Of a stretch of 64,000 nt of DNA, positions 1 through 64,000 are shown in pieces (position 1 is the stretch's first letter; each line of letters starts with the position of its first letter). Under the pieces are notes generated by a model. The model was given only the letters and a program-made list of their open reading frames with translations, searched no databases and was not told where the DNA came from. Source of the DNA: Collinsella stercoris DSM 13279 (lineage in GTDB: Bacteria; Actinomycetota; Coriobacteriia; Coriobacteriales; Coriobacteriaceae); contig NZ_CP085935.1 of NCBI RefSeq assembly GCF_020735465.1, positions 1,922,001 through 1,986,000 on the forward strand, in the 5' to 3' direction. The position numbers were made by a program, and so were the translations under genes.

Positions 1-258
1 ATCATTCACGAGAATGAAAAACAAGCCATCAGCGATAGCGACCGATCAACTGCGTTGGCGTCCATGAATATCGAGGTGCTCTGGATCACATATGAGAAGG
101 TATCGAACGCCAGCACGTTTCAGTCCATCGCGGGCCTCATTGCGAAAAGAATCGATTACCCGCTCCCCGAGTCAACCGGAGAAGCGCTCAGGCGCGAGAA
201 CGAACTCAGACGAAATCTCATGATCGATTGGTCGACACTCGGAGGTCGCCCCATGTAG
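1..258 (+). CDS. C-terminal fragment of an unrecognised protein (5' end outside window)
   Basis: The reading frame is open from base 1 and ends at a TAG at 256-258, so at least 85 C-terminal residues are present and the start lies upstream of the window. The visible part is a hydrophilic mixed alpha/beta sequence with a short beta-like stretch (IEVLWITYEKV), followed by a charged Arg/Glu-rich helix ending in DWSTLGGRPM. The pattern of a hydrophobic strand followed by a basic helix resembles the end of DUF559/Vsr-like endonuclease folds found in AbiEi-type proteins, but no catalytic residue is in view, so this is a guess. Nothing is co-oriented directly downstream; a tandem repeat array follows. 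Confidence 0.55.
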   Translation: MIHENEKQAISDSDRSTALASMNIEVLWITYEKVSNASTFQSIAGLIAKRIDYPLPESTGEALRRENELRRNLMIDWSTLGGRPM

Positions 259-287
259 CCCAGTCGGTTGAATCCGTGGACCAGCTT

Positions 288-523
288 ACCGCCGGTAGGT
301 TGAACATGCGCGGCCAGCCCAGCGCCAGCAAGGCGAGCGTGCACGACCAAACCCCCGTCAGCGAGGTGAACCCATGCCTAACCGACCCATCGCCGGCAAG
401 GCGAGCGCGCACGACCAGCCCACCGCCGGCAAGGCGAGCGCGCACGACCAGCGCGCCGCCAGCGAAGTGAGTCCATGCCCGACCAGCGCACGCCAGCGAG
501 GCGAGCCCAAGCCCTGCCGAGCG
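288..523. repeat. Degenerate tandem array, 33-bp unit, about 7 copies
   Basis: The motif CGCC(G/A)GC(A/G)AGGCGAGC recurs with starts at 290, 323, 356, 391, 424, 457 and 491, giving spacings of 33, 33, 35, 33, 33 and 34 bp. The copies at 391 and 424 are nearly identical; the outer copies have decayed. There are no unique spacers between units, so this is not a CRISPR. It fills the gap after the fragment at the left edge. Confidence 0.8.
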
Positions 524-621
524 GCCGCCGGAAAGGACAGCCAGCGCGCCGATGAAACCCCACCGATTGAACGCGCGCCCGAGCCGACAAGAACGAGAAA
601 ATGGAAACTTTCACGCTAAAC

Positions 622-775
622 AGGGGGTCTATTTTTAAAATGTGTGGGGTTTATTGGAAAGGTCTGAGTAGACCTCCTTTATTTCAAGCGTTTTCTCAGT
701 TGGCGGTTGAGAAAAATGGGCGTCTACTCCACCTCTCCAATTTAAACCCCACACATTTTAATTTCGAACACCCCG
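622..775. repeat. Long imperfect palindrome with nested hairpin
   Basis: Arms at 635-673 and 722-761 are reverse complements over about 39 bp with few mismatches; the outermost part of each arm reads TTAAAATGTGTGGGGTTTA on its own strand. A second hairpin lies in the loop (TTTTCTCA at 691-698 with TGAGAAAA at 708-715), and GGTCTGAGTAGACC at 661-674 is itself palindromic. The region is AT-rich compared with its surroundings. It could be a MITE-like element, a structured RNA, or a terminator and regulatory structure. Confidence 0.75.
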
Positions 776-903
776 GGTAATCGCTTTTGCGCAACTTGAA
801 ATGCAAAAACGCTCTGACTTGGGCCCGGGAGCACGAGCGGCAACGAATGGAAGGCCAAACTCAAAGCGAAAACGGGAACAGCTTGATGGGACGTGGTGTC
901 TCC

Positions 904-1033
904 GGCCCGCCCTGCGACTCCCCGGCCCGACCTACGGCTTCCCGACCCGCCCTGCGACTTCCTGGCCCGACCTCCAGCTTCCTGGGCCACCCTGAAACTT
1001 CTAGACCCGCCCTGCGGCTTCTTGGCCCATTCT
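904..1033. repeat. Tandem array, exact 20-bp period, 6.5 copies
   Basis: Units start at 904, 924, 944, 964, 984 and 1004, with a partial copy at 1024. The consensus is close to GGCCCGCCCTGCGACTTCCT. The period is exactly 20 bp although copies differ at 3-8 positions. The array lies in the untranslated region 5' of the LTA-synthase-like gene. An open frame runs through it, but the better gene start is at 1213. Confidence 0.85.
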
Positions 1034-1212
1034 ATGAAAACTGCGACGAACCGCAGGCTATCGACCAAATCTCGACAATCCATGAGTACTATGTTCCCTT
1101 GTTGTTTACTGTTCACAGTGCATGGCATCAATACCGGACGAGCGGCGAGTCGCGTTCGAGCACGCGCCGCTCGTCCGTCGCAATACGTAATGAGCAAAGA
1201 AGAGGTCATCGT

Positions 1213-3582
1213 ATGTTCACTACCATCATTTCCCTTGTGGGGCTCGTCGCCTCCGCCTATCTGGGCCGACGGGAGCTCAGCCGCCGCAAGGCTTCCGGGG
1301 AGCGCTCCGGCTTGGGCTGGGCTGTCGCATTTTGCGTCATGCAGCTCATCGCCGCCCTGCTCGGCGTGCTGGGTATGGCGCCCGATGACATCCTTTCCCC
1401 CATCGTTCTGAACTTGGTGCTCACGGCGTGTGCATGGGGCAGCTTTGCCCGCGACCTCGTGTGGCAGCGCGTGACCTCCTACATCGAGCGCGGCGCCCAA
1501 GCCGAAGCGCGCACATTCGCGCCCGACTGCGCCGCCTGCGACAAGTACGAAACCTGCGGCCACCGCATTGCCAAACCCGAGGACCTCACCCTCGCCGGAC
1601 GCCTAGGTGCCACCCTTCGCAAGCTGGGACGCACTGCCAGCGCGCTCCTGCACCGCCCCACCGCCGTTCGCATCATCATCCTGCTGCTCGCGGGCCTCTT
1701 TGCCATGCTCGCACTCGAGATTCCCTCCAACCACGATCTCACGTGGTACTACCCGCTGTGCATCCTGCTCGAGTGGTCGCTCATCAGCGCCGTCATGATC
1801 GGCTTGTACCACCTGTTCCAGCGCCATGGCGTCGCCCCCGCCGTTATCGCTTTTGCGCTATGGGGCATCGGCATGGCCCAGTTCTTTGTCATCACGTTCA
1901 AGTCCATGCCCATCCAGCCCGCTGACCTCTCCGCCCTGGGCACCGCCGCTGCGGTGAGCGCCGGCTACGACTACATCTTTAGTGCCTTTGGCCTGTACGG
2001 CATGGCCCTGCTCGCGGTGTCGATGTTCCTCTGCTCGCTGGCGTCCGAGTTCCGCGTCGCCCGCGCAGAACGCACGCGCAAGCACGTGCTCGTTAACCTG
2101 CTCGTGGGAGTGCTGTGCCTCGCCGGCGTGACCGCACACGTCACGCTCATCGACTACTACAACACCCTCAACATCACCGTGTACACGTGGCGCCCGCTCG
2201 AGAGCTACTACCGTCAGGGTTTTATCCCCACGTTCATCTCGAGCGCCCAGACCATCAAGCCCCCCGTGCCCGAGGACTACGACATGCAGGCGGCAGAGGA
2301 GCTCGAGAAGTCGCTCGCCGCGACATACGACGCCGGCGAGGGCGACGACGCCAGCCACGTGCTCGCGCAAAAGCAGTTTGACCAGGAAAAGCCCGCGGTC
2401 ATCGCCATCATGAACGAGACCTTCTCCGACCTGTCGATTTACCAGAACATGCACGCCGGCTACAACGGCCCGCAATTCTTCAAGAGCCTCCCCGACGCCC
2501 TGGCGCGCGGCACGCTGTACGTGAGCGCCTACGGCGGCGGCACATGCAACACCGAATTCGAGTTCCTCACCGGCAACTCCATGTCTTACTTGGGCTCCGG
2601 CGTGTACCCCTACACGATCTACGACCTCAACGAGACCAAGAACCTCGCCGCGCAGTTCAAGGACCTCGGCTACACCACCACCGCCATGCACCCCAACCAC
2701 GGCACCAACTGGAACCGCGAGAACGTGTACAGCGGCTTTGGGTTTGACCAGTTCCTGACCATCGAGGACTTCCAGAACGCCGACAAGCTCCGCGGCATGG
2801 TGACCGACGCCGCCACCTACGACGCGATCCTCGAGATGCTCAAAACCAACGATGAGCCGCAGTTCATCTTCGACGTCACCATGCAGAACCATTCGGGCTA
2901 CGACACTGGCCTGCTACCCGCCGACAAGCAGCTCAACTTCTCTATCGATGGCGAGAGCAACGCCGAGGTCAACGAGTACCTATCGCTCATCGAGGAATCC
3001 GACCGCGCACTCGAGCAGTTCATTGGCGAGCTGCGCGAGCTCGACCGCCCCGTTGTGGTGGTGTTCTTTGGCGATCACCAGCCGTTCTTCCCCGATAAGT
3101 ACAACAACCGCTGGTTCCTCAACGAGGAGAAGGCAGACCACAACATGCGCCTGTGGACCACGGACTATCTCATCTGGGCGAACTACGACGTGGCGGGCAA
3201 CAGCCAGGAGAGTGCCGACATCGACCTTTCCACGAACTACCTGGGCACCGAGATGATGAACCTCATCGGCGCGCCGCTTACCGACTATCAGAAGGCCCAG
3301 TTGGTCCTGCGCCAGTCGCTGCCGGCAATCAACACCACCGGCTTCCTCGACTCCGCGGGCTCCGTGTACCTGGCGAGCGTCAAGAGCGACACTAACGCGT
3401 CCGCCGACCCTGCCATGCCCGCGAGCTCGCTGCAGCAGGCCCTCGAGGCGCGCATGCAGTACGCGCAGATTCAATACCTCGAGCTGTTTGGCGACGGCAA
3501 GGACGTCTACACCAAGCAACATCAGAGCGCCGCGAACGAGACCGACCCCAACCTCGCCCCGGGCACGACCAAGATCAAGTAG
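1213..3582 (+). CDS. LTA synthase-family sulfatase-fold membrane transferase
   Basis: A 789-residue polytopic enzyme predicted to transfer phosphoglycerol-type groups to cell-envelope glycopolymers on the outer face of the membrane. The N-terminal third has several membrane segments (first at residues 1-20, then about 30-75, 130-240 and 280-300). The extracellular sulfatase-like domain follows: E402 in the ETFSD motif, the presumed nucleophile T444 in a GGGTCNTEFE motif, and D621-H622 in GDHQP, as in LtaS/MdoB-type enzymes. The start ATG at 1213 follows AAGAAGAGG. An open frame extends upstream to 787 but crosses the 20-bp repeat array and lacks coding character. Odd feature: a CxxC-x5-CxH cluster (C106, C109, C115, H117) in a loop between membrane segments looks like a metal site. 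The substrate is not known. Confidence 0.9.
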   Translation: MFTTIISLVGLVASAYLGRRELSRRKASGERSGLGWAVAFCVMQLIAALLGVLGMAPDDILSPIVLNLVLTACAWGSFARDLVWQRVTSYIERGAQAEARTFAPDCAACDKYETCGHRIAKPEDLTLAGRLGATLRKLGRTASALLHRPTAVRIIILLLAGLFAMLALEIPSNHDLTWYYPLCILLEWSLISAVMIGLYHLFQRHGVAPAVIAFALWGIGMAQFFVITFKSMPIQPADLSALGTAAAVSAGYDYIFSAFGLYGMALLAVSMFLCSLASEFRVARAERTRKHVLVNLLVGVLCLAGVTAHVTLIDYYNTLNITVYTWRPLESYYRQGFIPTFISSAQTIKPPVPEDYDMQAAEELEKSLAATYDAGEGDDASHVLAQKQFDQEKPAVIAIMNETFSDLSIYQNMHAGYNGPQFFKSLPDALARGTLYVSAYGGGTCNTEFEFLTGNSMSYLGSGVYPYTIYDLNETKNLAAQFKDLGYTTTAMHPNHGTNWNRENVYSGFGFDQFLTIEDFQNADKLRGMVTDAATYDAILEMLKTNDEPQFIFDVTMQNHSGYDTGLLPADKQLNFSIDGESNAEVNEYLSLIEESDRALEQFIGELRELDRPVVVVFFGDHQPFFPDKYNNRWFLNEEKADHNMRLWTTDYLIWANYDVAGNSQESADIDLSTNYLGTEMMNLIGAPLTDYQKAQLVLRQSLPAINTTGFLDSAGSVYLASVKSDTNASADPAMPASSLQQALEARMQYAQIQYLELFGDGKDVYTKQHQSAANETDPNLAPGTTKIK

Positions 3583-3602
3583 CGAAAGGGGCTGTGGACA
3601 AA

Positions 3603-3651
3603 AAGCCGCACCGCTCGAATGGTTCGGCTTGGAGGCACACATGCGTGCCTC
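3603..3651 (+). terminator. Two hairpins directly after the LTA-synthase-like gene
   Basis: AAGCCG at 3603-3608 pairs with CGGCTT at 3625-3630, and GAGGCAC at 3632-3638 pairs with GTGCCTC at 3645-3651. Neither has a clear T run. They may stabilise the mRNA end or assist the stronger terminator about 70 bp further on. Confidence 0.4.
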
Positions 3652-3716
3652 GACGGCGTGAGCCTCCTTGGCGCAACGCCCATGCGCAATGCACATCCAC
3701 AAGATGCCGTCATCAC

Positions 3717-3756
3717 AAAAGGCTCGCCGAGAACGATTCTCGGCGAGCCTTCTTCT
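3717..3756. terminator. Bidirectional intrinsic terminator
   Basis: A perfect 13-bp stem (3721-3733 with 3737-3749, GGCTCGCCGAGAA) has a 3-nt loop, A residues on the left and a TCTTCTTT tract on the right. It lies between the convergent LTA-synthase-like gene and the ABC permease gene and can serve both strands. Confidence 0.85.
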
Positions 3757-3922
3757 TTGAGGGTTATCGTGAGGCTTTTGGGCGGACATGGGGTGCAGTT
3801 CACGCCCAGCATGTCGGTTCAACTTCGGGCTACAGACCGCGCCCAATTTGCCGAACCATCTACAAGCCACGAGTCGCGTGCGAAATAGAGCCACGCGATG
3901 GCGAACCGCGGGCGCAAATAAG

Positions 3923-4633
3923 CTACAGGTCGCGCGCGGAATAGAGGCGCACGGCGATAAACGAGCTCGCCACGTAGACTGCAAGCGAGATCGCCAGCGC
4001 GGCAAAGGCGATCAATCCCAGACCGCCTGTCGTCTCCGCAAGCTCAATCGCGCCCTTCACCTGGTCGAGCAGCGGCCCGCCGATGACGCCCAACACAAGG
4101 AACGGGGCCACGCTCAGGAACAGCATGATGAACGGCAGGTACTGCGTCGCCTTGGTCATGCCGAGCTTGAAGTACGCCGGCAGCGTCACGCTGCAGATGC
4201 ACAAACCAATGCAGGCGCAGGAAATCGATGCGACGAGCGTCGCCTCAAGCTGCTGATTGCCCCAGACGGCGAGGTTTGCCAAAAACTCCGGCAACTCAAC
4301 CGCGGACCCCAGCGCGATAAACGCCGTCATGAGCACCGCCGCAATGGCAGCCGCAAAGATAGCCGCCAGTAGGTTGAACGCATAGCGACCCCGCACCACG
4401 TCGCAACGCGTCAAAGGCATGGCCATCCGGTACGACCCCCACTCGTTTTGATCGTCATACATCGAGGAGCTCATCGACATGCTGAACATAACTATCAAGA
4501 ACGCCACACCCGGTGCTGACGTCAACGAACCCATGCCCGCAGCGAGGCATGGAATCATAATCAACATCGTGAGCGCAATCTGCTTGAGGTACTTCTTGAG
4601 CACCGCGAGCTCCATCTTCATCATGCGCAGCAT
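3923..4633 (-). CDS. ABC-2 type transporter permease
   Basis: A 236-residue integral membrane protein with about six hydrophobic segments (around residues 15-35, 40-55, 90-115, 140-165, 170-195 and 210-230), typical of small ABC2-type export permeases. A conserved-looking cytoplasmic motif (DDQNEWGSYRMAMPLTR) sits between the second and third segments, as in Firmicutes and Actinobacteria permeases paired with YtrA-type regulators. Its ATG overlaps the stop codon of the ATPase gene upstream (TAATG), so translation is coupled. The substrate is unknown; exporters in YtrA-type operons often respond to envelope stress or peptide antibiotics. Confidence 0.88.
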   Translation of the reverse strand: MLRMMKMELAVLKKYLKQIALTMLIMIPCLAAGMGSLTSAPGVAFLIVMFSMSMSSSMYDDQNEWGSYRMAMPLTRCDVVRGRYAFNLLAAIFAAAIAAVLMTAFIALGSAVELPEFLANLAVWGNQQLEATLVASISCACIGLCICSVTLPAYFKLGMTKATQYLPFIMLFLSVAPFLVLGVIGGPLLDQVKGAIELAETTGGLGLIAFAALAISLAVYVASSFIAVRLYSARDL

Positions 4634-5580
4634 TACCGCACACCCCCTTTCACGTTATTGATGCTCGTCTGCATCGGTGCACCCTTCAACATGAGCGCCA
4701 TGTAGTCGTCAATCGTGATGCGATCGCATGGAATCTCGGGGAACGCCCGCGTAAAGGCGAATCTGTCGCTCACCAGCACGTCGATGCCGTACTCATGGCG
4801 CACGTAACGCTCAGCCAGTTGCCCAGACACGCCCTCGTTCTGCAGGCGCTCAAAATCGACCGCACGGCAACGGGCCACGCCCATCATGTCGCAAATCTCA
4901 TCCTTGGCGCAGCGGAACACCACCCGCCCCTCGTCGATGCAGAGTACCTCATCGGCGATCTTATCGAGGTCACTCGTGATGTGGCTGCTCATGAAGATCG
5001 CGTTGACCGGCTCGCCGTTCGAGCCCTCTACCGCCACAAAATCGCGCAGCAGGTCGAGCACCTCGTCGCGCGCCATGGGGTCCAAGCCCGCCGTCGCCTC
5101 GTCCAAGATGAGCAGGCGCGGCTGATGCGCCAGCGCGCATGCCAGGCTCAGCTTCATACCCATACCGCGCGAAAGGTCCTTGACCGTCTTGGCGCGGTCG
5201 AGCCTGAAGCGCCCGAGCATACGCTCGAACATATCCGCGTCCCAAGTGCGATACGCGCATGCCATGAGATTGCCCACCTCACCAACCGTAAGATGCGGGG
5301 GCAAAGACACCGTGTCGAACACCACGCCCACCTGCTCGCGCATCTGCGCCGCCTCGCTCGGCGCGCAGGCGCCCACGGGCACACCCAAAACGGTCGCCTG
5401 GCCGCCGTCGAGACCAATCAGCCCCAACAGCGCTTTGATGGTCGTCGACTTTCCCGCACCGTTTTGGCCGATAAAGCCCACAATCTGGCCCGTATCCACG
5501 GTGAGGTCCACCGCATCGAGCGTAAAGCCGTCGTAGCGCTTGGTGATCCCGCGCGCATCGATGAGCCGTTCCATACCCAT
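4633..5580 (-). CDS. ABC transporter ATP-binding protein
   Basis: A 315-residue cytoplasmic ATPase that would energise the adjacent permease. The Walker A motif is GQNGAGKST near residue 38; a signature-like SRGMGMKLSLA and Walker B LLILDEATAGLD follow near residues 138-165, then an H-loop region (SSHI). The last 90 residues are a variable C-terminal extension usual in this group of single-domain exporter ATPases. The ATG at 5580 directly follows the regulator stop codon, with GGAGGG about 10 nt upstream inside the regulator gene. The signature motif (SRGMG in place of SGGQ) is a common variant of ABC-2 type exporters. Confidence 0.93.
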   Translation of the reverse strand: MGMERLIDARGITKRYDGFTLDAVDLTVDTGQIVGFIGQNGAGKSTTIKALLGLIGLDGGQATVLGVPVGACAPSEAAQMREQVGVVFDTVSLPPHLTVGEVGNLMACAYRTWDADMFERMLGRFRLDRAKTVKDLSRGMGMKLSLACALAHQPRLLILDEATAGLDPMARDEVLDLLRDFVAVEGSNGEPVNAIFMSSHITSDLDKIADEVLCIDEGRVVFRCAKDEICDMMGVARCRAVDFERLQNEGVSGQLAERYVRHEYGIDVLVSDRFAFTRAFPEIPCDRITIDDYMALMLKGAPMQTSINNVKGGVR

Positions 5581-5958
5581 TTACTCGTCACCCTCCATCA
5601 GGACGGTCATCATCTCAACGAGCTCCGCCGCGCTCACGCCGATGACGCGCGCACCCTCGATGGCCCGCAGCAAATGCCCCTCGACCTCGCGCAGGCGCTC
5701 CTCGCGCAGGAGCTCGTCGTTGCCGCCGGCAACAAAGCTGCCCTTGCCCTGCACGGTCTCGATGAACCCTTGAGCCTCGAGGTCGGCATAGGCGCGCTTG
5801 GTGGTAATCGCGCTCACGCGCAGGCTGTTTGCGAGCGCGCGAATCGAGGGGAGCTGCTCGCCCGCCACGAGATTGCCAGCCATGATCTGATCTTTGATCT
5901 GGCTCGTGATCTGCTCGTAAATGGGCTTTGAGCTCGAGTTTGAGATGATGATGTCCAC
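5581..5958 (-). CDS. GntR-family (YtrA subfamily) transcriptional regulator
   Basis: A 125-residue regulator: an N-terminal winged helix-turn-helix (residues 8-75, including KPIYEQI, GEQLPSIRALA and TTKRAYADLEAQGFI) followed by a short helical C-terminus, the compact form typical of YtrA. The start is taken as GTG at 5958 because AAGGAAA lies 8 nt upstream and homology begins there; a longer frame to 6081 would run back through the promoter palindrome. It is the first gene of a three-gene operon with the ATPase and permease and probably represses it by binding the palindromes just upstream. Confidence in the family is high; the inducer is unknown. Confidence 0.92.
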   Translation of the reverse strand: MDIIISNSSSKPIYEQITSQIKDQIMAGNLVAGEQLPSIRALANSLRVSAITTKRAYADLEAQGFIETVQGKGSFVAGGNDELLREERLREVEGHLLRAIEGARVIGVSAAELVEMMTVLMEGDE

Positions 5959-6042
5959 AAACAGTTTCCTTCCCAGTTGGCTCGCAAGGCGTCCCTTGGC
6001 GAGCGCTACGGCCCAGGTCGACGTCCTACCTGCGCCATAACC

Positions 6043-6098
6043 GAGTATAGTGTATATACTCGATAAGTACAGTATATACACACCTATGCACAGCGCAA
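6043..6098 (-). promoter_or_regulatory. Promoter and palindromic operator of the YtrA-type operon
   Basis: GAGTATA at 6043-6049 and TATACTC at 6055-6061 form a palindrome, and a second self-complementary GTATATAC lies at 6071-6078. On the minus strand a -10 candidate TATACT (6075-6070) is preceded 16 nt upstream by TTGCGC (about 6097-6092). The overlap of AT-rich palindromes and core promoter fits autorepression by the GntR-family protein. Inference from position and symmetry. Confidence 0.6.
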
Positions 6099-6160
6099 TA
6101 CCCTAAATTACAGACCGGCAACAGCGAGCACGGCCCGTATGATTCGCGTCTATCCATATA

Positions 6161-6191
6161 AAACGACCCTCGAAGAAAACCTTCGAGGGTC
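6161..6191 (-). terminator. Intrinsic terminator of the GatB/YqeY gene
   Basis: An 11-bp perfect stem (GACCCTCGAAG at 6165-6175 with its complement at 6181-6191) has a 5-nt loop and, on the minus strand, a CGTTTTAT tract. It is downstream of the gene ending at 6254. Confidence 0.8.
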
Positions 6192-6253
6192 ATCACGCGA
6201 ATCATCGATGGGCCGGGCGCCTTTCCAAACCAGCACCCGCCACAGAACGTCTG

Positions 6254-6700
6254 TTACGCCAGGCGGGCACCCACCATCTGAGCGGCGGCGGGCTTGTCAA
6301 AGTTGCCGTTCGTGGCCTTGGTCAGCGCGCCCATCACACGGCCCATGTCCTTCTTGGACTCGGCGCCGATCTCAGCGATAACCTGCTCAATCAGGGCATC
6401 CAGCTCGTCGCCGGACACCTGGGCGGGCAGCAGGCTCTCGAGCACCGCCACCTGCTCGCGCAGGTTCTGCGTGCGCTCCTCGTTGTTGCCGGCCTTCTCG
6501 GACATCTCGAGCGTCTCGTTGGTCTGCTTGAGGGTGCGCTTGATCTGGGCGGTCGTCTCCTCCTCGGTGATCTCGTGCGCGCCGCCGCGCGACGCGGCGT
6601 TCTTGAGCTCGCCCAGCACCAGGCGCGTCACGCCCAGGCGCACCTTGTCCTTGGCCTTCATCGCAGCGACCATCTCGGCATGCAGCTCTTCGTATGTCAT
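6254..6700 (-). CDS. GatB/YqeY domain-containing protein
   Basis: A 148-residue soluble protein of the YqeY family, which shares its fold with the tRNA-binding tail of the amidotransferase subunit GatB; the cellular role is not firmly known. Family features are visible: an N-terminal helical part with LRLVLGELKNA-like sequence, the motif EQVAVLESLLPAQVSGDEL near residue 90, and the C-terminal KKDMGRVMGALTKATNGNFD block. The ATG at 6700 is preceded by GTGAGGAG. Length is normal for the family. It lies just downstream of the foldase gene on the same strand with a GC-rich hairpin between them. Confidence 0.9.
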   Translation of the reverse strand: MTYEELHAEMVAAMKAKDKVRLGVTRLVLGELKNAASRGGAHEITEEETTAQIKRTLKQTNETLEMSEKAGNNEERTQNLREQVAVLESLLPAQVSGDELDALIEQVIAEIGAESKKDMGRVMGALTKATNGNFDKPAAAQMVGARLA

Positions 6701-6739
6701 GTCAAACTCCTCACTTTGCACCGGCGCGTCAAGCGTATT

Positions 6740-6768
6740 GGGCGCCCCGTCCGAACGGCAGGGCGCCC
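6740..6768 (-). terminator. GC-rich hairpin after the foldase gene
   Basis: GGGCGCCC at 6740-6747 and again at 6761-6768 (self-complementary arms) form an 8-bp stem directly after the foldase stop codon. There is no T run, so it may be a weak terminator or an mRNA 3' stabiliser. Confidence 0.4.
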
Positions 6769-6777
6769 GCAACGAAT

Positions 6778-8031
6778 TTACTTCGCGGAATCCTTCTTGC
6801 CGTCGGCGTCCTTCTTGTCCGCCTTGCCGTCCTCCGCCAGCGCCTTGTCCATGTCAACGTTGTACGGAACCTCCTCGGGCATCTCGTTGATCTTGATGTC
6901 CGCCTTCTCGGTGTACTCGGTCAGCCACTCGGAGTACTTCTCGCTCTCCGCAGTCGTCTTGATGCGCTCGGCGATGGCGTCGCGAATCCCCTCGGGCACC
7001 TCGTCGATGCTGCTCACGGTCTGTACGTTGAACTGCCCCGTGCACTTGATGATGTGGTAGCCGTACGTCGTCTTGACCAGCCCGCTCATCTGCCCGTCGG
7101 AAAGACCGCTCAGCGCGTCCTGGTACTCGGTCACGAACGTGGTGAGCTTGTCCCAACCCACATCCCCGCCGTTCTTGGCGGAACCGTCCTCGGAGTACTT
7201 CTCGGCGGCCTTGGCGAACTCGATCTCGCCGGCGTTCAGCTTGTCGAGGACCTTCTGGGCCTCGGCCTCGACCTTGGCACGCTCCTCCTCAGTCGCGTCC
7301 TCGGCCACCTTGAACAGGATGTGCGACGAGCGGCGCGCGTCGTTGTAGGTGGAGAGGTTCTCGTTGAGGTACGCGACGATGTCCTCGTCAGAGGGCTTCT
7401 TGACGCCCGCGACCTTCTCGCGCAGCTTCTGCTGGGCCAGCGAGCTCTTGATGTTCTCGAGGTAGGTCTCCTTGGTGAAACCGAACTGCGAGATCGTCTC
7501 CACAAAAGCGTCCTCGTCGCCGCCGTTGCCCTCGACGGCTTCCTTCCACGCCTTGTCGAGGTCCTCCTGCGTCACCTTGATGCCGTAGTCCTTCTCGGCC
7601 TGCACGAGCAGGTACTGGCGAACGATGCTGTCGATGACGTTCTCGCGGTACGTCTCGGGCGTCATGCCCTGCTGGGACAGGTACGTCGCCCAGTCCTTGT
7701 CGCTCTCGTATGCGGACTGGCGCATGCTCATGATCTGCTCGGTCACGCTGTCTTCCTTGATGTTGACGCCGTTGACCGTGGCCGCAACGCCGCCGGTGAG
7801 CTTGTAGTCCTCCTTGGACTGCACCTCGTTGAGGACGCCGGAGCACGCCATGGCGCTCACCGAGAGCAGCATGGCGGCGATGCCGATTGCCACCAGCACG
7901 ATCTTACCGGTCTTGGAGAGCTTCTCCTTGCGCTTTGCCTTGATCTCGCGCTTGCTGGGCTTGGGGGCCTCCGCGGCATCCGCCTTGGTCGTCTCCCGCT
8001 TAATCTTGGGGCTTTTCTTACTAACAGCCAT
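6778..8031 (-). CDS. PrsA/SurA-like peptidyl-prolyl isomerase, membrane-anchored
   Basis: A 417-residue foldase for exported proteins. A basic, Lys-rich cytoplasmic tail of about 40 residues precedes one hydrophobic segment (about 43-63, KIVLVAIGIAAMLLSVSAMAC), which could be a membrane anchor or a lipoprotein-like signal with the Cys at its end. A SurA-type N-terminal helical domain follows (about 80-230), then a parvulin rotamase domain (about 235-340) with the hallmarks SSHILFK, FAKAAEKYSEDGSAKNGGDVGW and TTYGYHIIKC. The tail is helical and Lys/Asp-rich. The ATG at 8031 is preceded by GAAAGAAGG. In a Gram-positive with large secreted LPXTG enzymes next door this is a natural partner for their folding, but that link is inference. 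Confidence 0.9.
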   Translation of the reverse strand: MAVSKKSPKIKRETTKADAAEAPKPSKREIKAKRKEKLSKTGKIVLVAIGIAAMLLSVSAMACSGVLNEVQSKEDYKLTGGVAATVNGVNIKEDSVTEQIMSMRQSAYESDKDWATYLSQQGMTPETYRENVIDSIVRQYLLVQAEKDYGIKVTQEDLDKAWKEAVEGNGGDEDAFVETISQFGFTKETYLENIKSSLAQQKLREKVAGVKKPSDEDIVAYLNENLSTYNDARRSSHILFKVAEDATEEERAKVEAEAQKVLDKLNAGEIEFAKAAEKYSEDGSAKNGGDVGWDKLTTFVTEYQDALSGLSDGQMSGLVKTTYGYHIIKCTGQFNVQTVSSIDEVPEGIRDAIAERIKTTAESEKYSEWLTEYTEKADIKINEMPEEVPYNVDMDKALAEDGKADKKDADGKKDSAK

Positions 8032-8127
8032 GGGCCTTCTTTCCGTTCTCGATGAGGCTGCAAAAACGCGCAGCCGCTGCAATCATATGGTTGTTTATTG
8101 TCTCACATGCGGCCGCGGCTCCGCCAT

Positions 8128-8165
8128 AAAAAAGCGGGGCTCTCGCATTTCGCGAAGAGCCCCGC
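8128..8165 (-). terminator. Intrinsic terminator of the GH20 gene
   Basis: A 10-bp perfect stem, GCGGGGCTCT (8134-8143) with AGAGCCCCGC (8156-8165), is followed on the minus strand by six T residues (A at 8128-8133). Confidence 0.88.
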
Positions 8166-8209
8166 CGTGCGCACATCGTATACGACGTACGGGCAGCGCT
8201 TGCGCCGGG

Positions 8210-11200
8210 TTAGCGCGAGTTGCGGCGACGCATGATCACGCCCACCACAAGCAGAACCACGGCAGCCGCAGCGATGCCGCCAATGAGCAGCATGGAGCTA
8301 TCGCCGGTCTGCGGCAGGCCCACGCCCGGGTTGGGGTTATCCGCATTGGGCTTGCCCGGGTTGACCGGCTTCTCGGGGTCGGTCGGCTTCTCGGGATCAA
8401 CCGGGGGCTCCGGAGTGTCAACGCCCGGATCGACTGGGGCATCGCGGTTCTCAACCCACTTGGCGCTCAGCACCAGGTCGCTCGTAACGGGGGCATCGAA
8501 GTCCCACTCGTTCTTCCAGGTGCCGTCAACGCCGTCGGTGTACCAGCCGTCGAACAGGTAGCCGGCGAACTCGGGCATAGGCAGCACGGGCACCTTGTCG
8601 CCCTTCTTGACCACAATCACCAGGTCCTCGTGGCCGGGAATGCGGTCGTCGACGGTGACGGTGAACTCATCGGCGCCGGGGTCAACAACCTTAGCGTCAA
8701 GACGCAGGGATACGATGCTCTTGCCAAGCTCGCCCATGAGGGCAAAGACGGAGTTGACGTCGCCGCTCTTGTCGGCGATCACCTTCTCGGCCTCGGCGAC
8801 CTTTGCCTGCAGAGCGTCCCACGTGGCATCCGTGAAGGCGTCGTGCTTGCACGAACCATCCTGCTTGATAGCCTTGGCAGCATCGACCAGGGTCTGGAGA
8901 CCGGCGAAGTCGGGTGCAGCGGCGGCGTCCATCAGACGCAGCTCAGCGGCAGAGGCAAAGTTGCCAACGGACTTGGTCCAAACGATCTTCACGGCCTTAA
9001 CGTTATCCTGGCGATCGAACTTGAGGGATACAGGGTTAACGCCATCAAGCTTGACCGTGCCACTAGCAACCTTGGTGAAGGTCTTGCCGTCCTGGCTCAC
9101 CTCAATGTCGTAAGCCTGCATATTGCCGTTCGCACCGCTCTGGCGCGGGGTGTACACAAAGCCGTCAACGCTCATCGGCGTCTCAGAAGAGAGCGTGATG
9201 GAGATCGGCAGCTTGTTCTCGCTGTACTTGGAGTGCCACATAGTGCCAACGTTGCCGTCCAGCACCTTAGCAGCAACCTCGGCGCCGCCCTGCTCGGAGC
9301 TGGCAACGGCCTTGAGGCTCGCGGGATCGACGAAGTTTAAATCGCCACCGGTCCTGAGCTCAAGGTCGTTGAGGGCGTTCACAATGGCGTTCTCGTACGC
9401 GTCAACCGTGGACTGCATGCTCTTGGGCAAGTCCTCGCGAACCTGGGCCCAAGCGGCCTGCACGCCGGCAACGGACTCCTCGGTGAACAGACCATTGAGC
9501 AGAGCCGCGGCATCGCCGTCAAGCTGGAGCTGCGCATAGGCGTCCAGGCGGCAGTAGTCCGCCATCTCGTAAGAAGGCTTGCCATCCTCACCAGTGAGCA
9601 GGGCCTCGATCTTGGTCACGAGACCGTCGATGTCGGCCTGAGCCGGGTTGGGGTTCAGGAACAGGGCGTACGCCTGGTCCAGGAGCTCACGCAGACCAGG
9701 GACATCCTGTGCGGCGAGCACGGACTCGGCGGTGAGGACCGCGTAGTCGAGCTCCATGGTGGAGGCGAACTCCTTGGCAGTGGAGATGCGAACGTCGTCC
9801 ACATAGCCCTCGAAGGCGTTCTCGGTGGAACCGATCTTGTTCACGGGGAACATGCAGGTTGCCTTGAGCTTGTTGCGGCTGCCCTCGCCGGTTGCGCCAA
9901 TAGTCTCGATCTTCTCGCCGTTGACGTAGAGCGTCGTGACCTCGAACTCGTTCTTGAACTCGAGCTCAACCCACTCGTTAACCGGCAGGGTGTAGTTGAA
10001 GGAGTAGTCACGGTTCTCGCGGGTGATACCGACCTTGCCGGTGCCCTTCTGAACCGCCTTGATCGTGCCGTACTCGGACTCGAACAGAACCTGCTCATCG
10101 GTGGAGGCGCTGGTGCGCTTGACCTTGACGCGCAGGTCGTTGCCCAGACCCAGGGTGGTGAGAGCGTCGTCCTTAACGGACACGTAGGACTCGCCGCCGT
10201 TGAGCTTAAGGGCCTGCTTGCCGTCGACCTTAGCGAGCTCGGCGTTCTTGCCGTTCTCGAGGTCGCGGTTCATGTCGGAGGAGTCCGCGAGGGTGCCCTC
10301 CATGTTCCACTGGGCGTACATGCCGTTCTCATCGGCAGCAGCCTCGTAGCCGAAGTTCGTGTTCGGGGCGTCACCGATCTTGGCATACAGAGCCTGAGAG
10401 TCGGCGGCGCTCAGAGCGCCCTTGCCCCAGCTGTTGGCCGCGTAGGCGCCCAGCGCGCCGTCGATGCGGTCGTAGATGTCGTACTCGGACATACCGTTCT
10501 CAGACACGTAGCACATGTCGTTCCACACGGCGAAGGCGCCACCGGCGATCTGCGGGTCGCCCGCAGGAATGCTGACGCGACCCACGGCGTTCAACGGATC
10601 GTTGTAGCAGTGGTCGTAGCTCAGGTAGTCATAGTAATAACCGGCGTTCGGGACGATGTAGAAGTCGCCGTCGTTGCAGTCGATGAGCTCGAAGCCGTCC
10701 TCGTACATCTTGTCCATGTTGGCGTAGCCGAAGTTCCAGAGGTTGATCTGGCGGCGCTGGCCATCCTCGTTGACGCCGGGAACCTTCACGGAGCCGTCAC
10801 CGGCGATGGAGGTCAGCGAACCCCACACGCGGGCAATCTTGCCGTGATCCTCGACGTACTTGAACATGTCGTTGTTGAAGCGACGGAAAGCGTTAGCGTC
10901 CGCGCTGTACTCGTCGGCACCGATGTGGATCACGTCGGCGTCGGCGAAGACGTCGTCAGCGGCGGTGGCACCGTCGTTGTTGGCGTCGAGGTACTCGTTA
11001 AAGATGTCCTGAACGAACCCGATGGACTCGTTGTACTGGTTCTTGAGGTCGAGATGGTCGTTCTGGCGACCGCTCGTGCCCGTGCGCAGGTCGGGACGGA
11101 CCTTAGTGAGCGCCAGGGAGTGAGCCGGGGTGTCGATCTCCGGAATGATGTTGACGCCGAGGTCCTTGGAGTGCTCGATGAACTCCTTGAAGTCGGCCTT

Positions 11201-13105
11201 GCTATACCACACGTCGGTCGAAGTCAGGTCAGCCTGGTTCTTGCCGCCGTTGCCGCCCTTCTTGACGTTGGATTCAAGACGGAAGCCGGAGTAGGCCTTC
11301 ATCGGGTCCTCAAGATTCTCAAGACCGATGAAGTTGTCGTTCAGGTGAATCTGGAAGTCGTTCATCTTGTAGAACGACAGCTGCTTGGTCATCTGCTTGA
11401 GCCAGTCGAGCGTGAAGGTCTTGCGACCCACGTCGAGGATGAGACCGCGCACCTTGTACAGCGGGTAGTCGCGGCTCATGCCCACCGGGAAGTTGTTGGC
11501 ACCGGTCTTCATGCCCTGCAGGATGGTCTTGCCGCCCCAATTGGCGCCGGCGACCTCCTCAGCGCTCACCGTGATACGGTCGGCCTTGGCGTCGAGCAGG
11601 TAGCCCTCATCGCCGAGGCCCTTGGCCGCATCGGCGCCCAGGGTGAAGAAGATGTCCCCGGCAGCAGCGGAAGACCCGCTCGCGACGGAAAGCTTGACGC
11701 CCGTGATCGCCTGGAAGTCGGCTGCAAAGTCCTCGGCCATGGCCTTGAGGGACTCGGAGCCGTACACCACGCGTTTGGCGGCAGACGCGGCGAACTGGCC
11801 CTCGCCACCGACCCACTCGCGGAGCTCGGGGAGCACCTGCGGGGCAGGGTTGGTGCCGGCGGTCATGGAACCGGGAACGGTGACGTCGAACTCCTTGAAC
11901 GCGTAGTCGGACTTGTCCTTCTCGTTCTCGATCTTGAAGGAGGCCTTGACCGTCACGTCGGAGATGGGACGGTAGATCTTGCCGTCCAAGCCGATGACCT
12001 GCTCGTAGTCGGTACCGTTGTACTTGATCTTGTAGCCGGCGGGAAGGTCCGTGGGCAGCGTGTACTCGAGCTCGGTCGACTCAGCGGTAACCGGCTTGAC
12101 GACGATGTCGTTCAGGTAGTCAGCAGGCTGCTTCTCGGGCGCGGGCGGGACCTCGTTCCACACCTCGAACTCCATGCAGGAGGCGCCCCAACCGGAGGTC
12201 TCCGCGGTAATCTCGAGCTTGGCATAGCGGCCCTTGGCGGGGGTCTCGAGCGTGACGCTCGTCTGGCCCTGGTTATTGCCCTTCACGGCCTTGACAGGCT
12301 CGCCCCACTCGGTGGTGGAGTCGGAGACATACAGGTTGAAGTCGGTGGCGTAGTTCGCGGCGCTCTCCCAGTAGAGCTCGAAGTGGTTGACCGTCTCGGA
12401 CTTGCCAAGGTCGACGTAAACCCACATGGGTTTATCGACCGAGGGCTTGGTCTCGGTCATCCAGCGATCGGCCTTGCTGTTCTTCTTCTTGCCATCGACA
12501 GCGCGAGCACCGTTCTCATTGTGATAGTCCTTGCTCGCCTTGGTCGGCTTCTTGAGCGCAAGGTTCGTGGCCTCCGCAGGCTTCTCGGGTGCCTCGCCCG
12601 CGATGTTCCTGATCTCGAGCTCAGAGCAGGACACGTTGGGGTACGCGCTCACCTTGGTGACTTCGAGCTTCACATACTGTCCGGTCACGGGCGCATCGAG
12701 CTTGATGGTAGAAACGCCGGAGGTGTTGCCCTTCACCGCCTTGTCGGGCTCACCCCAGTCGTCCTTGCTGTCGGATACGTAGATGTTGAAATCCGTAGCG
12801 TATTCCGTGTTGCTTTCCCACGTGAGTTCAAAGTAGTTCATCTCTTGGGAGGCCCCAAGGTCGACGTACGCCCACTGCGTCGGCCCCTGCTCCGCACTCC
12901 AGCGGCCCTTCTTGGGATCCTTGTTGCCATCAGTCAGTCTGCTTGCAGGCAGATTCTGATGCTCAGCGCTTGTCGTCACGGGCTTGTTCAGCGCCAGGTT
13001 CTCCTCAGCCGCGAACACCGGTTGCGCGGGAAGAACCATGGCCGCAGCACATAGCGCCGCGAGACCACTGGCAACAAGCCCCCCCTTCCAGCGATGTTTC
13101 CTCAT
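8210..13105 (-). CDS. Cell-wall-anchored GH20 beta-N-acetylhexosaminidase, multidomain
   Basis: A 1,631-residue secreted enzyme predicted to remove N-acetylhexosamine (or lacto-N-biose) from host glycans. Order: signal peptide (1-32); two F5/8-type C (CBM32-like) domains (about 36-170 and 185-320), each with SELEI/MEFEV-type ends; a linker; a GH20b domain (about 425-545); the GH20 barrel (about 550-910) with the catalytic pair D731-E732 in HIGADEYS and PEIDTPAHS upstream; a LamG-like domain (about 945-1110); a helical stretch; a third CBM32-like domain (about 1255-1390); an InlB-repeat-like fold (FDGWYTDG); a Pro-rich linker; LPQTG at 1597-1601, a hydrophobic segment and RRRNSR. The ATG is preceded by GAAGGAGGATGC. 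No sortase gene is in the window. The choice between hexosaminidase and lacto-N-biosidase cannot be made from sequence alone. Confidence 0.93.
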   Translation of the reverse strand: MRKHRWKGGLVASGLAALCAAAMVLPAQPVFAAEENLALNKPVTTSAEHQNLPASRLTDGNKDPKKGRWSAEQGPTQWAYVDLGASQEMNYFELTWESNTEYATDFNIYVSDSKDDWGEPDKAVKGNTSGVSTIKLDAPVTGQYVKLEVTKVSAYPNVSCSELEIRNIAGEAPEKPAEATNLALKKPTKASKDYHNENGARAVDGKKKNSKADRWMTETKPSVDKPMWVYVDLGKSETVNHFELYWESAANYATDFNLYVSDSTTEWGEPVKAVKGNNQGQTSVTLETPAKGRYAKLEITAETSGWGASCMEFEVWNEVPPAPEKQPADYLNDIVVKPVTAESTELEYTLPTDLPAGYKIKYNGTDYEQVIGLDGKIYRPISDVTVKASFKIENEKDKSDYAFKEFDVTVPGSMTAGTNPAPQVLPELREWVGGEGQFAASAAKRVVYGSESLKAMAEDFAADFQAITGVKLSVASGSSAAAGDIFFTLGADAAKGLGDEGYLLDAKADRITVSAEEVAGANWGGKTILQGMKTGANNFPVGMSRDYPLYKVRGLILDVGRKTFTLDWLKQMTKQLSFYKMNDFQIHLNDNFIGLENLEDPMKAYSGFRLESNVKKGGNGGKNQADLTSTDVWYSKADFKEFIEHSKDLGVNIIPEIDTPAHSLALTKVRPDLRTGTSGRQNDHLDLKNQYNESIGFVQDIFNEYLDANNDGATAADDVFADADVIHIGADEYSADANAFRRFNNDMFKYVEDHGKIARVWGSLTSIAGDGSVKVPGVNEDGQRRQINLWNFGYANMDKMYEDGFELIDCNDGDFYIVPNAGYYYDYLSYDHCYNDPLNAVGRVSIPAGDPQIAGGAFAVWNDMCYVSENGMSEYDIYDRIDGALGAYAANSWGKGALSAADSQALYAKIGDAPNTNFGYEAAADENGMYAQWNMEGTLADSSDMNRDLENGKNAELAKVDGKQALKLNGGESYVSVKDDALTTLGLGNDLRVKVKRTSASTDEQVLFESEYGTIKAVQKGTGKVGITRENRDYSFNYTLPVNEWVELEFKNEFEVTTLYVNGEKIETIGATGEGSRNKLKATCMFPVNKIGSTENAFEGYVDDVRISTAKEFASTMELDYAVLTAESVLAAQDVPGLRELLDQAYALFLNPNPAQADIDGLVTKIEALLTGEDGKPSYEMADYCRLDAYAQLQLDGDAAALLNGLFTEESVAGVQAAWAQVREDLPKSMQSTVDAYENAIVNALNDLELRTGGDLNFVDPASLKAVASSEQGGAEVAAKVLDGNVGTMWHSKYSENKLPISITLSSETPMSVDGFVYTPRQSGANGNMQAYDIEVSQDGKTFTKVASGTVKLDGVNPVSLKFDRQDNVKAVKIVWTKSVGNFASAAELRLMDAAAAPDFAGLQTLVDAAKAIKQDGSCKHDAFTDATWDALQAKVAEAEKVIADKSGDVNSVFALMGELGKSIVSLRLDAKVVDPGADEFTVTVDDRIPGHEDLVIVVKKGDKVPVLPMPEFAGYLFDGWYTDGVDGTWKNEWDFDAPVTSDLVLSAKWVENRDAPVDPGVDTPEPPVDPEKPTDPEKPVNPGKPNADNPNPGVGLPQTGDSSMLLIGGIAAAAVVLLVVGVIMRRRNSR

Positions 13106-13472
13106 GCATCCTCCTTCATAGAGCGTGCCTTCCCATGCCGATCGCCCGCGATGCTTCCTACGGTCATACCTATCCCTAGCATGGATTTTTATAACTCTAT
13201 GAGAATTGCGGGGAATGCGTTTTGCGGTCCCGGCTCCCCGATATGCAAAGACGCGTCGAATTTATTCATACTTAAGTGGTTTGTTTGTATTGTTACCAAT
13301 TGGTTGTAAACCTATATGAACTCGGGTTTTGTTGCGAGTTTTGCCTTGAGAAAGGCCCACCCCTCCCCCGAAATCCCACCGACTTTGTTAGGTTTTGCAG
13401 TCTTCATAGGCTCAGCACGTTTATGGAAGGCGGTAAACGGTCTTCATTTTTCGGTAAACGGCGTCCCTGCAC
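13106..13472. other. AT-rich intergenic region upstream of the GH20 gene
   Basis: Between the GH20 start and the purN-side terminator there is no convincing gene. The stretch 13170-13340 is AT-rich for this genome and probably holds the GH20 promoter. It includes a perfect 10-bp palindrome ACCAATTGGT at 13295-13304, a possible operator, and further on two copies of CGGTAAACGG (13430-13439 and 13452-13461). Confidence 0.5.
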
Positions 13473-13519
13473 AAGAAGAGGGCTCTCCGCTGCAAATCGC
13501 AGCAAAGAGCCCTCTTCTT
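13473..13519 (-). terminator. Terminator-like hairpin after purN
   Basis: A 14-bp stem AAGAAGAGGGCTCT (13473-13486) with AGAGCCCTCTTCTT (13506-13519) has an inner hairpin GCTGC-AAATC-GCAGC in its loop. It is downstream of purN, whose stop is at 13627. Confidence 0.65.
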
Positions 13520-13626
13520 CTCAATGATGCGTTCTCCCCCATGGGAAAAACTACCCTCAGATCGCAATCGAAATTGCGCGTTTGCCCAGCTGAGGAACGC
13601 TCCGCAACCAAAATTGCGGCCGCGCG

Positions 13627-14364
13627 CTACCGGACCTCGACCGTGAGGTTCTCCCGCACACGGATGCGCCCATCGGCCAGCATCTGCACGACCTCCGGGT
13701 ACAGCACGTGCTCGATGGCGTGGATGTGCTCCTCTAGCGTATCGACGTCCCAGCCCTCCTCCACCACGAGCGCGCGCTGCGCGATGATGGGGCCCATGTC
13801 GTACGCCGCGTTGGCGATGTGCACCGTCACGCCGGTCACCTTGACGCCGCGATCAAATGCATCCTGGATGCCGTGCGCGCCCTGAAAGCTGGGCAGCAGC
13901 GCGGGATGGATGTTGATCACGCGGTTGGGGAACGTGGCGAGCAGCGGAGCGTGCACCATGCGCATGTAACCGGCCATGATCACGTACTCGCAGCCTGCCG
14001 CGAGCAGCTCATGGGCGATGACCTCGTCGGCCTGAATGGGGTCGGCGTAGATCTCCTTGGAGAGCGTGAGCGTCTGGATGCCCGCCGCCTCGGCGCGCTT
14101 GAGGCCGTACGCGGAGGGACGGCTCGCCACCACGAGCTTGACCTGCGCATTGAGCTCGCCCGCCTCGATGGCGTCGATGAGGGCCTGCAGATTCGTGCCG
14201 GAACCGGAGAGCAACACACCGATCGGAAGCGGGACTCGCTCGGCCTCAGGTTGGGCAGCGCGTGCATCCTGCAGCTGGTTGATGTCGGGCATGCCGGAGG
14301 CGCAGGCCACCGCCGCGACCTCTGCCGCGACGGCGTCCAGGGACAGTTCGTCCTTACTGCTCAT
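13627..14364 (-). CDS. purN: Phosphoribosylglycinamide formyltransferase (PurN)
   Basis: A 245-residue cytoplasmic enzyme that transfers a formyl group from 10-formyl-tetrahydrofolate to GAR in purine synthesis. The catalytic fold starts near residue 46 (PIGVLLSGSGTNLQALID) and contains the active-site blocks MAGYMRM near 131, the catalytic Asn-His pair in VINIHPALLPSF near 150, and the Asp-containing VTGVTVHIANAAYDMGPI region near 175-190. About 45 residues of acidic, Ala-rich leader precede the fold, longer than the usual 190-210-residue enzyme. Its ATG overlaps the end of purM by 11 bp, so the two are cotranscribed and likely coupled. Confidence 0.95.
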   Translation of the reverse strand: MSSKDELSLDAVAAEVAAVACASGMPDINQLQDARAAQPEAERVPLPIGVLLSGSGTNLQALIDAIEAGELNAQVKLVVASRPSAYGLKRAEAAGIQTLTLSKEIYADPIQADEVIAHELLAAGCEYVIMAGYMRMVHAPLLATFPNRVINIHPALLPSFQGAHGIQDAFDRGVKVTGVTVHIANAAYDMGPIIAQRALVVEEGWDVDTLEEHIHAIEHVLYPEVVQMLADGRIRVRENLTVEVR

Positions 14365-15460
14365 CGGTGTACTTCACCTCGCCGGAGCCGGCGATGCAGG
14401 TGCCCACGCGGAACGGCTTCTCGCCCAGGGCCTCGAGCGCCTCGGTCACGGCGGCCTCGTCCTCGGCGGAGACGATGAGCATCAGGCCGACGCCCATGTT
14501 GAAGGTCTTGCAGGCCTCGTTGGGCGTGAGCTCAGCATTCTCAGAAATGTAGGTGATGACCGCGGGCACGTCCCAGCCCATCTTGGCGCCGTCGCGCTCC
14601 ACGAGCGCATCGACGTTGGCGGGCAGGGCGCGGTTGAGGTTCTCGGTGATGCCGCCGCCAGTGATGTGGGCGATGGCGTGAACGTGCTTGCCTGCCTCGC
14701 CGCGGAGCAGCTCGAGGATGGGCTTGACGTAGATGCGGGTGGGGGCGAGCAGCGCGTCGGCGAGGGACAGGCCGGGCGCGAGCTCGATAGACTCGAGCTC
14801 GGCCTTCTTGGCCGCGGCCTCGGGCGTGCCGGGCACGATGCCATCGACGCCGATGACCTTGCGCACCAGCGAGTAGCCGTTGGAGTGGACGCCCGTGGAG
14901 GGCAGGCCGATAATCACGTCGCCCTCGCGCACGTTCGCCGGGTCGAGCATCTTGGGACGGTCGACGACGCCCACGGTGAAGCCGGCCATATCGTAATCGT
15001 CCGGGCGCATGACGCCGGGATGCTCGGCCATCTCGCCGCCCACGAGCGCGCAGCCCGCGAGCTTGCAGCCGTCGGCCACGCCCTTGACGATCTTTGCCAT
15101 GTGCTCAGCCTCGATGTGGCCGATCGCCACGTAATCGAGGAAGAACAGCGGCTCGGCGCCGGAGGCGAGGATGTCGTTCACGCACATGGCCACGAGGTCC
15201 TGACCCACCGTCTCGTGGCGGTCGAGGATCTGGGCGAGCACGAGCTTGGTGCCCACGCCGTCGGTACCGGAGATGAGGATCGGGTCCTCCATGTCCTTGA
15301 GCGCGGCGGCGGAGAACAGGCCGCCAAAGCCGCCGATACCGCCGATGACCTCGGGACGGTTGGTCTCCTTGACCATCTGCTTGATGGCGTCGACCGCGCG
15401 GCCGCCCTCGGCGGTGTCCACGCCGGCGTCCTCATACGTAACGTGCTTGCTCTCGGCCAT
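14354..15460 (-). CDS. purM: Phosphoribosylformylglycinamidine cyclo-ligase (AIR synthetase, PurM)
   Basis: A 368-residue ATP-dependent enzyme that closes the imidazole ring to give AIR in purine synthesis. Family marks: the N-terminal YEDAGVDTAEGG, GTDGVGTKL near residue 66, DYVAIGHIE near 107, GGEMAEHPG near 138 and the C-terminal HITGGGITENLNR near 255. The ATG at 15460 follows GAAAGGAACCCC; an upstream in-frame codon at 15493 lacks support. It precedes purN with an 11-bp overlap and follows purF after a 250-bp gap with a terminator, so purMN may have its own promoter. Length is normal. Confidence 0.96.
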   Translation of the reverse strand: MAESKHVTYEDAGVDTAEGGRAVDAIKQMVKETNRPEVIGGIGGFGGLFSAAALKDMEDPILISGTDGVGTKLVLAQILDRHETVGQDLVAMCVNDILASGAEPLFFLDYVAIGHIEAEHMAKIVKGVADGCKLAGCALVGGEMAEHPGVMRPDDYDMAGFTVGVVDRPKMLDPANVREGDVIIGLPSTGVHSNGYSLVRKVIGVDGIVPGTPEAAAKKAELESIELAPGLSLADALLAPTRIYVKPILELLRGEAGKHVHAIAHITGGGITENLNRALPANVDALVERDGAKMGWDVPAVITYISENAELTPNEACKTFNMGVGLMLIVSAEDEAAVTEALEALGEKPFRVGTCIAGSGEVKYTDEQ

Positions 15461-15522
15461 GTGGGGTTCCTTTCGACCCAGGGAATTCCTCACTCAGCAT
15501 GATAGCAGGGCGTGCAGCTTGG

Positions 15523-15557
15523 ATGTGTAAAAGGGGGACGGGCCCGTTTTTACACAT
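15523..15557. repeat. Nested palindrome in the purF-purM gap
   Basis: Arms ATGTGTAAAA (15523-15532) and TTTTACACAT (15548-15557) enclose the perfect palindrome ACGGGCCCGT (15538-15547). A diverged inverted half-copy lies at 15657-15681, and a related GGGACGGG hairpin is at 41714-41735, so this looks like a small repeat family. Confidence 0.7.
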
Positions 15558-15565
15558 GGGATAGC

Positions 15566-15637
15566 CAAGCAAAAAGCCCGCCGCGGCGCGCCAAGCAGTC
15601 AAGCAAAAAGCCCGCCGCGCATTGCTGCACGACGGGC
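15566..15637 (-). terminator. purF terminator with a duplicated arm
   Basis: On the minus strand GCCCG (15637-15633) pairs with CGGGC (15615-15611), extended by further pairs, and is followed by five T residues (15610-15606). The segment CAAGCAAAAAGCCCGCCGCG occurs twice, at 15566-15585 and 15600-15619, so the terminator arm is duplicated in tandem 34 bp apart. Confidence 0.75.
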
Positions 15638-15710
15638 CAAGACGCGAACGTGACGTGCAAAACGGACCCGTCCCTTTCACACGTCGCGCCCATTCGCGCT
15701 GAATTACGCA

Positions 15711-17360
15711 TTACGCCTCGTTGCGCTCTTCCCAGCTGTGGTCGTGGTACTTCTCTTCCAGCACGTCCTTGGTCACCGGAGCGGTGCGCACCACGCCGCG
15801 CGGCACGTAGCCCTTGATGAACTTGTCGCGGCCAAAGCTGTCGGGGATCGCGACCGGGTACTCGCCCGTAAAGCAGGCGGTGCAGTAGCCGCCCTTGGGC
15901 ACGCACTCCAGCAGCGCATCGACCGAAAGGAAAGCCAGCGTGTCGGCGCCGATGAACTCGCAGACCTCCTCGACCGACTTGGTGGCCGAGATGAGCTGGC
16001 TCTGCTCGCCGGTGTCCACGCCGTAGAAGCACGGCCAGATATCCTCGGGGCAGTTGATGCGGATGTGGATCTCCTTGGCGCCGGCCTGACGCAGCATGCG
16101 CACGAGCTGGACCATGGTGGTGCCGCGGACGATGGAGTCGTCGACCACGACGATGCGCTTGCCCTCGATCACGTCCTTGAGCGGGTTGAGCTTGAGGCGC
16201 ACGCCCATGGCGCGCAGCTCCTGCGTGGGCTCGATGAACGTGCGGGCGACGTAGCGGTTCTTGATGAGGCCCGTGCCGTAGGGGATACCGCTCTCAAAGG
16301 CGTAGCCCTCGGCGGAGGGCAGGCCGGAGTCGGGCGTGCCGATGACCATATCGGCCTCGACCGGGCACTCCAGTGCCAGCTTGCGACCCATGTCGTAGCG
16401 GCAGGCGTACATGGACTTACCGTCCACAATGGAGTCGGGGCGCGCAAAGTAGACCTGCTCGAAGATGCAGTGCGCGGTCTTCTCGGCCGCGGGGACACCT
16501 TGCTCGGACACCAGACCCTCGGCGGAGATGCGCAGAATCTCGCCGGGGCGGATGTCGCGCACGTACTCGGCGCCGATGATGTCGAGCGCGCAGGTCTCGG
16601 ACGCCACGACCCACCCAGCGGTGGATGCGAGCACCTCGTCGCCCACCAGGTCCTCGGCGGAGGCGGCGTCGCTCGGCAGGGCGGAGGCGGCTGCCGCGGC
16701 GTTGGCGGCGGCAACGCCCTCGTCGCTGGTCAGGCGACCGAGCACGAGCGGGCGCACACCGTGCGGGTCGCGGAAGGCGTAGAGCGCGTTCTCGTTGATG
16801 AGCGCCATGGCGTAACCGCCGCGGATGAGCTCCATGGTCTTGCGGATGCCCTCGCGAAGGTGATGCGTCTCCTGGGTGAAGTAGCCGATGAGCTTGACGG
16901 CGACCTCGGAGTCGGAGTTGGAGTTGAACGGAACGCCGAGCTCGATGAGCTGGCGGCGCAGCTCGTCGGTGTTGACGAGCGTGCCGTTGTGAGCGAGCGC
17001 GACGATGACCTCGTTGATGGTGGAAAGGTGCGGCTGCGAGGCCTCCCAGCTCTTGGCGCCGGCGGTGCCGTAGCGCACATGGCCGACGGCCAGCTGCCCG
17101 GGCAGCGCCTCGATGTCGGCGTTGGAGAACACGCGGCTCACCAGTCCGAGGTCCTTGCGCACCATGACGGTGCCGCCGTCGCCCACGGCGATGCCGGCGG
17201 ATTCCTGGCCGCGATGCTGCAGCGCGCGCAGGCCAAAGTACGTGAGGCGGGCGACATCGCGGTCGGGCGCCCACACGCCGAATACGCCGCACTCCTCGTG
17301 CGGGTGGTCGGCGTCGGAATCGAATGCGGTGAATTCGGACAGGTTGGTGTCGAGAGACAT
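15711..17360 (-). CDS. purF: Amidophosphoribosyltransferase (PurF)
   Basis: A 549-residue enzyme for the first committed step of purine synthesis: PRPP plus glutamine to phosphoribosylamine. An N-terminal propeptide of 23 residues ends before the Ntn-hydrolase nucleophile C24 (HEECGVFGVW), the processed type known from Bacillus. The glutaminase domain includes GHVRYGT and LAHNGTLVN; the PRTase domain includes the PRPP motif VVVDDSIVRGTT. C-terminal cysteines (INCPEDIWPC, GYCTACFTGEYP) match the 4Fe-4S-bearing type. Odd: an Ala/Ser-rich stretch of about 28 residues near 213-240 (VAAANAAAAASALPSDAA) interrupts the glutaminase-side fold. On the minus strand a -10-like TATACT lies at 17406-17401. 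The RBS is GAGGGGA. Confidence 0.96.
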   Translation of the reverse strand: MSLDTNLSEFTAFDSDADHPHEECGVFGVWAPDRDVARLTYFGLRALQHRGQESAGIAVGDGGTVMVRKDLGLVSRVFSNADIEALPGQLAVGHVRYGTAGAKSWEASQPHLSTINEVIVALAHNGTLVNTDELRRQLIELGVPFNSNSDSEVAVKLIGYFTQETHHLREGIRKTMELIRGGYAMALINENALYAFRDPHGVRPLVLGRLTSDEGVAAANAAAAASALPSDAASAEDLVGDEVLASTAGWVVASETCALDIIGAEYVRDIRPGEILRISAEGLVSEQGVPAAEKTAHCIFEQVYFARPDSIVDGKSMYACRYDMGRKLALECPVEADMVIGTPDSGLPSAEGYAFESGIPYGTGLIKNRYVARTFIEPTQELRAMGVRLKLNPLKDVIEGKRIVVVDDSIVRGTTMVQLVRMLRQAGAKEIHIRINCPEDIWPCFYGVDTGEQSQLISATKSVEEVCEFIGADTLAFLSVDALLECVPKGGYCTACFTGEYPVAIPDSFGRDKFIKGYVPRGVVRTAPVTKDVLEEKYHDHSWEERNEA

Positions 17361-17575
17361 ACAGGTTCCCCTCTGGGTCCGTTCGCAGGCCGTACCGCCC
17401 TAGTATACGCGCGAATTCTCCCAGCGAAGGACGCACGCCCGCATCCCGCGAAACTGCCAAAGTTGGTGCGCGGGCCATTTGTGGCGCGTTGACTCATTAT
17501 TTGCGCACTCGCTCGCCCGCGTGCGCCCATGCCATAGAATGGTGCCGGTATACCAACCACCCAACGAGGTGTTTT

Positions 17576-18037
17576 ATGGACGAGCAGATTTCTCCGGAGG
17601 CCCAGACCGCCGGCAAGCTGACAGCCCCGGGGCCAAGCCGCGCGCGCCCCGCGTCGCGCAAACACATGGGCGTCGCCACGAGCGACCCCACGTACCTGCC
17701 GCCCGTCAACAACCCCAACGCACCCCAACGCGACCGCAACGTACGCGTTCCCGTGCGAAAAACCACGTATGGCAGTGGCGGGTCCGCGCAGACCGGCGGC
17801 GTCGCGCGGCGTTCCGGCGGCTACATTCCTCCCAGCAGCCCCACGCTGCAAGTCCGCACGAATGAGGGCGGCAGCAACATCTCGCCTGGCCGGAACTATA
17901 TTTCTCAGCCCAAAAAGGGGCACACGATATTCACCTCTCGCCAAGATCGGCAGCGTCGCCGCGTCAAGATCCTGCTCGCGATTCTCGTTGTCGCAACGGT
18001 GGCGCTCGCGCTGTTCTGGTTTTTTGCCCTGCGCTAA
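17576..18037 (+). CDS. Small basic protein with one C-terminal membrane segment, function unknown
   Basis: A 153-residue protein I do not recognise. Residues 1-125 are polar, Pro/Ser/Gly/Arg-rich and probably disordered, with a conserved-looking KKGHTIFTSRQDRQRRRVK just before a single hydrophobic helix (about 130-150) ending in FFALR at the C-terminus, so it would be tail-anchored with the N-terminus in the cytoplasm. The start ATG at 17576 follows an AACGAGGTGTTTT leader with a modest GAGG. It is divergent from purF and followed within 10 bp by a 15-bp tandem array and then the cysteine desulfurase gene on the same strand. Topology like this is seen in small divisome or secretion accessory proteins, but nothing supports a specific role. 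Confidence 0.7.
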   Translation: MDEQISPEAQTAGKLTAPGPSRARPASRKHMGVATSDPTYLPPVNNPNAPQRDRNVRVPVRKTTYGSGGSAQTGGVARRSGGYIPPSSPTLQVRTNEGGSNISPGRNYISQPKKGHTIFTSRQDRQRRRVKILLAILVVATVALALFWFFALR

Positions 18038-18045
18038 TCGCGCTG

Positions 18046-18212
18046 CGCCCATTTGACCCGTGCCCGTTTGACCTGCACCCATTTGACGCGCGCCCGTTTG
18101 CCCTGCGCTTGCTTGTCACGTGCTTGCTTGTCCCGCGCCCGTTTGACCCGCGCCCGCCTACTTCATGCCCGTTTATTTCGCGCCCATTTAGCCCGCACCC
18201 ATTTAATCCCCG
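18046..18212. repeat. Tandem array, exact 15-bp period, 11 copies
   Basis: The CCC(G/A)TTTGACC-like core recurs at 18048, 18063, 18078, 18093, 18108, 18123, 18138, 18153, 18168, 18183 and 18198, always 15 bp apart. The consensus is close to CGCCCGTTTGACCCG; copies differ by 1-6 bases. Because 15 is a multiple of three the frame stays open and would read as RPFDP-like pentapeptides, but these lie upstream of the likely start of the next gene. Confidence 0.9.
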
Positions 18213-18234
18213 CCAATCCTCCAACGGAGAGCCC

Positions 18235-19824
18235 TTGAACGCACAAGACGCCGAACCCTATATTTACGCCGATAACGCCGCCACCACGCTGCTTTCACCC
18301 GCGGCTCTCGAGGCCATGATGCCGTTTTTGACGGACACGTTCGGCAACCCGAGCGGTATTCACCGCGTGGCGCGTCAGGCGGCCGAGGCGCTTGGAGCCG
18401 CCCGCGCTCGCATAGCCGAGCTGCTGGGAGCCGACCGGGCAGACGAGGTGTATTTCACCAGCGGCGGCAGCGAATCCGATAACTGGGTGCTGCGCGGCGC
18501 CGTCCAGCGGTTCCGCGACCTGTACGGCAGCGACGCCACTCCTCGCATCATTACCAGCTCCATTGAGCACCACGCCATCCTGCACTGCTGCGAGGCCCTC
18601 GAGCGCGAGGGCGTCGCAGTCACGTACCTGCCCGTCGACGAGCAGGGCTTTGTCCGAGCCGAAGATCTCGAGGCGGCGCTCATCGCCAACGAGCAGGCGG
18701 CCCGTGCAGAGCGCGTCTCCAACTGCACCGATGCCGAGCGAGGTCTGGATTGCACCGATGCGGCCGGCGAAAGCGCCGCTTGCAGGCCCGTAGCCACGAG
18801 CGCAAAGGGCGGCGGGGAGCACGCAGCCTCCGCAGCCAGCCACCGCTCCGCGCGCAAATCGGGTGACCGCGAAATCGCAGGCGGTCGACACGGCGAGGAC
18901 GACAGCGCCGCCCCCCACCCTCCCGCAACGGCGCTCGTGTCGATCATGCTGGCGAACAACGAGGTGGGCACCATCGAACCCATCCGAGAGCTTGCCACTG
19001 TGGCGCATCGCCATGGCGCTCCCTTTCACACGGACGCCGTGCAAGCAGTGGGCCACATCCCCGTCAATGTTCGCGAGCTTGGCGTCGACGCGCTCTCGCT
19101 CTCGGCCCACAAGTTCCACGGACCTCGAGGCGTGGGTGCCCTGTACCTGCGCGATGGCTTTTCCATACCGCCGCTCATCGCCGGAGGCGCGCAAGAGCGG
19201 GGCGAGCGCGCGGGCACCGAGAACCTTGCGGGCATCACCGGCATGGCCGCTGCGCTCGAAGAGGCAGTTCGTAGTCTCGCTCGGAACACCCAACGGGTGT
19301 CCGCCGCGCGCGATGAACTCGTGCAGCACATCCTCGCTTCGTGCAAGGGCGTGCGCCTCACCGGCGCACCCTGCGCAGACGCGGCGGGGGCCGCAGGTGG
19401 CCACGCGCTCACGACCTTGAGCTTCGTCATCGCAGCCGCTCCAGAAACAAACCCCGTCGCTACTGCCGTCGGCGCCTCAGAAGCCAACCCCGACGTCAGC
19501 CTCCCGGGAATCGCAGCCGGCCGCCGTACGCCCGACCGCCTGCCCTCCATCGCATCATTTTCCTGCGACAACATCGACGGTGAGCTGCTCGTCGTGCTCC
19601 TCGACCGCGCAGGAGTCGCCGCCGCAACGGGATCAGCCTGCTCGACCGGCTCCACTGAGCCCTCGCACGTGCTCACCGCCATGGGCCTTTCCCCCAGCAG
19701 CGCACGCGGCGCGCTGCGCCTCTCGCTGTCTGAAGCCATTACGCGCGAAGAGCTTGACCTGCTCAAGCAGCGCATCCCCGCTGCCATCAAACGCGCCCAC
19801 CTCATGAGCGGCATTGGAGCATAA
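18235..19824 (+). CDS. Cysteine desulfurase (NifS/IscS family) with low-complexity insertions
   Basis: A 529-residue PLP enzyme that takes sulfur from cysteine for Fe-S clusters or thio-tRNA. The start is taken as TTG at 18235 with GGAGA 4 nt upstream and family sequence (IYADNAATTLL) beginning 11 residues later; a frame extending to 18109 runs through the 15-bp array. PLP lysine K293 (SAHKFHG) and catalytic C469 (SACSTGS) are intact. The usual length is 380-400. About 78 extra Ala/Glu/Arg-rich residues (153-230) sit between EDLEAALIAN and ALVSIMLANNEVG, where E. coli IscS has only a few. A second insertion of about 40 residues (VIAAAPETNPV onward) precedes IASFSCDNIDGELL. Both fall at surface loops, so activity is plausible. 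No thiI, mnmA or iscU is adjacent. Confidence 0.92.
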   Translation: MNAQDAEPYIYADNAATTLLSPAALEAMMPFLTDTFGNPSGIHRVARQAAEALGAARARIAELLGADRADEVYFTSGGSESDNWVLRGAVQRFRDLYGSDATPRIITSSIEHHAILHCCEALEREGVAVTYLPVDEQGFVRAEDLEAALIANEQAARAERVSNCTDAERGLDCTDAAGESAACRPVATSAKGGGEHAASAASHRSARKSGDREIAGGRHGEDDSAAPHPPATALVSIMLANNEVGTIEPIRELATVAHRHGAPFHTDAVQAVGHIPVNVRELGVDALSLSAHKFHGPRGVGALYLRDGFSIPPLIAGGAQERGERAGTENLAGITGMAAALEEAVRSLARNTQRVSAARDELVQHILASCKGVRLTGAPCADAAGAAGGHALTTLSFVIAAAPETNPVATAVGASEANPDVSLPGIAAGRRTPDRLPSIASFSCDNIDGELLVVLLDRAGVAAATGSACSTGSTEPSHVLTAMGLSPSSARGALRLSLSEAITREELDLLKQRIPAAIKRAHLMSGIGA

Positions 19825-20371
19825 GCAAAGCGTCACGCGCACGACGCCCCGTTGAGGAGCCCAAAGCTCCATATTCGATACGCATTGAACAGAGTTTGAC
19901 GTGCAACGGACGCCGCTTGACACTCGCTGGGCGCTGTTGGGCGCACCGCCTGTCGGGCACCGGGCGCCGCAGGACACCCATTGAACTCTGCTCGGCATGC
20001 ACCAAACGCTACCCGGCGCACGTCGAACATTGTTTAACCCGCGTGAACACGCGATGCCATTGGAAAACAACGCTCGCGACGCCCGCGGCGGGCGTTTTGC
20101 CACGCCTCTAGTCGTACGCCCGCCGTTTTACCTACACATTTGTTGAGGCCAATTCGACGGTCTCGCAGAGTTGCAAATTACAATAACGCCTTTACCTGCG
20201 CTTTTCGTAAAGCATGCGGCGACTTTCGCCCACCACAGCGATTTTCGTCTCAACAAATGCGCGGATAATTTCGGCACCCTTCCGCAAGCCACGAGGAACA
20301 CGGGCGCAAAATGCGGGTCGCAAGCCGCCCACAACACCAAAAACAGCACGATCCTGAGGGCACACACGCAA
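19825..20371. other. Gene-free region with irregular repeats and an inverted repeat
   Basis: No coding sequence is supported here. From 19880 to 20035, short phrases such as CATTGAAC and GCGCAC recur irregularly. A hairpin ACGCCCG-CGG-CGGGCGT with TTTT lies at 20079-20098 and may end the desulfurase transcript. An 11-bp perfect inverted repeat, CATTTGTTGAG at 20137-20147 and its complement at 20249-20259, encloses about 100 bp with partial inner complementarity. Confidence 0.55.
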
Positions 20372-20410
20372 AAGGCGGGCCGTGCGCCATTACGGTGCAC
20401 GGCCCGCCTT
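20372..20410 (-). terminator. Intrinsic terminator of the phosphoglucomutase gene
   Basis: A 14-bp perfect stem, AAGGCGGGCCGTGC (20372-20385) with its complement at 20397-20410, is followed on the minus strand by a short T run. It lies about 100 bp downstream of the mutase stop. Confidence 0.82.
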
Positions 20411-20508
20411 CTATTACCTATGCACAACGCCCGGCACAAGCTGCAGCCCGCAGGCGCAAACTCGCACGCGACCAGGAGCGCGAACACGCCCATGGCCGGG
20501 CACTCGCC

Positions 20509-22203
20509 TTAGGACAGCAGCTTGCGGCCGTCCTCCTCGATGGCGTCGATGAGCGCATCGGCGGCGGCAGCGTCCTCGCCCTTGGCAAAGATGTAGAGCT
20601 TGATCTTGGGCTCGGTGCCGGAGGGACGCACGATGGCCTTGTTGCCGCCCTCGAGGTCGAACTCGATAACGTCGGCCTTGGGCAGGCCGTTCACGCAGGT
20701 CGCGTAGTCCACGACCGCCTCGACCTTGGCGCCGGCGATCTCAGAGGGGGCCTCAGCGCGCAGGGCTTTCATGATACCGGCCATCTTGGCGGCGCCGTCG
20801 GCGCCGGGATAACTCAGCGAGACGGTCTTGTTGTGATAGTAGCCGTACTTCTCATACAGCGCGCGCATGGCCTGAACCAGGTTGAGGCCCTGCAGCTTGT
20901 AGTACTGGGCCATCTGGCAGATGAGCATGGAGGCGTTGACGGCGTCCTTGTCGCGCACATGGTCACCGGACAGGTAGCCGTAGCTCTCCTCAAAGCCAAA
21001 GATGAAGCGGTCGACCTCACCGGCGTCGGACAAGCCGGTGATGATGTCGCCGATGTACTTGAAGCCAGTCAGGCAACGGCGCAGTTCAAAGCCGTACTCA
21101 TCGGCCAGAGCGTCGACCATGGCGGAGGACACGATGGTGGTGACGGCGACCTTGCGGGAGAGATCCTCGCCACGCTCGGCGCGCATCTTGCAGATGTAGT
21201 CGAGCAGCAGCACGCCCATCTCGTTACCGGTGAGCAGCGTGTAGTCGTCGCCATCGGCGCAGGCCACGCCCACGCGGTCGGCGTCGGGGTCGGTGGCCAG
21301 CAGCAGGTCGGGCTTGACCTCCTGGCACAGGTCGATGCCCTTCTGCATGGCCTCGCGGATCTCGGGGTTGGGGTACGGGCAGGTGGGGAAGTCGCCGTCG
21401 GGATCCTTCTGCTCGGGCACGATGGTGATGTCGGTCACGCCCACCTTGTTGAGCACCTTGGTGACCGGGATCAGGCCCGTGCCGTTGAGCGGCGTGTACA
21501 CGAGCTTGAGCGGCGCGTTGGCGATCTGCTCGGGCGTGAGGTTGCTCACGGACTTGTCCGCCACGGCGTCGTAGTAGGCGTCGAGCACCTCGTCGCCGAT
21601 CCACTTGACCAGACCCTGCTCCACGGCCTCGTCAAAGTCCATGGTCTTGACGTCGTGGAACGGGTCGCAGGCGTTCATGGCGGCCGAGATGGCGTCGGCG
21701 GCCTCGCTGGTGATCTGGCAGCCGTCGGGACCGTAGGCCTTGTAGCCGTTGTACGCGGCGGGGTTGTGGCTAGCGGTCATGCAGATGCCGCCAGAGCACT
21801 TAAGGTAACGGGTGGCCCAGGACAGCGTGGGCACCGGGGAGATCTTGGGGTACACGTACGAGGTCACGCCGTTGGCGGCAAGGATCGCCGCGGTGGTCTT
21901 GACGAACAGCTCGCCCTTGTTGCGGCTGTCGCGCGCGATGGCCACGGTGGGGTTCTCGAAGTTCTTGACCAGGTAGTCGGCAAAGCCCTGGGTGGCGCGA
22001 CCGACCGTGTAGATGTTCATGCGGTTGGTGCCGGCGCCCAGCGTGCCACGCAGGCCCGCGGTGCCGAACGCGAGCTCCTGGAAGAACGCGTCGGTGATGG
22101 CGTCCTCGTCGCCCGCCTCCCGCATCGCCTTGAGCTCGCCGAGCAGCTCTTCATCGGTGACGTTCTCGATCCATGTATCGAGAAGCTCATGCACATCAGC
22201 CAT
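20509..22203 (-). CDS. Phosphoglucomutase/phosphomannomutase
   Basis: A 564-residue cytoplasmic alpha-D-phosphohexomutase interconverting glucose-1-phosphate and glucose-6-phosphate (or the mannose forms), feeding cell-wall sugar nucleotides. Four family sites are visible: the phosphoserine loop TASHNP near residue 143, the metal loop DPDADR near 303, the sugar loop FGFEESYGYL near 397 and the phosphate loop RPSGTEPKIK near 535. Length matches the PgcA type of Gram-positives. The ATG at 22203 follows GGGAAAGG; a longer frame to 22299 has no RBS or homology. It is monocistronic, with a strong terminator downstream and a 17-bp tandem array upstream. Confidence 0.94.
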   Translation of the reverse strand: MADVHELLDTWIENVTDEELLGELKAMREAGDEDAITDAFFQELAFGTAGLRGTLGAGTNRMNIYTVGRATQGFADYLVKNFENPTVAIARDSRNKGELFVKTTAAILAANGVTSYVYPKISPVPTLSWATRYLKCSGGICMTASHNPAAYNGYKAYGPDGCQITSEAADAISAAMNACDPFHDVKTMDFDEAVEQGLVKWIGDEVLDAYYDAVADKSVSNLTPEQIANAPLKLVYTPLNGTGLIPVTKVLNKVGVTDITIVPEQKDPDGDFPTCPYPNPEIREAMQKGIDLCQEVKPDLLLATDPDADRVGVACADGDDYTLLTGNEMGVLLLDYICKMRAERGEDLSRKVAVTTIVSSAMVDALADEYGFELRRCLTGFKYIGDIITGLSDAGEVDRFIFGFEESYGYLSGDHVRDKDAVNASMLICQMAQYYKLQGLNLVQAMRALYEKYGYYHNKTVSLSYPGADGAAKMAGIMKALRAEAPSEIAGAKVEAVVDYATCVNGLPKADVIEFDLEGGNKAIVRPSGTEPKIKLYIFAKGEDAAAADALIDAIEEDGRKLLS

Positions 22204-22339
22204 GGTTCTACCTTTCCCAATCCAACTTGCCGTGCGAAGCACGCCAAAAACGGACACGAATACTTGCATCATACGCCCCCACGATGCCCCCGGGCGCACT
22301 TTCCCGTCCGTAGCGTAGATTTATCGGCGAGGGGCGGCG

Positions 22340-22556
22340 GTCCATCGGGGTCGAGGCGCGTGTCCGTGTGCGGCGGGCGTCCAAACGAGGCGCGTGTCCA
22401 ATCCGAGCGCACGTCCAAGCGAGGTGCGTGTCCAATCGTGGCGCGTGTCCAAATCGAGCGTACGCCCAAGCGAGACATGCGTCCAATCGAAGTGCGCCCA
22501 GCCGCAGCGCACGTCCAATCGCGGCCCATCCCCAATCGCGCTCATGTCCAATGTGT
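22340..22556. repeat. Tandem array, exact 17-bp period, about 11-12 copies
   Basis: GTCC-type cores occur at 22362, 22379, 22396, 22413, 22430, 22447, 22464 and 22481, all exactly 17 bp apart, with more decayed copies at about 22340, 22513, 22530 and 22546. The consensus is close to GTCCAATCGAGGCGCGT. It lies between the divergent mutase and pyridoxamine kinase genes. Confidence 0.9.
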
Positions 22557-22647
22557 AAAACAAGGCCGCCTTCTTCTGCAAGCCATGCAGGGTGCTACCC
22601 TGTTTGACTGTACGCTGGTCCATAAGTCCGCGGAAAGGAATCGAATC

Positions 22648-23514
22648 ATGACCAAACTCTATCAGCGCAAGGGCGCGTACATCCCGCGCGTCGCGGCCGT
22701 GCACGACATGTGCGGCTACGGCAAATGTTCGCTCGGCGTTGCCATCCCGGTGCTCAGCGCCGCCGGCGTCGACGTGTGCCCCGTGCCCACCGCCCTGTTC
22801 AGCGCCCACACCAAGTATCCCGTCTTCCACATGCACGACACCACCAGCATGCTCGAGGCCTACCTCGACGCGTGGCGCGAGGAGAACGTCGACCTCGACG
22901 GCGTGTACTCGGGTTTCCTCGGCTCCGCTGAGCAGGTTACCGTGATCCAGCGTCTGTACCGCGAGTACCCGGGCGCCCTGCGCATCGTTGACCCCGTGAT
23001 GGGCGACGGCGGCGTGAAGTACCCCACCTACACCGATGAGCTGTGCGAGGCCATGGCCGGCCTGGTGAGCGGCGCCGACGTGCTCACGCCCAACCTCACC
23101 GAAGCCTCGATTCTCACCGGCATCCCCTATAAGGGCCAGGATGTCTCGCTCGATTTTGTGCAGAAGAACGCCAGCGCCCTGCTCGACATGGGCGCCAAGA
23201 CGGTCGTCATCAAGGGTGTGGTGCACGAGGGCGAGCAGGTCATTCGCAACTACCTTGCCAGCGCGGCGGACGGCGGTGAGGTCGAGGAAGTCGTCAGCGA
23301 GCTGCTCCCCTACATGCTGCACGGCACCGGCGACCTGTTTGCCAGCGCGCTCACCGCGGCGATTTTCACCGGCCGCACCACGCGCGAGGCCGTCGAATTC
23401 GCCGGCGAACTGGTGCGCGACGCCATGCGCGTCACGCTTGAGCAACCCGATTTTGAGATGCGCGGCGTCTCGTTCGAGCCCACCCTGGGCAAGGTGGCCG
23501 CACTGCTGAGCTAG
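22648..23514 (+). CDS. Pyridoxamine kinase (PdxK/PdxY type)
   Basis: A 288-residue ribokinase-fold enzyme that phosphorylates pyridoxal or pyridoxamine in vitamin B6 salvage. The N-terminus (VAAVHDMCGYGKCSLGVAIPVLSAAG) and the middle (IVDPVMGDGG near residue 112) are typical, and the anion-hole and catalytic Asp motif is HGTGDLFASALTAAI near 230-245. The substitution of CGYGKCSL for the usual SGYGRCSL-like sequence is common in Gram-positive pyridoxamine kinases. The ATG at 22648 follows GGAAAGGA. It is a single gene, with several hairpins downstream. It would supply PLP for enzymes such as the cysteine desulfurase encoded nearby, though no direct link is shown. Confidence 0.92.
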   Translation: MTKLYQRKGAYIPRVAAVHDMCGYGKCSLGVAIPVLSAAGVDVCPVPTALFSAHTKYPVFHMHDTTSMLEAYLDAWREENVDLDGVYSGFLGSAEQVTVIQRLYREYPGALRIVDPVMGDGGVKYPTYTDELCEAMAGLVSGADVLTPNLTEASILTGIPYKGQDVSLDFVQKNASALLDMGAKTVVIKGVVHEGEQVIRNYLASAADGGEVEEVVSELLPYMLHGTGDLFASALTAAIFTGRTTREAVEFAGELVRDAMRVTLEQPDFEMRGVSFEPTLGKVAALLS

Positions 23515-23516
23515 CG

Positions 23517-23568
23517 CTTTGCAGGGAGCCGCGCGGCGCGGGGGGGCACGTCCCTGCATCCTGCAAAG
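23517..23568 (+). terminator. Hairpin after the pyridoxamine kinase gene
   Basis: CTTTGCAGG (23517-23525) pairs with CCTGCAAAG (23560-23568), and GCAGGGA can alternatively pair with TCCCTGC at 23551-23557. There is no T run. It starts 3 bp after the stop codon. Confidence 0.5.
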
Positions 23569-23763
23569 GGCAACGCGATGCGAGGGAAGGTGTTCCTGCA
23601 CGCCTCGCGCCTAGAGCTCCCATCGCTCGACACGACCCTCCCTGACAGCACGGGGGACACAGCGGCATACGAGCACCTCGGCGTGCAGGTCGAACCTGCG
23701 GAAACAGCAAAGAAAGCTCACCTGCCCCACACGCCGCGCAGGCAAGAGAGCCCTACCGCACGA

Positions 23764-23801
23764 AAAACCCGCCCCGAGAGTTAACTCTCGGGGCGGGTTT
23801 T
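23764..23801. terminator. Bidirectional terminator (38-bp perfect palindrome)
   Basis: AAAACCCGCCCCGAGAGTT at 23764-23782 is followed at once by its exact reverse complement to 23801, giving A and T tracts on both sides. It separates the convergent kinase and hypothetical membrane-protein genes. Confidence 0.85.
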
Positions 23802-23818
23802 CGCACGACACGGCCCAA

Positions 23819-23900
23819 ACGCGACGCGAGAGCTACCTTTCGCGTCGCGTTTCACGCCGAACAAGACAAAAGATGCCTCGAGAGGTAACTCTCGAGGCAT
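23819..23900 (-). terminator. Two further hairpins after the hypothetical membrane-protein gene
   Basis: ACGCGACGCG (23819-23828) pairs with CGCGTCGCGT (23841-23850), and a 12-bp stem ATGCCTCGAGAG (23873-23884) pairs with 23889-23900, followed on the minus strand by CTTTT. The second is a good intrinsic terminator for the minus-strand gene ending at 23982. Confidence 0.7.
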
Positions 23901-23981
23901 TTCAGCAACAGGTCATCAGGCGGCGACAGAGGGGCAAAGCCGCCCGCCCCCCCTCACGCATGCTCGCGGGCGCGCCCTCTT

Positions 23982-24875
23982 TTACACATCGCCGAACAGG
24001 GACTGCTCCTCATCGATTTCCGCCTGCGATGCTCCGGGGTTCTCGGTCAACGAGCTCACGGAGTTCACCTGCTCCTGAATCGCCTCGGCGAGGTCGTCGT
24101 CCATGCCGATGATCTTGAGCTCCCAGTCGATATTTGCGGGAACGCTCGACTGCGACTTGGTCCACACGAACGTCAGCATCGCACGGCGCGCACCTCGCGC
24201 CGGGATAAATCCGAACAGGCTGTCGTGCCGAAACGCCCCGGACTCGTCCACGAGCGCGTACACGTTGTACACCACGCGGTTGATCTTCTCATTCAACAGC
24301 GCATTCGTCGCCAGGGCGCTCGCCTGGATCTGCGAGTTCGACAGCAGCTCGAGCTCGTTGCGGGAGTCCGTGTCCACCACAGACACCTCGACCACGCCAG
24401 TTTTCTCGCTCGCCTCATCGACGGTAAAATCCTGCGGGAACTGCGTAAAGCCGTTGCCCCACTCCACGCCCGACTCCATGGCGTGCTCCACCGTCTCGCT
24501 GTTCGTGCGGTCGGAGAGGTTCGCCGTGTTCAGGCGCCGGCTCACGCCGTATACGATCTGCATGCCCAGCACAAACACGAACACGCCCAGGATCACCACG
24601 ACCGCCGTACGCGAGATGGTCTTTCCCACCTGCGAACCGGAGGGGTCCTGCTCAGACAGCGGGTCGATCTTGCCCGCGCGGGCACGGGAGCGCTCGTGGT
24701 CCGCCGCCTCGCGCTCGGCGACCGCCGTGGCACCGGCCGTGCGCCGCATGAACAGACGGCGCTTGGCACGGCCCTCGCGAGCCGCCGCGCGATCGGGATC
24801 GAGCACGCCCGAGGCGTCGAGCTCGGAAAACAGCTCTTCCGCCTCATCCGGGGTCATGTTGTGCCTTTTGCTCAT
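23982..24875 (-). CDS. Hypothetical single-pass membrane protein
   Basis: A 297-residue protein I cannot assign. Residues 1-90 are charged and helical (TPDEAEELFSELDASG, then Arg-rich), probably cytoplasmic. One membrane segment spans about 88-110 (AVVVILGVFVFVLGMQIVYGV). The remaining 190 residues would be extracytoplasmic, with a beta-rich centre (VVEVSVVDTDSRNELELL, VVYNVYALVDESG, RRAMLTFVWTKSQ) and an acidic C-terminus. It starts 3 bp after the ABC exporter stop codon, so it is cotranscribed with it and may be an accessory or unrelated envelope protein. The start at 24875 is uncertain; an ATG six codons later is also possible. Confidence 0.7.
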   Translation of the reverse strand: MSKRHNMTPDEAEELFSELDASGVLDPDRAAAREGRAKRRLFMRRTAGATAVAEREAADHERSRARAGKIDPLSEQDPSGSQVGKTISRTAVVVILGVFVFVLGMQIVYGVSRRLNTANLSDRTNSETVEHAMESGVEWGNGFTQFPQDFTVDEASEKTGVVEVSVVDTDSRNELELLSNSQIQASALATNALLNEKINRVVYNVYALVDESGAFRHDSLFGFIPARGARRAMLTFVWTKSQSSVPANIDWELKIIGMDDDLAEAIQEQVNSVSSLTENPGASQAEIDEEQSLFGDV

Positions 24876-24878
24876 TGC

Positions 24879-26654
24879 CTACCTCACGTCGCGCGCGCGT
24901 GCGCCCTCAAACTGCATTCGATAGTAGCGGGCGTACGTGCCGCCGCGCACGAGAAGCTCCTCGTGCGTGCCGCGCTCCACAACCCTGCCACGCTCGACGG
25001 TCGCGATCTCGTCGGCGTTCTTAATGGTGGACAGGCGGTGCGCGATGATGATGGTGGTGCGGTCGGCGGCCAGGCGCTCAAGCGACTCCTGCACGGCCTC
25101 CTCGCTCTCGTTGTCGAGGGCCGAGGTCGCCTCGTCCAGGATGAGGATCGCCGGGTCTTTGAGGAACACGCGGGCGATGGCCACGCGCTGCTTTTGCCCG
25201 CCGGAAAGACGGCTGCCGCGCTCGCCCACCACGGTGTCGTAGCCCTCGGGCAGGCTCGCGATGAAGTCGTGGATGTTGGCCTTGCGGGCCGCGTCCTCGA
25301 TCTCGGCGTCGCTCGCGCCGGGGCGGCCGTAGGCGATGTTGTCGCGCAGGGTGCCGTCGAACAGGTAGACGTCCTGCTGCACCAGGCCGATGGCGCGGCG
25401 CAGGCTCTCCTGCGTCACGTCGCGCACGTCCTGACCGTCGATGCGGATGGAGCCGCTCGCCACGTCGTAGAAGCGCGGCAGCAGCGAGCAGGTGGTGGAC
25501 TTGCCGCCACCCGAGGGACCCACCAGCGCGATGGTCTCGCCGGGGCGGATGGAAAGGTTCATATGGTCGATCACAGGGCTCTCGGGGGCGGTGCCGCCCT
25601 CGCCCACCTCGGTATCGGGATAGGAGAAGCAGACGTCGCGGTACTCGATGGCGCCCTCGCGGACCTCGAGCGGACGGGCGTCCGGCTTGTCCTGGATGTC
25701 GGGCGCGGTGCGTAGGACCTCGTCCATGCGGCGGAAGCCCGCGGCGGCCTTTTGGAAGTTCTCCGTGGAGTTCACGAGCGTCTCGATGGGCGTGGCGAAC
25801 AGCGTGATGTACAGGGCGAAGGTGGCCATGTCCACCGCCGTCATCTGACCGGCGGCCACCAGGTAGCCGCCGAGCACCACGATGGTGACGTACAGCACGC
25901 CCGTCATGAGGGCGCTCGTGGCCTGATAGCGACCCATCACGTGGTACTGGGCGACCTTGGAGTCGAGGTAGCGGTCGTTGGACACGCGGAACTTGGCGCG
26001 CTCGGTGCGCTCGTTCGCAAAGGACTTGACCACGCGCATGCCCGCCAGCGAGTCCTGGAGCCGGGCGTTCACGTCGGAGATGCGGCGGCGGTTATCCGCG
26101 AACACGGCGCGCATGCGCAGGTTCTGGCGGACCATGATGACCACGAACACGGCAGTGATCGCCGCCATGGCGCTCGCGAGCACCGGGGAGATGGTGAAGA
26201 GGATCGCGAACGCGCCGATGATCTCGATGCCGCAGATGATGATCCACTCGGGCACGTGGTGTGCCGCCTCGCAGATGTCGAACAGGTCGTTGACTACGCG
26301 GCTCATCATGTCGCCGGAGTTGTGTGCGTCAAAGTAGGCGAAGCTAAAGCGCTCGTACTGGTCGAAGAGGTCCTCGCGCATGCGGGACTCCATGCGGGCG
26401 CCCATGATGTGACCCTGCGCGGACACAAAGTAGCGGCAGGCGCAGCGCAGGGCGTAGAGCCCGATGAGCCCCGCCGCGATGTAGCCGAGCGCACCCAAAA
26501 TCGCCGCCGACCCTTGGGTGAACAACCCGTTGGTGAGCGAGCGCAAGATGCTCGGAAACGCGAGGTCGATCCCCGCCAGCACCAGCGCGCACACCGTATC
26601 CGCAATAAAGAGCCCCTTGACCGGCCCATAATAAGAAAGAAACCGCTTGAACAT
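24879..26654 (-). CDS. ABC exporter, fused permease and ATPase
   Basis: A 591-residue half-transporter that would act as a homodimer, or with a partner not seen here. It has six membrane helices (about 15-300) with intracellular coupling loops, then an ATPase domain (about 340-585) with Walker A GPSGGGKST, signature LSGGQKQRVAIAR, Walker B ILILDEATSALD and the H-loop IIIAHRLST; the catalytic Glu is present. It belongs to the MsbA/LmrA-like ABCB group and the substrate is unknown. The start is taken at ATG 26654 (MFKRFLSYYG), where homology usually begins. An ATG at 26678 and a frame to 26750 are possible, and no start has a strong RBS. The hypothetical membrane gene follows after 3 bp. Confidence 0.88.
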   Translation of the reverse strand: MFKRFLSYYGPVKGLFIADTVCALVLAGIDLAFPSILRSLTNGLFTQGSAAILGALGYIAAGLIGLYALRCACRYFVSAQGHIMGARMESRMREDLFDQYERFSFAYFDAHNSGDMMSRVVNDLFDICEAAHHVPEWIIICGIEIIGAFAILFTISPVLASAMAAITAVFVVIMVRQNLRMRAVFADNRRRISDVNARLQDSLAGMRVVKSFANERTERAKFRVSNDRYLDSKVAQYHVMGRYQATSALMTGVLYVTIVVLGGYLVAAGQMTAVDMATFALYITLFATPIETLVNSTENFQKAAAGFRRMDEVLRTAPDIQDKPDARPLEVREGAIEYRDVCFSYPDTEVGEGGTAPESPVIDHMNLSIRPGETIALVGPSGGGKSTTCSLLPRFYDVASGSIRIDGQDVRDVTQESLRRAIGLVQQDVYLFDGTLRDNIAYGRPGASDAEIEDAARKANIHDFIASLPEGYDTVVGERGSRLSGGQKQRVAIARVFLKDPAILILDEATSALDNESEEAVQESLERLAADRTTIIIAHRLSTIKNADEIATVERGRVVERGTHEELLVRGGTYARYYRMQFEGARARDVR

Positions 26655-26754
26655 ACCCCGACGACTTTCTACCAACATTCTTCCGTTCAGCAAACCCGGC
26701 CGTCCCCTCGGCGCTCTCTCGGGCGACGCGAGCGCGCCTCGGGGGGTCACCGTA

Positions 26755-26832
26755 GGGCGGAGGAGGCGTTTTCGGTCTGGGCGATTCCGCAGGAACGAGG
26801 ACCAGCCCAGACTGAAAACGCCTCCTCCGCCC
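26755..26832. repeat. 28-bp inverted repeat (very long hairpin)
   Basis: The arms 26755-26782 and 26805-26832 are reverse complements over 28 bp with a single G/T difference, which is a G-U pair in RNA. The arm begins GGGCGGAGGAGGCGTTTTC. The 22-nt loop contains a smaller TTCC-GCA-GGAA hairpin. It lies 6 bp after the NUDIX stop codon and about 100 bp before the ABC exporter start, both on the minus strand. There is no T run, so it is not an ordinary terminator. Confidence 0.85.
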
Positions 26833-26838
26833 GGTCAG

Positions 26839-27618
26839 CTACAGCCTATGCGAGATCGCGTCGCACGCGAGCGCGCCGATCACGGTCTTGGCATCCTCGA
26901 TCTTGCCGTCGAGCACCGCATCGATCAGCTCGGACAGCGGCACCAGATCCACGTTCACGAACTCGTCATCATCGGGATTGGCGCCCGCGAACGTAAGGCC
27001 CGTCGCCATATACAGGTGGATGACCTCGTCGCAAAAGCCAGGCGTGGTGGCAATGGTGGTGAGGTGGTTGACGCGCGCGGCCTTAAAGCCCGTCTCCTCG
27101 AGCAGCTCGCGCTTGGCGCACTCAAGTGGGTCCTCGCCCGGGTCGAGCTTGCCGGCGGGAATCTCAACCGTCACGCGGTCGAGCGCGGTGCGGTATTGGC
27201 GAACCAGCACGATCTTACCGGACTCGGTGAGCGCCACGACCGCCGAGGCGCCCGGGTGACGAATCAGGTCGCGCCCGGTCACGCGACCGTTGGGCAGCCT
27301 GACCTCCGCCGTATGCACATCGAGGATGCGACCCCGCCATGCAGGCTCCTCGGAGAGAATCTGCTCGTGCAGGCCGGCGTCACGGGGGTCGTCATCACCC
27401 AGAACGAGCACCGGCTCAATCTGTTTCTCGTCCGCATCTTGCGCATCGATCACCTCGGCCTGAGCCTCGCCCGCGCAGGCGCGCTCGGCATCCCCGGCCT
27501 CCTCGGCGTCGAGCAGCTCCGCCTCGAACTCTTTTTCATCCATATCGTCACGGTCTCCGAACACGTCGACGTCACCCTCGGCGCGCTCGGGTCCACCATG
27601 CATCTCTTCGCTCTTCAT
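26839..27618 (-). CDS. NUDIX hydrolase, ADP-ribose pyrophosphatase-like
   Basis: A 259-residue enzyme expected to hydrolyse ADP-ribose or a related nucleotide sugar. The NUDIX box is complete (G at about 151, then GEDPLECAKRELLEETGF, matching Gx5Ex7REUxEExGU), preceded by the LVRQYRTALDRVTVEIPAG block typical of the ADPRase subfamily and followed by a TTPGFCDEVIHLY strand. The first 75-80 residues are an acidic, Ala/Glu/Asp-rich extension not normal for the family, which is usually 170-210 long. The ATG at 27618 follows GAGAGGAGAGG. A 23-bp tandem array lies 230 bp upstream. Confidence 0.9.
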   Translation of the reverse strand: MKSEEMHGGPERAEGDVDVFGDRDDMDEKEFEAELLDAEEAGDAERACAGEAQAEVIDAQDADEKQIEPVLVLGDDDPRDAGLHEQILSEEPAWRGRILDVHTAEVRLPNGRVTGRDLIRHPGASAVVALTESGKIVLVRQYRTALDRVTVEIPAGKLDPGEDPLECAKRELLEETGFKAARVNHLTTIATTPGFCDEVIHLYMATGLTFAGANPDDDEFVNVDLVPLSELIDAVLDGKIEDAKTVIGALACDAISHRL

Positions 27619-27849
27619 CTGCCTCTCCTCTCCAATCGCCATGCACGCAAAAATGTACACCCTAACGGGAGCTTAGCAGGCTCGCCTACAAACAACCCAT
27701 GCCACACGGCGGGGCCGCGTCGCGCATTAAGCGGTCAAGCACGTAATCGGCAGCACCAGCACACCGTCATCGCGCTGATACGCATACCCTCCGGGCGTCA
27801 ACATTTGTGCCTAACGGGCATCACGTTTTGCCTGCTCACACCCACCGAT

Positions 27850-27940
27850 CGTCCAATTGTAGAGATTTCAACCGTCCAATTGCAGCATTTTTAACCGTCC
27901 AATTGCAGACTTTTTGACCGTCCAATTGCAAATCGCATGC
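27850..27940. repeat. Tandem array, exact 23-bp period, 4 copies
   Basis: CGTCCAATTG begins at 27850, 27873, 27896 and 27919, exactly 23 bp apart, each followed by an AT-rich spacer such as CAGCATTTTTAAC. CAATTG is self-complementary, so each unit could be a binding site on nearly the same helix face (about 2.2 turns). The array lies upstream of the NUDIX gene and downstream of purD. Confidence 0.88.
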
Positions 27941-27985
27941 CGTCTGCGCAAGACCCGAACCATCAAATCCGAGCCATTATGCACA

Positions 27986-28012
27986 GAGGGCCGCCGGCTT
28001 CCGGCGACCCTC
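27986..28012 (-). terminator. Hairpin downstream of purD
   Basis: GAGGG-C-CGCCGG (27986-27997) pairs with CCGGCG-A-CCCTC (28001-28012), an 11-bp stem with one mismatch and a tight 3-nt loop. It lies 36 bp after the purD stop, with no good T run. Confidence 0.6.
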
Positions 28013-28047
28013 ATGCCCATTCGTGTTGTGGGGACGGCTCTTGGGGC

Positions 28048-29355
28048 TTACTCGTCCCAAGCCTCGCGGCCGCGCAGGGCGCGCAGGCCGATGTCGTGGC
28101 GCAGCGTCTTGCCCTCAAAGTCGATCTTCTCGCATGCGGCGTAGGCGAGGTCGCGCGCAGCCTCGAAGGTGTCGCCCAGGGCGGTGACGTCGAGCACGCG
28201 GCCGCCGGAGGTCACCAGTTCGCCGTCCTCGTTCACGGCGGTGCCGGCATGGTAGACCGTCACGTTCTCCATGGCCTCGGCGTCCTCGATGCCGGTAATG
28301 ACCTTGCCCTTCTCATACGGGCCGGGATAGCCGGCGGAGGTGAGCACCACGGAGACCGCCCACTCGTCGCGCCACGCGAGCTCGACCTCGTCCAGGCGCC
28401 GCTCGGCGCAGGCAAGCATGACTTCAACCAAGTCGCTGGCCAGGCGCGGCATGAGGACCTCGGTCTCGGGATCGCCAAAGCGGGCGTTGTACTCGATGAC
28501 CTTGGGGCCGGCGGGCGTAAGCATAAAGCCGCCGTACAGGCAGCCGCGGAAGTCGATGCCCTCGCGATTGGCCTGGGCGATGGTCTCGTTGAGGATCCGG
28601 CACATCTCCTCGTGCTCCTCGGGCGTCACGATCGGCACCGGGCTGTACACGCCCATGCCGCCGGTGTTGGGGCCCTTGTCGCCCTCGAGGGCGCGCTTGT
28701 GGTCCTGCGAGGTTGCCATGGGGCGCACCGTCTTGCCGTCGGTGAAGGCCAGCAGCGTGCACTCGGGACCGGTGAGCATCTCTTCGATGACCACGGTGCT
28801 GCCAGCGGCGCCGAACGCGCCGTCAAAGCACTCGTGCACAGCGTCCAGGGCCTCGTCGAGGGTGAGCGCCACCACGACGCCCTTGCCCGCAGCCAGGCCG
28901 TCGGCCTTGACGACCACCGGGGCGCCCTGCTCGCGCACGTAGGCGAGCGCGGACTCCTCGTCGGTAAAGGAGCCGTAGGCAGCCGTGGGGATACCCGCGC
29001 GGGCCATGAGTTCCTTGGAGAAGCGCTTGGAGCCCTCGAGCTTGGCGCCCTCGGCACCCGGGCCAAAGCACGGGATGCCCGCGGCGCGAACCGCGTCGGC
29101 CACACCGGCGACGAGCGGCGCCTCGGGGCCGATTACCACCAGACCGCAGCCGGTCTCACGTGCGAAGTCCGCCACGGCGGCAGGGTCCTCAGCATCGAGG
29201 GCCACGTTCTCGCCCACGGCGAGCGTGCCGCCGTTGCCCGGCGCGATGTAGAGCGCGCCGCACAGCGGGGACTCGGCGAGCTTGGCCGCCAGGGCATGCT
29301 CGCGGCCGCCGCTGCCCAGCAGCAGGATGTCGATGGTGTTCTCAGGTGCGCTCAT
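28048..29355 (-). CDS. purD: Phosphoribosylamine-glycine ligase (PurD)
   Basis: A 435-residue ATP-grasp enzyme making GAR from phosphoribosylamine, glycine and ATP, the step between PurF and PurN. Family features: N-terminal [16 protein letters not shown]-grasp [17 protein letters not shown] near residue 150; the loop [23 protein letters not shown] near 220; metal-binding [18 protein letters not shown] near 290. The length is standard. The ATG at 29355 follows AAGGAGGACGC. It is downstream of purA on the same strand with a 221-bp gap, so the two may be one or two transcripts; it sits 11 kb from purFMN. Confidence 0.96.
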
Positions 29356-29576
29356 GCGTCCTCCTTATACGCAAGCGGGCCCCAAACGGAGCCCGCCTTT
29401 TCACAACCAGTTTTGCCGTCCCCCGACCCCATGCTATCGGGTCGCAGCAACATCAACCCAACAGGTTTGTGCAGCGGGCTTTCCAAGTGCCGGAGCTTGG
29501 GGTTGAAGAGAGGGACGCGCGGCTCACGCACGGCGCCTGACGATTGATCCCCAAGGTGCAGTGCTTGGGCAGGCCG

Positions 29577-30863
29577 CTACCAGTCCCGAACGATGGTCTG
29601 CTCGCGATCCGGGCCCACGGCGACAAAGCTCACCTTGCAGCCGGCGAGCTTCTCGATGTAGGCCACGTAGTCCTGGGCGGCCTGGGGCAGCTCGTCAAAG
29701 GTGCGGCACCCGGTGATGTCGCACTTCCAGCCGGGCAGCTCCTCATACACCGGCACGGCGCTTGCAAACGCGGCGGTGTGCTCGGGCACGGTGGCGTAGC
29801 GCGTGCCGTTCACGTCGTAGGCCACGCAGACCTTGATGGTATCGAACTCAGACAGCACGTCGAGTTTGGTCAGGGCGATATCGGTCAGGCCGTTCACGCG
29901 GGTGGCGTAGCGGGCGATCACGCCGTCGAACCAGCCGCAGCGGCGGCGGCGACCGGTGGTCACGCCGTACTCATAGCCGACCTCGGTGAGGGTGCGGCCG
30001 TCCTCGTCCGTGTCGTAGTCGAGCTCGGTGGGCATGGGACCGGAACCCACGCGGGTGGTGTAGGCCTTCATGATGCCGAGCACGCGGTCGATGGCCTTGA
30101 CGCCCACGCCGGAGCCCGTCACGGCGCCGCCGGCGGTGCAGTTGGACGAGGTGACAAACGGGTAGGTGCCGTGGTCGATGTCGAGCAGCGTTGCCTGGGC
30201 ACCCTCGAACAGGATGTTCTTGCCCTGCTCCACCAGGTCGTTGAGCAGGATGCCCGTCTCGCAGATGTACGGGCGCAGGCACTCGGCCATGGGCAGGTAA
30301 GACTCGCAAATCTGGTCCACCGTGTAGGTGGGCAGGTTGAAGATGCGCTCGAGCTGCGGATTCACGCGGTCAAGGACGGCGGCGAGCTTGGTGCGGAACG
30401 TGTCCTCATCCAGCAGGTCCTGCATGCGAATGCCCACGCGGGCCATCTTGTCCTGGTAGCACGGGCCGATGCCGCGCTTGGTGGTGCCGATGTTGTTCTT
30501 GCCCAGCAGTTCCTCGTAGGCGCCGTCCAGGTCGACGTGATACGGCATGATCACATGCGCGTTGCCCGAGACCTTGAGGTTGGCGGTGGAAATGCCGTCA
30601 CGCTCGAACATGTCGATTTCCTCGAGGAGCACGGCGGGGTTCACCACGCAGCCGTTGCCGATGACCGAGATGCAGTCCGGGTACATGATGCCGGAGGGCA
30701 CCTGGTGCAGGCCGTACTTCTTATCGCCCACCACGATGGTGTGGCCGGCGTTGTTTCCACCCTGGTAGCGGACGACGCAGTCGAACTCGGGAGCGATCAG
30801 GTCGCAGATCTTGCCCTTGCCCTCGTCGCCCCATTGGGTTCCCACCAACACTGTTGACGGCAT
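29577..30863 (-). CDS. purA: Adenylosuccinate synthetase (PurA)
   Basis: A 428-residue GTP-dependent enzyme joining IMP and aspartate on the way to AMP. Motifs: the N-terminal P-loop-like GTQWGDEGKGKICD with its catalytic Asp, NNAGHTI with the catalytic His, RGIGPCYQDK, EGAQATLLDIDHGTYPFVTSSN, and the aspartate loop VTTGRRRRCGW near 300. All key residues seem present and the length is normal. The ATG at 30863 follows TGAGGAG. A TATAAT about 100 nt upstream suggests the promoter and a structured leader. Confidence 0.97.
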   Translation of the reverse strand: MPSTVLVGTQWGDEGKGKICDLIAPEFDCVVRYQGGNNAGHTIVVGDKKYGLHQVPSGIMYPDCISVIGNGCVVNPAVLLEEIDMFERDGISTANLKVSGNAHVIMPYHVDLDGAYEELLGKNNIGTTKRGIGPCYQDKMARVGIRMQDLLDEDTFRTKLAAVLDRVNPQLERIFNLPTYTVDQICESYLPMAECLRPYICETGILLNDLVEQGKNILFEGAQATLLDIDHGTYPFVTSSNCTAGGAVTGSGVGVKAIDRVLGIMKAYTTRVGSGPMPTELDYDTDEDGRTLTEVGYEYGVTTGRRRRCGWFDGVIARYATRVNGLTDIALTKLDVLSEFDTIKVCVAYDVNGTRYATVPEHTAAFASAVPVYEELPGWKCDITGCRTFDELPQAAQDYVAYIEKLAGCKVSFVAVGPDREQTIVRDW

Positions 30864-30869
30864 GACTAC

Positions 30870-30966
30870 TCCTCATTCCGTGCGAACGGGCCGCTCCCGC
30901 GCGCAGCTCTTGCAACCGGGTTCCTTCCCGGACCTGACCTCAGTGGGGTCAACGTTCCCATTATAG
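30870..30966 (-). promoter_or_regulatory. purA promoter and structured leader
   Basis: On the minus strand a perfect -10 TATAAT lies at 30966-30961; no clear -35 is seen. The roughly 95-nt leader can form TGACC-CCACTGA-GGTCA and CCGGG-AAGGAA-CCCGG hairpins before the purA RBS. The second hairpin shows a purine-rich AAGGAA loop. It may be an attenuator or a protein-binding leader, and no known riboswitch class was recognised. Confidence 0.45.
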
Positions 30967-30975
30967 GCATGCAAA

Positions 30976-31008
30976 GGGCCCGTGCCGCCAACGATACGGC
31001 ACGGGCCC
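30976..31008 (-). terminator. Hairpin terminator after the AlbA/ATP-binding gene
   Basis: A 12-bp perfect stem GGGCCCGTGCCG (30976-30987) with its complement at 30997-31008 has a 9-nt loop. On the minus strand it is followed by TTTGCAT. It may also limit read-through into purA. Confidence 0.78.
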
Positions 31009-31070
31009 TCATTCCACCATTACTCAATAGCGAGCGTGCGTAATGGCATGCGCAGATTGGCGGCCTTCGC

Positions 31071-31185
31071 CACTGCGACAGCCCTGCGACATTTTGTCGG
31101 AGCTCTGCGACAAAATGTCGCCGCTTTGTCGCAGTAGTGTCGCAGCTTTGTCGCAGTAGCATCGCAGCCGTGTCGTAGCGGCGTT
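31071..31185. repeat. Left 11-bp tandem array (TGTCGC/GCGACA), about 10 copies
   Basis: TGCGAC or TGTCGC cores lie at about 31074, 31085, 31095, 31106, 31116, 31127, 31138, 31149, 31160 and 31171, a spacing of 10-11 bp, close to one helical turn. The orientation flips near GCGACAAAATGTCGC at 31107-31121. A second array with the same unit and orientation is at 32981-33060; they share GCTCTGCGACAAAATGTCGC exactly. Confidence 0.88.
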
Positions 31186-31218
31186 GCATCGCTGCCAATG
31201 GCGCATATCGCTTGAGCA

Positions 31219-32922
31219 CTAGCCCTTCAAATATTGACGAGCCGAGCTCGATTGCCCGGCGGTCGGCACTGCCAATCCGGCGTCAACCAGTTCGCGCAAG
31301 TAGCGTTGAACTGTTCGGACGCTTTTGCGCAGGCGTTGCGCAAGCTCCTGCGCGTCCACCGGCTCTTCCTCGTCAAGCATGAGATACACGCTGCGAACAA
31401 TGGGGCGCAGGGCGGAAAGCCGGTCGTCATCACCCGCGGAATCACACGCCGCCAACTCGAGCATGTCATCAGCCCATGCAAGAGGAACGCCCTGTTCCTG
31501 CAGGTGTTTTGCAAGATCGCGCACCCTATCCGAATCCAACCCCAGGGCTTCGTGTATATCCCAAACTGAAGAGACCCCTCGCTCTCTCAACAAGAGAAGC
31601 AGCGCTTCCGCGTCTTTACCAACCGTTTCGTCGGTCAGCGTTGCAAGCCATGCACGATTTTCGACAATTTCGGTCCCGTGCCTACCCAAACACAGCGTCA
31701 CGCGATCCATTCCAATGTGGAACTCGGGGCTTTCCAAAGCGCGGGAACGCATCTCCCTGATCATGAAAGGAATACCCGTACCGTTTCCCTCCGCGATCTT
31801 ACCCCCCTCATCCGACAGCGGCACGCCATCAATGAGCGACATGAGCAAATCGTTGCGGCATTCCGACACGCCATCCGCTAAATTCTCGCGGGTTCTCGTT
31901 CCCCATAGGCCTCCGGGATTCGCTATCTCGATACGATTGGGATACACATCGATGCTTACCGATTGCCCCACGAACCGTTCATCGTACTCGCGGTGAACGA
32001 CCGCATTTGCAATCGCCTCGCGTAGAACCTCCCGGGGAATTTCAAGCTCATCGTGACGACCAGTGCCAGTCACCAGAGAAACGCTTCTTAGGTTGCGAGC
32101 GACCGTCTCGACGGCCATGTCCACCATCTCGACAACGCCGCCGTCGCATCGGACTCGGTCGAGAAAACGCACTGAACCAGGAGCACCCTTTTCGTTGTCG
32201 GGAAACACCGCAACATCAATGATTAGCTTCGGGTAGTACTGCTGGGGGTACAGGCCAAGCACAAGCAAGCCTGCAAGGGTCACGCTTCCGTCTGCGGTAA
32301 GCACGCCGAGGCGCTTGAGCTGGTCGATCTTTCCATTAGCCCCGCGTAGGGCGCGGCTGTGCCGCCGAGCCCTCAACAGTTCGTCAACCAGCGCGTCGTC
32401 GAGATCTTCCATATGGGCAACAGGAATTCTGTCGGCACCACTTCGCACCATCGCGTGCTGTATCTCAAAGAGCTCTGTCGCCGAGAGCTGCACATCTTTA
32501 TCAAACACGCGCTTAAAGCTCCCCGAGCGTATGCCCCGGGCATCGATATAGCAGGGCTTCTGGGCCAGCTCGTTCTCCTCGATTTCGACTACCAGCAAAT
32601 GCTCGCCTTCAAAATCAATCACGTCCGCTTGATAACGAGGTGGATTTGCAAGCTTGACGCCATCTTTCCCGCCATCGCCGATGCCGCTCATGAACTGATC
32701 GAGCGTTCGTTCTGGATTAAATCCCTTGGAAACAACAAAGCCTTCCGGCTCACTCAAACCCAACAGCAGGGTGCCACCGTTGGTGTTGGCAAACGCGCTC
32801 ACGCTTTCCCAAACATCGGAACTCAGTTTTTTGCCGCACGCCTTTGCTTCAAATTTTGAATTATCCGTTCCATCTGCGCGCATTTGATAAATAGCCGAGG
32901 CTAATTGCTCCGCGGTAATCAT
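31219..32922 (-). CDS. AlbA/Schlafen-type ATP-binding protein with winged helix
   Basis: A 567-residue protein of the COG2865-like group once labelled RecG-like or transcriptional regulator. The N-terminal AlbA_2 (Schlafen-related) domain (about 8-130) has NSKFEAKACGKKL and VSAFANTNGGTLLLGLSE. A GHKL-like ATP-binding part (about 300-420) has REAIANAVVHREYDER and NRIEIANPGGLWG. The C-terminal 110 residues hold one or two winged helices (AQELAQRLRKSVRTVQRYLRELVDAGL). Cellular roles in this family are poorly known and include regulation and nucleic-acid processing in defence. The start at ATG 32922 follows GGTGGGG; 32940 is an alternative. It is monocistronic and bounded on both sides by direct copies of the 11-bp array, suggesting a mobile cassette or autoregulation. 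Confidence 0.85.
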   Translation of the reverse strand: MITAEQLASAIYQMRADGTDNSKFEAKACGKKLSSDVWESVSAFANTNGGTLLLGLSEPEGFVVSKGFNPERTLDQFMSGIGDGGKDGVKLANPPRYQADVIDFEGEHLLVVEIEENELAQKPCYIDARGIRSGSFKRVFDKDVQLSATELFEIQHAMVRSGADRIPVAHMEDLDDALVDELLRARRHSRALRGANGKIDQLKRLGVLTADGSVTLAGLLVLGLYPQQYYPKLIIDVAVFPDNEKGAPGSVRFLDRVRCDGGVVEMVDMAVETVARNLRSVSLVTGTGRHDELEIPREVLREAIANAVVHREYDERFVGQSVSIDVYPNRIEIANPGGLWGTRTRENLADGVSECRNDLLMSLIDGVPLSDEGGKIAEGNGTGIPFMIREMRSRALESPEFHIGMDRVTLCLGRHGTEIVENRAWLATLTDETVGKDAEALLLLLRERGVSSVWDIHEALGLDSDRVRDLAKHLQEQGVPLAWADDMLELAACDSAGDDDRLSALRPIVRSVYLMLDEEEPVDAQELAQRLRKSVRTVQRYLRELVDAGLAVPTAGQSSSARQYLKG

Positions 32923-32980
32923 GACGCCCCACCGCCTCATTGCGTGACGAATTTCACTTGATGCGCTCAAGTATACGCGC

Positions 32981-33060
32981 ACTGCGACACGGCCGCGACA
33001 GCTCTGCGACAAAATGTCGCAGCCGTGTCGCAGTCATGTCGCAGACGTATCGTAGCGACG
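32981..33060. repeat. Right 11-bp tandem array, about 7 copies
   Basis: TGCGAC/TGTCGC cores occur at 32983, 32994, 33005, 33015, 33026, 33037 and 33048 (spacings 11, 11, 10, 11, 11, 11). It has the same order and orientation as the array at 31071-31185, including the central GCGACAAAATGTCGC. It lies in the promoter region of the ATP-binding gene. Confidence 0.88.
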
Positions 33061-33134
33061 GTACGGCATCGTCGTTGCGCGTCGTCCCGCCGCAGCCTCG
33101 CGTTGGCGAAGCATCGCCTTAATGAAGGCGCGTT

Positions 33135-34529
33135 CTATTCAACCGCGTGTTCGTCGATCTCGTAGAACTTGGTCGACGCGGGCAGGAACATCAGGTCGAC
33201 GTCGCCGATGGGGCCGGAACGGTTCTTGGCCACGATCACGCGCGTGATGCCAAAGTCCGGACGATCCTCGCGCTCGGCCTCGGCCTCGGTGCTCGAACGA
33301 TCCAGCAGCATGACGATGTCGGCGTCCTGCTCGATGGAGCCCGATTCGCGCAAGTCGCTCATCTGCGGGCGCTTGCCCGTACGGCCCTCGAGCGAACGGT
33401 TGAGCTGCGACAGCATGATGACGGGGACGCCCAACTCTTTAGCCATGATCTTGAGGCCACGGCTCATCTCGGACACCTCGACGGCACGGTTGCCGTTGTA
33501 GTTCTTGCCTGCCGGCGGATTCACCAGCTGCAGGTAGTCCAGGATGATGACGGCGCGCTCCTTGTTGTGGAGCATGCGTCGCGCCTTGGCGCGAATCTCG
33601 GTCACCGTGGTGCCGGGGGTGTCGTCGATAAGGATGTCGAGGCGGCCGAGCTCGGCGATCGCCTCGTTGATGTTCGCCCACTCCTCGGGCGAGATGCGGC
33701 CAGTGCGGAAGTTGGACATGTTCACCATGGCCTGCGCGCAGATAAAGCGCTGCGCGATTTCCTTGCCGGACATCTCCAGGGAGAAAAAGCCCACGGTGTA
33801 ACCATCCGCCGCCGCGTTGAGCGCCAAGTTCAACGCGAACGAGGTCTTACCCACGGCCGGACGGGCGCCCAAAACCACGAGCTGGCCCTCGCGCAGGCCC
33901 ATGAGCATGCGGTCGAGGCTGGGGTAACCCGTGGGCGCGCCGTGGACGTCGCCACCGGCGCGGGCCACCTCCTCGGCCTCTTGATACGCCTCGGTCATAA
34001 AGTCCGAAAGGCCCTTATACGAGCTCTTGACCTCGCGCTCCGTAACGGAGAGCAACATGGACTCCGCACGCTCGATGACCTCCTTGGTGTCGAGCGGAGA
34101 GTCGTAGGCAAGGGCGCTGATCTGGTTGGTGGCGCCGATGATCTCGCGCAGCATGGCGTCGCGCCGCACGATCTCGGCATGATGCTGCCAATGGGCGAGC
34201 GCCAGCGTGTTGCCCATGAGCTCCAGGATGTACGCCTCGCCGCCCACGGCCTCGAGCTTGTCGATGGAGCGCAGGTAATCGATGAGCGAGATCGAGTCGA
34301 TGGGCATGCTGCTCTCGTACATGCCGGACATCGCGGTAAAGATCGTCTTGTGCGAGGGGCGATAGAAGTCGTCGGGCAGCAGCTCGACGAGCGCCTCCTC
34401 GACCACCTCGCCCGACAGCATCATCGCGGCGAGGACGTTACCCTCGGCCTCGGTGTTGTTGGGCAGGCCCTTGATCGCGCCAAGGTCAGTCGAACCCGTT
34501 TGCGACCAGCTGTTGCTGACGATTTCCAC
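33135..34529 (-). CDS. dnaB: Replicative DNA helicase (DnaB)
   Basis: A 464-residue hexameric helicase that unwinds DNA at the replication fork. The N-terminal DnaB domain (about 20-125) begins LPNNTEAEGNVLAAMMLS. The RecA-like motor (about 190-455) has Walker A GARPAVGKTSFALNLA, Walker B AVIILDYLQLV, sensor and arginine-finger blocks LSQLNRSLEGRTGKRPQMSDLRESGSIEQDAD, and a C-terminal VIVAKNRSGPIGDVDL. No intein interrupts it. Start is GTG at 34529 with GAGGAGG 4 nt upstream. It is the downstream member of the rpsF-ssb-rpsR-rplI-dnaB group but separated from rplI by about 800 bp containing a terminator, so it has its own promoter. Confidence 0.97.
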   Translation of the reverse strand: MEIVSNSWSQTGSTDLGAIKGLPNNTEAEGNVLAAMMLSGEVVEEALVELLPDDFYRPSHKTIFTAMSGMYESSMPIDSISLIDYLRSIDKLEAVGGEAYILELMGNTLALAHWQHHAEIVRRDAMLREIIGATNQISALAYDSPLDTKEVIERAESMLLSVTEREVKSSYKGLSDFMTEAYQEAEEVARAGGDVHGAPTGYPSLDRMLMGLREGQLVVLGARPAVGKTSFALNLALNAAADGYTVGFFSLEMSGKEIAQRFICAQAMVNMSNFRTGRISPEEWANINEAIAELGRLDILIDDTPGTTVTEIRAKARRMLHNKERAVIILDYLQLVNPPAGKNYNGNRAVEVSEMSRGLKIMAKELGVPVIMLSQLNRSLEGRTGKRPQMSDLRESGSIEQDADIVMLLDRSSTEAEAEREDRPDFGITRVIVAKNRSGPIGDVDLMFLPASTKFYEIDEHAVE

Positions 34530-34647
34530 GCGGCCTCCTCATGCCATTCGCAACCTGATTACATCGGTAGGGATGTTCAATGGTAGGGTATCCGGTGCAT
34601 TTCGCAACCAATCGGCGGCAATTGGGGCCCTTGCCGCCCGCATGCGA

Positions 34648-34752
34648 TATTCCACACACGCATGGGGATAACTAGATACGCCCCATCTGCACAAAGAGCG
34701 ATTATCAACGTTTTCCACAATGTGAACAGAGCATGTGGAATAGTTTTCCACA
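34648..34752. promoter_or_regulatory. Cluster of DnaA-box-like sites upstream of dnaB
   Basis: TTTTCCACA occurs twice (34711-34719 and 34744-34752), matching the DnaA box consensus TTWTNCACA. Near matches are TTATCAACG (34702-34710), TATTCCACA (34648-34656), its inverse TGTGGAATA (34734-34742) and inverse TTATCCCCA (34663-34671). ATGTGGAA/TTCCACAT also forms an inverted repeat at about 34733-34752. The cluster could be a DnaA-controlled dnaB promoter or part of an origin-like region. Confidence 0.55.
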
Positions 34753-34826
34753 TATACGAAAGGAGCGAAGTGCGCGCGCTGAAGCGGGTGCGCGTACTTT
34801 TTCACAGTGGAGTTCGTGCTTGGTTT

Positions 34827-34875
34827 TTAGATATTTTCGCAGGTAGATACTGGTGTCTGTAGATATTCACCTCGA
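34827..34875. repeat. Three TAGATA iterons, 16-bp spacing
   Basis: TTAGATATT (34827), GTAGATACT (34843) and GTAGATATT (34859) are spaced exactly 16 bp apart in AT-rich sequence about 80 bp from the DnaA-box-like cluster. Confidence 0.6.
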
Positions 34876-34985
34876 CTACCCGGCAAGGATGCTATTTTGA
34901 ACTGCACCTGCATCCTGTGTTTTGACCCGCGCTAGCTGCGAACTCTTCCGAGCCTCAATCCGTGACCTGTGGATTTCTTCTTTCA

Positions 34986-35260
34986 GAGTCAAAGAGCTCC
35001 GTCGTGCCAAAAAATGATCAAACAGGCTCGGGCTCCAGGATCAAACAAGCTCGGACCACCAGGACGCCTCGCTTAAGCGTGCGGCGAAGACTGGCGTTGA
35101 CATCGATGACCGCCATGCGCGGTGCCAGAGCACCTCACCCAAGCGCGAGTCGAAGACCAGGGCCAGTCGCACCGGCGTGAAAACGCGGCTTGGAGACCGG
35201 CGCGTTCAAACCGGCCGAGTGCCACGCGGCTTTGGGGCCGGCGCGTTCAAACCCGCCGTG
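34986..35260. repeat. Mixed short repeats in the dnaB-rplI gap
   Basis: GATCAAACARGCTCGG is present at 35016 and 35039 (23 bp apart). CCTCRCYYAAGCG followed by a CGAAGACYRG-like phrase recurs near 35066 and 35132. An ACGCGGCTT...GGCGCGTTCAAACC block of about 35 bp recurs near 35183 and 35224. No coding region is supported between 34530 and 35331. Confidence 0.65.
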
Positions 35261-35267
35261 CACAGAA

Positions 35268-35296
35268 AAGGCCCCGCGCACAGAGCGCGGAGCCTT
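35268..35296 (-). terminator. Intrinsic terminator after rplI
   Basis: AAGGC-C-CCGCGC (35268-35279) pairs with GCGCGG-AGCCTT (35285-35296) and is followed on the minus strand by CTTTTCTG. It ends the rpsF-ssb-rpsR-rplI transcript. Confidence 0.82.
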
Positions 35297-35331
35297 AATC
35301 ACATACACGAAGATGCGCGTCGCAGCACGTG

Positions 35332-35859
35332 CTACTCGGCGGCAGCCTCGGTCTCGACCTCAGCGGTCTCCTCAGCGGCGGCCTCGGTCTCCTCGACCTC
35401 AGCCTCGGCCTCCTCCTCAACGCCCACGAGGACGATGATGGAGGTGCGGATCTCGCGGTAGATGGAGATGGAGACCTCGTGAGCACCGGCAACCTTGATG
35501 GGCTTGCCGAGCTCGATGCGCTTGCGGTCGACGTCCACGTCGAGCTGAGCCTTGACCGCGTCGGCGATCATGGCAGCGGTGACGGAACCAAAGAGGACGC
35601 CCTCCTCGCCGACCTTGGCGTCGACGGCGACCTTCTGGCCATCGAGCTTGGCCTTGAGGGCCTCGGCATCGGCCAGACGAACGGCCTCGCGCTTCTCGAT
35701 GTTGTGACGACGCTCCTCGAGCTGCTTGAGGTTACCCTTGGTGGCAGCAACGGCGAGCTTCTGCGGAATCAGGTAGTTCTCGGCGTAACCCTGAGCGACG
35801 TCGATGACGTCACCCTCGCCGCCCTTGCCCTTGATCTCACCAAGCAGAACAACTTTCAT
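35332..35859 (-). CDS. rplI: 50S ribosomal protein L9
   Basis: A 175-residue large-subunit protein. The N-terminal RNA-binding domain starts MKVVLLGEIKGKGGEGDVIDVAQGYAEN, written here only as a family hallmark; the central long helix and C-terminal domain (about 40-148) follow as usual. The last 25-27 residues are an added acidic Ala/Glu/Val tail (EEEAEAEVEETEAAAEETAEV) beyond the typical 148-150. The ATG follows GGGAGGGTACCC. It is the last gene of the rpsF-ssb-rpsR-rplI operon, 11 bp after rpsR. Confidence 0.96.
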   Translation of the reverse strand: MKVVLLGEIKGKGGEGDVIDVAQGYAENYLIPQKLAVAATKGNLKQLEERRHNIEKREAVRLADAEALKAKLDGQKVAVDAKVGEEGVLFGSVTAAMIADAVKAQLDVDVDRKRIELGKPIKVAGAHEVSISIYREIRTSIIVLVGVEEEAEAEVEETEAAAEETAEVETEAAAE

Positions 35860-35870
35860 GGGTACCCTCC

Positions 35871-36137
35871 CTACTTCTTCTCGCGAGGACCGCGGGTGGA
35901 CACCACGGGCACGGCGTACGGCAGGAGAGCCATCTCGCGGGCGCGCTTGATGGCGTTCGCGATGTCGTGCTGATGCTGCGTGCAGGCGCCAGTAACGCGG
36001 CGCGGCTTGATCTTGCCGCGGTCGGTCATGTACTTGCGAAGGAGCTGAGTATCCTTGTAGTCGATGTACTCAGTGCCCTCCTTGCAGAACTGGCAGTACT
36101 TGCGACGCGGCTGACGGGCAGAATAATCATTAGCCAT
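35871..36137 (-). CDS. rpsR: 30S ribosomal protein S18
   Basis: An 88-residue small-subunit protein that pairs with S6. It carries the N-terminal CQFCKEG (a Cys pair of the zinc-binding C+ type, though only two cysteines are close together), the [24 protein letters not shown] core and the [22 protein letters not shown]-terminal helix. The ATG follows GAAAGG. A hairpin GGCGGTAC (36159-36166) / GTACCGCC (36179-36186) lies in the ssb-rpsR gap without a T run and could be the S6:S18 autoregulatory type of structure, which is known in other bacteria; that is inference. Confidence 0.96.
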
Positions 36138-36200
36138 GTCTCAATACCTTTCGTGACGGCGGTACAGGCAAAACGCCGTACCGCCAACTACATATCATCC

Positions 36201-36680
36201 CTAGAACGGGATGTCCTCATCGTAGACGTCGACCGCAGGGGGAACCGGAGCCGCCATGGGCGCCGGGGCCTGCTGCGGAGCGGGCGCGGGGGCGTAGCCG
36301 CCCTGCTGGCCATAGGACGGAGCCGGCGCGTATCCGCCGCCCTCGCCCTGCTGGCCGCGGGACATGAACTCGATCTCATCGACGATGACCTCGAGCTTGC
36401 TGCGGCGCTGGCCGTCGCGCTCCCAGGAGCTGTAACGGAGCTTGCCCTCGATCGCGACCTTCGACCCCTTCGAGAGATAGCGCTTCACGGCCTCCGCACG
36501 GGTGCCGAACATCGTGCAGTCCACGAAGTTCGGGTAGTCCTCCCAATCGCCCGTCTGGGGATTGCGGCGACGGTCGTTGACCGCCACGCCAAAGCTCAGG
36601 ACCTGCGTGCCGCTCGAAGTGGCGCGCAGCTCGGGGTCGCGGGTGAGGTTACCGGAAATGTTGACTCGATTGATGCTCAT
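36201..36680 (-). CDS. ssb: Single-stranded DNA-binding protein
   Basis: A 159-residue protein with an OB-fold (about 1-108; INRVNISGNLTRDPELR, VNDRRRNPQTGDWEDYPNFVDC, AVKRYLSKGSKVAIEGKLRYSSWE), a Gly/Gln/Pro/Ala-rich flexible linker, and the acidic tip DEDIPF that recruits replication and repair partners. All expected parts are present. The ATG follows GAGAGG. It sits between rpsF and rpsR as in most bacteria. Confidence 0.97.
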   Translation of the reverse strand: MSINRVNISGNLTRDPELRATSSGTQVLSFGVAVNDRRRNPQTGDWEDYPNFVDCTMFGTRAEAVKRYLSKGSKVAIEGKLRYSSWERDGQRRSKLEVIVDEIEFMSRGQQGEGGGYAPAPSYGQQGGYAPAPAPQQAPAPMAAPVPPAVDVYDEDIPF

Positions 36681-36734
36681 ACGTGTTCACTACCTCTCAC
36701 GCGGCGAATGTGGCGCCGCATCCATACAAATGAC

Positions 36735-37028
36735 CTACTCCTGGTCGTCGCGACGGACGATCATGTGGCGGATCACGGCGTCGGTAATACGAAGCACGCG
36801 ATCGAGCTCCGCGATGGAAGCCGGGTCTGCATGGAAGTTGATGAGGGTGTAGTCACCTTCGGTGAGCTTGTCGATGGCGTAAGCGAGCTTGCGCTTGCCC
36901 CACTCGTCGACGTTGTCGACCTTACCATTGCCCTCGGCGATCGTGGTGTCGATGCGCTTCATCACGGCGAGACGAGTCTCGGGATCGAGGTTGGGGTCAA
37001 CGAAGAACAGCAGTTCATAAGCCTTCAT
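36735..37028 (-). CDS. rpsF: 30S ribosomal protein S6
   Basis: A 97-residue small-subunit protein with the ferredoxin-like fold: YELLFFVDPNLDPETR, WGKRKLAYAIDKLTEGDYTLINF and the C-terminal DAVIRHMIVRRDDQE. The ATG at 37028 is preceded by AGAGGAGGTGACC; an in-frame codon at 37049 would add seven residues and lies before that RBS. It is the first gene of the rpsF-ssb-rpsR-rplI operon; ssb follows after 54 bp. Confidence 0.96.
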   Translation of the reverse strand: MKAYELLFFVDPNLDPETRLAVMKRIDTTIAEGNGKVDNVDEWGKRKLAYAIDKLTEGDYTLINFHADPASIAELDRVLRITDAVIRHMIVRRDDQE

Positions 37029-37049
37029 GTGGTCACCTCCTCTGGACAA

Positions 37050-37404
37050 ACGGCTTCGGGTCGTGAAGGTGCGCCCGAAGCAGGAAAAGACGTGCTAACT
37101 ATAGCCGAGTCTGCACATCTTGCAAGGTGAACGACCGCATACCCCATGACCTCCACACATCCTTTGACGCCGCCGTCAAAAGCCTGTGATTCGCCACGCA
37201 ATGAGCATGCCATGCCGTTCAGACAAAAAAACGGCGACGCGTCGCGTCTCTTCACCTCTGCAGGCGGGCACATCTCTTACCGCCGATGTCTCGCCGCAGG
37301 TCAGGCATTCGGAGTTCTGCGCAGCAAGACGCCCCGCGCGCGATTGCTCCGCAGAACAACCACACACGGGGCGTCGGCGTCTTCACCGTTTTGCCACGGG
37401 GACA
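37050..37404. other. Intergenic region with an inverted repeat
   Basis: The promoter of the ribosomal operon must lie here. GTTCTGC-GC-AGCAA and TTGCT-CC-GCAGAAC form an inverted repeat at about 37314-37358, overlapping GACGCCCCG/CGGGGCGTC at about 37329-37376, so two alternative structures compete. They are downstream of the membrane protein gene ending at 37405 and may end its transcript. No gene was supported. Confidence 0.45.
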
Positions 37405-38943
37405 TCAAGCCTGAATCGGACCATTTTCTTGCGGCTCATCATCATGCGAGGTAATGGGGCCTAAGGGAATCGGCTTCTTCGAAGCATCGGGCTCGACAGG
37501 CGCCTCGCCTGAGGAATCCACCGCCCCGTCGGAGCCGCTCTCGTCCTTGGCGGGACCGCAATCGCCCTCGGCCTCACGCCCCAGAGCCTCCCTTTGCGTC
37601 CCAGATAGGCCCTGCTCCTCGGCAATGCTGCGGGCCGCCGCCTCAGCCGCCTCGCGAGCGGCCTCCTCATCAACCGCAGGCGCCGCGTACTCCTCCGAAT
37701 CCAGCGAGACGACGCGCTCGAGGGAAGCGGCAGACGGGGCCACCGGCGCCTCGGCGGGGCATTCCGCACCCGCAGCCTGAGTGGACTCGACAGGAGCGGC
37801 GGGCTCGACGGGCGCAGTGCGCTGGGCGGGGGCAGTGGATTGGGCAGCGGCAGCGGAATCGACAGGCGCAACGGGCTGAACCGGCGCCGCACACGAGCCA
37901 CAGTCTGCAGAATCAGTCGTCGTGGCGCCTTGGGATCCGGACTGGGACCAGCTGGCGGACTGGGCAAAGTCGTTGCCGTTGGAATCGGGCTGGGCCGTCG
38001 ACGCATCGGACGCAGTGGGGTTCACCGGAGCGCCCATGCCGGAGTCGGACGCGCCGCCACGATGCGGCACATCGCTGGGGAGCGGGTCGGCGGAAACGCC
38101 CCAACGATGCACGTCAAAGCGGCAGAACCACTGCCCCATGGCGTTCATCGACACCAGGCTCATGGCCGTCGAAATGGCGCTTCCCACAAACGCAAGCGCG
38201 ATGACGACCACGATGAACAGCAGCAGCGGGCCGGCGCCGATGCGCAAGAGCTGCTCGAGGAGAAAATGCCAGCCGTTCATATACGACCCCGACAGGCCCA
38301 CGAACGCCGTCGCGCTCATGACGCCGCCCATCACGACCAGCATGAGAACCAACGAGACGACGAACGCATACACTCCCGAGATAGCCCCACCGATCAACGT
38401 CACGAGCAGCACCTTCAAAAAGCCGCCAAAATCGCGACCGATCATCTGAAACAGCCGATCGAGGCGCCATCCGGCGGAAAAGCTGTCGTACAGGGTGGCG
38501 CGAAGGGTCGCGGCCTGCAGGAAGGTGCCCATTGCGATGCTCACCACCATGGTCAAGATCGACATCGCGGCGCCCGAAGCCATAGCGGTCGCAACGCTCA
38601 CGGCATTGCCCGCGGTAAGACCGGTAAAGAGCATGTACAAGGAGCCCGGGAAGACCACCTGCAGCACCAGCGCGATGACGAACCCCAGGGAGAGGGACAC
38701 CAAAAACGCGCGCCCGCCCGTGGAAAACACCTTGCCGTAGTCCACCCCACGCTGCTTGGGGGCGGCGTCGACCCCCCACGCGGTCAGACGGGCCCATTCA
38801 AGACCGTAACCCATCAGGACGATCTGCCCCAAGATCGGAATCCATCCAACCAAGGTGAGCACCAGAACCGGCTTGACCCACCCCTTATCGCGAGTGAGCA
38901 TATGCCACGATGACATAAACCCGAGATTTTGCGCGTACATCAT
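37405..38943 (-). CDS. DUF4013-like polytopic membrane protein with long low-complexity tail
   Basis: A 512-residue protein. Residues 1-285 hold about six membrane segments arranged like DUF4013 proteins: an N-terminal SWHMLTRDKGWVKPVLVLTLVGWIPI-type start (split here as a family mark), then GYGLEWARLTAWGVD, and later repeated hydrophobic stretches to LVSMNAMGQWFCRFDVHRWG. The remaining 220 residues are Pro/Ala/Ser/Glu-rich with APV(E/D)(P/S)A-type repeats and no fold, probably cytoplasmic. The function of DUF4013 is unknown. The gene is monocistronic. The domain assignment is from overall pattern, so moderate. Confidence 0.7.
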   Translation of the reverse strand: MMYAQNLGFMSSWHMLTRDKGWVKPVLVLTLVGWIPILGQIVLMGYGLEWARLTAWGVDAAPKQRGVDYGKVFSTGGRAFLVSLSLGFVIALVLQVVFPGSLYMLFTGLTAGNAVSVATAMASGAAMSILTMVVSIAMGTFLQAATLRATLYDSFSAGWRLDRLFQMIGRDFGGFLKVLLVTLIGGAISGVYAFVVSLVLMLVVMGGVMSATAFVGLSGSYMNGWHFLLEQLLRIGAGPLLLFIVVVIALAFVGSAISTAMSLVSMNAMGQWFCRFDVHRWGVSADPLPSDVPHRGGASDSGMGAPVNPTASDASTAQPDSNGNDFAQSASWSQSGSQGATTTDSADCGSCAAPVQPVAPVDSAAAAQSTAPAQRTAPVEPAAPVESTQAAGAECPAEAPVAPSAASLERVVSLDSEEYAAPAVDEEAAREAAEAAARSIAEEQGLSGTQREALGREAEGDCGPAKDESGSDGAVDSSGEAPVEPDASKKPIPLGPITSHDDEPQENGPIQA

Positions 38944-39063
38944 TCCTCATCTCTTTCGAAGAGCCTGTTTTCATGATGCAGTGTAGCCCGACACATGCCC
39001 GGCACGCGCGCGAACGCCCGGGATTAAGTGCGGCTTAAGGCGCACGTGCGCGGAACCGCCCGT

Positions 39064-39223
39064 TACATGTGTGGAAACCACCGGCCATATGTGCGTAAAC
39101 CGCCGGTTGAAACAACATGGTTCGTTTCAACCGGCCGCTTACGCACAGAAATACCCCTGATAATGTGCTTTACCAATGGTTTGAAACGATCAGCGTGTTT
39201 TCAAACGGTGGTTTACGCACATA
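39064..39223. repeat. Two tandem hairpins built from one alternating unit (BIME-like)
   Basis: A 24-27-bp unit related to TATGTGCGTAAACC plus CGGTTGAAAC appears forward at 39088-39113, inverted at 39124-39147, forward at 39161-39187 and inverted at 39197-39223, with a decayed forward copy at 39067-39086. The two inverted pairs form separate hairpins. Alternating orientation resembles bacterial interspersed mosaic elements. Confidence 0.78.
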
Positions 39224-39310
39224 GTGGCACAGGGCGCATAACGGCACGTGGCGCATGGCGGCACACGGCACGCAGCAACACATGGCACACGGCGGCACGT
39301 GGCCCGCCCG
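39224..39310. repeat. Irregular 8-10-bp GGCAC-type repeats
   Basis: GCA(C/T) cores occur every 7-10 bp (for example 39227, 39236, 39244, 39253, 39261, 39268, 39285, 39295). The spacing is less regular than in the other arrays. Confidence 0.5.
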
Positions 39311-39397
39311 GCCCCGGCGTTGCGGGCTGCGCCTGCAAACGTCGTCGCACTTCCCCAGCTCCGCCCCCTCGCGGGTTCGAATCCTCACGCGGCATAC

Positions 39398-39421
39398 AAA
39401 AAAACGAGCCGCTGGGGCTCG
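39398..39421 (-). terminator. Terminator of tRNA-Ser(CGA)
   Basis: CGAGCC-GCTGG-GGCTCG at 39405-39421, followed on the minus strand by seven T residues (39404-39398). Confidence 0.85.
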
Positions 39422-39440
39422 CTGCGTCAAACAATAATGG

Positions 39441-39530
39441 CGGAGGAGGAGGGATTCGAACCCTCGTACCCGGGGTTACCGGATAAACGGTTTTCGAGAC
39501 CGCCGCATTCAACCACTCTGCCACTCCTCC
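39441..39530 (-). tRNA. tRNA-Ser (anticodon CGA)
   Basis: A 90-nt class II tRNA read on the minus strand: acceptor GGAGGAG/CTCCTCC, D arm GCAGAGTGGTTGAATGC, anticodon loop CTCGAAA (anticodon CGA, reads UCG), a long variable arm and T arm GAGGGTTCGAATCCCTC. CCA is encoded directly after (39440-39438). Confidence 0.95.
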
Positions 39531-39543
39531 GTAGAAGTGAAAA

Positions 39544-39572
39544 CGGCGCGTACCCATGGGGAAGACGCGCCG
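39544..39572 (-). terminator. Terminator of tRNA-Ser(GGA)
   Basis: CGGCGCGT (39544-39551) pairs with ACGCGCCG (39565-39572), followed on the minus strand by TTTTC. It separates the two tRNA genes, so each has its own stop. Confidence 0.75.
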
Positions 39573-39585
39573 CTGAAAGTTCTGG

Positions 39586-39673
39586 CGGAGAGTCAGGGAT
39601 TTGAACCCTGGAGACGCTTTTGGCGCCTACACGATTTCCAATCGTGCTCCTTCGGCCACTCGGACAACTCTCC
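39586..39673 (-). tRNA. tRNA-Ser (anticodon GGA)
   Basis: An 88-nt class II tRNA on the minus strand: acceptor GGAGAGT/ACTCTCC, D arm GTCCGAGTGGCCGAAGGAGC, anticodon stem CACGA/TCGTG with loop TTGGAAA (anticodon GGA), variable arm and T arm CAGGGTTCAAATCCCTG. CCA is encoded at 39585-39583. Confidence 0.95.
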
Positions 39674-39824
39674 GTGAATGCAGGGGCTATTGTACCGTAA
39701 ATACCGAACGGCGCAAGCGTCATTATGAGAAAGATTGCAAAACCCGCCGCGCGCCGTCGAGCCGGACGCATCGAACCTCCGCTAAAATTGATGGGCGCAG
39801 ACGCGCCTCGCGAAGGGAGATGCC

Positions 39825-40649
39825 GTGGTTCCAGCTGTTTTGGCGGCGACGCAAAGCGCCGCATCGATCTCATCCGCAGCGGGCCAAACCGTCGCCATCC
39901 CCATCGCCTTCGAGATGCTCGCCGTCATCGTCGCATCTGCGGGCGGCGTGCTGTCCGCCCGTGAGAGCAAGCTCGACCTTATCGGCGCCATCGGCCTGGC
40001 GGTCATCGTGTCGCTGGGCGGCGGCCTGATCCGTGACGTCATCCTGCAGGTGGGCGACGTCTACATCCTTCGACAGCCGCTGGCGCTGCCCGTCTCCATT
40101 GCCACCGCCGCCGCCGTGTTCATGTTTCCCATGGTGGTCGAAAAGCCCGACCGCCTGGTCGCCGCCCTGGATATCTTCTCGGTGGGCTTGTTCGCCGTCA
40201 TGGGCGCGGACAAGACGATGGTCTACGGTTATCCGCCCGTCACCTGCGTCATGATGGGCTTTTTCACCGCAGTGGGCGGTGGCATGCTGCGCGACATCTG
40301 CCTCGCGCGCGTGCCCTACATCTTCCAGCGCAGCAACCTCTACGCCATCGCGGCCATCGCGGGCGCCATCGCCTACATGACGCTCATCGAGAGCCTGGGC
40401 ATGTGGAACATCGCCGCCGCGACGATCAGCGTCGCGCTCACCATGCTCATACGCTGGTGGTCCATCCGCTACAACATCATGAGCCCCACCGAGTTCGACC
40501 CGCACAAGCTTCCCGAGCCCGTCAAGAAGGTCGCCCGGCCCGTGGTTCGCCCCATCCAGCGCGCCGGCCATCACGTGAGCGCCAAAACGAGCCAAGCCGC
40601 CGCCCGCGCACGCGACCGCAAACGGCACCGCCGCCAGCAAAATCGCTAG
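39825..40649 (+). CDS. TRIC/UPF0126 family cation channel-like membrane protein
   Basis: A 274-residue protein with about seven membrane helices across residues 15-220, made of two repeated halves, each carrying the family glycine motif (GGGLIRDVIL near 65 and GGGMLRDICLARVP near 150). Prokaryotic members are trimeric monovalent cation channels, or are listed as YicG/YadS. The C-terminal 50 residues are basic and His/Arg/Ala-rich. Start GTG at 39825 follows GAAGGGAG. It is a single gene between tRNA-Ser and a bidirectional terminator. Confidence 0.92.
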   Translation: MVPAVLAATQSAASISSAAGQTVAIPIAFEMLAVIVASAGGVLSARESKLDLIGAIGLAVIVSLGGGLIRDVILQVGDVYILRQPLALPVSIATAAAVFMFPMVVEKPDRLVAALDIFSVGLFAVMGADKTMVYGYPPVTCVMMGFFTAVGGGMLRDICLARVPYIFQRSNLYAIAAIAGAIAYMTLIESLGMWNIAAATISVALTMLIRWWSIRYNIMSPTEFDPHKLPEPVKKVARPVVRPIQRAGHHVSAKTSQAAARARDRKRHRRQQNR

Positions 40650-40654
40650 GGCGC

Positions 40655-40704
40655 GGACCTCGTGCGAGGCGCCCGGCTGTTTTCAAGCCCCTCGCACGAG
40701 GTCC
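40655..40704. terminator. Bidirectional terminator
   Basis: A 15-bp perfect stem GGACCTCGTGCGAGG (40655-40669) with its complement at 40690-40704 lies between the convergent channel and epimerase-like genes; the loop contains TGTTTTC. Confidence 0.75.
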
Positions 40705-40718
40705 TTACACGCCCTTGC

Positions 40719-41612
40719 CTACAGCACCGTCATGCTGAACGTGTAGGAAGCGCTCTGGCCGGGGGCGAGCGTCGTGATATCGCGCTTATGCTCGAACACA
40801 TCGTCCTCGCTCGTGAGCGTGGCGTGCCCGGTCCAAGGCTCGAGGGCGACGAACGGGGACTCGCCCTGCGCGGACCAGATGCCGATATAGCGGAAGTCGG
40901 GGAAGTCGACACGCACGCCGCGGCCGCTCTTGGTGCCGCGGAGCGTCAGCGTGTTGCCCGGGACATCCGTGAGCATGACCGCATCGTGGGCAAAAAGCTC
41001 ACGTGAGATGGGCAGGGTGTCGGCGTTCTCGACGGGCGTCGTCGTCATGTCGTAGGTGAGCAGGCCGCCCTCGGCGATGGTGGGTGCCTCGCACGTCCAG
41101 GGCTCTGTGAACTCGATGGCGTAATCCTCGAACACCTCGTCATCGGAGCCCGGGGCGGGAACGTTGAAAGCGGGGTGGCCGCCCACGGAGAACGGCATCG
41201 GGGCATCGCCGGCGTTGGTCACTGCGAACGTCTGGGTGAGCGTTGCCTCGCCGGTAACGGCGTAGGTCATGTTGAGCTTGAAGTTGTACGGGTACGCCTC
41301 GAGGGTCTCGGGCGTGCTGGCGAACTCGAAAGTCACGGACGAGCCGTCCTCGGCGACCTCCGCCACACGATGCTCGTTGATGCGGGCGAGGCCGTGACGG
41401 GGCATGCGGCACACGCCCTGGGCGCTTTGGGCCTCATCGTTGCGCAGGGAGCCCACAATGGGGAACAGCACGGGAGCGTGCTTGCCCCAAAACGCCGGGT
41501 CGGCCTGCCAGAGATACTCGCGGCCATCGAGAGAAAGACTCGTGAGCTCGGCGCCCATGGAGCTGATCTTGGCGGAGACCCCGCCCTTGGAGATAGTGGT
41601 GAGGGTGGCCAT
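40719..41612 (-). CDS. Aldose 1-epimerase family protein (LacX/YphB-like)
   Basis: A 297-residue beta-sandwich sugar mutarotase-like protein. It starts with GVSAKISSMGAELTSL and has the LACX-type blocks WQADPAFWGKHAPVLFP near residue 55, CRMPRHGLARI with the first catalytic-type His near 78, PFSVGGHPAFNVP with the second near 150, and an acidic C-terminal side (DFRYIGIWSAQGESPFVALEPW) carrying a candidate catalytic Glu. The true substrate may be galactose, glucose or another aldose. The ATG at 41612 follows AAAGGAGCC; a longer frame to 41738 crosses the GH2 terminator. It lies just downstream of the GH2 beta-galactosidase gene on the same strand, which fits galactose use, although a terminator separates them. 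Confidence 0.88.
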   Translation of the reverse strand: MATLTTISKGGVSAKISSMGAELTSLSLDGREYLWQADPAFWGKHAPVLFPIVGSLRNDEAQSAQGVCRMPRHGLARINEHRVAEVAEDGSSVTFEFASTPETLEAYPYNFKLNMTYAVTGEATLTQTFAVTNAGDAPMPFSVGGHPAFNVPAPGSDDEVFEDYAIEFTEPWTCEAPTIAEGGLLTYDMTTTPVENADTLPISRELFAHDAVMLTDVPGNTLTLRGTKSGRGVRVDFPDFRYIGIWSAQGESPFVALEPWTGHATLTSEDDVFEHKRDITTLAPGQSASYTFSMTVL

Positions 41613-41709
41613 TGAAAGGCTCCTTTCGGTTGAAACATCAACGGTACTGATTGTATCGCCGTTCCGCCCATCTCGGCTGGACGCGCAATTGGCCGACCGC
41701 TCCAACATG

Positions 41710-41735
41710 AAAAGGGGACGGGTTGCCCCGTCCCC
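41710..41735 (-). terminator. Intrinsic terminator of the GH2 gene
   Basis: GGGGACGGG (41714-41722) pairs with CCCGTCCCC (41727-41735), followed on the minus strand by four T residues (41713-41710). The sequence resembles the palindrome in the purF-purM gap. Confidence 0.82.
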
Positions 41736-41761
41736 CATATAGCCCAGCTCAGAAAGCTCGG

Positions 41762-44700
41762 TTACTCATCGCGCTTGCGCCGAGCGCGACCAAGGGCGAT
41801 GCTCGCCATCGAAATGGCAGCAAGAGACCCGGCGACCAGCGCAGTCGGATCGCCCGTTTGCGGCAGCCCGCTCGTAGAACCCGACCCGCTTGCGCCCGCG
41901 TCACCATTGCTGACCGGCGGCTTGGGATCGTTCGGCTCCTCGGGGTCCACCGGAGGTTCCGGATCGACCGGGGGCTCGGGGTCCACCGGAGGTTCCGGAT
42001 CGACCGGGGGCTCGGGGTCCACCGGAGGTTCCGGATCGACCGGGGGCTCAGGGTCGACCGGGGGCTCGACCTCAATCGTGAACTCACGAGTGACCGTGCC
42101 GGAGTACGCACCGATGCCCTCGATGGTCACGGTGGCGGTTCCGGGAGCGGTGTTGTTCTCAAACGTCATCAGGTAGTCGACGCCGTACACGAGGTCCTTG
42201 CCGTCGCAGGTGAGCTTCTCGTCAAGGGCGAGGGCGTCCACCGGATGCTCCTCACTCGCGCTCTCGACCACCACGCGCTCGGGAACCTCGACGCTCACCT
42301 GAGCGGCATCGGAGATGTCGATCTTCTGGGCAGGCTGGCGCAGGCGAATCTCGGCGGCGGACATGTAGACCTTGCCGTTGTCGGCATAGGTCTCGGTGCC
42401 CTCAAAGCGGAAGTACTTCGCCGTGACGGGAGCATCGAACTGCGCGACCTTCCAGCCCTTGTCGCGCTCCCACGAACCGCTGGCGGCGTCCTTCCAATCC
42501 GAGCCGTTCTCGCTGTACTGGATGCGGTAACCCGTCACCGTGCCGTTGTCGCTCGCGTCCTGGCGGGGCAGGTAGCGCAGGGCCTCGATGGTCGCAGGCT
42601 CCGGCAGCTCCATTTGGACCCACATGTCCTTCTGGGCGCCGCCATCCCAATGGGAGTGGTACTTGGTGTTGACGTCCTTATCAAAGGCGAGCCCGATCGG
42701 GCCCTCGCCGCTCGTCGCGGGCTTGTGCTCGCTGCCGGCGGTGTTCTTGGTCATCTTCTCGACCGGGTAATCGCGCGACGCGTCGTCGTTCGCCAGGGCG
42801 TCGCCGCTGTCGACATCGGCGGCAAGGTTGATGGTGAACACAGAGCTCTTCGCGTGGTCCTCGGACTCGAGGAGGATCTTGATCTTGTTGTCGTGCGCAG
42901 GCAGAACGGTCATCGCGGCGTTGTCCTTAGGCTCGGCAACGACCTCCGCGGTAAGCGCGCGCGTGGAGAACTCGCCGGATGCGAGAACGGCGGCGCTCAG
43001 CTCCTGGCCGTTCACCGCGAGCTTCGCGAGCTCAGCGGTGCCGTTCACCGGGTAGGAGGTGGTTGCCTCGATGAGCTCGACCTCGGTGACCATGGTGCAG
43101 GGCTTGGAAGCGCGCGCCTTGTGCTCGGACGCGTTCGTCACGTTCATGCGAACGAACGTCGCAGTCGTAGGCGTGAACTCGTAGCTGTACTTCTTAACGT
43201 TCGTGGAGGACTCGGCGGCGTCGATGGTCTCCTTGACGTCGAGCGTTCGCCAGCTGCCCTCGGCGCCCGTCTCGGACACCTCGAACGTCGTGGTGTCCGC
43301 ATCGGGGTACGTTCCCGAGGCGTTGTCGCGGCCAAAGAACACGTTGATCTTGCCAAAGACGCGCTGCGTGTCATAGCGGAACGTGATCGATGCCTTGTTA
43401 TTGCCGTTCTGCGAGTACTGCCAGTTGGACCAGCAGGTCTCGTTGCGGCCGCCACTGCTGTTGGAGCCGATCTCGGTCTTGCCGTCCTTGATGGCGTCGA
43501 GCGTGTCGGAGGTCTGGCTCTCGGGAACGCTCTGGGAGAGCTTCGCGTCCTTGGTCACGCTTGAGCCGAGCTTGACCTCGCCCTCCTGCACGCGAACCGT
43601 GGCCTGGACCGCAAGGTCCTTGCCGAACACGTTTGCCGTGCCCTCGACCGTTACGTTACCGGGCTGGGCATAGGCATCATCACCGGGGGTCTTCCACGTC
43701 ACGGGGAAGCTCGCGTTGAGGATCGTGCCGTCATCCAGAACCGCGGGACGGCCCTGCGGCAGCACGGCAGGAGATGCCACCTGTGTCGTGGTCGAATAAT
43801 TCAAGAGCGCGGCGACCTCGGTGAGCACCGTCACGTTGGCGGACACCGGAAGCCCGCAAACCGTGCCGCTCACGCTGAAGGAGCCGGGCTTGGAGAGCTG
43901 GTCGTTGGAAACAGCCTGCCACTCGACCGGCTGCTCGCTGGAGCTGCCGTCGGTGTAGCGGACCTCGATCTGAGTGGGCAGCTCGAGCGCCGACCCGGCC
44001 TTGACGTAGTAGTTCTTGGAGTAGAAGAAGCTGTCGATCTGCTTGCCCGCATCCGGGTTGCCGGGAGCGGCGGCAACGGGGATCGTGACGCTCGTCGGCT
44101 CCAGGCCGTCCGCGCTCACGGTGACCTTCACCTCGCCCGCGCTCTTGCCCGCGCGGACGATGCCCACCAGCTGGCCCGCCTGAGCGGCGCGGCTGGAATC
44201 GCGATAGGAATGATGGTCGGCCTGAACGCCGTTGTCGATGCCGGCCAGGGCACCCGCGCCCTCGACCTTGAAGCTCACCTTGTTGGTAGCGTCGGGGACA
44301 ATGACGCCGTTCTCATCGGTAACATCCACCGTGATGTAGGCGAGGTCGGTGCCGTTGCCGGTCATCTTGGTGCGGCTCGCGGTGGCACGAAGCTTTTTGG
44401 CGGGGCCTGCGGTGGTCACGCTCTTGCGGCCGTCCCAGCTCTCCGTGGAAAGCTCCTTGCCCTGGTCGTCATAGGCCTTTGCGGTAATGGTGCCGTCGGC
44501 GTAGGGAACTTCCCATGTGAGGTACAAATCGGAGTGCGTAGGTGTCTTGGTGCCGTCCTCGCCCTTGTACACGCGGTAGCTGTAGCCGCCATCCGTGGTC
44601 ACCTTGGTCAGGGCCTTCTTGCCCAGGGACTGCGGATTGCCGCCCTTCGCGGGCGTGAAGAAGAGCTCGACCTGCGGGGCGTCGGTGTAGACAACGACCT

Positions 44701-46825
44701 CGACGTTCTTCTTGTCGCCAGTCTTGACCACCACGTCCTCGTTCCATGCGGGAAGCATGTGCAAGGTGTTCACGTTGTCGTTCCACTGGGACTGGTACAG
44801 GTAGTAGGAGTCCTTGGGCAGGCCGGCGGTGTCGATGATGCCGAAGTACGAGCTCTTGGGCGAAGGCCAAGCGCCCTGCGCGCCGGCGTTCGTGCCGTTG
44901 GCGGGCGTGGGCTCACCTAGGTAGTCAAAGCCCGTCCACACGAACTCGCCCGCCATGAAGTCGTTCGTGATGATGTCGAACCACGCCTCGGACGCGTAGG
45001 CGCCCCAGCCGACCTTGGACTTGTCGTACGAGGTCAGCAGCTTATTGACAAGGGAGTTGTTCGCCTTGGTGCTGTACACGCCGCGGCTGTTGGTGGCGGA
45101 AGCGGTCTCGGAGCCGATGAGGCACCAGTTGGGTTTAGCCTTATGGACAGACTGGTAGTTAGCGCTCGTTGCGTAGTTCAAGCCAACCACGCCGCCGGCA
45201 TCGCCGATAACGTCGGAGTTCAGCACCGTATTGCCGGCGTCGCCCTTCATCTTGTTGTCGCCGGTGGTCACCGGACGCGTCGGGTCGGCAGCCTTGGCCC
45301 ACTTGACCATGTTCTGCAAAATAGCGCGCGCGTCAGACTGGTTGTAGCCGGCAGCGCTCTCGCTCATCTCGTTGCCGAGCGACCACATGATCACGGCCGG
45401 GGAGTTCACATCGCGCGCGATGGACTGCTCGAGGTCGAACTGCGCCCACGTCTTGTTCGCATCGGCGCCCACGAGCTCGGATTCACCCATCTTCTGGTTG
45501 AAGAAGCGGGCGTAATCGTTGCCGTTGCCGTTCTTGGGCCATGCCAAGCCATCGAAGAACTCGACGTCGAGCAGCATACCCTGCTCGTTGCATACTTCGA
45601 TGAGCTCCTTGGCGGGAACGTTATGCGAGGTGCGGATGGCGTTGCAGCCCATGTCCTTGAGGATCTTGACCTGGCGCTCGATCGCATCGCGCGTGGAGAC
45701 CGATCCCAGCGCGCCCTGGTCGTGGTGCATGCAAACACCCTTGATCTTCATCTTCTCGCCGTTCAGCGAAAAACCGCTGGCGGGATCGAAGTCGAAGAAA
45801 CGGTAGCCGAAGTCGACGTAGTACGCATCGACGACCTTGCCGTCCTTCTTGATCTGAGTGCGCACCGTGTAAAGATTCGGGTCGTCAAGGCCCCACAGCT
45901 CGGGGGCCGCAGTGGTGTTGGCGGAGGACTCGACCGTGACGGACGCACCCGCCTTGACGGTCTTCTCAGCCGTTGCCTCGGCGATCTTCTGCTCAGGCTC
46001 ACCGCCGCGCGGGAACACCGTACTTACCACGGTGAACGTGGCATCGCCCTTGCCGTCGTTCTCAACCGTCGTCTTGAAATTCGTCTTGACGTTCGTCTTG
46101 TTCGAAGCGGAGAGCTCCGGAGTGCTCACCACGACGCCGTCCTTGGCAACGTGCAGCGGGTCGGTCACGACCAGGTTCACATCGCGCCCGATGCCGGAGC
46201 CGGAATACCAGCGGCTCGAAGGCGTCTGATGGTTGACCTTGACGACGATGGTGTTCTCCTCGCCCACCTTTATATAGTCGGTGAGGTCGAAGGAGAACTG
46301 CGTGTAGCCGTTGGGGTGGGTGCCGAGCTTATGCCCGTTGACCCATACCGTGGAATCCATGTACACGCCGTCGAAGTCGATGCGGATGCGCTTGCCCGCA
46401 AGCTCCTTGCCCACGGTGAAGCTCTTGCGGTACCAACCGATACCGCCCAGCTTGTAACCGCTCTCGGCCTCGCCCTTTTGCGTGTACTCCTGATCGATGC
46501 TGTAGTCGTGGGGCAAATTCACATGCTCCCAAGTGGAGTCGTCGAACTCGGGCGCCTCCGCCCCCTTCGCATCGCCCAGGTTGAACTTCCAGTTCTCGTT
46601 AAAGCTCTGGATGCGCGCGGCAGGGTCGTTGAGCGTGTTGACGTACACGACCTCCTCCGCGGAGCTCATCTGCGTCGACGAGCTCGACCGGACTTCGGGC
46701 GCGCCCTCGGCAAAGCAGTACGTTGCAGGAGTTGCGAGCAGCATGGCGCCCAATGCGCCCGCAACGGCGCCTCGCGCGACCCGTCCGCATGCTCCATGCA
46801 GCGAGATTGGGGCTTTCAACCTCAT
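41762..46825 (-). CDS. Cell-wall-anchored GH2 beta-galactosidase, multidomain
   Basis: A 1,687-residue secreted glycosidase similar in layout to bifidobacterial BbgIII. Order: signal peptide (1-40); GH2 sugar-binding, Ig-like and barrel domains (about 75-690) with proposed acid/base E486 (SLGNEM) and nucleophile E573 (IGSETAS); DUF4982-like and GH2 C-terminal Ig-like domains (about 700-960); two Big_4-like domains (about 965-1105); two F5/8-type C or galactose-binding-like domains (about 1110-1270 and 1390-1500); an MBG/Ig-like domain (about 1515-1585); a run of seven EPPVDP repeats; LPQTG at 1654-1658, a membrane segment and RARRKRDE. Start ATG at 46825 follows CGGAG at 6 nt; a GTG ten codons upstream is possible but has no RBS. 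It would release terminal beta-galactose from mucin or milk glycans. Confidence 0.93.
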   Translation of the reverse strand: MRLKAPISLHGACGRVARGAVAGALGAMLLATPATYCFAEGAPEVRSSSSTQMSSAEEVVYVNTLNDPAARIQSFNENWKFNLGDAKGAEAPEFDDSTWEHVNLPHDYSIDQEYTQKGEAESGYKLGGIGWYRKSFTVGKELAGKRIRIDFDGVYMDSTVWVNGHKLGTHPNGYTQFSFDLTDYIKVGEENTIVVKVNHQTPSSRWYSGSGIGRDVNLVVTDPLHVAKDGVVVSTPELSASNKTNVKTNFKTTVENDGKGDATFTVVSTVFPRGGEPEQKIAEATAEKTVKAGASVTVESSANTTAAPELWGLDDPNLYTVRTQIKKDGKVVDAYYVDFGYRFFDFDPASGFSLNGEKMKIKGVCMHHDQGALGSVSTRDAIERQVKILKDMGCNAIRTSHNVPAKELIEVCNEQGMLLDVEFFDGLAWPKNGNGNDYARFFNQKMGESELVGADANKTWAQFDLEQSIARDVNSPAVIMWSLGNEMSESAAGYNQSDARAILQNMVKWAKAADPTRPVTTGDNKMKGDAGNTVLNSDVIGDAGGVVGLNYATSANYQSVHKAKPNWCLIGSETASATNSRGVYSTKANNSLVNKLLTSYDKSKVGWGAYASEAWFDIITNDFMAGEFVWTGFDYLGEPTPANGTNAGAQGAWPSPKSSYFGIIDTAGLPKDSYYLYQSQWNDNVNTLHMLPAWNEDVVVKTGDKKNVEVVVYTDAPQVELFFTPAKGGNPQSLGKKALTKVTTDGGYSYRVYKGEDGTKTPTHSDLYLTWEVPYADGTITAKAYDDQGKELSTESWDGRKSVTTAGPAKKLRATASRTKMTGNGTDLAYITVDVTDENGVIVPDATNKVSFKVEGAGALAGIDNGVQADHHSYRDSSRAAQAGQLVGIVRAGKSAGEVKVTVSADGLEPTSVTIPVAAAPGNPDAGKQIDSFFYSKNYYVKAGSALELPTQIEVRYTDGSSSEQPVEWQAVSNDQLSKPGSFSVSGTVCGLPVSANVTVLTEVAALLNYSTTTQVASPAVLPQGRPAVLDDGTILNASFPVTWKTPGDDAYAQPGNVTVEGTANVFGKDLAVQATVRVQEGEVKLGSSVTKDAKLSQSVPESQTSDTLDAIKDGKTEIGSNSSGGRNETCWSNWQYSQNGNNKASITFRYDTQRVFGKINVFFGRDNASGTYPDADTTTFEVSETGAEGSWRTLDVKETIDAAESSTNVKKYSYEFTPTTATFVRMNVTNASEHKARASKPCTMVTEVELIEATTSYPVNGTAELAKLAVNGQELSAAVLASGEFSTRALTAEVVAEPKDNAAMTVLPAHDNKIKILLESEDHAKSSVFTINLAADVDSGDALANDDASRDYPVEKMTKNTAGSEHKPATSGEGPIGLAFDKDVNTKYHSHWDGGAQKDMWVQMELPEPATIEALRYLPRQDASDNGTVTGYRIQYSENGSDWKDAASGSWERDKGWKVAQFDAPVTAKYFRFEGTETYADNGKVYMSAAEIRLRQPAQKIDISDAAQVSVEVPERVVVESASEEHPVDALALDEKLTCDGKDLVYGVDYLMTFENNTAPGTATVTIEGIGAYSGTVTREFTIEVEPPVDPEPPVDPEPPVDPEPPVDPEPPVDPEPPVDPEPPVDPEEPNDPKPPVSNGDAGASGSGSTSGLPQTGDPTALVAGSLAAISMASIALGRARRKRDE
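41943..42069 (-). repeat. In-gene 36-bp DNA repeat coding EPPVDP units
   Basis: Two alternating 18-bp versions of the EPPVDP codon set make a 36-bp period, repeated about 3.5 times. The near-identity at DNA level means the wall-spanning linker can change length by slippage or recombination. Confidence 0.85.
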
Positions 46826-46841
46826 AGCCATCTCCGTTCTC

Positions 46842-46892
46842 GATTGTTTTGACACAATCTGGCCAAAGTAATGGTCGAATGGTACTGCCGTA
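46842..46892 (-). promoter_or_regulatory. Palindromes upstream of the GH2 gene
   Basis: GATTGT-TTTGAC-ACAATC at 46842-46859, and just upstream a GTACTGCCGTAC-type palindrome near 46881-46892 with a related AGCAGTAC copy near 46900. They sit where a repressor of the beta-galactosidase gene could bind. Based on symmetry and position only. Confidence 0.4.
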
Positions 46893-46993
46893 CTTCGTTT
46901 AGCAGTACATCTGTTTCGGTAAAGGGTAGGTACGGCGCCGCGCGCGGTCGATATGGGCAGGATTTACCTCACAATGTGTTGCTCGCGTGTCGC

Positions 46994-47048
46994 TTGAAAC
47001 GCTTCAGCATCCGCTATCATTAGGCACCTTTACATTCGATAAGGCACC
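46994..47048 (+). promoter_or_regulatory. Promoter and possible operator of the MarR-ABC operon
   Basis: TTGAAA (46994-46999) and TATCAT (47015-47020) are 15 bp apart. AGGCACC is repeated at 47022-47028 and 47042-47048, 20 bp apart (two helical turns), just downstream of the -10, a likely place for MarR autorepression. Confidence 0.45.
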
Positions 47049-47096
47049 GAATTAAACTGGTTACGAACAATTTGACTTACAGGAAGGAGCTGAATC

Positions 47097-47603
47097 ATGT
47101 CGACCACGTGCGGCGACTCTGCATCGCAGGGCGCCGAGGACACTCCCACCGAGAACGCGCGCGACCTCGACGCCGAGCTGGACGACGGCACCGCCCGGGC
47201 AAAGCGCATCTTGCAGGGCCTGGGCTTTTGCGGACATTACATGCACTTTCACGGAGGTGGACGGTCGGGGCAAGTGCCCATCGTGTGCATGCTCGACCGC
47301 TGCGGAGGCCAGCTCTCACAGCAGGAACTCGGCTCGCACTTTGAGCTCAAGCCCGGGTCGCTTTCCGAGATCCTCTCCAAGATGGAGGCGGCTGGGCTCA
47401 TCGAGCGCACGCGCGACACCAAGGACCGCCGCCAGCTGTTCGTCAAGCTCACCCGGGCGGGCAGCGAACTGGCTCGTCGGGAACATGAGAAGCGCCAAGC
47501 GTTTCGCCGGGTCGCCTTTAGCAGCCTGACCGTCGAAGAGCAGGAGCAGCTCGCCGAAATGCTCGAGAAGATACGCGTCACCTGGGAGGAGTTAGATGGT
47601 TAA
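47097..47603 (+). CDS. MarR-family transcriptional regulator
   Basis: A 168-residue winged-helix regulator. After a hydrophilic leader (1-35), the DNA-binding domain carries SQQELGSHFELKPGSLSEILSKMEAAGLIERTRD (split: recognition helix around LKPGSLSEILSKM, wing DTKDRRQLFVKLT). The C-terminal helix (EEQEQLAEMLEKIRVTWEEL) would form the dimer. The ATG follows AGGAAGGAGCTG. Its end overlaps the first ABC gene by 8 bp, so it likely controls the two exporters, a common arrangement for drug or metabolite export. The ligand is unknown. Confidence 0.93.
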   Translation: MSTTCGDSASQGAEDTPTENARDLDAELDDGTARAKRILQGLGFCGHYMHFHGGGRSGQVPIVCMLDRCGGQLSQQELGSHFELKPGSLSEILSKMEAAGLIERTRDTKDRRQLFVKLTRAGSELARREHEKRQAFRRVAFSSLTVEEQEQLAEMLEKIRVTWEELDG

Positions 47604-49482
47604 GACACTCGCCGCATCCATCCGCGATTACAAGTGGCACACCATTGCCACACCCATCCTTGTTTTGTTCGAGGTCGCCTGCGAGATGGCGATCCCCTTT
47701 GTGACCGCCAACCTCATCGACACCATCAAGGACGGCGCGACCGTTGCGCAGATTTTGCCCACGGCGGGCCTGCTCGTGGTTATCGCGCTCGTCTCGCTGT
47801 TCTTCGGTGCGGCGGCGGGCATCACCTGCAGCCACGCGAGCTGCGGATTTGCAAAGAACCTGCGCCACGACCTGTTCTACAAGATCCAGACGTTCTCCTT
47901 TAGCAACATCGACCAGTTCTCCAGCTCGTCGCTCGTCACCCGCCTCACCACCGACGTCACCAACGTCCAGCAGGCGTTCATGCTCATCATCCGCATCGCG
48001 GTGCGCGCTCCGCTCGTCTTGATCTTCGCGTTCGTGATGGCGTATGCCATGGGCGGCTCCATCTCGTTCGTCTACCTGGCCATGATTCCGCTCCTCGGCC
48101 TGGGCCTGGGTCTCATCATCCACAAGGTGGGCCCCATCTTCACGCGCGTCTTCCATAAGTACGACGCCCTCAACGAGTCGGTCGAGGAGAACGTCACGGG
48201 CATGCGCGTGGTCAAGAGCTACGTGCGCGAGGACTACGAGAAGAAGAAGTTCGCCGCCGCCGCGCAGGACGTGTGCGCCGACTTCACCCGCGCCGAAAAG
48301 CTGCTCGCGCTCAACAACCCCATGATGAACCTGTGCGTCAACGGCGCCTTCGTGATCATCATCTTCCTGGGCTCCAAGCTCATCATCACCAGCCAGGGCG
48401 AGCTGTTCGATGTGGGCCAGCTCTCCTCCACCTTCACCTACGGCTTCCAAATCCTCATGAGCCTCATGCAGCTGTCCATGATCTTCGTGATGGTCACGAT
48501 GGCCGAGGAGAGCGCCAACCGCATCGTCGAGGTGCTGCACGCCCAGCCCACGATCGACAACCCCAGCCAGGCCGTGCACGAGGTCGCCGACGGCTCCATC
48601 GACTTCGACCACGTGAGCTTCAAGTACTCCAAGCACGCCGAGCGCCAGGCACTCGACGATATCGACCTGCACATCAAGAGCGGCGAGACCATCGGCATCA
48701 TCGGCGGCACGGGCTCGGCAAAGTCCTCGCTCGTGAACCTCATCGCCCGTCTGTACGACGTCACCGAGGGCGTCGTCCGCGTGGGCGGCGTGGACGTGCG
48801 CGACTACGACCTCGACGCCCTGCGTCATCAGGTCGCCATGGTGCTCCAAAAGAACGTGCTGTTCAGCGGCACCATCGCCGAGAACCTGCGTTGGGGCGAC
48901 GCCGACGCAACCGACGAGGAGGTCCGCGAGGCGGCCAAGCTCGCCTGCGCCGACGAGTTCGTCGACGGCTTCCCCCAGGGGTACGACACCTGGATCGAGC
49001 AAGGCGGCTCCAACGTCTCCGGCGGCCAGAAGCAGCGCCTGTGCATCGCGCGTGCCCTGCTGCGCCGACCGAAGATCTTGATCCTCGACGACTCCACGAG
49101 CGCCGTCGACACCAAGACCGACGCCAAGATCCGCGCGGGGCTGGCAGCGTACCTGCCCGAGACCACCAAGCTCATCATCGCCCAGCGCATCGCCTCCGTG
49201 CAGGACGCCGACCGTATCATCGTCATGGAGGGCGGACGCATCGCGAACATCGGCACGCACGACGAGCTCATGGAATGCTCCGACATCTACCGCGAGACGT
49301 TCCTCTCTCAAAATCGCATGAGCGAGGAGGCCGAGGCCGCGGAGTCCGAGGCTGAGGCCGAGCAGGACCTCGACCAGGCGGCAGCGCCCGAGATGCGCGC
49401 CGCCGAGGAGCTGAACGCCGAGGAGACGCCTGCCGGCGAGCCGAACGACACGACCCAGGAAGGGGGTGAGGCGCATGAGTAA
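47596..49482 (+). CDS. ABC exporter half A (degenerate ATP site)
   Basis: A 628-residue fused permease-ATPase with six helices (about 15-300) and an ATPase (about 335-560). Walker A reads GGTGSAKSS (Ala for the usual Gly), signature SGGQKQR, and Walker B ILILDDSTSAVD, with Asp in place of the catalytic Glu. That is the hallmark of the non-hydrolysing half of heterodimeric exporters such as LmrCD or TM287/288. The C-terminal 60 residues are an acidic Glu/Ala tail not present in the family core. It overlaps marR (8 bp) and half B (8 bp), so the three are translationally coupled. Confidence 0.94.
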   Translation: MVKTLAASIRDYKWHTIATPILVLFEVACEMAIPFVTANLIDTIKDGATVAQILPTAGLLVVIALVSLFFGAAAGITCSHASCGFAKNLRHDLFYKIQTFSFSNIDQFSSSSLVTRLTTDVTNVQQAFMLIIRIAVRAPLVLIFAFVMAYAMGGSISFVYLAMIPLLGLGLGLIIHKVGPIFTRVFHKYDALNESVEENVTGMRVVKSYVREDYEKKKFAAAAQDVCADFTRAEKLLALNNPMMNLCVNGAFVIIIFLGSKLIITSQGELFDVGQLSSTFTYGFQILMSLMQLSMIFVMVTMAEESANRIVEVLHAQPTIDNPSQAVHEVADGSIDFDHVSFKYSKHAERQALDDIDLHIKSGETIGIIGGTGSAKSSLVNLIARLYDVTEGVVRVGGVDVRDYDLDALRHQVAMVLQKNVLFSGTIAENLRWGDADATDEEVREAAKLACADEFVDGFPQGYDTWIEQGGSNVSGGQKQRLCIARALLRRPKILILDDSTSAVDTKTDAKIRAGLAAYLPETTKLIIAQRIASVQDADRIIVMEGGRIANIGTHDELMECSDIYRETFLSQNRMSEEAEAAESEAEAEQDLDQAAAPEMRAAEELNAEETPAGEPNDTTQEGGEAHE

Positions 49483-51394
49483 GGCATCCACCGCCGCACG
49501 CGCCAAGAACCGCAAGTCCGGCACCCTCAAGCGCATCATCAAGATGCTCTTTTCCTTCTATCCGGTGCTGCTGCCGCTGGTCATGGCGGGCGTGCTTCTC
49601 TGCGGCCTGATCAACTCCATCGGGTCGGTCTTCCTGCAAAAGGCGCTCGAGGTCATCTCCACCTCCTGGCAGACGGGCGACTGGACAGCGGCTCAACCCA
49701 AGATCCTCGGCCTGGTGACCGTCCTGGCGATCATCTATCTCATCGGCAACCTCTCCTCCCTGTTCTGGAACCGCTACATGGGCGTCGTCACGCAGGGCTC
49801 TCTGGAGAAGCTGCGCGAGAAGATGTTCAACCGCATGCAGGACCTCCCCATTCGCTACTTCGACACCAACCAGCGCGGCGACATCATGTCGCACTACACC
49901 AACGACATCGACACGCTGCGCCAGATGATCTCGCAGTCGCTGCCCAACCTGCTGCAGACCATCATCGTGCTCGCCACCGTCCTGGGCATCATGTTCTACT
50001 TCTCCGCCTGGATGGGCCTGGTGATCATCGCGGGCGTCGCCGTGATGACGTTCCTCACCAAGCTGCTGGGCTCCAACTCCGCACGCTTCTTCATTGCGCA
50101 GCAGATGGAGCTCGGCGTCGTCGAGGGACACATCGAGGAGGTCATGAACGGCCAAAAGGTCGTCAAGGCGTTCTGCCATGAGCGAGCCGCCGAGGAGGAC
50201 TTCGACGAGCGCAACGAGAAGCTCTTCGAGGTGTCCCAAAAGGCGAACATGTTCGCCAACATCCTCATGCCCATCCTCATGAACCTGGGTAACCTCATCT
50301 ACGTCATGGTGGCGCTCGCGGGCGGCGTGTTCCTCGCCCTCGACGTTCCCAACCTCTCCTTCTCCGGACTGCCGTTCTCCATTGCCGTCGTGGTCCCCTT
50401 CCTCAACATGACCAAGCAGTTCTGCGGTCAGATCGGCCAGGTTTCCCAGCAGATCAACGCCGTCGTCATGGGCCTTGCGGGCGCCGAGCGCATCTTCGAG
50501 CTTCTCGACCAGGAGCCCGAGGTCGATGAGGGCTACGTGACGCTCGTCGACGCGCAGGTCAATCCCGACACCTGGGAGATCGAGGAGGCCGATCACCGCA
50601 CCGGCCTGTGGGCCTGGAAGCACCCGCACAAGGCCGACGGCACCGTGACCTATGTTCCGCTGCGCGGCGACGTGCGCATGGTCGATGTCGACTTTGGCTA
50701 CACCCCCGACCACGAGGTGCTGCACGGCGTGTCCGTGTACGCCAAGCCCGGCCAGAAGGTCGCGTTCGTGGGTGCCACGGGTGCCGGCAAGACCACCATC
50801 ACCAACCTCATCAACCGCTTCTACGACATCGCCGACGGCAAGATCCGCTACGACGGCATCAACGTCAACAAGATCAAGAAGGCCGATCTGCGTCGCTCCC
50901 TGGGCGTTGTGCTGCAGGACGTCAACCTGTTCACCGGCACCGTCATGGACAACATCCGCTACGGCAAGCTGGACGCCACGGACGAGGAATGCATCAAGGC
51001 CGCCGAGCTCGCCGGAGCCGACGACTTCATCCGTCGCCTCCCCGACGGCTACAACACCATGCTCACCGGCAACGGCTCGCAGCTGAGCCAGGGTCAGCGC
51101 CAGCTCGTGTCCATCGCGCGCGCCGCGGTTGCGGACCCGCCCGCGATGATCTTGGACGAGGCCACGAGCTCCATCGACACGCGCACCGAGGCCATCGTGC
51201 AGCGCGGCATGGACGCCCTCATGCAGGGGCGCACGACCTTCGTCATCGCGCACCGCCTCTCGACGGTCCGCAACTCCGACGTGATCATCTGCCTCGACCA
51301 CGGCCGTGTGATCGAGCGCGGCACGCACGATGAGCTTATCGCCAAGAAGGGCTACTACTATCAGCTCTACACGGGCGCCTTTGAGCTCGAGTAG
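49475..51394 (+). CDS. ABC exporter half B (catalytic ATP site)
   Basis: A 639-residue partner of half A: six helices (about 25-310), then an ATPase domain (about 395-630). Walker A GATGAGKTT, signature LSQGQRQLVSIARA, Walker B MILDEATSSID with the catalytic Glu, and H-loop FVIAHRLST are intact, so it carries the hydrolytic Walker B. A 50-residue insert before the ATPase domain (VNPDTWEIEEADHRTGLWAWKHP-like, split) is typical of this subgroup. The start ATG at 49475 follows GAAGGGGGTG; a GTG three codons earlier is possible. Confidence 0.94.
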   Translation: MSKASTAARAKNRKSGTLKRIIKMLFSFYPVLLPLVMAGVLLCGLINSIGSVFLQKALEVISTSWQTGDWTAAQPKILGLVTVLAIIYLIGNLSSLFWNRYMGVVTQGSLEKLREKMFNRMQDLPIRYFDTNQRGDIMSHYTNDIDTLRQMISQSLPNLLQTIIVLATVLGIMFYFSAWMGLVIIAGVAVMTFLTKLLGSNSARFFIAQQMELGVVEGHIEEVMNGQKVVKAFCHERAAEEDFDERNEKLFEVSQKANMFANILMPILMNLGNLIYVMVALAGGVFLALDVPNLSFSGLPFSIAVVVPFLNMTKQFCGQIGQVSQQINAVVMGLAGAERIFELLDQEPEVDEGYVTLVDAQVNPDTWEIEEADHRTGLWAWKHPHKADGTVTYVPLRGDVRMVDVDFGYTPDHEVLHGVSVYAKPGQKVAFVGATGAGKTTITNLINRFYDIADGKIRYDGINVNKIKKADLRRSLGVVLQDVNLFTGTVMDNIRYGKLDATDEECIKAAELAGADDFIRRLPDGYNTMLTGNGSQLSQGQRQLVSIARAAVADPPAMILDEATSSIDTRTEAIVQRGMDALMQGRTTFVIAHRLSTVRNSDVIICLDHGRVIERGTHDELIAKKGYYYQLYTGAFELE

Positions 51395-51436
51395 CGCATA
51401 GCCCCAACGGTAGCGCCACAGAGGCCCGCTCCCGAC

Positions 51437-51478
51437 GCCCCGCCGGACTCCGCACACACGCGGTCCGGCGGGGCTTTT
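51437..51478 (+). terminator. Intrinsic terminator of the marR-ABC operon
   Basis: A 12-bp perfect stem GCCCCGCCGGAC (51437-51448) with its complement at 51463-51474, then TTTTC. Confidence 0.88.
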
Positions 51479-51563
51479 CATGTGTGCCCCCGTCTCGTGC
51501 GCGAACCATCCGCACGCCGAGCCGCCTACGCACGGCCAGGGAGGTGCGCCCCGCTTCGCGTCT

Positions 51564-52007
51564 TCACACGCGGTGGCCCGCAAAGGCGAGGGGGCGTATC
51601 TCAAACCAGGGCGCGCCGTTGCGCATCACCCGGATGGTCTCCCCCGTGTCGTTCGCATACGTCGCAAGGCGGCTCAGATGAGTCTTTGCCTCCCGCATGG
51701 GAACGCCGCCATCGTCTCTCAGCCATTTGCCCAACGGAAACGCATGGGCGCGCTCCATCGCGCCCGCATCACGGTCCGCCGCCCCGATGATCGCCTGCCC
51801 TAAAAAGCCCGCAGGGTCCTCGGTAAACGCAACTGACGAGGACGCGGAGGCTCCACAGCCCTCCGACCAGCCAACCGAGCCCGCCGCATCGTCCGGCAGC
51901 CCCCAATCTTCGACGTCCTCGAATATCTCCCAGTCTTCCGGTCCCGCATCCGCAACCACTTGCCCGCGTTCCGCCCGCTCCATCTCACCTTGCGCCACGT
52001 GTACCAT
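51564..52007 (-). CDS. Orphan Phd/YefM-like antitoxin-domain protein
   Basis: A 147-residue protein. The last 45 residues (MREAKTHLSRLATYANDTGE, then TIRVMRNGAPWFEI) match the Phd/YefM antitoxin pattern of a Leu-rich helix pair followed by a strand with a (T/R)NGxP turn. The first 95 residues are acidic and Ala/Gly/Asp-rich with no recognised domain (EDWEIFEDVEDWGLPDD). In typical antitoxins the DNA-binding part is at the N-terminus and a toxin gene follows; here it is C-terminal and no toxin ORF is adjacent (ccmD is 245 bp upstream). Start chosen at ATG 52007 with GGAGGG 4 nt upstream; 52019 is an alternative. Confidence 0.65.
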   Translation of the reverse strand: MVHVAQGEMERAERGQVVADAGPEDWEIFEDVEDWGLPDDAAGSVGWSEGCGASASSSVAFTEDPAGFLGQAIIGAADRDAGAMERAHAFPLGKWLRDDGGVPMREAKTHLSRLATYANDTGETIRVMRNGAPWFEIRPLAFAGHRV

Positions 52008-52179
52008 CTTGCCCTCCATTTCCTTGGGAGCAGGAGCGTATCAGGCCGATCGAGCGGCTTTTCCCGCCCATGCTGACCAAAGCCTTGCACGCGGCACCGC
52101 ATCGTCTGACACCGCAGCGTAGGCACGCCGTATCGCAACAACGTGCGCTCGCCACCCTAAAAAGATGCACGAAATGCGC

Positions 52180-52217
52180 AAAAAACGACCCCTCGCACCA
52201 ACGTGCAAGGGGTCGTT
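52180..52217 (-). terminator. Intrinsic terminator of the ccm operon
   Basis: AACGACCCCT-C-GCAC (52184-52198) pairs with GTGC-A-AGGGGTCGTT (52203-52217), followed on the minus strand by a T run (A at 52180-52185). Confidence 0.85.
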
Positions 52218-52252
52218 CATCACGCAAAGCAACACGCACGTGTCGTCCAGGC

Positions 52253-52444
52253 CTAGCGAGAGCCCTTCTCTCGATCCTCAAGGGCGCGCTTGAGCGCGTC
52301 GATATCCGCCTCCGTCCGCTTGGACTTGCGCCACAGCGACAGCACGAACGCGAACAAGGCGAGCAGAATGCCCACATACGCGGCGATCACATACGGAGCC
52401 GCAGGCAGCACGGTCGAGTAGACCTCAGAGAGAATCGGATCCAT
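52253..52444 (-). CDS. ccmD: CcmD-like small membrane protein
   Basis: A 63-residue protein with one hydrophobic helix (about 17-38, YVIAAYVGILLALFAFVLSLW) followed by a charged cytoplasmic tail (RKSKRTEADIDALKRALEDRE). Size, topology and position directly after ccmC (no gap) identify it as CcmD, which in System I helps release holo-CcmE from the CcmABC complex. Sequence conservation of CcmD is low, so context carries the call. Confidence 0.8.
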   Translation of the reverse strand: MDPILSEVYSTVLPAAPYVIAAYVGILLALFAFVLSLWRKSKRTEADIDALKRALEDREKGSR

Positions 52445-53431
52445 TTAGTCCTCCTTGGGCATATGGGACGCACGCGAAACATCGGGACAGGAGCGGGTGG
52501 GGGCGTCGGCTTCACCAGGGGCGCGCGAGCCGGCAGGCGTATCGGCTTCACCAGGGGCGCGCGAACCGGCAGACGCATCAAAAGCAGTCGCGCCCCGCGC
52601 GCCGCCGGACCCACCCGTCAAGGCCACATCCGCGGCACGCGCCTGAAGCCGATCGAGCGCCGCAGCCGCTGCCGCGCGGGACGCTTCTCCATCCAGCTCC
52701 TCCAAACGGCGCTTGAGATCTTCGACCTCATCGGCAGCCGCGTTTACGCGCAGGGCATACCGGTACAGGGCGAACGCGATCATGAGCACACCGGCCATTC
52801 CCAGCAAAAACGGGATGAGCATGAGCGGCGGCAGGCCGGAATCGGTGCGGAACACCACGGGATGCACCGAGGAGGGCACCAGGCGCGTAATGAGAAACGA
52901 GATGGGCGCGTCCACAAAGGCGACGATGCAGAACACCGCCGCAAAGCGCGCCGCCTTCTCGGGGTCGTCCAGCGCGTTACGCAGCACAAAATAGCCAATC
53001 ACCAGCAGCATCAAGATGAAGTAGGTGGTCAGGCGCGGCTCCCACACCCACCAGACGCCCCACTCAAAACGGGTCCACAAGTCGCCCGAGATCATGGTCG
53101 CCACAATGAACACAAGTGTGATCTGCATGGCGGTACGCGAGCGCACGTCGTGGGCGCGATCCTTGGTCATGAGGAAGCGCAGGGCATGGAACGCCGCGAC
53201 GCCCATCGCCGCAAATGATGCGACGGCCACAGGGACATGCAGGTAAAAGATCTTTTGGCTCAGCAGCAACTTAGTGGTGACCATTTGCCCGGCAATCACC
53301 ACGGGCTCGGGCAGCTGCGCGCCCTGCACGAGCGGGGCGAGCGTGAACGTCCACACCACGTCGGCGGCTATGAGCAGCGCGCCCAGGACCAACAAGGCCG
53401 GCACCAGCGCATCGGCGCGATTCTTGTGCAT
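52445..53431 (-). CDS. ccmC: Heme-handling protein CcmC
   Basis: A 328-residue membrane protein with six helices (about 10-235) that presents heme to CcmE. The Trp-rich heme motif WGVWWVWEPRLT is present near residue 123, and flanking His residues (HVPVAVASF, SSVHPVVF) match the axial ligand positions. Beyond residue 240 there is a coiled-coil-like Ala/Arg segment and a low-complexity tail containing a 13-residue duplication (AGSRAPGEAD(T/A)P), longer than the usual 230-250-residue protein. It overlaps or abuts ccmD and follows ccmB after 110 bp. Confidence 0.93.
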   Translation of the reverse strand: MHKNRADALVPALLVLGALLIAADVVWTFTLAPLVQGAQLPEPVVIAGQMVTTKLLLSQKIFYLHVPVAVASFAAMGVAAFHALRFLMTKDRAHDVRSRTAMQITLVFIVATMISGDLWTRFEWGVWWVWEPRLTTYFILMLLVIGYFVLRNALDDPEKAARFAAVFCIVAFVDAPISFLITRLVPSSVHPVVFRTDSGLPPLMLIPFLLGMAGVLMIAFALYRYALRVNAAADEVEDLKRRLEELDGEASRAAAAAALDRLQARAADVALTGGSGGARGATAFDASAGSRAPGEADTPAGSRAPGEADAPTRSCPDVSRASHMPKED

Positions 53432-53541
53432 CGCACTCCTTTCACGTCACGGCAACGCGGCGCGCGCCCGCGAGAGGAAGCTCGGCGCGCGGCGGCCATA
53501 AGCGTTTGACCCGTACATACTAACGCACGGGGCGGCTCCCC

Positions 53542-54297
53542 TTACGAATCGAGCACGAACTCGTACAGGCCCCACGCCGCGGCGATCATGACCACGTCGT
53601 ACGCCCCTGCCAGCGCCAGGCTCCGCCAGAACGTCGCAAAGGTCCCCTCAACACCCGCGAGCGCCACCCCGGTGGCGGACACGCAGGCATACAGCAGGGG
53701 GAACGCCACGGGGATGAACAGGATGGCGAGCAGCACGTCCTTGCCGCGCGTGTCGATGGCCATGGTGGACAGCAGCGTGCCCACGCCGGCAACGCCTACC
53801 GTGCCCACCAAGAGCGGCAGTACCATGAACGGTGCGGTGGGCGGAAGGGCCGCGCCGGAAAGGAAGAAGACGAAGAACAGCGGCACGGTCACGAGCTCGA
53901 CCGCAAGCAGGAACAGCAGGTTCGAGGTCGCCTTGGCCAAAAACACCACCGCGCGATCGACCGGGGCGAGCAAAATGCCCTCAAGGCAACCCGACTCGGT
54001 CTCGTGTGAAAAACTGCGGTTGAGGCCCAGAAGGCTCGTGAACACGATGAGGGCCCACAGCAGGCCACCGGCAAACGAAACGATTTGCAGCTTGTCGCCC
54101 ACCTGCGCCAACGCGGCGCCGTACACGGTCAAGACGAGCAGCGAGTACACCGCCATGGAGGTGAGCATCTCGCGCGTGCGCAGCTCCTGGCGAACATCCT
54201 TGGCAAGCAGGGCTCTGTACTGGGCGAACGCGGAGGGTCTTGGCGCGCGGGCGCCCTGTGTGAACGGGCCTTCGCCCATCGACTTGCGCACGGTCAT
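53542..54297 (-). CDS. ccmB: Heme-export ABC permease CcmB
   Basis: A 251-residue membrane protein with six helices: KDVRQELRTREMLTSMAVYSL start, then LNRSFSHETESGCLEGILLAP (split, the family motif near residue 95) and DTRGKDVLLAILFIPVAFPLL. It forms the CcmAB ABC transporter that uses ATP to release holo-CcmE. About 25 extra residues precede the usual start; the ATG at 54297 directly follows the ccmA stop. The spacing to ccmC (110 bp) allows a secondary promoter. Confidence 0.93.
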   Translation of the reverse strand: MTVRKSMGEGPFTQGARAPRPSAFAQYRALLAKDVRQELRTREMLTSMAVYSLLVLTVYGAALAQVGDKLQIVSFAGGLLWALIVFTSLLGLNRSFSHETESGCLEGILLAPVDRAVVFLAKATSNLLFLLAVELVTVPLFFVFFLSGAALPPTAPFMVLPLLVGTVGVAGVGTLLSTMAIDTRGKDVLLAILFIPVAFPLLYACVSATGVALAGVEGTFATFWRSLALAGAYDVVMIAAAWGLYEFVLDS

Positions 54298-55173
54298 CTA
54301 CGCCACCCCCATGCCCACCGTTGCCAGGTACAGCTCGCGGAACGCCTCGCGGTCGATGAGATCCTTGTTCGCGCACACCACCACGCGCCCCTGCGCCAAG
54401 ATGAGCGCATGGGTGCAGAGGTCGTACCCCTTGTCCAAATCGTGACTCACCATGACGAACGTGCGGCCCTCGCGCACGCGTTCCAGCAGCCGGTCGAACA
54501 GCTCCGCCGCATGCGGGTCGAGGCCGGAATACGGCTCGTCGAGCAGTACGAGGTCGGGGTCGTTGATGAGGGCGCGGGCGATGGACAGGCGCTGCTGCAT
54601 GCCGCGGGAGAAGGTGCGCACGCAATCGTTGCGGCGGTGGTCGAGCTCGACCAGGCGGAGCAGCTCATCGATGCGCTCCTGCGCGGGCGCACCCGTCACG
54701 CCGTAGAGCGATGCGAAGAACGCCAGGTTCTCCTGGGCGGTCAGGTCGCCATACAGCATCGACTTGTGCGAGATGAGCCCGATGCGCGACCGCAGGGCGT
54801 CCGGCTCCTCCAGGGCATCGATGCCCAACATGCGCAGACTGCCGCGGCTGGGACGTGCCAAGAGGGCCAGCTCGAGCAACAGGGTGGTCTTGCCGGCGCC
54901 GTTGGGGCCGAAAATCGAGAGGAACGCCCCCTGGGGCAACGCAAGGTCAACGCCGTCGAGGGCGCGGCGCGCGCCGAACTGCTTGATCAGCCCACGCGCC
55001 TCGATCGCGCACGGCGCATGGACGACGGCGGGCGAAGAGGCTCGGGAGTCCAACTGCCCTTCCGCCTCCACGAAACCGGAGCCGCCACAGCCTTCCGCCG
55101 GCGCAAACGCCCCCTTCGCACCCCCGGCGACCCCAGACGTCCCTTCCGCTGAGCGGGCCTCGGACGCGGACAT
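54298..55173 (-). CDS. ccmA: Heme-export ABC ATPase CcmA
   Basis: A 291-residue ATPase. Residues 1-55 are an Ala/Gly/Ser-rich leader; the ATPase domain has Walker A GPNGAGKTT near 90, signature FSRGMQQRLSIARA near 190, and Walker B LVLLDEPYSGLD, all intact. The ATG at 55173 overlaps the ccmF stop (TGATG), and its own stop abuts the ccmB start. It powers release of heme-loaded CcmE together with CcmB. Confidence 0.94.
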   Translation of the reverse strand: MSASEARSAEGTSGVAGGAKGAFAPAEGCGGSGFVEAEGQLDSRASSPAVVHAPCAIEARGLIKQFGARRALDGVDLALPQGAFLSIFGPNGAGKTTLLLELALLARPSRGSLRMLGIDALEEPDALRSRIGLISHKSMLYGDLTAQENLAFFASLYGVTGAPAQERIDELLRLVELDHRRNDCVRTFSRGMQQRLSIARALINDPDLVLLDEPYSGLDPHAAELFDRLLERVREGRTFVMVSHDLDKGYDLCTHALILAQGRVVVCANKDLIDREAFRELYLATVGMGVA

Positions 55174-57320
55174 CACGCCTCGCCCGCCTTCGCGCGGGCG
55201 CGCTCATCGGCGGCGAGCAGCGGCGTGGCCCGGCGCGGCGCGAACGCGAGCACGATGCCGAGCGTGGACACGGCGCCACCCACCCAGGTGAACAGGATCA
55301 GCGGGTTCACCTTGACGTTGATGGACAGCGAGCCGTCGGCGTTCAGGCCCTGGAACGCGATGAACAGGTCCTCGGTGGGGAACGTGAGCACGGCAGCGTC
55401 GAGCGTGGACTGACTCGTGGCGGCGGCGACCTTCATCGAGGGCGCCACATGTCCCAGCACGCGGCCCTCCTCGCCCGCGCGCGCAACATCGAGTTCCACG
55501 CGCATGATCTCGTTGTCCTGGCTATCCGAATAACGCTCGCTGCCCGTGAGCGTGAGCACGTACTCGCCCACCTGCGCGGACTCGCCTGCCTCGCCCGCAA
55601 GGTCGACCGTGACCTCACGCACGTACATCATCGAGCCAACGAGGCCGATCACCACGACCGCCACACCCAAGTGGCACAGGTAGCCGCCGGCCTGCGCGGG
55701 CGAGCGGCGGAACAGGTTGATCACGGCGGCGGGAGCGGACTCGCCCTTGTTCTTCATGCGGGCGCGCACGCCCCGAACCAGCAGGTAGCCCGAGGTCGCC
55801 AGCAGCAGCGCGGCGGAAGCCAACGCCACGACGGTCAGCGCAAAGTAGTACACCGCAGGTCCCTGCTCGGCCAGCGCGGCGGCGGCAGAACCGCCGTCGG
55901 CCAAGATGCCGTAGTAGGTGGGCACCAGCGTGAGCGCAAAATACACGAGCTCGATCGCAAAGATCACCGCGGCAACGACCAGCGGCCAGCGCATGTGACG
56001 CAAAAACGCGGGACCCTGCGTCTTGCGCCACCCCAGCAGCGGGCATACCGCCATGAGCAGCACCACCACAACGGCAACCGGGCGCGCCACGGCGTTGTAC
56101 GCGCCCGCCGCGACCACCGCGCCGCCGAGCGGCATCCAGCTGGGCAGCGCGCTCGACACGGTCAGGTACGCCACCAGCACGCCCGCCATGATCATAACGA
56201 TGTTCGTGAGGTAATACGTGCCGTTCTTGGAGACCATCGACTCGACCTGGTCGTCATCCTCGCCCAACTCGCCATGGCGGTACAGCAGGCCCAACAAGAA
56301 CGCCAGCCCGCTCGCCACCATAATGGCCAGGAAAAAGTACGTGGACACCGGGTCCTCGGCAAACGCGTGGACGCTCTGCACCAGGCCGGAGCGCGTGATG
56401 AACGTGCCGAGCACCACGAAGATGAACGTGATGGTGGCGGCGAACATGCTCCACCGCTTGAAGATGCCGCGCTTGCGGTACATCGTGAAGCTGTGGATCA
56501 TCGCCACGCAGGTGAGCCAGCTCATGAGGCTCGCGTTCTCCACGGCGTCCCACGCCCAAAAACCGCCCCAGCCTAGGACCACGTACGCCCACACGGCGCC
56601 CAGCCCCATGCCGATCGACAGGAAGATGAAGCCGAACACCGCCAGGCGGTCGCACAGCTCGACCCAGCGCGCAGAGAGGTCACCGGTGATGAACGCCGCC
56701 ATGGCATATGCGAACGGGATGGTCATGGCCGCGTAACCGATGAAGGTCGCCGGCGGGTGCAAGATCATGGCCCAGTGCATGAGCAGCGGGTTCATGCCAC
56801 CGATCTTGCTCACAAGCGTGCCGTCGGGGTTGAGGTACTCGGCGGCGGTGGCCATGAACGGGTTGTTGGAGGCGGAGAACACGAGCGTGGCGGTGAACAG
56901 GGCAACCACGATCTCGGTCACGCCGAGGGCGACGCATGTAAGGTCATCCTTTGCGCAGCGACGTGCGTGCGCCTGGGCGGCGCCAAACGCCGCGATGAGC
57001 CACGTCCAGAGCAGCAACGAGCCCTGGCGGCCCGCCCACACGGCGCTCACGCGGTACAGCGGCTGCAGGGGGCTGTCCGTGGCGGGGTAGTTGGAGACCA
57101 CGTACGCCAAGCTGTAGTTCTCCGTGAGCATGCACACCAAGATGACGCCGATGCACGCGGTGAGCAGGCCAAAGCTCACGTGCGTGAACGCGTAGCCCGT
57201 GCGAACGGCACGGTCCTTGCGCGCGCCGCCCAGCTTGACACCCGCCAAAAGCAGCACTGCCGAGACCAGGGCGAACACAAGCGCGAGCGCCTGCATCACG
57301 TTGCCGATAATCGAGACCAT
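55173..57320 (-). CDS. ccmF: Heme lyase subunit CcmF
   Basis: A 715-residue membrane protein with about 14 helices that attaches heme from CcmE to apocytochrome c. It has the CcsA-type Trp motif WGGFWAWDAVENASLMSWL near residue 248, WAGRQGSLLLWTW near 91, and conserved His-containing loops; an extracytoplasmic loop near 575-680 precedes the last helix. The ATG at 57320 follows GAAAGGG; a frame to 57434 crosses the ccmE terminator. In standard System I it works with CcmH/I, which are not seen here. Confidence 0.93.
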   Translation of the reverse strand: MVSIIGNVMQALALVFALVSAVLLLAGVKLGGARKDRAVRTGYAFTHVSFGLLTACIGVILVCMLTENYSLAYVVSNYPATDSPLQPLYRVSAVWAGRQGSLLLWTWLIAAFGAAQAHARRCAKDDLTCVALGVTEIVVALFTATLVFSASNNPFMATAAEYLNPDGTLVSKIGGMNPLLMHWAMILHPPATFIGYAAMTIPFAYAMAAFITGDLSARWVELCDRLAVFGFIFLSIGMGLGAVWAYVVLGWGGFWAWDAVENASLMSWLTCVAMIHSFTMYRKRGIFKRWSMFAATITFIFVVLGTFITRSGLVQSVHAFAEDPVSTYFFLAIMVASGLAFLLGLLYRHGELGEDDDQVESMVSKNGTYYLTNIVMIMAGVLVAYLTVSSALPSWMPLGGAVVAAGAYNAVARPVAVVVVLLMAVCPLLGWRKTQGPAFLRHMRWPLVVAAVIFAIELVYFALTLVPTYYGILADGGSAAAALAEQGPAVYYFALTVVALASAALLLATSGYLLVRGVRARMKNKGESAPAAVINLFRRSPAQAGGYLCHLGVAVVVIGLVGSMMYVREVTVDLAGEAGESAQVGEYVLTLTGSERYSDSQDNEIMRVELDVARAGEEGRVLGHVAPSMKVAAATSQSTLDAAVLTFPTEDLFIAFQGLNADGSLSINVKVNPLILFTWVGGAVSTLGIVLAFAPRRATPLLAADERARAKAGEA

Positions 57321-57398
57321 ACGGGCCCTTTCTAGAGTTCGGGTGCCGGGATTCCCCTCTGCAAGGAACCCGCGAACCACCCCACGTTCACATCCGTC

Positions 57399-57428
57399 AA
57401 AAAGCGCAGCGAGACTGCCCCGCTGCGC
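57399..57428 (-). terminator. Intrinsic terminator between ccmE and ccmF
   Basis: GCGCAGCG (57404-57411) pairs with CGCTGCGC (57421-57428), loop of 9, followed on the minus strand by five T residues (57403-57399). It lies 17 bp after ccmE, so it would reduce expression of ccmFABCD relative to ccmE, or ccmF has its own promoter. Confidence 0.82.
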
Positions 57429-57444
57429 CCACATGCGTTATATG

Positions 57445-58116
57445 TTACTTGCTGATAGACGAATCAATCGAGGGCTGCTCGGTCGCCACGAAATTGCCGT
57501 CCTCATCCAAGTGGCCGGACAGGACGACCGCCGTGCCATCGGTCATGGCCTCGTCGAGACCGCCCTCGTACACCACGTTGAGCAGCGCGCCTTGAGACTC
57601 GATTGCAAAGCGATACGAGGCCTGGGCGTCATTCACCTCGCCGTCGATGTAGCCGCAGACCTTCGTCTCCTTGCCCACCATGCTTTCGGCCTGGTCGAGC
57701 AGCCCCTTCACCGTCAGGGAGCCCTCGGCGCTCTCGTACTTGGAGGGGCACTTGGTGACCATCTCCGTGCAGTTCAGCATGAGCGGGTCCTCTACGGTGC
57801 CGGTGCAAATCGCCACAACGCCCGTGCCGAACGTGGCAGGCAGAGCCCCGTCGTAGGTAACGAGCAGCTCCTGCGAGCCGTCGCCCTCCTCGGGCGTGAT
57901 GGCGAACTGGACGCTCGCGCCCTCACTCTGGATGGAATCCGCCACGACCGAGCCCGTCACCTGCACCTTTTTGCCGGTATAGCCGCCGGCCAAAAGATCG
58001 CCGACGCTCAACGACGAGGCCGCGCCGCCAGAGCCCGCGATCGCGGCGACCACCAGCATGGCAATTGCGACGATCCCTCCCGTCACGACAAGTCGGCGCT
58101 GGGCTTTCTTGTTCAT
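57445..58116 (-). CDS. ccmE: Heme chaperone CcmE, cysteine (CxxxY) type, extended
   Basis: A 223-residue periplasm-facing heme chaperone. One N-terminal membrane helix (about 8-30) is followed by an OB-fold (about 40-128). The heme site is CPSKY (C123, Y127) instead of HxxxY, the CxxxY form described for some sulfate reducers and archaea. Standard CcmE is about 150 residues. Here residues 134-215 look like a second, degenerate OB-fold (GKETKVCGYIDGEVNDA, YRFAIESQGALLNVVYEGG, DGTAVVLSGHL) with no heme residue. The ATG at 58116 follows GGAGGG. It is the first gene of ccmEFABCD. Confidence 0.88.
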   Translation of the reverse strand: MNKKAQRRLVVTGGIVAIAMLVVAAIAGSGGAASSLSVGDLLAGGYTGKKVQVTGSVVADSIQSEGASVQFAITPEEGDGSQELLVTYDGALPATFGTGVVAICTGTVEDPLMLNCTEMVTKCPSKYESAEGSLTVKGLLDQAESMVGKETKVCGYIDGEVNDAQASYRFAIESQGALLNVVYEGGLDEAMTDGTAVVLSGHLDEDGNFVATEQPSIDSSISK

Positions 58117-58485
58117 ATTGTCCCTCCAGGGGTACCCCACGGCGCGCGCGGAATGCCATTGCTTCCCAAGCGCCGCGCAATTTTGCACAGCCAACAAGTA
58201 TACAATGTGCGCAGGAAGACCGCATCAAACCAAGTGTTCCGTTTGGATTGAGGTGGGGGGGGCGAACACCCGGCGGCCCACGGCGAGCATGGCAACGCCG
58301 GCGCGCCGCGTGCATCCACCCCAACACGCCGGCGCGCGGACCGCGTTGCGCGCGCCCACCACGGGTCCACAGCACCCTGAAGGGCAAGCGCCCCGAGCAT
58401 CGCGGCGCTGCGCGAGCCATCGCGCGGGACAACGGCCAACCGGCGCCCCGTTCCAAGCGAGCACGAGTAAAAGGAGAGCACGACC
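58117..58485. other. Divergent promoter region ccmE/coaX
   Basis: A 369-bp gap between divergent genes. A TATACT-like -10 for ccmE lies near 58203 on the minus strand. The right half (58255-58450) is GC-rich, low in structure and without a supported gene. Confidence 0.4.
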
Positions 58486-59250
58486 ATGCTGCTAGCCATC
58501 GACATGGGCAACACGCAGACCGCGCTTGGATTATTCGATAACGAGGAGCTGCTCCACTCGTGGCGCATGCCCACCGACCGCACCTTCACCAAAGACGAAC
58601 TGCACGTTCGCCTGCTCGGATACTTCCACAAAGACGGGTTCGATCTGGCGCAGGTCAACGCCATAGCGTTCGCCGGCGTCGTGCCCCAGCTCATGCGCGA
58701 ATGGGAAGGCGTCGCCGAGGTCCTGAACGCGCGGCTTGTGGTGGTGGGGCGCGCGACGGCCTCGGTCACCAGCATCGACGCCGCCAACCCGGCCGAGGTT
58801 GGCGCCGACCGCATCGCCAACGCCACGGCGGCGGCGGCGCTGTACGGCTCCCCAAGCATCGTCGTCGACTTTGGCACCGCCACGAATATCGACGTGGTCA
58901 ACGAGCAGGGCGCCTACATCGGCGGTTGCATCGCGCCCGGCATCCGCGTTTCGCTTGACGCGCTCACCGCCCGCGCCGCGCGGTTGGCAAGCGTCCCTCT
59001 TGAGGCGCCCGAGCAAACCGTGGGCCGAAACACCGTCGAAGCCGTCCAGAGCGGCACTGTCGTTGGTGCGGCGGCGATGGCGGAGGGCTTGGTCGCCCGC
59101 ATCAAGCGTGAACTGGGGCGCGATGATGCCCGCGTCATCGCCACGGGCGGGCTCGCGCGCGTCGTCGCCGAGGCGACCGACGTCTTTGACGTGGTCGATC
59201 CGCAGCTCACCATCAAGGGCATCTGCGAAATCTACCGCCGCCTCTCATAG
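58486..59250 (+). CDS. coaX: Type III pantothenate kinase (CoaX)
   Basis: A 254-residue ASKHA-fold enzyme phosphorylating pantothenate in the first step of CoA synthesis. It has the N-terminal phosphate loop AIDMGNTQTALGLF, GADRIANATAAAAL near residue 105, VVDFGTATNIDVV near 125 with the catalytic Asp, and GGCIAPGIRVSLDAL and ATGGLA blocks. Length is normal. The ATG follows AAAAGGAGAG. It is a single gene, divergent from ccmE. Confidence 0.95.
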   Translation: MLLAIDMGNTQTALGLFDNEELLHSWRMPTDRTFTKDELHVRLLGYFHKDGFDLAQVNAIAFAGVVPQLMREWEGVAEVLNARLVVVGRATASVTSIDAANPAEVGADRIANATAAAALYGSPSIVVDFGTATNIDVVNEQGAYIGGCIAPGIRVSLDALTARAARLASVPLEAPEQTVGRNTVEAVQSGTVVGAAAMAEGLVARIKRELGRDDARVIATGGLARVVAEATDVFDVVDPQLTIKGICEIYRRLS

Positions 59251-59373
59251 GCCGCCGGCACCGGGCCCTCTCCGAACGTCGGCATGCCCCATCAGCCTCG
59301 ATGCCCCACCCCAAGCCGTAATGCCCAGCGGGCATCGATGTGCCTCTCAGACTTCGATGCACCCCCAAAACTC

Positions 59374-59423
59374 GGTGCACTTCTCGACCATCTTTCAATG
59401 AAAAAATGGTCGAGGGGTGCACC
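59374..59423 (+). terminator. 18-bp hairpin downstream of coaX
   Basis: GGTGCACTTCTCGACCAT (59374-59391) pairs with ATGGTCGAGGGGTGCACC (59406-59423) with two G-U pairs and a 14-nt A/T-rich loop. It lies 124 bp after coaX and merges into the 19-bp array, sharing its GTGCACC. Confidence 0.65.
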
Positions 59424-59636
59424 GAACTTCCCAAAGTGCACCGAACTTCCCAAAGTGCAGCGAACTTTCTACAGCGCATCGAAGTTCAAAAGATGCAACG
59501 AGCCTGCCGTGTCACACCGCAGTTTCCACGGCGCACAGAGGCCCCGCAATGCACCGAAGTTTCCAAGGTGCACGGAACCCGTATGGCGCACCGCGCCCGC
59601 ATGGTGCACCGAGTTTTCCATGAGCAGACTTTTCCA
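59418..59636. repeat. Tandem array, 19-bp (18-19) period, about 12 copies
   Basis: TGCACCGAA-type cores start at 59418, 59437, 59456, 59475, 59494, 59513, 59532, 59550, 59569, 59587, 59605 and about 59623. The first seven are exactly 19 bp apart, the rest 18-19. The consensus is close to TGCACCGAACTTTCCAAGG. It lies between convergent coaX and folPK. Confidence 0.9.
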
Positions 59637-59820
59637 ATAGCAAACGCTAGGCACGAAGGGCATCCGCGCCGTTTTGACATACCAAAGACGTTGAGGCAGT
59701 CGAATGGAAACGCCGGACACGCAGTGCGCCCGGTCCGTTTTGGACCCAGACTCCCCGCATGCCCGGCGTCGTCAGCTCATCAGGTAACGCGCAGCGAGCC
59801 TGCGCCGGCGCGCGACGCGC

Positions 59821-61596
59821 TTACAACGTGCCGAGCTCCGCGACCACGTGGCCCACGCGATCCTCGGGCTCTTTGACGTCCACGCCCTCGTAGCGGAAGA
59901 AGCGCGCCGGGTTGTGCATGAGGTCCTCGAGCGGCACCAACACGAAATCGCGCTCCCCCAGGTATGGGTGGGGCAGGCGCAGCTTGTCGCCGCCATGGAT
60001 CTCGTTGTCCATCCACAGCAGGTCGCAGTCGATCACACGCGGACCGTTGGGGCGAGCGCCCTTGGCACGCGTCCGCCCGAGCTTCTGCTCGATCTTCATG
60101 AGCTCTTCGAGCAAGATCAGCGGCGCGAGCTCGGTTTTGATCTCCACGACCGCATTGGCAAACGCCGCCTGGCGCGTCTCGTACGCAGGCTCGCTCTCGT
60201 ATATGCGCGAGCACGCGGACACGCACGTCATGGGGATCTGCGCGATCAAATCGCGGGCGGAACGGATATTCTCCTCGCGATCCCCCTTGTTGGAGCCCAG
60301 CGCAACATAGGCGCGGCGGGGCTGGGGACGGGCAATGGCCCAAAAACCGTTCAGGAACTGGTAAAAGCCGGCGACGTCGTGAACGCGGACGATGTTCGCG
60401 CCCTGTTCGATGGCGCCGAGGCACACGCCGAACGTGGCGATATCTCGATCCCGCGCGTCCTCGACGCCGGCGATGGCCCCCACCAGCCGCTTGCGCGAAA
60501 CGGCGCAGAGCGTGGGGTAGCCGAGCGAGGCGATCTTGCCCATCTCGCGTTGAATGACGATGTCCTCGTTCGCGTCCTTGCCAAAACCCGGACCGGGATC
60601 AAGGCAGATGCGCTCGCGGTCGACACCCGCATGGATGAGGGCGCGCGCCTGATCGGAGAGGAACCCCATGACGCGGCGCATGATGGGCGCGGAGTCGGGC
60701 AAGGTGAAGCGACGCAGCTGAGAGGTTCGATTTGCGGAACCGGTTCGAGCCGCGGAACGCGCCATGACGGAAGCGAGGTCGTCCGCGCTCGCCCCAGCGG
60801 GCGCGTCATCGACGGCGGAAACCGCCACGGCGGTGCCGTCGGAAGACGCGGCATCGAGGGCAACGGCGCCCTCCAGCGGCTCCGCGGCGGCAGCCGGAGG
60901 CTCGGCGGCGGCAGCTTGCTGCTCGGCGGGCGCAGCGCCATCGGCGGCAAGCAGCGCATCGAACGGAAGCTGAGGCTGCAGCGGCTGGATCATGCCCGAG
61001 ATGAGCTTGGCCTTGGCGGCGCGCTTGGACTTGCCGGTGGCACCTAGGGCCCTCGCAGCCGCCTCGGCCTCACGGGCCTTCTCGGCCATAAAGGCGGCGG
61101 CAGAGGTATCGAGCTGAACGGCTGTGTGCGTGCGCGGGCGTTCGATGTCGCTCACCTCGCCCGCGTGCATGATCACCACGCCGCAGTCGCTCTCTTTGAC
61201 GAAATCCACCATGCGCGGGTCGGTAAAGCCGGTCACATCGTTCACGATCGACGCGCCCACACGCACCGCGGCCTTGGCGACCTCCACGTGACGTGTGTCG
61301 ATGGACACGATCGTGCCGGCGCGGGCGAGCGCCTTGACCACCGGCAAGACGCGCTGCGCCTCGGTGTCGGGGTCGACGGGGGTAAAGCCGGGACGCGTGG
61401 ACTCGCCGCCCACATCGATGATGTCGGCTCCGTCGTCGAGCATCTTGAGGCCGTGGGCGATGGCCGCCTCCGTATCGAGATGCTCGCCGCCGTCGCTGAA
61501 CGAGTCGGGCGTCACGTTCAGGACGCCCATGATGCGTGGCCGGTCAAACTTCAGCTCGTATTTGCCGCAGCGCCAAACTTTGGAATCGCGTGCCAT
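59821..61596 (-). CDS. folP-folK: Bifunctional dihydropteroate synthase / HPPK (FolP-FolK fusion)
   Basis: A 591-residue fusion making 7,8-dihydropteroate. The FolP half (1-435) has MGVLNVTPDSFSDGG, DVGGESTRPG and a C-terminal FGKDANEDI...SRKRLVGAI region. FolK (about 442-591) has ALGSNKGDREENI, SEPAYETRQAAFANAV, GPRVIDCDLLW and LPHPYLGERDFVLVPL. Between the MHAGEVSDIERP block (about 144) and DSAPIMRRVMGFL (about 301) there are roughly 120 extra Ala/Glu/Pro-rich residues inside the TIM barrel, where normal FolP has about 30. The ATG at 61596 follows AAAGGA. No other folate gene is adjacent. Confidence 0.94.
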   Translation of the reverse strand: MARDSKVWRCGKYELKFDRPRIMGVLNVTPDSFSDGGEHLDTEAAIAHGLKMLDDGADIIDVGGESTRPGFTPVDPDTEAQRVLPVVKALARAGTIVSIDTRHVEVAKAAVRVGASIVNDVTGFTDPRMVDFVKESDCGVVIMHAGEVSDIERPRTHTAVQLDTSAAAFMAEKAREAEAAARALGATGKSKRAAKAKLISGMIQPLQPQLPFDALLAADGAAPAEQQAAAAEPPAAAAEPLEGAVALDAASSDGTAVAVSAVDDAPAGASADDLASVMARSAARTGSANRTSQLRRFTLPDSAPIMRRVMGFLSDQARALIHAGVDRERICLDPGPGFGKDANEDIVIQREMGKIASLGYPTLCAVSRKRLVGAIAGVEDARDRDIATFGVCLGAIEQGANIVRVHDVAGFYQFLNGFWAIARPQPRRAYVALGSNKGDREENIRSARDLIAQIPMTCVSACSRIYESEPAYETRQAAFANAVVEIKTELAPLILLEELMKIEQKLGRTRAKGARPNGPRVIDCDLLWMDNEIHGGDKLRLPHPYLGERDFVLVPLEDLMHNPARFFRYEGVDVKEPEDRVGHVVAELGTL

Positions 61597-61937
61597 GAGA
61601 ATCCTTTCGAGAACAAACAACTCGTTCTATTGTATCCAGCTCCCCCGCTTTCGATGCGCGAAAGTCTCGGAGCGCGGGCACGATCGGCACGAGCGCGGGT
61701 GCCGGCGCAGGCAGCGCGAGCCCTTAGAATTGGAGTCTCCGCGCGATATCGCAGGGCCTTTCTCGAAAGCGCCGGCCGCGGGAAGGCGGCGAATCGCGCG
61801 GCCGCTGCCGGAAAATCGCCATTCATCTAGTATAGTTAGCCAAGCGATACCCTACAGGGGCTTTCGATGCATGCCTTCGCGGCGTGCGGCCCCTCGATAT
61901 ATAGGCGCCCCCACAAGCGCCGCATAAGGAGATCATC
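61597..61937. other. Divergent promoter region folPK/exoA with leader hairpin
   Basis: On the minus strand TACAAT at 61638-61633 may be the folPK -10. On the plus strand TATAGT near 61833 may serve exoA. A hairpin AGGGGC...GCCCCT at 61856-61892, with an inner GCATGCC/GGCGTGC stem, lies in the exoA leader. No gene was supported. Confidence 0.4.
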
Positions 61938-62780
61938 ATGACGAACACGGCATCCCGCACGCTCAAGCTCGCCTCATGGAACGTCAACGGCCTGCGCGCC
62001 GTGCTCAAAAAGGACCCGAGCTTTACCGATATCGTCTCCGAACTTGACGCCGACATCCTCGGCCTGCAGGAGACCAAGCTGCAGGAGGGGCAAGTCGAAA
62101 TCGACCTGCCCGGGTACCACCAGGTTTGGAGCTACGCCGAGCGCAAGGGCTACTCAGGCACCGCCGTCTTTACCCGCGATGAGCCGCTCTCCGTTCGCCA
62201 CGCCGACGCCGTGCTCGCCGCCGGCCGTGCCGCGGGACTCACCGACGACCAGCTCGAGCTCGTCGCCGTCGCCGCGACCGAGGGCCGCGTGTGCGCCCTC
62301 GAGTTCGAGCGCTTTTGGTTCGTCGATGTCTACACCCCCAACGCGCAGGGCGAACTCGCGCGCCTCGACACGCGCATGGCCTGGGATGACGCCTACCGCG
62401 CGTTCCTGCTCTCGCTCGAGGACGAGACGGGCAAGCCCGTGGTGACCTGCGGCGACTTCAACGTCGCTCATAACGAGATCGACCTCAAGAACCCCAAGAG
62501 CAACCGCGGCAACGCCGGCTTTTCCGACGAGGAGCGCAGCAAGTTCGTCGAGCTGCTGGACGCCGGCTACACCGACACGTTCCGCGCCGCGAACCCCGAC
62601 CTTGAGGGCGCGTACAGCTGGTGGAGCTACCGCTTCAACGCGCGCAAGAACAACGCCGGGTGGCGCATCGACTACTTCCTGGTGAGCGACTCGATTGCGG
62701 ACCGCGTGCGCGCCACGGGCATCCGCAGCGACATCTTTGGCAGCGACCACTGCCCCGTCACGCTTGAGATCGGGCTGTAA
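61938..62780 (+). CDS. exoA: Exodeoxyribonuclease III (AP endonuclease)
   Basis: A 280-residue DNA repair enzyme of the ExoIII/ExoA family. Motifs: ASWNVNGLRAVL (Asn), LQETKLQE (metal-binding Glu), DVYTPNAQGE, CGDFNVAHNEIDL (Asp/Asn), GAYSWWSYRFNARKNNAGWRIDYFL and GSDHCPV with the catalytic Asp-His. A roughly 25-residue helical insertion (ADAVLAAGRAAGLTDDQL) sits after TRDEPLSV and is longer than in E. coli Xth. The ATG follows AAGGAGATC. Confidence 0.94.
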   Translation: MTNTASRTLKLASWNVNGLRAVLKKDPSFTDIVSELDADILGLQETKLQEGQVEIDLPGYHQVWSYAERKGYSGTAVFTRDEPLSVRHADAVLAAGRAAGLTDDQLELVAVAATEGRVCALEFERFWFVDVYTPNAQGELARLDTRMAWDDAYRAFLLSLEDETGKPVVTCGDFNVAHNEIDLKNPKSNRGNAGFSDEERSKFVELLDAGYTDTFRAANPDLEGAYSWWSYRFNARKNNAGWRIDYFLVSDSIADRVRATGIRSDIFGSDHCPVTLEIGL

Positions 62781-62886
62781 GCTCTCTTGTAAAAACGGCA
62801 GATGTCGGCGGCCAAGACGCGCTCATGCCTCCACCTCGCGTTGCGCGCCGGTGTACCGACGCCCTCACACCACCGTTGACGAAATT

Positions 62887-62933
62887 GAGATGTCGAAATC
62901 CAAGCGTTCAGATCACGTGATATTCGACATTTC
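62887..62933. repeat. Palindrome between exoA and the antiporter pseudogene
   Basis: GAGATGTCGAAAT (62887-62899) is complementary to ATATTCGACATTTC (62920-62933) with small mismatches, and ATCACGTGAT (62912-62921) is a perfect palindrome inside. There is no T run; it may still end the convergent transcripts. Confidence 0.5.
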
Positions 62934-62975
62934 AGCCATATTGCATGACGCCTTGCCACGCACCTTGAATGTCGA

Positions 62976-63724
62976 TCATCCACGACCGTTGCCCAGCAGC
63001 GCCAACGTCGCCTCGTGCTGCGCCTCCGACCCCGCCAAGCCGAGTATGTCGCCCGCACACAGGGGCATGTCCGCCTCGATGGCGAACTCTATCTCGTCAT
63101 CGCGGCGCAGGGCGACCGCCTGCGCACCCGTCTTCGCACGCAGCTGCAAGTCGGCAAACGTACTGCCCGCCGCTACCCCGTTTGCCGGAACGGTCATCCA
63201 GCGCAGATTCGTATCGGGGACGGCCGAGAACAGGTCGACCACCGTGAGCAGGTCCTCCACGATAAGCCATCCGGTGGCGATCCTGCCCCCGTCAGTGCCG
63301 GCAAGACCGGCATCGGCAAGGTTCTTGATGAGCACGACCGTCGAGGCGATGGACACCGAAAACCCCAACATCACGCCCGCCTCAAGCGGCCAACCGAGCG
63401 CAAGCCCCACGCCGCAACCGGCTAGGGTGCCCAACGCGGTCTGCAGCAGCGCCCCCGGTACCGCCACGCCGCGGACGGTCATGAGGTCGTCGAAGGAAAA
63501 ATGCAGGCCGGTGCCGAACATCATGAACATGACGCCCACCTCGGCGAGTTGGCTCATGGCGTGCGAGTCGCCTATAAACCAGGGGTGAAGGGACCTACCG
63601 CAAGACCTCCGAGTAGGTCGCCCACCACCGGCGGCAGGCGCACCATGCGGGCGATGATGCCGCCCAGGAAGGCCGCGACGAGGGCCACGACAAATGTGGC
63701 GAGAAGAATGCTGTCTTGGTGCAT
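62976..63724 (-). pseudogene. CPA2-type K+/H+ antiporter (YbaL/KefB-like), frameshifted and internally deleted
   Basis: A good start ATG at 63724 with GGAGGA opens MHQDSILLATFVVALVAAF and LPPVVGDLLGGLAVGPFTPG, then hits TAG at 63574-63572. The family sequence continues in the next frame as GDSHAMSQLAEVGVMFMMFGTGL, so one T seems missing in the GGTTTATAGG run near 63576. Helices continue to GWLIVEDLLTV near 63245, where the sequence jumps straight to a TrkA-C-like end (ADLQLRAKTGAQAVALRR...GDILGLAG). About 300 residues (later helices and the TrkA-N domain) are missing from the usual length of about 550-650. Two lesions make a non-functional gene likely. Confidence 0.82.
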
Positions 63725-63879
63725 GGGTCCTCCGAACGGGGGCGCTAATGAACGGGATGTGCAGGGGCTGCCGTATCAGCTTATCCAGCGTGTCGAGGAT
63801 GTATGCACGGGACTCCGCTCCTTTTACGCAGGCGAGCCTTTCTCTGCATCCAGCCGCGTCCGCGCGGAAAAGCCCCGAA

Positions 63880-64000
63880 TCACCGGCAACGAACGTCAAA
63901 TTTGCGCACCACTCGCGCGATGCGGAGGGTCCACGGCCGATACAGTACGAGCAAAAACACCGCCGTGGCCACGCCGTGCACCACGTCAAAAGGAAGCGAT
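63880..64000 (-). CDS. C-terminal end of a probable ECF transporter S component (start outside window)
   Basis: The frame is open from the right edge and ends at TGA 63882-63880, giving 39 residues. They contain SLPFDVVHGVATAVFLLVLY then RPWTLRIARVVRKF, matching the last helix of ECF substrate-binding (S) components, whose C-termini often read PFD(L/V)(I/V)HG. The vitamin or metal bound cannot be told from this end. Confidence 0.6.
   Translation of the reverse strand, partial: SLPFDVVHGVATAVFLLVLYRPWTLRIARVVRKFDVRCR

Follow-up and report, generated by a model that had tools for sequence, protein, structure and literature searches.

A Schlafen-type gene of Collinsella stercoris flanked by helically phased half-site arrays that probably act as its own operator

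The Schlafen-type gene and its two flanking arrays

The window—the whole stretch of 64,000 nucleotides of Collinsella stercoris DNA that was analysed—belongs to a genome of 2.46 Mb in one contig and contains a Schlafen-type gene with dnaB upstream and purA downstream, all three being transcribed in one direction (Table 1). The G+C content of the Schlafen-type gene is 56.2%, versus 63.7% in dnaB and 64.9% in purA. Only intergenic DNA separates it from those two genes, so that no Xre partner gene stands directly beside it, and neither of these immediate neighbors is a BREX core gene. The TATACT listed as its putative -10 was read from the sequence, the consensus scan for promoters having found no promoter-like site; and because that hexamer lies close to the nearest array unit (from 32982), the array would overlie the spacer, the -35 region, and DNA further upstream. 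The terminator scan gave matches at chance level only, and the hairpin beyond the left array fails the T-run rule of that scan.

Table 1. Features of the dnaB–purA interval, in window coordinates.
Feature	Position	Strand	Remarks
purA, adenylosuccinate synthetase gene (flank)	29577-30863	minus	
Putative purA -10, TATAAT	30960-30965		Read from sequence
Perfect 13-bp hairpin beyond the left array, possible terminator	30975-31009	minus	Inverted repeat I12
Left (downstream) array, 10 half-sites	31073-31178		Past the gene's stop codon, ahead of the purA promoter
Schlafen/AlbA_2–GHKL–winged-helix gene, 567 aa	31219-32922	minus	Pfam, structure model, fold search
Recognition-helix codons, residues 535-547 of the C-terminal winged helix	31282-31320	minus	Model helix; covariation peak
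Putative -10 of the Schlafen-type gene, TATACT	32970-32975	minus	Inferred from sequence
Right (upstream) array, 7 half-sites	32982-33055		Dyad centre AAA at 33012-33014; all steps 11 bp
dnaB, replicative helicase gene (flank)	33135-34529	minus	

The product of the gene is a Schlafen/AlbA_2–GHKL ATPase–winged-helix protein of the COG2865 type, each of whose three domains was found, which result bears out the call of an AlbA/Schlafen, ATP-binding, winged-helix gene made in an earlier sequence-only reading of this DNA. In Pfam, PF04326 (SLFN_AlbA_2) matched residues 21-143 (37.9 bits versus a cut-off of 25.3), PF13749 (HATPase_c_4) residues 319-411 (64.2 bits versus 26), and winged-helix models residues 443-492 and 507-552. 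The AlphaFold2 model, built on an 11-sequence alignment (mean pLDDT 76.8, pTM 0.50), contained two helix-turn-helix units, with residues 535-547 forming the recognition helix of the last. Fold comparison retrieved 3lmm at Z 21.6 over 346 residues with an rmsd of 15.6, which value indicates that the domains are placed differently from those of 3lmm; 2kyy at Z 10.9, in support of the AlbA_2 domain; GHKL kinases (histidine-kinase and PDK folds); and winged-helix repressors. SLFN13 was a weak Foldseek match (E 0.0015), and SLFN12 too was matched weakly. The GHKL N-box residues E302 and N306 were invariant in the 11 sequences, as were the acidic residues 25 and 58, at most candidate equivalents of the catalytic carboxylates of the mammalian active site. 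The Pfam search detected no transposase, Y1-transposase, or nuclease-of-DNA domain in the protein, and NCBIfam gave no match to it; the weak PADLOC matches to pAgo, WYL, and Csa3 were ascribed to shared AlbA/Schlafen or winged-helix domains.

Both 11-bp arrays are confirmed as real and far beyond chance. The paired unit TGTCGCAGNNNTGTCGCAG matched the window 12 times with up to 3 mismatches—1.41 matches being expected and none of 100 shuffles reaching 12—with a single one of those matches (16076) outside the arrays. When the entire 2.46-Mb genome was scanned with up to 2 mismatches, 10 of the 12 matches fell in the two arrays, the other two lying beside a truncated relative of the gene (1891982) and at a weak site (2419690); complete arrays of this gene's unit occur in its own genome only at its two sides. 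The exact sequence that the earlier reading had placed on both sides of the gene is indeed there in the form of the 20-mer GCTCTGCGACAAAATGTCGC, which is present on the same strand in exactly two copies in the window (31102-31121 and 33001-33020). The right array consists, in order, of three CTGCGACA-type units, AAA, and four TGTCGCAG-type units, and the left one of units oriented - - + - + + + + + +, from which mixture of orientations each array is to be regarded as a dyad of half-sites and not as a one-way tandem. The same orientation formerly attributed to the two arrays therefore applies to the AAA centre that they share, but not to one-way tandems; similarly, the 11-bp phasing then proposed holds throughout the right array and, save for one 10-bp step (31095 to 31105), in the left.

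The window also contains degenerate tandem arrays with different units, at 314-506, 902-1028, 18045-18190, 22352-22490, 27850-27930, and 39050-39303.

Arrays, phasing, and the recognition helix across the family

Homologues from 80 loci of named genomes, together with 15 sequences from the window and its relatives, gave 95 proteins, which were clustered at 80% identity into 65 groups. For each, the 250 bp upstream were searched on both strands for the most frequently repeated 6-mer, which was then judged against dinucleotide shuffles. At p ≤ 0.01, upstream arrays were detected in 35 of 64 homologue clusters versus 2 of 139 control segments preceding other reading frames at the same loci, so that the arrays sought beside other AlbA genes exist family-wide, with gene-specific units. 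Downstream, the corresponding counts were 6/65 and 7/156, with no overall enrichment; accordingly, the upstream array is general, the downstream copy is a trait of a subset, and most homologues have the upstream array only. Five of the six significant downstream arrays reuse the upstream unit (the window, L076, L083, L152, and L032); in L041, significance is confined to the downstream array. A second control, based on Collinsella intergenic segments, agreed in finding a 6-mer repeated at least 5 times in 5/37 segments beside homologues versus 1/114 elsewhere, and p ≤ 0.01 in 5/37 versus 4/114. By eye, several of the 29 of 64 clusters that miss p ≤ 0.01 upstream have degenerate arrays and others none.

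The commonest unit in the family is CACTGA/CAGTGA (CASTGA), others being TGTCGCAG, TCTCTCTAA, GAGAGATAA, TTAGAATG, and CACTTTCC; the TGTCGCAG unit stands on both sides of the gene also in L076, a locus of the Atopobiaceae with a sister gene whose product is 53% identical to the window protein. In 12 actinobacterial genomes, all 14 matches to CASTGA arrays with at most 1 mismatch, and 2 of the 8 with 2 mismatches, lay in a homologue's upstream region. A search of 395 genomes of the order for the exact two-unit pattern, which is too strict to detect the L076 arrays, matched the own genome and, beyond it, only a single pair in each of two genomes; these pairs, which lack the gene, were treated as chance or relics. 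Three of the 15 viral-contig loci tested (of 18; L230, L234, and L247 were left out) reached p ≤ 0.01 upstream; 11-bp arrays likewise accompany some distant viral-contig relatives (22-23% identity), and one of the 18 (37% identity) lies on a contig whose length and coordinates are those of the bacterial locus L143. Eight distant plasmid homologues from several other phyla had no significant array, and none of the 72 plasmid and 25 phage records matching the protein covers 80% of it. The close relatives L190 (G011) and L088 have upstream arrays of different length, which difference suggests that the number of units may vary.

The spacing of the units was analysed in the 35 clusters with upstream p ≤ 0.01. 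Among 187 distances between adjacent units, 93 were of 8-13 bp, 7 of 14-18 bp, 56 of 19-23 bp, and 6 of 24-30 bp, and the periodogram over 7-15.5 bp had its maximum at 10.5 bp. The proximal edge of the array was at most 60 nt from the start codon in 28 of those 35 clusters and at most 100 nt in all of them.

Covariation of the unit with the protein is confined to the C-terminal winged helix, and within it to the recognition helix and the wing. In the 40 of 65 clusters with upstream p ≤ 0.05 and a protein longer than 400 aa, the partial Mantel correlation of the array with the winged helix given the N-terminal part was r = 0.405 (permutation p = 0.0005), while that with the N-terminal part given the winged helix was r = -0.009 (p = 0.53). 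When the correlation was followed along the protein in windows of 30 columns, with correction in each for all of the remaining protein, it did not reach 0.2 before the window that starts at residue 520 and was highest (0.418) at residues 530-559, with R543, which residue lies in the recognition helix, as the top single column. When the CASTGA class was removed, the partial correlation over the remaining 23 homologues fell to a point estimate of 0.219. The window protein and that of L076, both with the TGTCGCAG unit on the two sides of their genes, have TVQR at the recognition helix, at the first position of which site most CASTGA-class relatives have R, often followed by P. In the tree of the N-terminal part these two proteins are sisters (support 1.0) inside a clade of CASTGA-like relatives found in other actinobacteria, apart from the remaining Collinsella homologues. 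This placement, along with TVQR and TGTCGCAG, is as would be expected if specificity had switched after transfer.

Mobility of the gene and arrays without it

Why the array is doubled might be explained by a recombination cassette, in which the gene enters and leaves through homologous recombination between flanking arrays that matter chiefly as direct repeats, a solo array being left behind, which account we regard as quite possible, if somewhat short of an even call. We examined the dnaB–purA slot in 30 loci of 43 Collinsella genomes and found it without a homologue in 27, with purA adjoining dnaB, the exceptions being the own genome, G022 (L053, another reading frame), and G013, whose slot harbors a different homologue with CACTTTCC arrays on both sides. 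None of the relatives inspected had a single-array empty site there, the empty sites inspected being without an array by eye. The purF–purM slot, for its part, contains in L082 a gene between two arrays and in L119 a related gene, and where no gene is present we found one array in G017 and a shorter one in G021; a one-array empty site, such as the sequence-only reading had suggested looking for, was thus found for a relative but not at dnaB–purA. Each of the two slots, furthermore, serves different homologues: dnaB–purA those of the window and G013, purF–purM those of L082 and L119. In L271, a solo-array locus, a 49-residue match (E 4e-5) over the purF frame was weak and was taken as chance.

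Among the 22 loci of the C. aerofaciens group that share the flank of the L088 cassette, 5 have it unbroken and 4 cleanly lack it, the latter retaining a single copy of a 49-bp repeat present in two copies if the site is occupied; in one (L179) the array was kept and most of the gene deleted, and the other 12 are rearranged otherwise, one of them, L194, still aligning to the gene. The 49-bp repeat is palindromic and bounds the L088 cassette at 2679-2727 and 4767-4815, and diverged copies of it occur elsewhere in genomes of the group. A second cassette of the group (L122) is absent in L220 and L224, so that gene and array are cleanly present or absent at two sites. In the 61 of 65 clusters entering the flank-repeat test, direct repeats of at least 50 bits between the two flanks—not all of which are arrays—were found in 10, versus 2 of 3660 mismatched flank pairs.

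The proposal that the gene together with one array copy had come or could go as a cassette is therefore indirectly favored by the slot empty in 27 of 30 loci and by related cassettes that come and go cleanly, but not by any single-array site at dnaB–purA. Moreover, the repeat that recombines in the C. aerofaciens case is not the array, most homologues have an array on the upstream side only, and a cassette predicts neither a unit that follows the recognition helix nor a 10.5-bp phasing.

Two further relatives of the gene were seen at L044 of the own genome (1885000-1896000). The first (2887-4389) has an in-frame TAG, with AACTTTCC units behind it, and the homologue in the dnaB–purA slot of G013 is a 44% relative of this interrupted gene; of the second (5636-7050) only a truncated C-terminal part remains, which is 98% identical to L042 over 48 residues and has an 11-bp TGCGAAAT array of its own, near which are a second copy of that array and a tnpA, which we take to be IS200/IS605-like.

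Arrays without a homologue within 1.5 kb occur in four Collinsella genomes (G008, G064, G017, and G021), the first of which has other homologues elsewhere; these solo arrays may be footprints, landing sites, or trans-regulated sites. Those of L272 and L274 (G008 and G064), large dyads built of ATCTCTCAG units, stand beside a gene that is presumably antiporter-like and could be either footprints or targets in trans. A wider regulon, in which the protein would in some species control also other genes through solo arrays, for instance at purF–purM or at the antiporter-like gene, could be built on these instances and on the other homologues of G008; nevertheless, we think it unlikely, inasmuch as the well-matching arrays of the own and the 12 actinobacterial genomes are located at the gene itself or at a truncated relative.

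In REP/RAYT systems a gene is bounded by repeats that its product, a transposase, would recognize, some of the repeats being solo. The window gene resembles them in being bounded by repeats that the protein putatively recognizes itself, with some solo arrays in the four Collinsella genomes, but differs in that its protein has no transposase or nuclease-of-DNA domain among its Pfam matches and in the very low copy number of arrays per genome. That the arrays are selfish repeats which spread with the protein as their partner is thus very improbable: complete arrays of the window unit lie in the own genome at the two flanks only, and the 395 genomes yielded no more than the own genome and two single pairs with the exact pattern, which misses the L076 arrays.

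An RNA element, that is, a transcript hairpin serving as terminator, attenuator, or RNase target, is hardly credible either: both arrays do give more stable folds than shuffled sequences (z about -4.4 to -5.1), but any dyad array folds well, the covariation is with the DNA-reading helix and not with the Schlafen domain, and we reject this reading because the arrays of several homologues (L081, L101, L032, and L237) are essentially direct repeats, which can form no such hairpin. In Rfam nothing was matched above threshold, and weaker hits of the dyads to miRNA and sRNA families were taken as chance.

A probable self-specific operator and its relation to known systems

We consider it probable that the protein binds cooperatively to the phased half-sites of its own promoter-proximal array and thereby regulates its own gene, most likely by repression. 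Starting from what was observed—phased arrays in a promoter-proximal position that recur through the family, with a unit that covaries with the recognition helix—we infer the binding, its cooperativity, and repression rather than activation. The arrays would be the operator of the gene that they flank, and the C-terminal winged helix would bind the TGTCGCAG half-sites; since these recur every helical turn, several protomers could align on one DNA face and bind cooperatively. Binding to the upstream array, because the latter would overlie the gene's own promoter region, would most likely repress the gene in a negative autoregulation, whereas the downstream copy, where present, would be a second cluster that could loop to the upstream array. 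With a half-site of its own for each homologue, every module would mainly target itself. The notion that both arrays are binding platforms for the encoded protein, put forward in the sequence-only reading, gains from the covariation and the 10.5-bp period, the binding being a prediction; and that notion and the cassette are compatible with each other.

Autorepressors with helically phased operator arrays are a general class. The window family shares with them clustered half-sites at helical spacing near the own start—in the window, beside the putative -10—and a specificity that follows the DNA-reading helix, but differs in that the half-site varies by member and the array is sometimes doubled behind the gene.

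PMC12839542 reports BREX linkage, in at least 1017 taxa, of Schlafen RNases that are joined in one protein with a minimal histidine kinase and a wHTH, and such Schlafen-GHKL-wHTH proteins are proposed there as RNase effectors of phage defence, with a preprint cited on phage defence by bacterial Schlafens. The window protein has the domain order and fold of those COG2865/Schlafen proteins (structures 3lmm and 2kyy); its gene, however, is stand-alone, with dnaB and purA and not BREX genes as neighbors, and has its own phased array, of which kind of array the passages of PMC12839542 consulted make no mention. The putative toxin–antitoxin family Xre-COG2865, named in PMC5308263, has a COG2865-type protein in common with the window, whose gene, in contrast, is without an adjacent Xre, the only DNA-binding domain found being the protein's own winged helix. 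Among titles and opening lines of abstracts, subscription papers and preprints aside, we recognized no description of gene-specific phased arrays; the protein family is already known, and its gene-specific phased arrays appear undescribed, for which latter statement this is weak evidence of absence.

By the literature on related proteins, the Schlafen domain would be an RNase-type defence effector; and with no partner gene directly beside the gene, a fused, self-controlled version would be the natural reading. A bolder one, in which a single gene makes up a complete defence module, at once toxin, antitoxin, and lock to itself, is unlikely. If it were true, the protein would polymerize on its two phased arrays or loop between them, ATP holding the GHKL domains clasped, so that the Schlafen effector was kept both in short supply and sequestered on the module's DNA; the effector would be freed whenever a phage stripped or copied that DNA or lowered ATP; array–array recombination would spread the module between species; and changes of half-site would insulate co-resident modules.

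How stand-alone Schlafen effectors are restrained is not stated in the part of PMC12839542 at hand, to which question a gene-specific phased operator that covaries with the recognition helix would be a direct and testable answer. The family would in addition constitute a natural series of matched protein–DNA pairs for decoding winged-helix specificity, and the phased arrays a sequence signature by which such modules could be found.

As a separate observation, a distant homologue on a Roseomonas mucosa plasmid (L248) has a DUF6079 gene on one side and a DNA methyltransferase gene on the other, which neighborhood is defence-like.

Follow-up and report, generated by a model that had tools for sequence, protein, structure and literature searches.

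A second OB domain in the heme chaperone CcmE of Coriobacteriia and its possible role in docking

One question about System I is how CcmE recognises CcmC, where it takes up heme, and afterwards CcmF, where it gives the heme up. In E. coli, R73, D101 and E105 of CcmE pair with D47, Q50 and R55 of CcmC (PMC6204919). The CcmE of E. coli and Shewanella (PDB 1sr3, 8ce8 and 1j6q) has a membrane anchor, a single OB fold, an HxxxY heme site and a flexible C-terminal tail, and works with CcmH. In the System I* of Desulfovibrio, CcmE (PDB 2kct) also has one OB domain, but its heme site is CxxxY and CcmH is not needed (PMC3601427). The archaeal CcmABCEF of Methanosarcina likewise combines CxxxY with the absence of CcmH (PMC9084895); it has no CcmD and, by the descriptions found, a single-domain CcmE. 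A literature search that covered CcmE in Coriobacteria and Collinsella, and duplicated or tandem OB folds, returned no CcmE with two OB domains. The form found in Coriobacteriia appears to be undescribed so far, in agreement with the first-pass annotation of this DNA, whose author knew of no such protein.

The two-domain CcmE and its single origin

The window, i.e. the whole stretch of 64,000 nucleotides of Collinsella stercoris DSM 13279 analysed here, carries on its minus strand ccmE (57445..58116), an ORF with a PF03100 match that encodes a two-OB heme chaperone of 223 aa plus stop. The start MNKK is kept in relatives, so a longer TTG start of the ORF is probably not used. All parts of the gene given here lie on the minus strand. 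An N-terminal anchor helix (residues 3-30; 58027..58110), seen in the AlphaFold2 secondary structure, is followed by OB1, the putative heme-carrying domain (residues 34-121; 57754..58017), which was delimited by PF03100, AlphaFold2 and mapping on E. coli CcmE. The CPSKY motif (residues 123-127; 57736..57750) lies in the linker between both folds, and OB2 (residues 134-213; 57478..57717), delimited by PF03100, AlphaFold2 and profile-profile comparison, is a CcmE-type OB fold that lacks heme residues. The arrangement of an N-terminal anchor and then an OB fold is that of the PF03100 family, and the predicted heme-binding site stands after the OB fold as in other H/CxxxY proteins.

The second OB fold, which the first-pass annotation had read from a repeated strand pattern, is recovered by several sequence comparisons. 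PF03100 scores 92.3 bits against the whole protein, 59.4 bits against its first half and 37.0 bits against residues 131-223 alone, so that both halves separately exceed the cut-off of 24.6 bits. A whole-genome profile search also scored two CcmE stretches separately (E 8e-16 and 2e-8). Direct comparison of the halves by BLASTP is marginal (30% identity, E 0.009), and hhalign of 112 OB1 against 112 OB2 sequences gives a probability of 99.2 (E 3.7e-19, 86 columns, 26% identity). The NCBIfam CcmE equivalogs (NF009727 etc.) reach at best 59.9 bits, against a curated cut-off of 126, which marks this CcmE, by sequence, as diverged from them.

The predicted structure agrees with a duplicated domain. 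AlphaFold2 places two beta barrels in the full protein (pLDDT 80.5), joined by a low-confidence linker that contains CPSKY; neither a single fold nor a disordered tail after residue 130 is predicted, and at a pTM of 0.44 the relative orientation of OB1 and OB2 is not determined. The membrane helix and the barrel that follows it match 1j6q (Z 13.0, rmsd 2.0, 91 aligned). Modelled alone, OB2 is predicted with confidence (pLDDT 92.4, pTM 0.83) and superposes on E. coli CcmE 8ce8_E (Z 10.5, rmsd 2.7, 91 aligned). In a structure search with OB2, E. coli CcmE at this Z score is level with unrelated OB proteins. The modelled fold is thus that of an ordinary OB domain, and it is the sequence that identifies OB2 as a CcmE domain.

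The two-OB form is not peculiar to this gene, which the first-pass annotation had treated singly, but the rule in the class. Among 248 genomes of Coriobacteriia sampled, CcmE was found in 145, of which 140 gave at least two CcmE matches. It is present in Collinsella, Gordonibacter, Adlercreutzia, Slackia and other Eggerthellaceae. True losses of OB2 were considered for the five genomes with one match and rejected: two (G149 and G175) have a tail of 92-93 aa that reads as a diverged OB2, ccmE is interrupted by a contig end in two others (G190 and G139), and the sole CcmE match of G177 lies inside CcmF. From these searches 112 distinct two-OB proteins were collected, in most of which the tail from the motif to the end measures 93-98 aa; in the one-OB relatives examined, 3-31 residues follow the heme motif. 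Low-complexity insertions of ~30-40 residues occur in OB2 of one genome (G041, L025) and in OB1 of another (G035, L014).

The survey of this form covered the Actinomycetota, where a fused CcmE pair was absent from the ~145 CcmE-bearing genomes outside Coriobacteriia. In the few genomes outside the class that give two CcmE matches, these come from separate genes, which are either neighbours or on different contigs. In five loci of other Actinomycetota classes (L194, L195, L196, L197 and L198, from G310, G498, G531, G611 and G522), two separate CcmE genes are adjacent, one with CPSKY and the other with CPENY, CPDNY or CPDKL; these pairs are a second, different route of CcmE doubling. Viral contigs gave no relative of the two-OB protein, and PLSDB plasmids only one-OB CcmE, with the single domain matched by both query halves, or weak fragments. 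In a tree of the domains, every OB2 falls within a single clade (support 1.0). The OB1 sequences make up a second one (support 0.58, or 0.99 if three single-domain CcmEs are counted with them). One clade on each side points to one duplication of the OB domain, in the ancestor of Coriobacteriia or earlier.

Division of residues between OB1 and OB2

The residues of both domains were mapped on E. coli CcmE numbering in the 112 two-OB proteins. In OB1, the heme-ligand Cys and Tyr are found in 112/112, as are the Pro and Lys of the motif, with the proviso that the collecting search required CP[ST]KY and every protein has it for that reason; Phe at E. coli position 103, here F96, is kept in 111. In OB2 the equivalents of the heme Cys, the Tyr and Phe103 are all missing, the position of the heme-platform Phe being taken by V, I or M, and [CH]xxxY occurs in 0/112 proteins. 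Both the CPSKY site at residues 123-127 and the want of a heme residue in the second domain are as the first-pass annotation had described them. A two-hemed chaperone, with OB2 as second heme carrier, might be imagined from the family and fold that OB2 shares with OB1, but the missing motif and platform Phe make it improbable in the extreme, and heme binding by OB2 runs counter to its sequence.

Residues of another kind are kept in OB2. Acidic residues at both positions D101 and E105 of E. coli are present in 92 of the OB2 and in three of the OB1 domains, and in the window they correspond to E189..D193 (57538..57552, minus strand), at the place of the residues that dock E. coli CcmE on CcmC (PMC6204919). 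Arg at E. coli position 81 is almost invariant in OB2 (111/112), where it is R169 in the window (57610..57612, minus strand).

We infer from this pattern, with confidence and doubt about equally balanced, that heme is carried by OB1 and that OB2 is the part that docks, to CcmC, to CcmF or to both. The OB domain of a System I* CcmE would have been duplicated once, after which the halves split the work. OB1 and the CPSKY linker would take up and carry heme, which would be bonded via the Cys and have the Tyr as ligand. OB2 would have lost heme binding and turned into a docking module, which would bring the chaperone to the membrane proteins that handle heme: CcmC at loading and possibly CcmF at unloading.

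The main rival of docking is a lid: heme would sit in a cleft formed by the two barrels and be protected there against oxidation or loss, with OB2 taking the place of the flexible tail of an ordinary CcmE. The position of CPSKY in a linker of 12 residues between two confidently predicted barrels is consistent with it, and so is the nearly constant spacing from the motif to the end in most of the 112 proteins. Since the low pTM leaves the orientation of the barrels undetermined, since V, I or M stands at the heme-platform position of OB2, and since other CxxxY CcmEs manage without a lid, we regard it as rather unlikely.

OB2 might also be a folded spacer or stabiliser that binds no particular partner and persists because CcmE is less stable without it. 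This would account for the tolerance of lineage-specific insertions in OB1 (G035) and OB2 (G041), and for the slightly higher variability of OB2 (mean entropy 1.86 bits, against 1.61 for OB1). However, OB2 is under purifying selection, with a dN/dS of 0.05-0.18 (pairs with dS > 0.15) that is about as low as that of OB1. The near-invariant Arg and the conserved acidic pair are specific to it, and the domain has been copied into CcmF, as described below. A spacer is therefore less probable still than the lid.

Candidate partners of OB2: CcmC and CcmF

Turning to the proposed docking by OB2, ccmC (52445..53431, minus strand), assigned by PF01578 and its operon position, encodes an expanded first periplasmic loop (residues ~33-60; 53252..53335, minus strand), the region to which CcmE docks in E. 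coli and the site of the docking residues 47-55. By a hydropathy measure, the CcmC loop before P-His has 18-53 residues in two-OB genomes and 10-21 in one-OB genomes. E. coli R55 is replaced by Lys in the class CcmCs displayed in the alignment, and D47 and Q50 are not recognisable in Coriobacteriia. One family (f12) has OB2 together with a short CcmC loop, and the acid at position 101 is lost in six of its seven OB2 domains, compared with 10/82 in genomes with the long loop. This fits docking, as far as a comparison that is phylogenetically one case can. Since the loop change and OB2 both go back to one clade, the two together count for little more than one event. Also against docking, OB2 has not retained E. 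coli R73, and the D/E-G at the positions of E105-G106 may simply form a turn.

The heme lyase gene ccmF (55173..57434, minus strand; 753 aa as listed), assigned by PF01578 and PF16327 and by a match to PDB 6zmq, brings a second line of evidence. Two of 106 long CcmFs, both from the same genus (G154, L238:214-2667; G177, L235:565-2730), contain an OB2-like insert of ~88 residues. It is placed in a loop at about residue 437, which in the window's CcmF (56114..56138, minus strand) is free of such an insert. The insert scores 40.4 bits with an OB2 model and 30.0 bits with an OB1 model, and in the tree it is nested in the OB2 clade, near the OB2 of its own family; by these comparisons it is derived from OB2. 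The loop that receives it is taken as periplasmic, judging by the charges on either side and by the kind of domain inserted. The presence of an OB2 copy in CcmF suggests, without proof, that these membrane proteins are also where OB2 of CcmE acts. A contact of OB2 with CcmF, which the first-pass annotation had raised, thereby gains one indirect support, from a single genus.

The same data appear compatible with docking to either CcmC or CcmF. It can be surmised, more tentatively than docking itself, that an OB docking module was rebuilt together with the docking loop of CcmC and later copied into CcmF, which would make it a movable domain of CcmE-CcmC/CcmF recognition. If the two halves do separate carriage from docking, each could be mutated alone, unlike in a one-OB CcmE.

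Operon, missing CcmH and known systems

The genes of the window's operon are ordered ccmEFABCD on the minus strand, and the order E-F-A-B-C is kept across Coriobacteriia with few exceptions. The ABC ATPase gene ccmA (54298..55176, minus strand) was assigned by PF00005 and its conserved operon position, and ccmB (53542..54297, minus strand) by PF03379. Directly after ccmC, an ORF of 63 aa (52253..52444, minus strand) is the candidate ccmD. It scores 23.7 bits with PF04995, below the cut-off of 25.6, and a CcmD-like ORF of similar sequence stands at the same position in nearly all class loci examined. Further 3' of the operon, the C-terminal part of a minus-strand ORF (51564-52019) resembles, by eye, a Phd/YefM-type antitoxin.

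CcmH (PF03918) is absent from the source genome and from 16 further class genomes, while the same search was positive in four control genomes; DsbD_TM was likewise absent from the source genome. A replacement of CcmH/CcmI by OB2, for instance in handling apocytochrome, had been put forward in the first-pass annotation, and the lack of CcmH in 17/17 two-OB genomes tested is what one would expect from it. Yet CcmH is also missing from eight related Actinomycetota genomes with a one-OB CxxxY CcmE (it is present in 11 other one-OB genomes), and the System I* of archaea and Desulfovibrio runs without it (PMC9084895, PMC3601427). The loss of CcmH hence does not need OB2, and such a replacement is very improbable.

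The likely main substrate of the operon in Collinsella stercoris is a NapC/NrfH-like multiheme cytochrome (G000:C1:2090970-2091647), which adjoins an aldehyde ferredoxin oxidoreductase and a Tat-signal ferredoxin (L035, G000:C1:2087850-2091650). A scan of the genome for CxxCH found no enrichment (137, compared with 138 in the control). Of 37 genomes of the genus, 12 have ccmE, and those 12 and no others have PF14537 cytochromes, which indicates that the operon is retained where a substrate exists. Collinsella, which has a single ccm operon and in most cases a single NapC/NrfH-like cytochrome, offers a very small natural test system. The multiheme cytochromes of Eggerthellaceae are thought to supply drug- and toxin-reducing enzymes. 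Cgr1 of E. lenta was not matured in foreign hosts, and incompatible maturation factors were suspected (PMC5953540); the two-OB Ccm machinery is a candidate reason for this failure.

With regard to the known systems, the window's locus has two marks of System I*, a CcmE whose heme site carries Cys instead of His and the lack of CcmH, and the variant System I that the first-pass annotation had recognised from the cysteine holds; a thioether bond to this Cys is predicted. The archaeal minimal Ccm of Methanosarcina shares CxxxY and the lack of CcmH, but it is defined by the lack of CcmD, and here the 63-aa CcmD-like ORF is present 3' of ccmC. With E. coli and Shewanella the protein has the anchor and the OB fold in common, and OB2 finds their CcmE by profile search as well as by superposition; these differ in having His for Cys, one OB domain, CcmH as partner and the flexible tail at the place of OB2. 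The one-OB CxxxY CcmEs of other Actinomycetota classes (for example those of G271, G286 and G302) are nearest to OB1 in the tree and have TKCPSKY or TQCPSKY, the order E-F-A-B-C and no CcmH as here, but they end 3-31 residues after the motif and go with a short CcmC loop. The CcmE of Desulfovibrio matches OB1 and the motif by profile (E 8e-9) and likewise combines CxxxY and an OB fold with independence from CcmH; it has one OB domain, whereas that of Collinsella stercoris has two.
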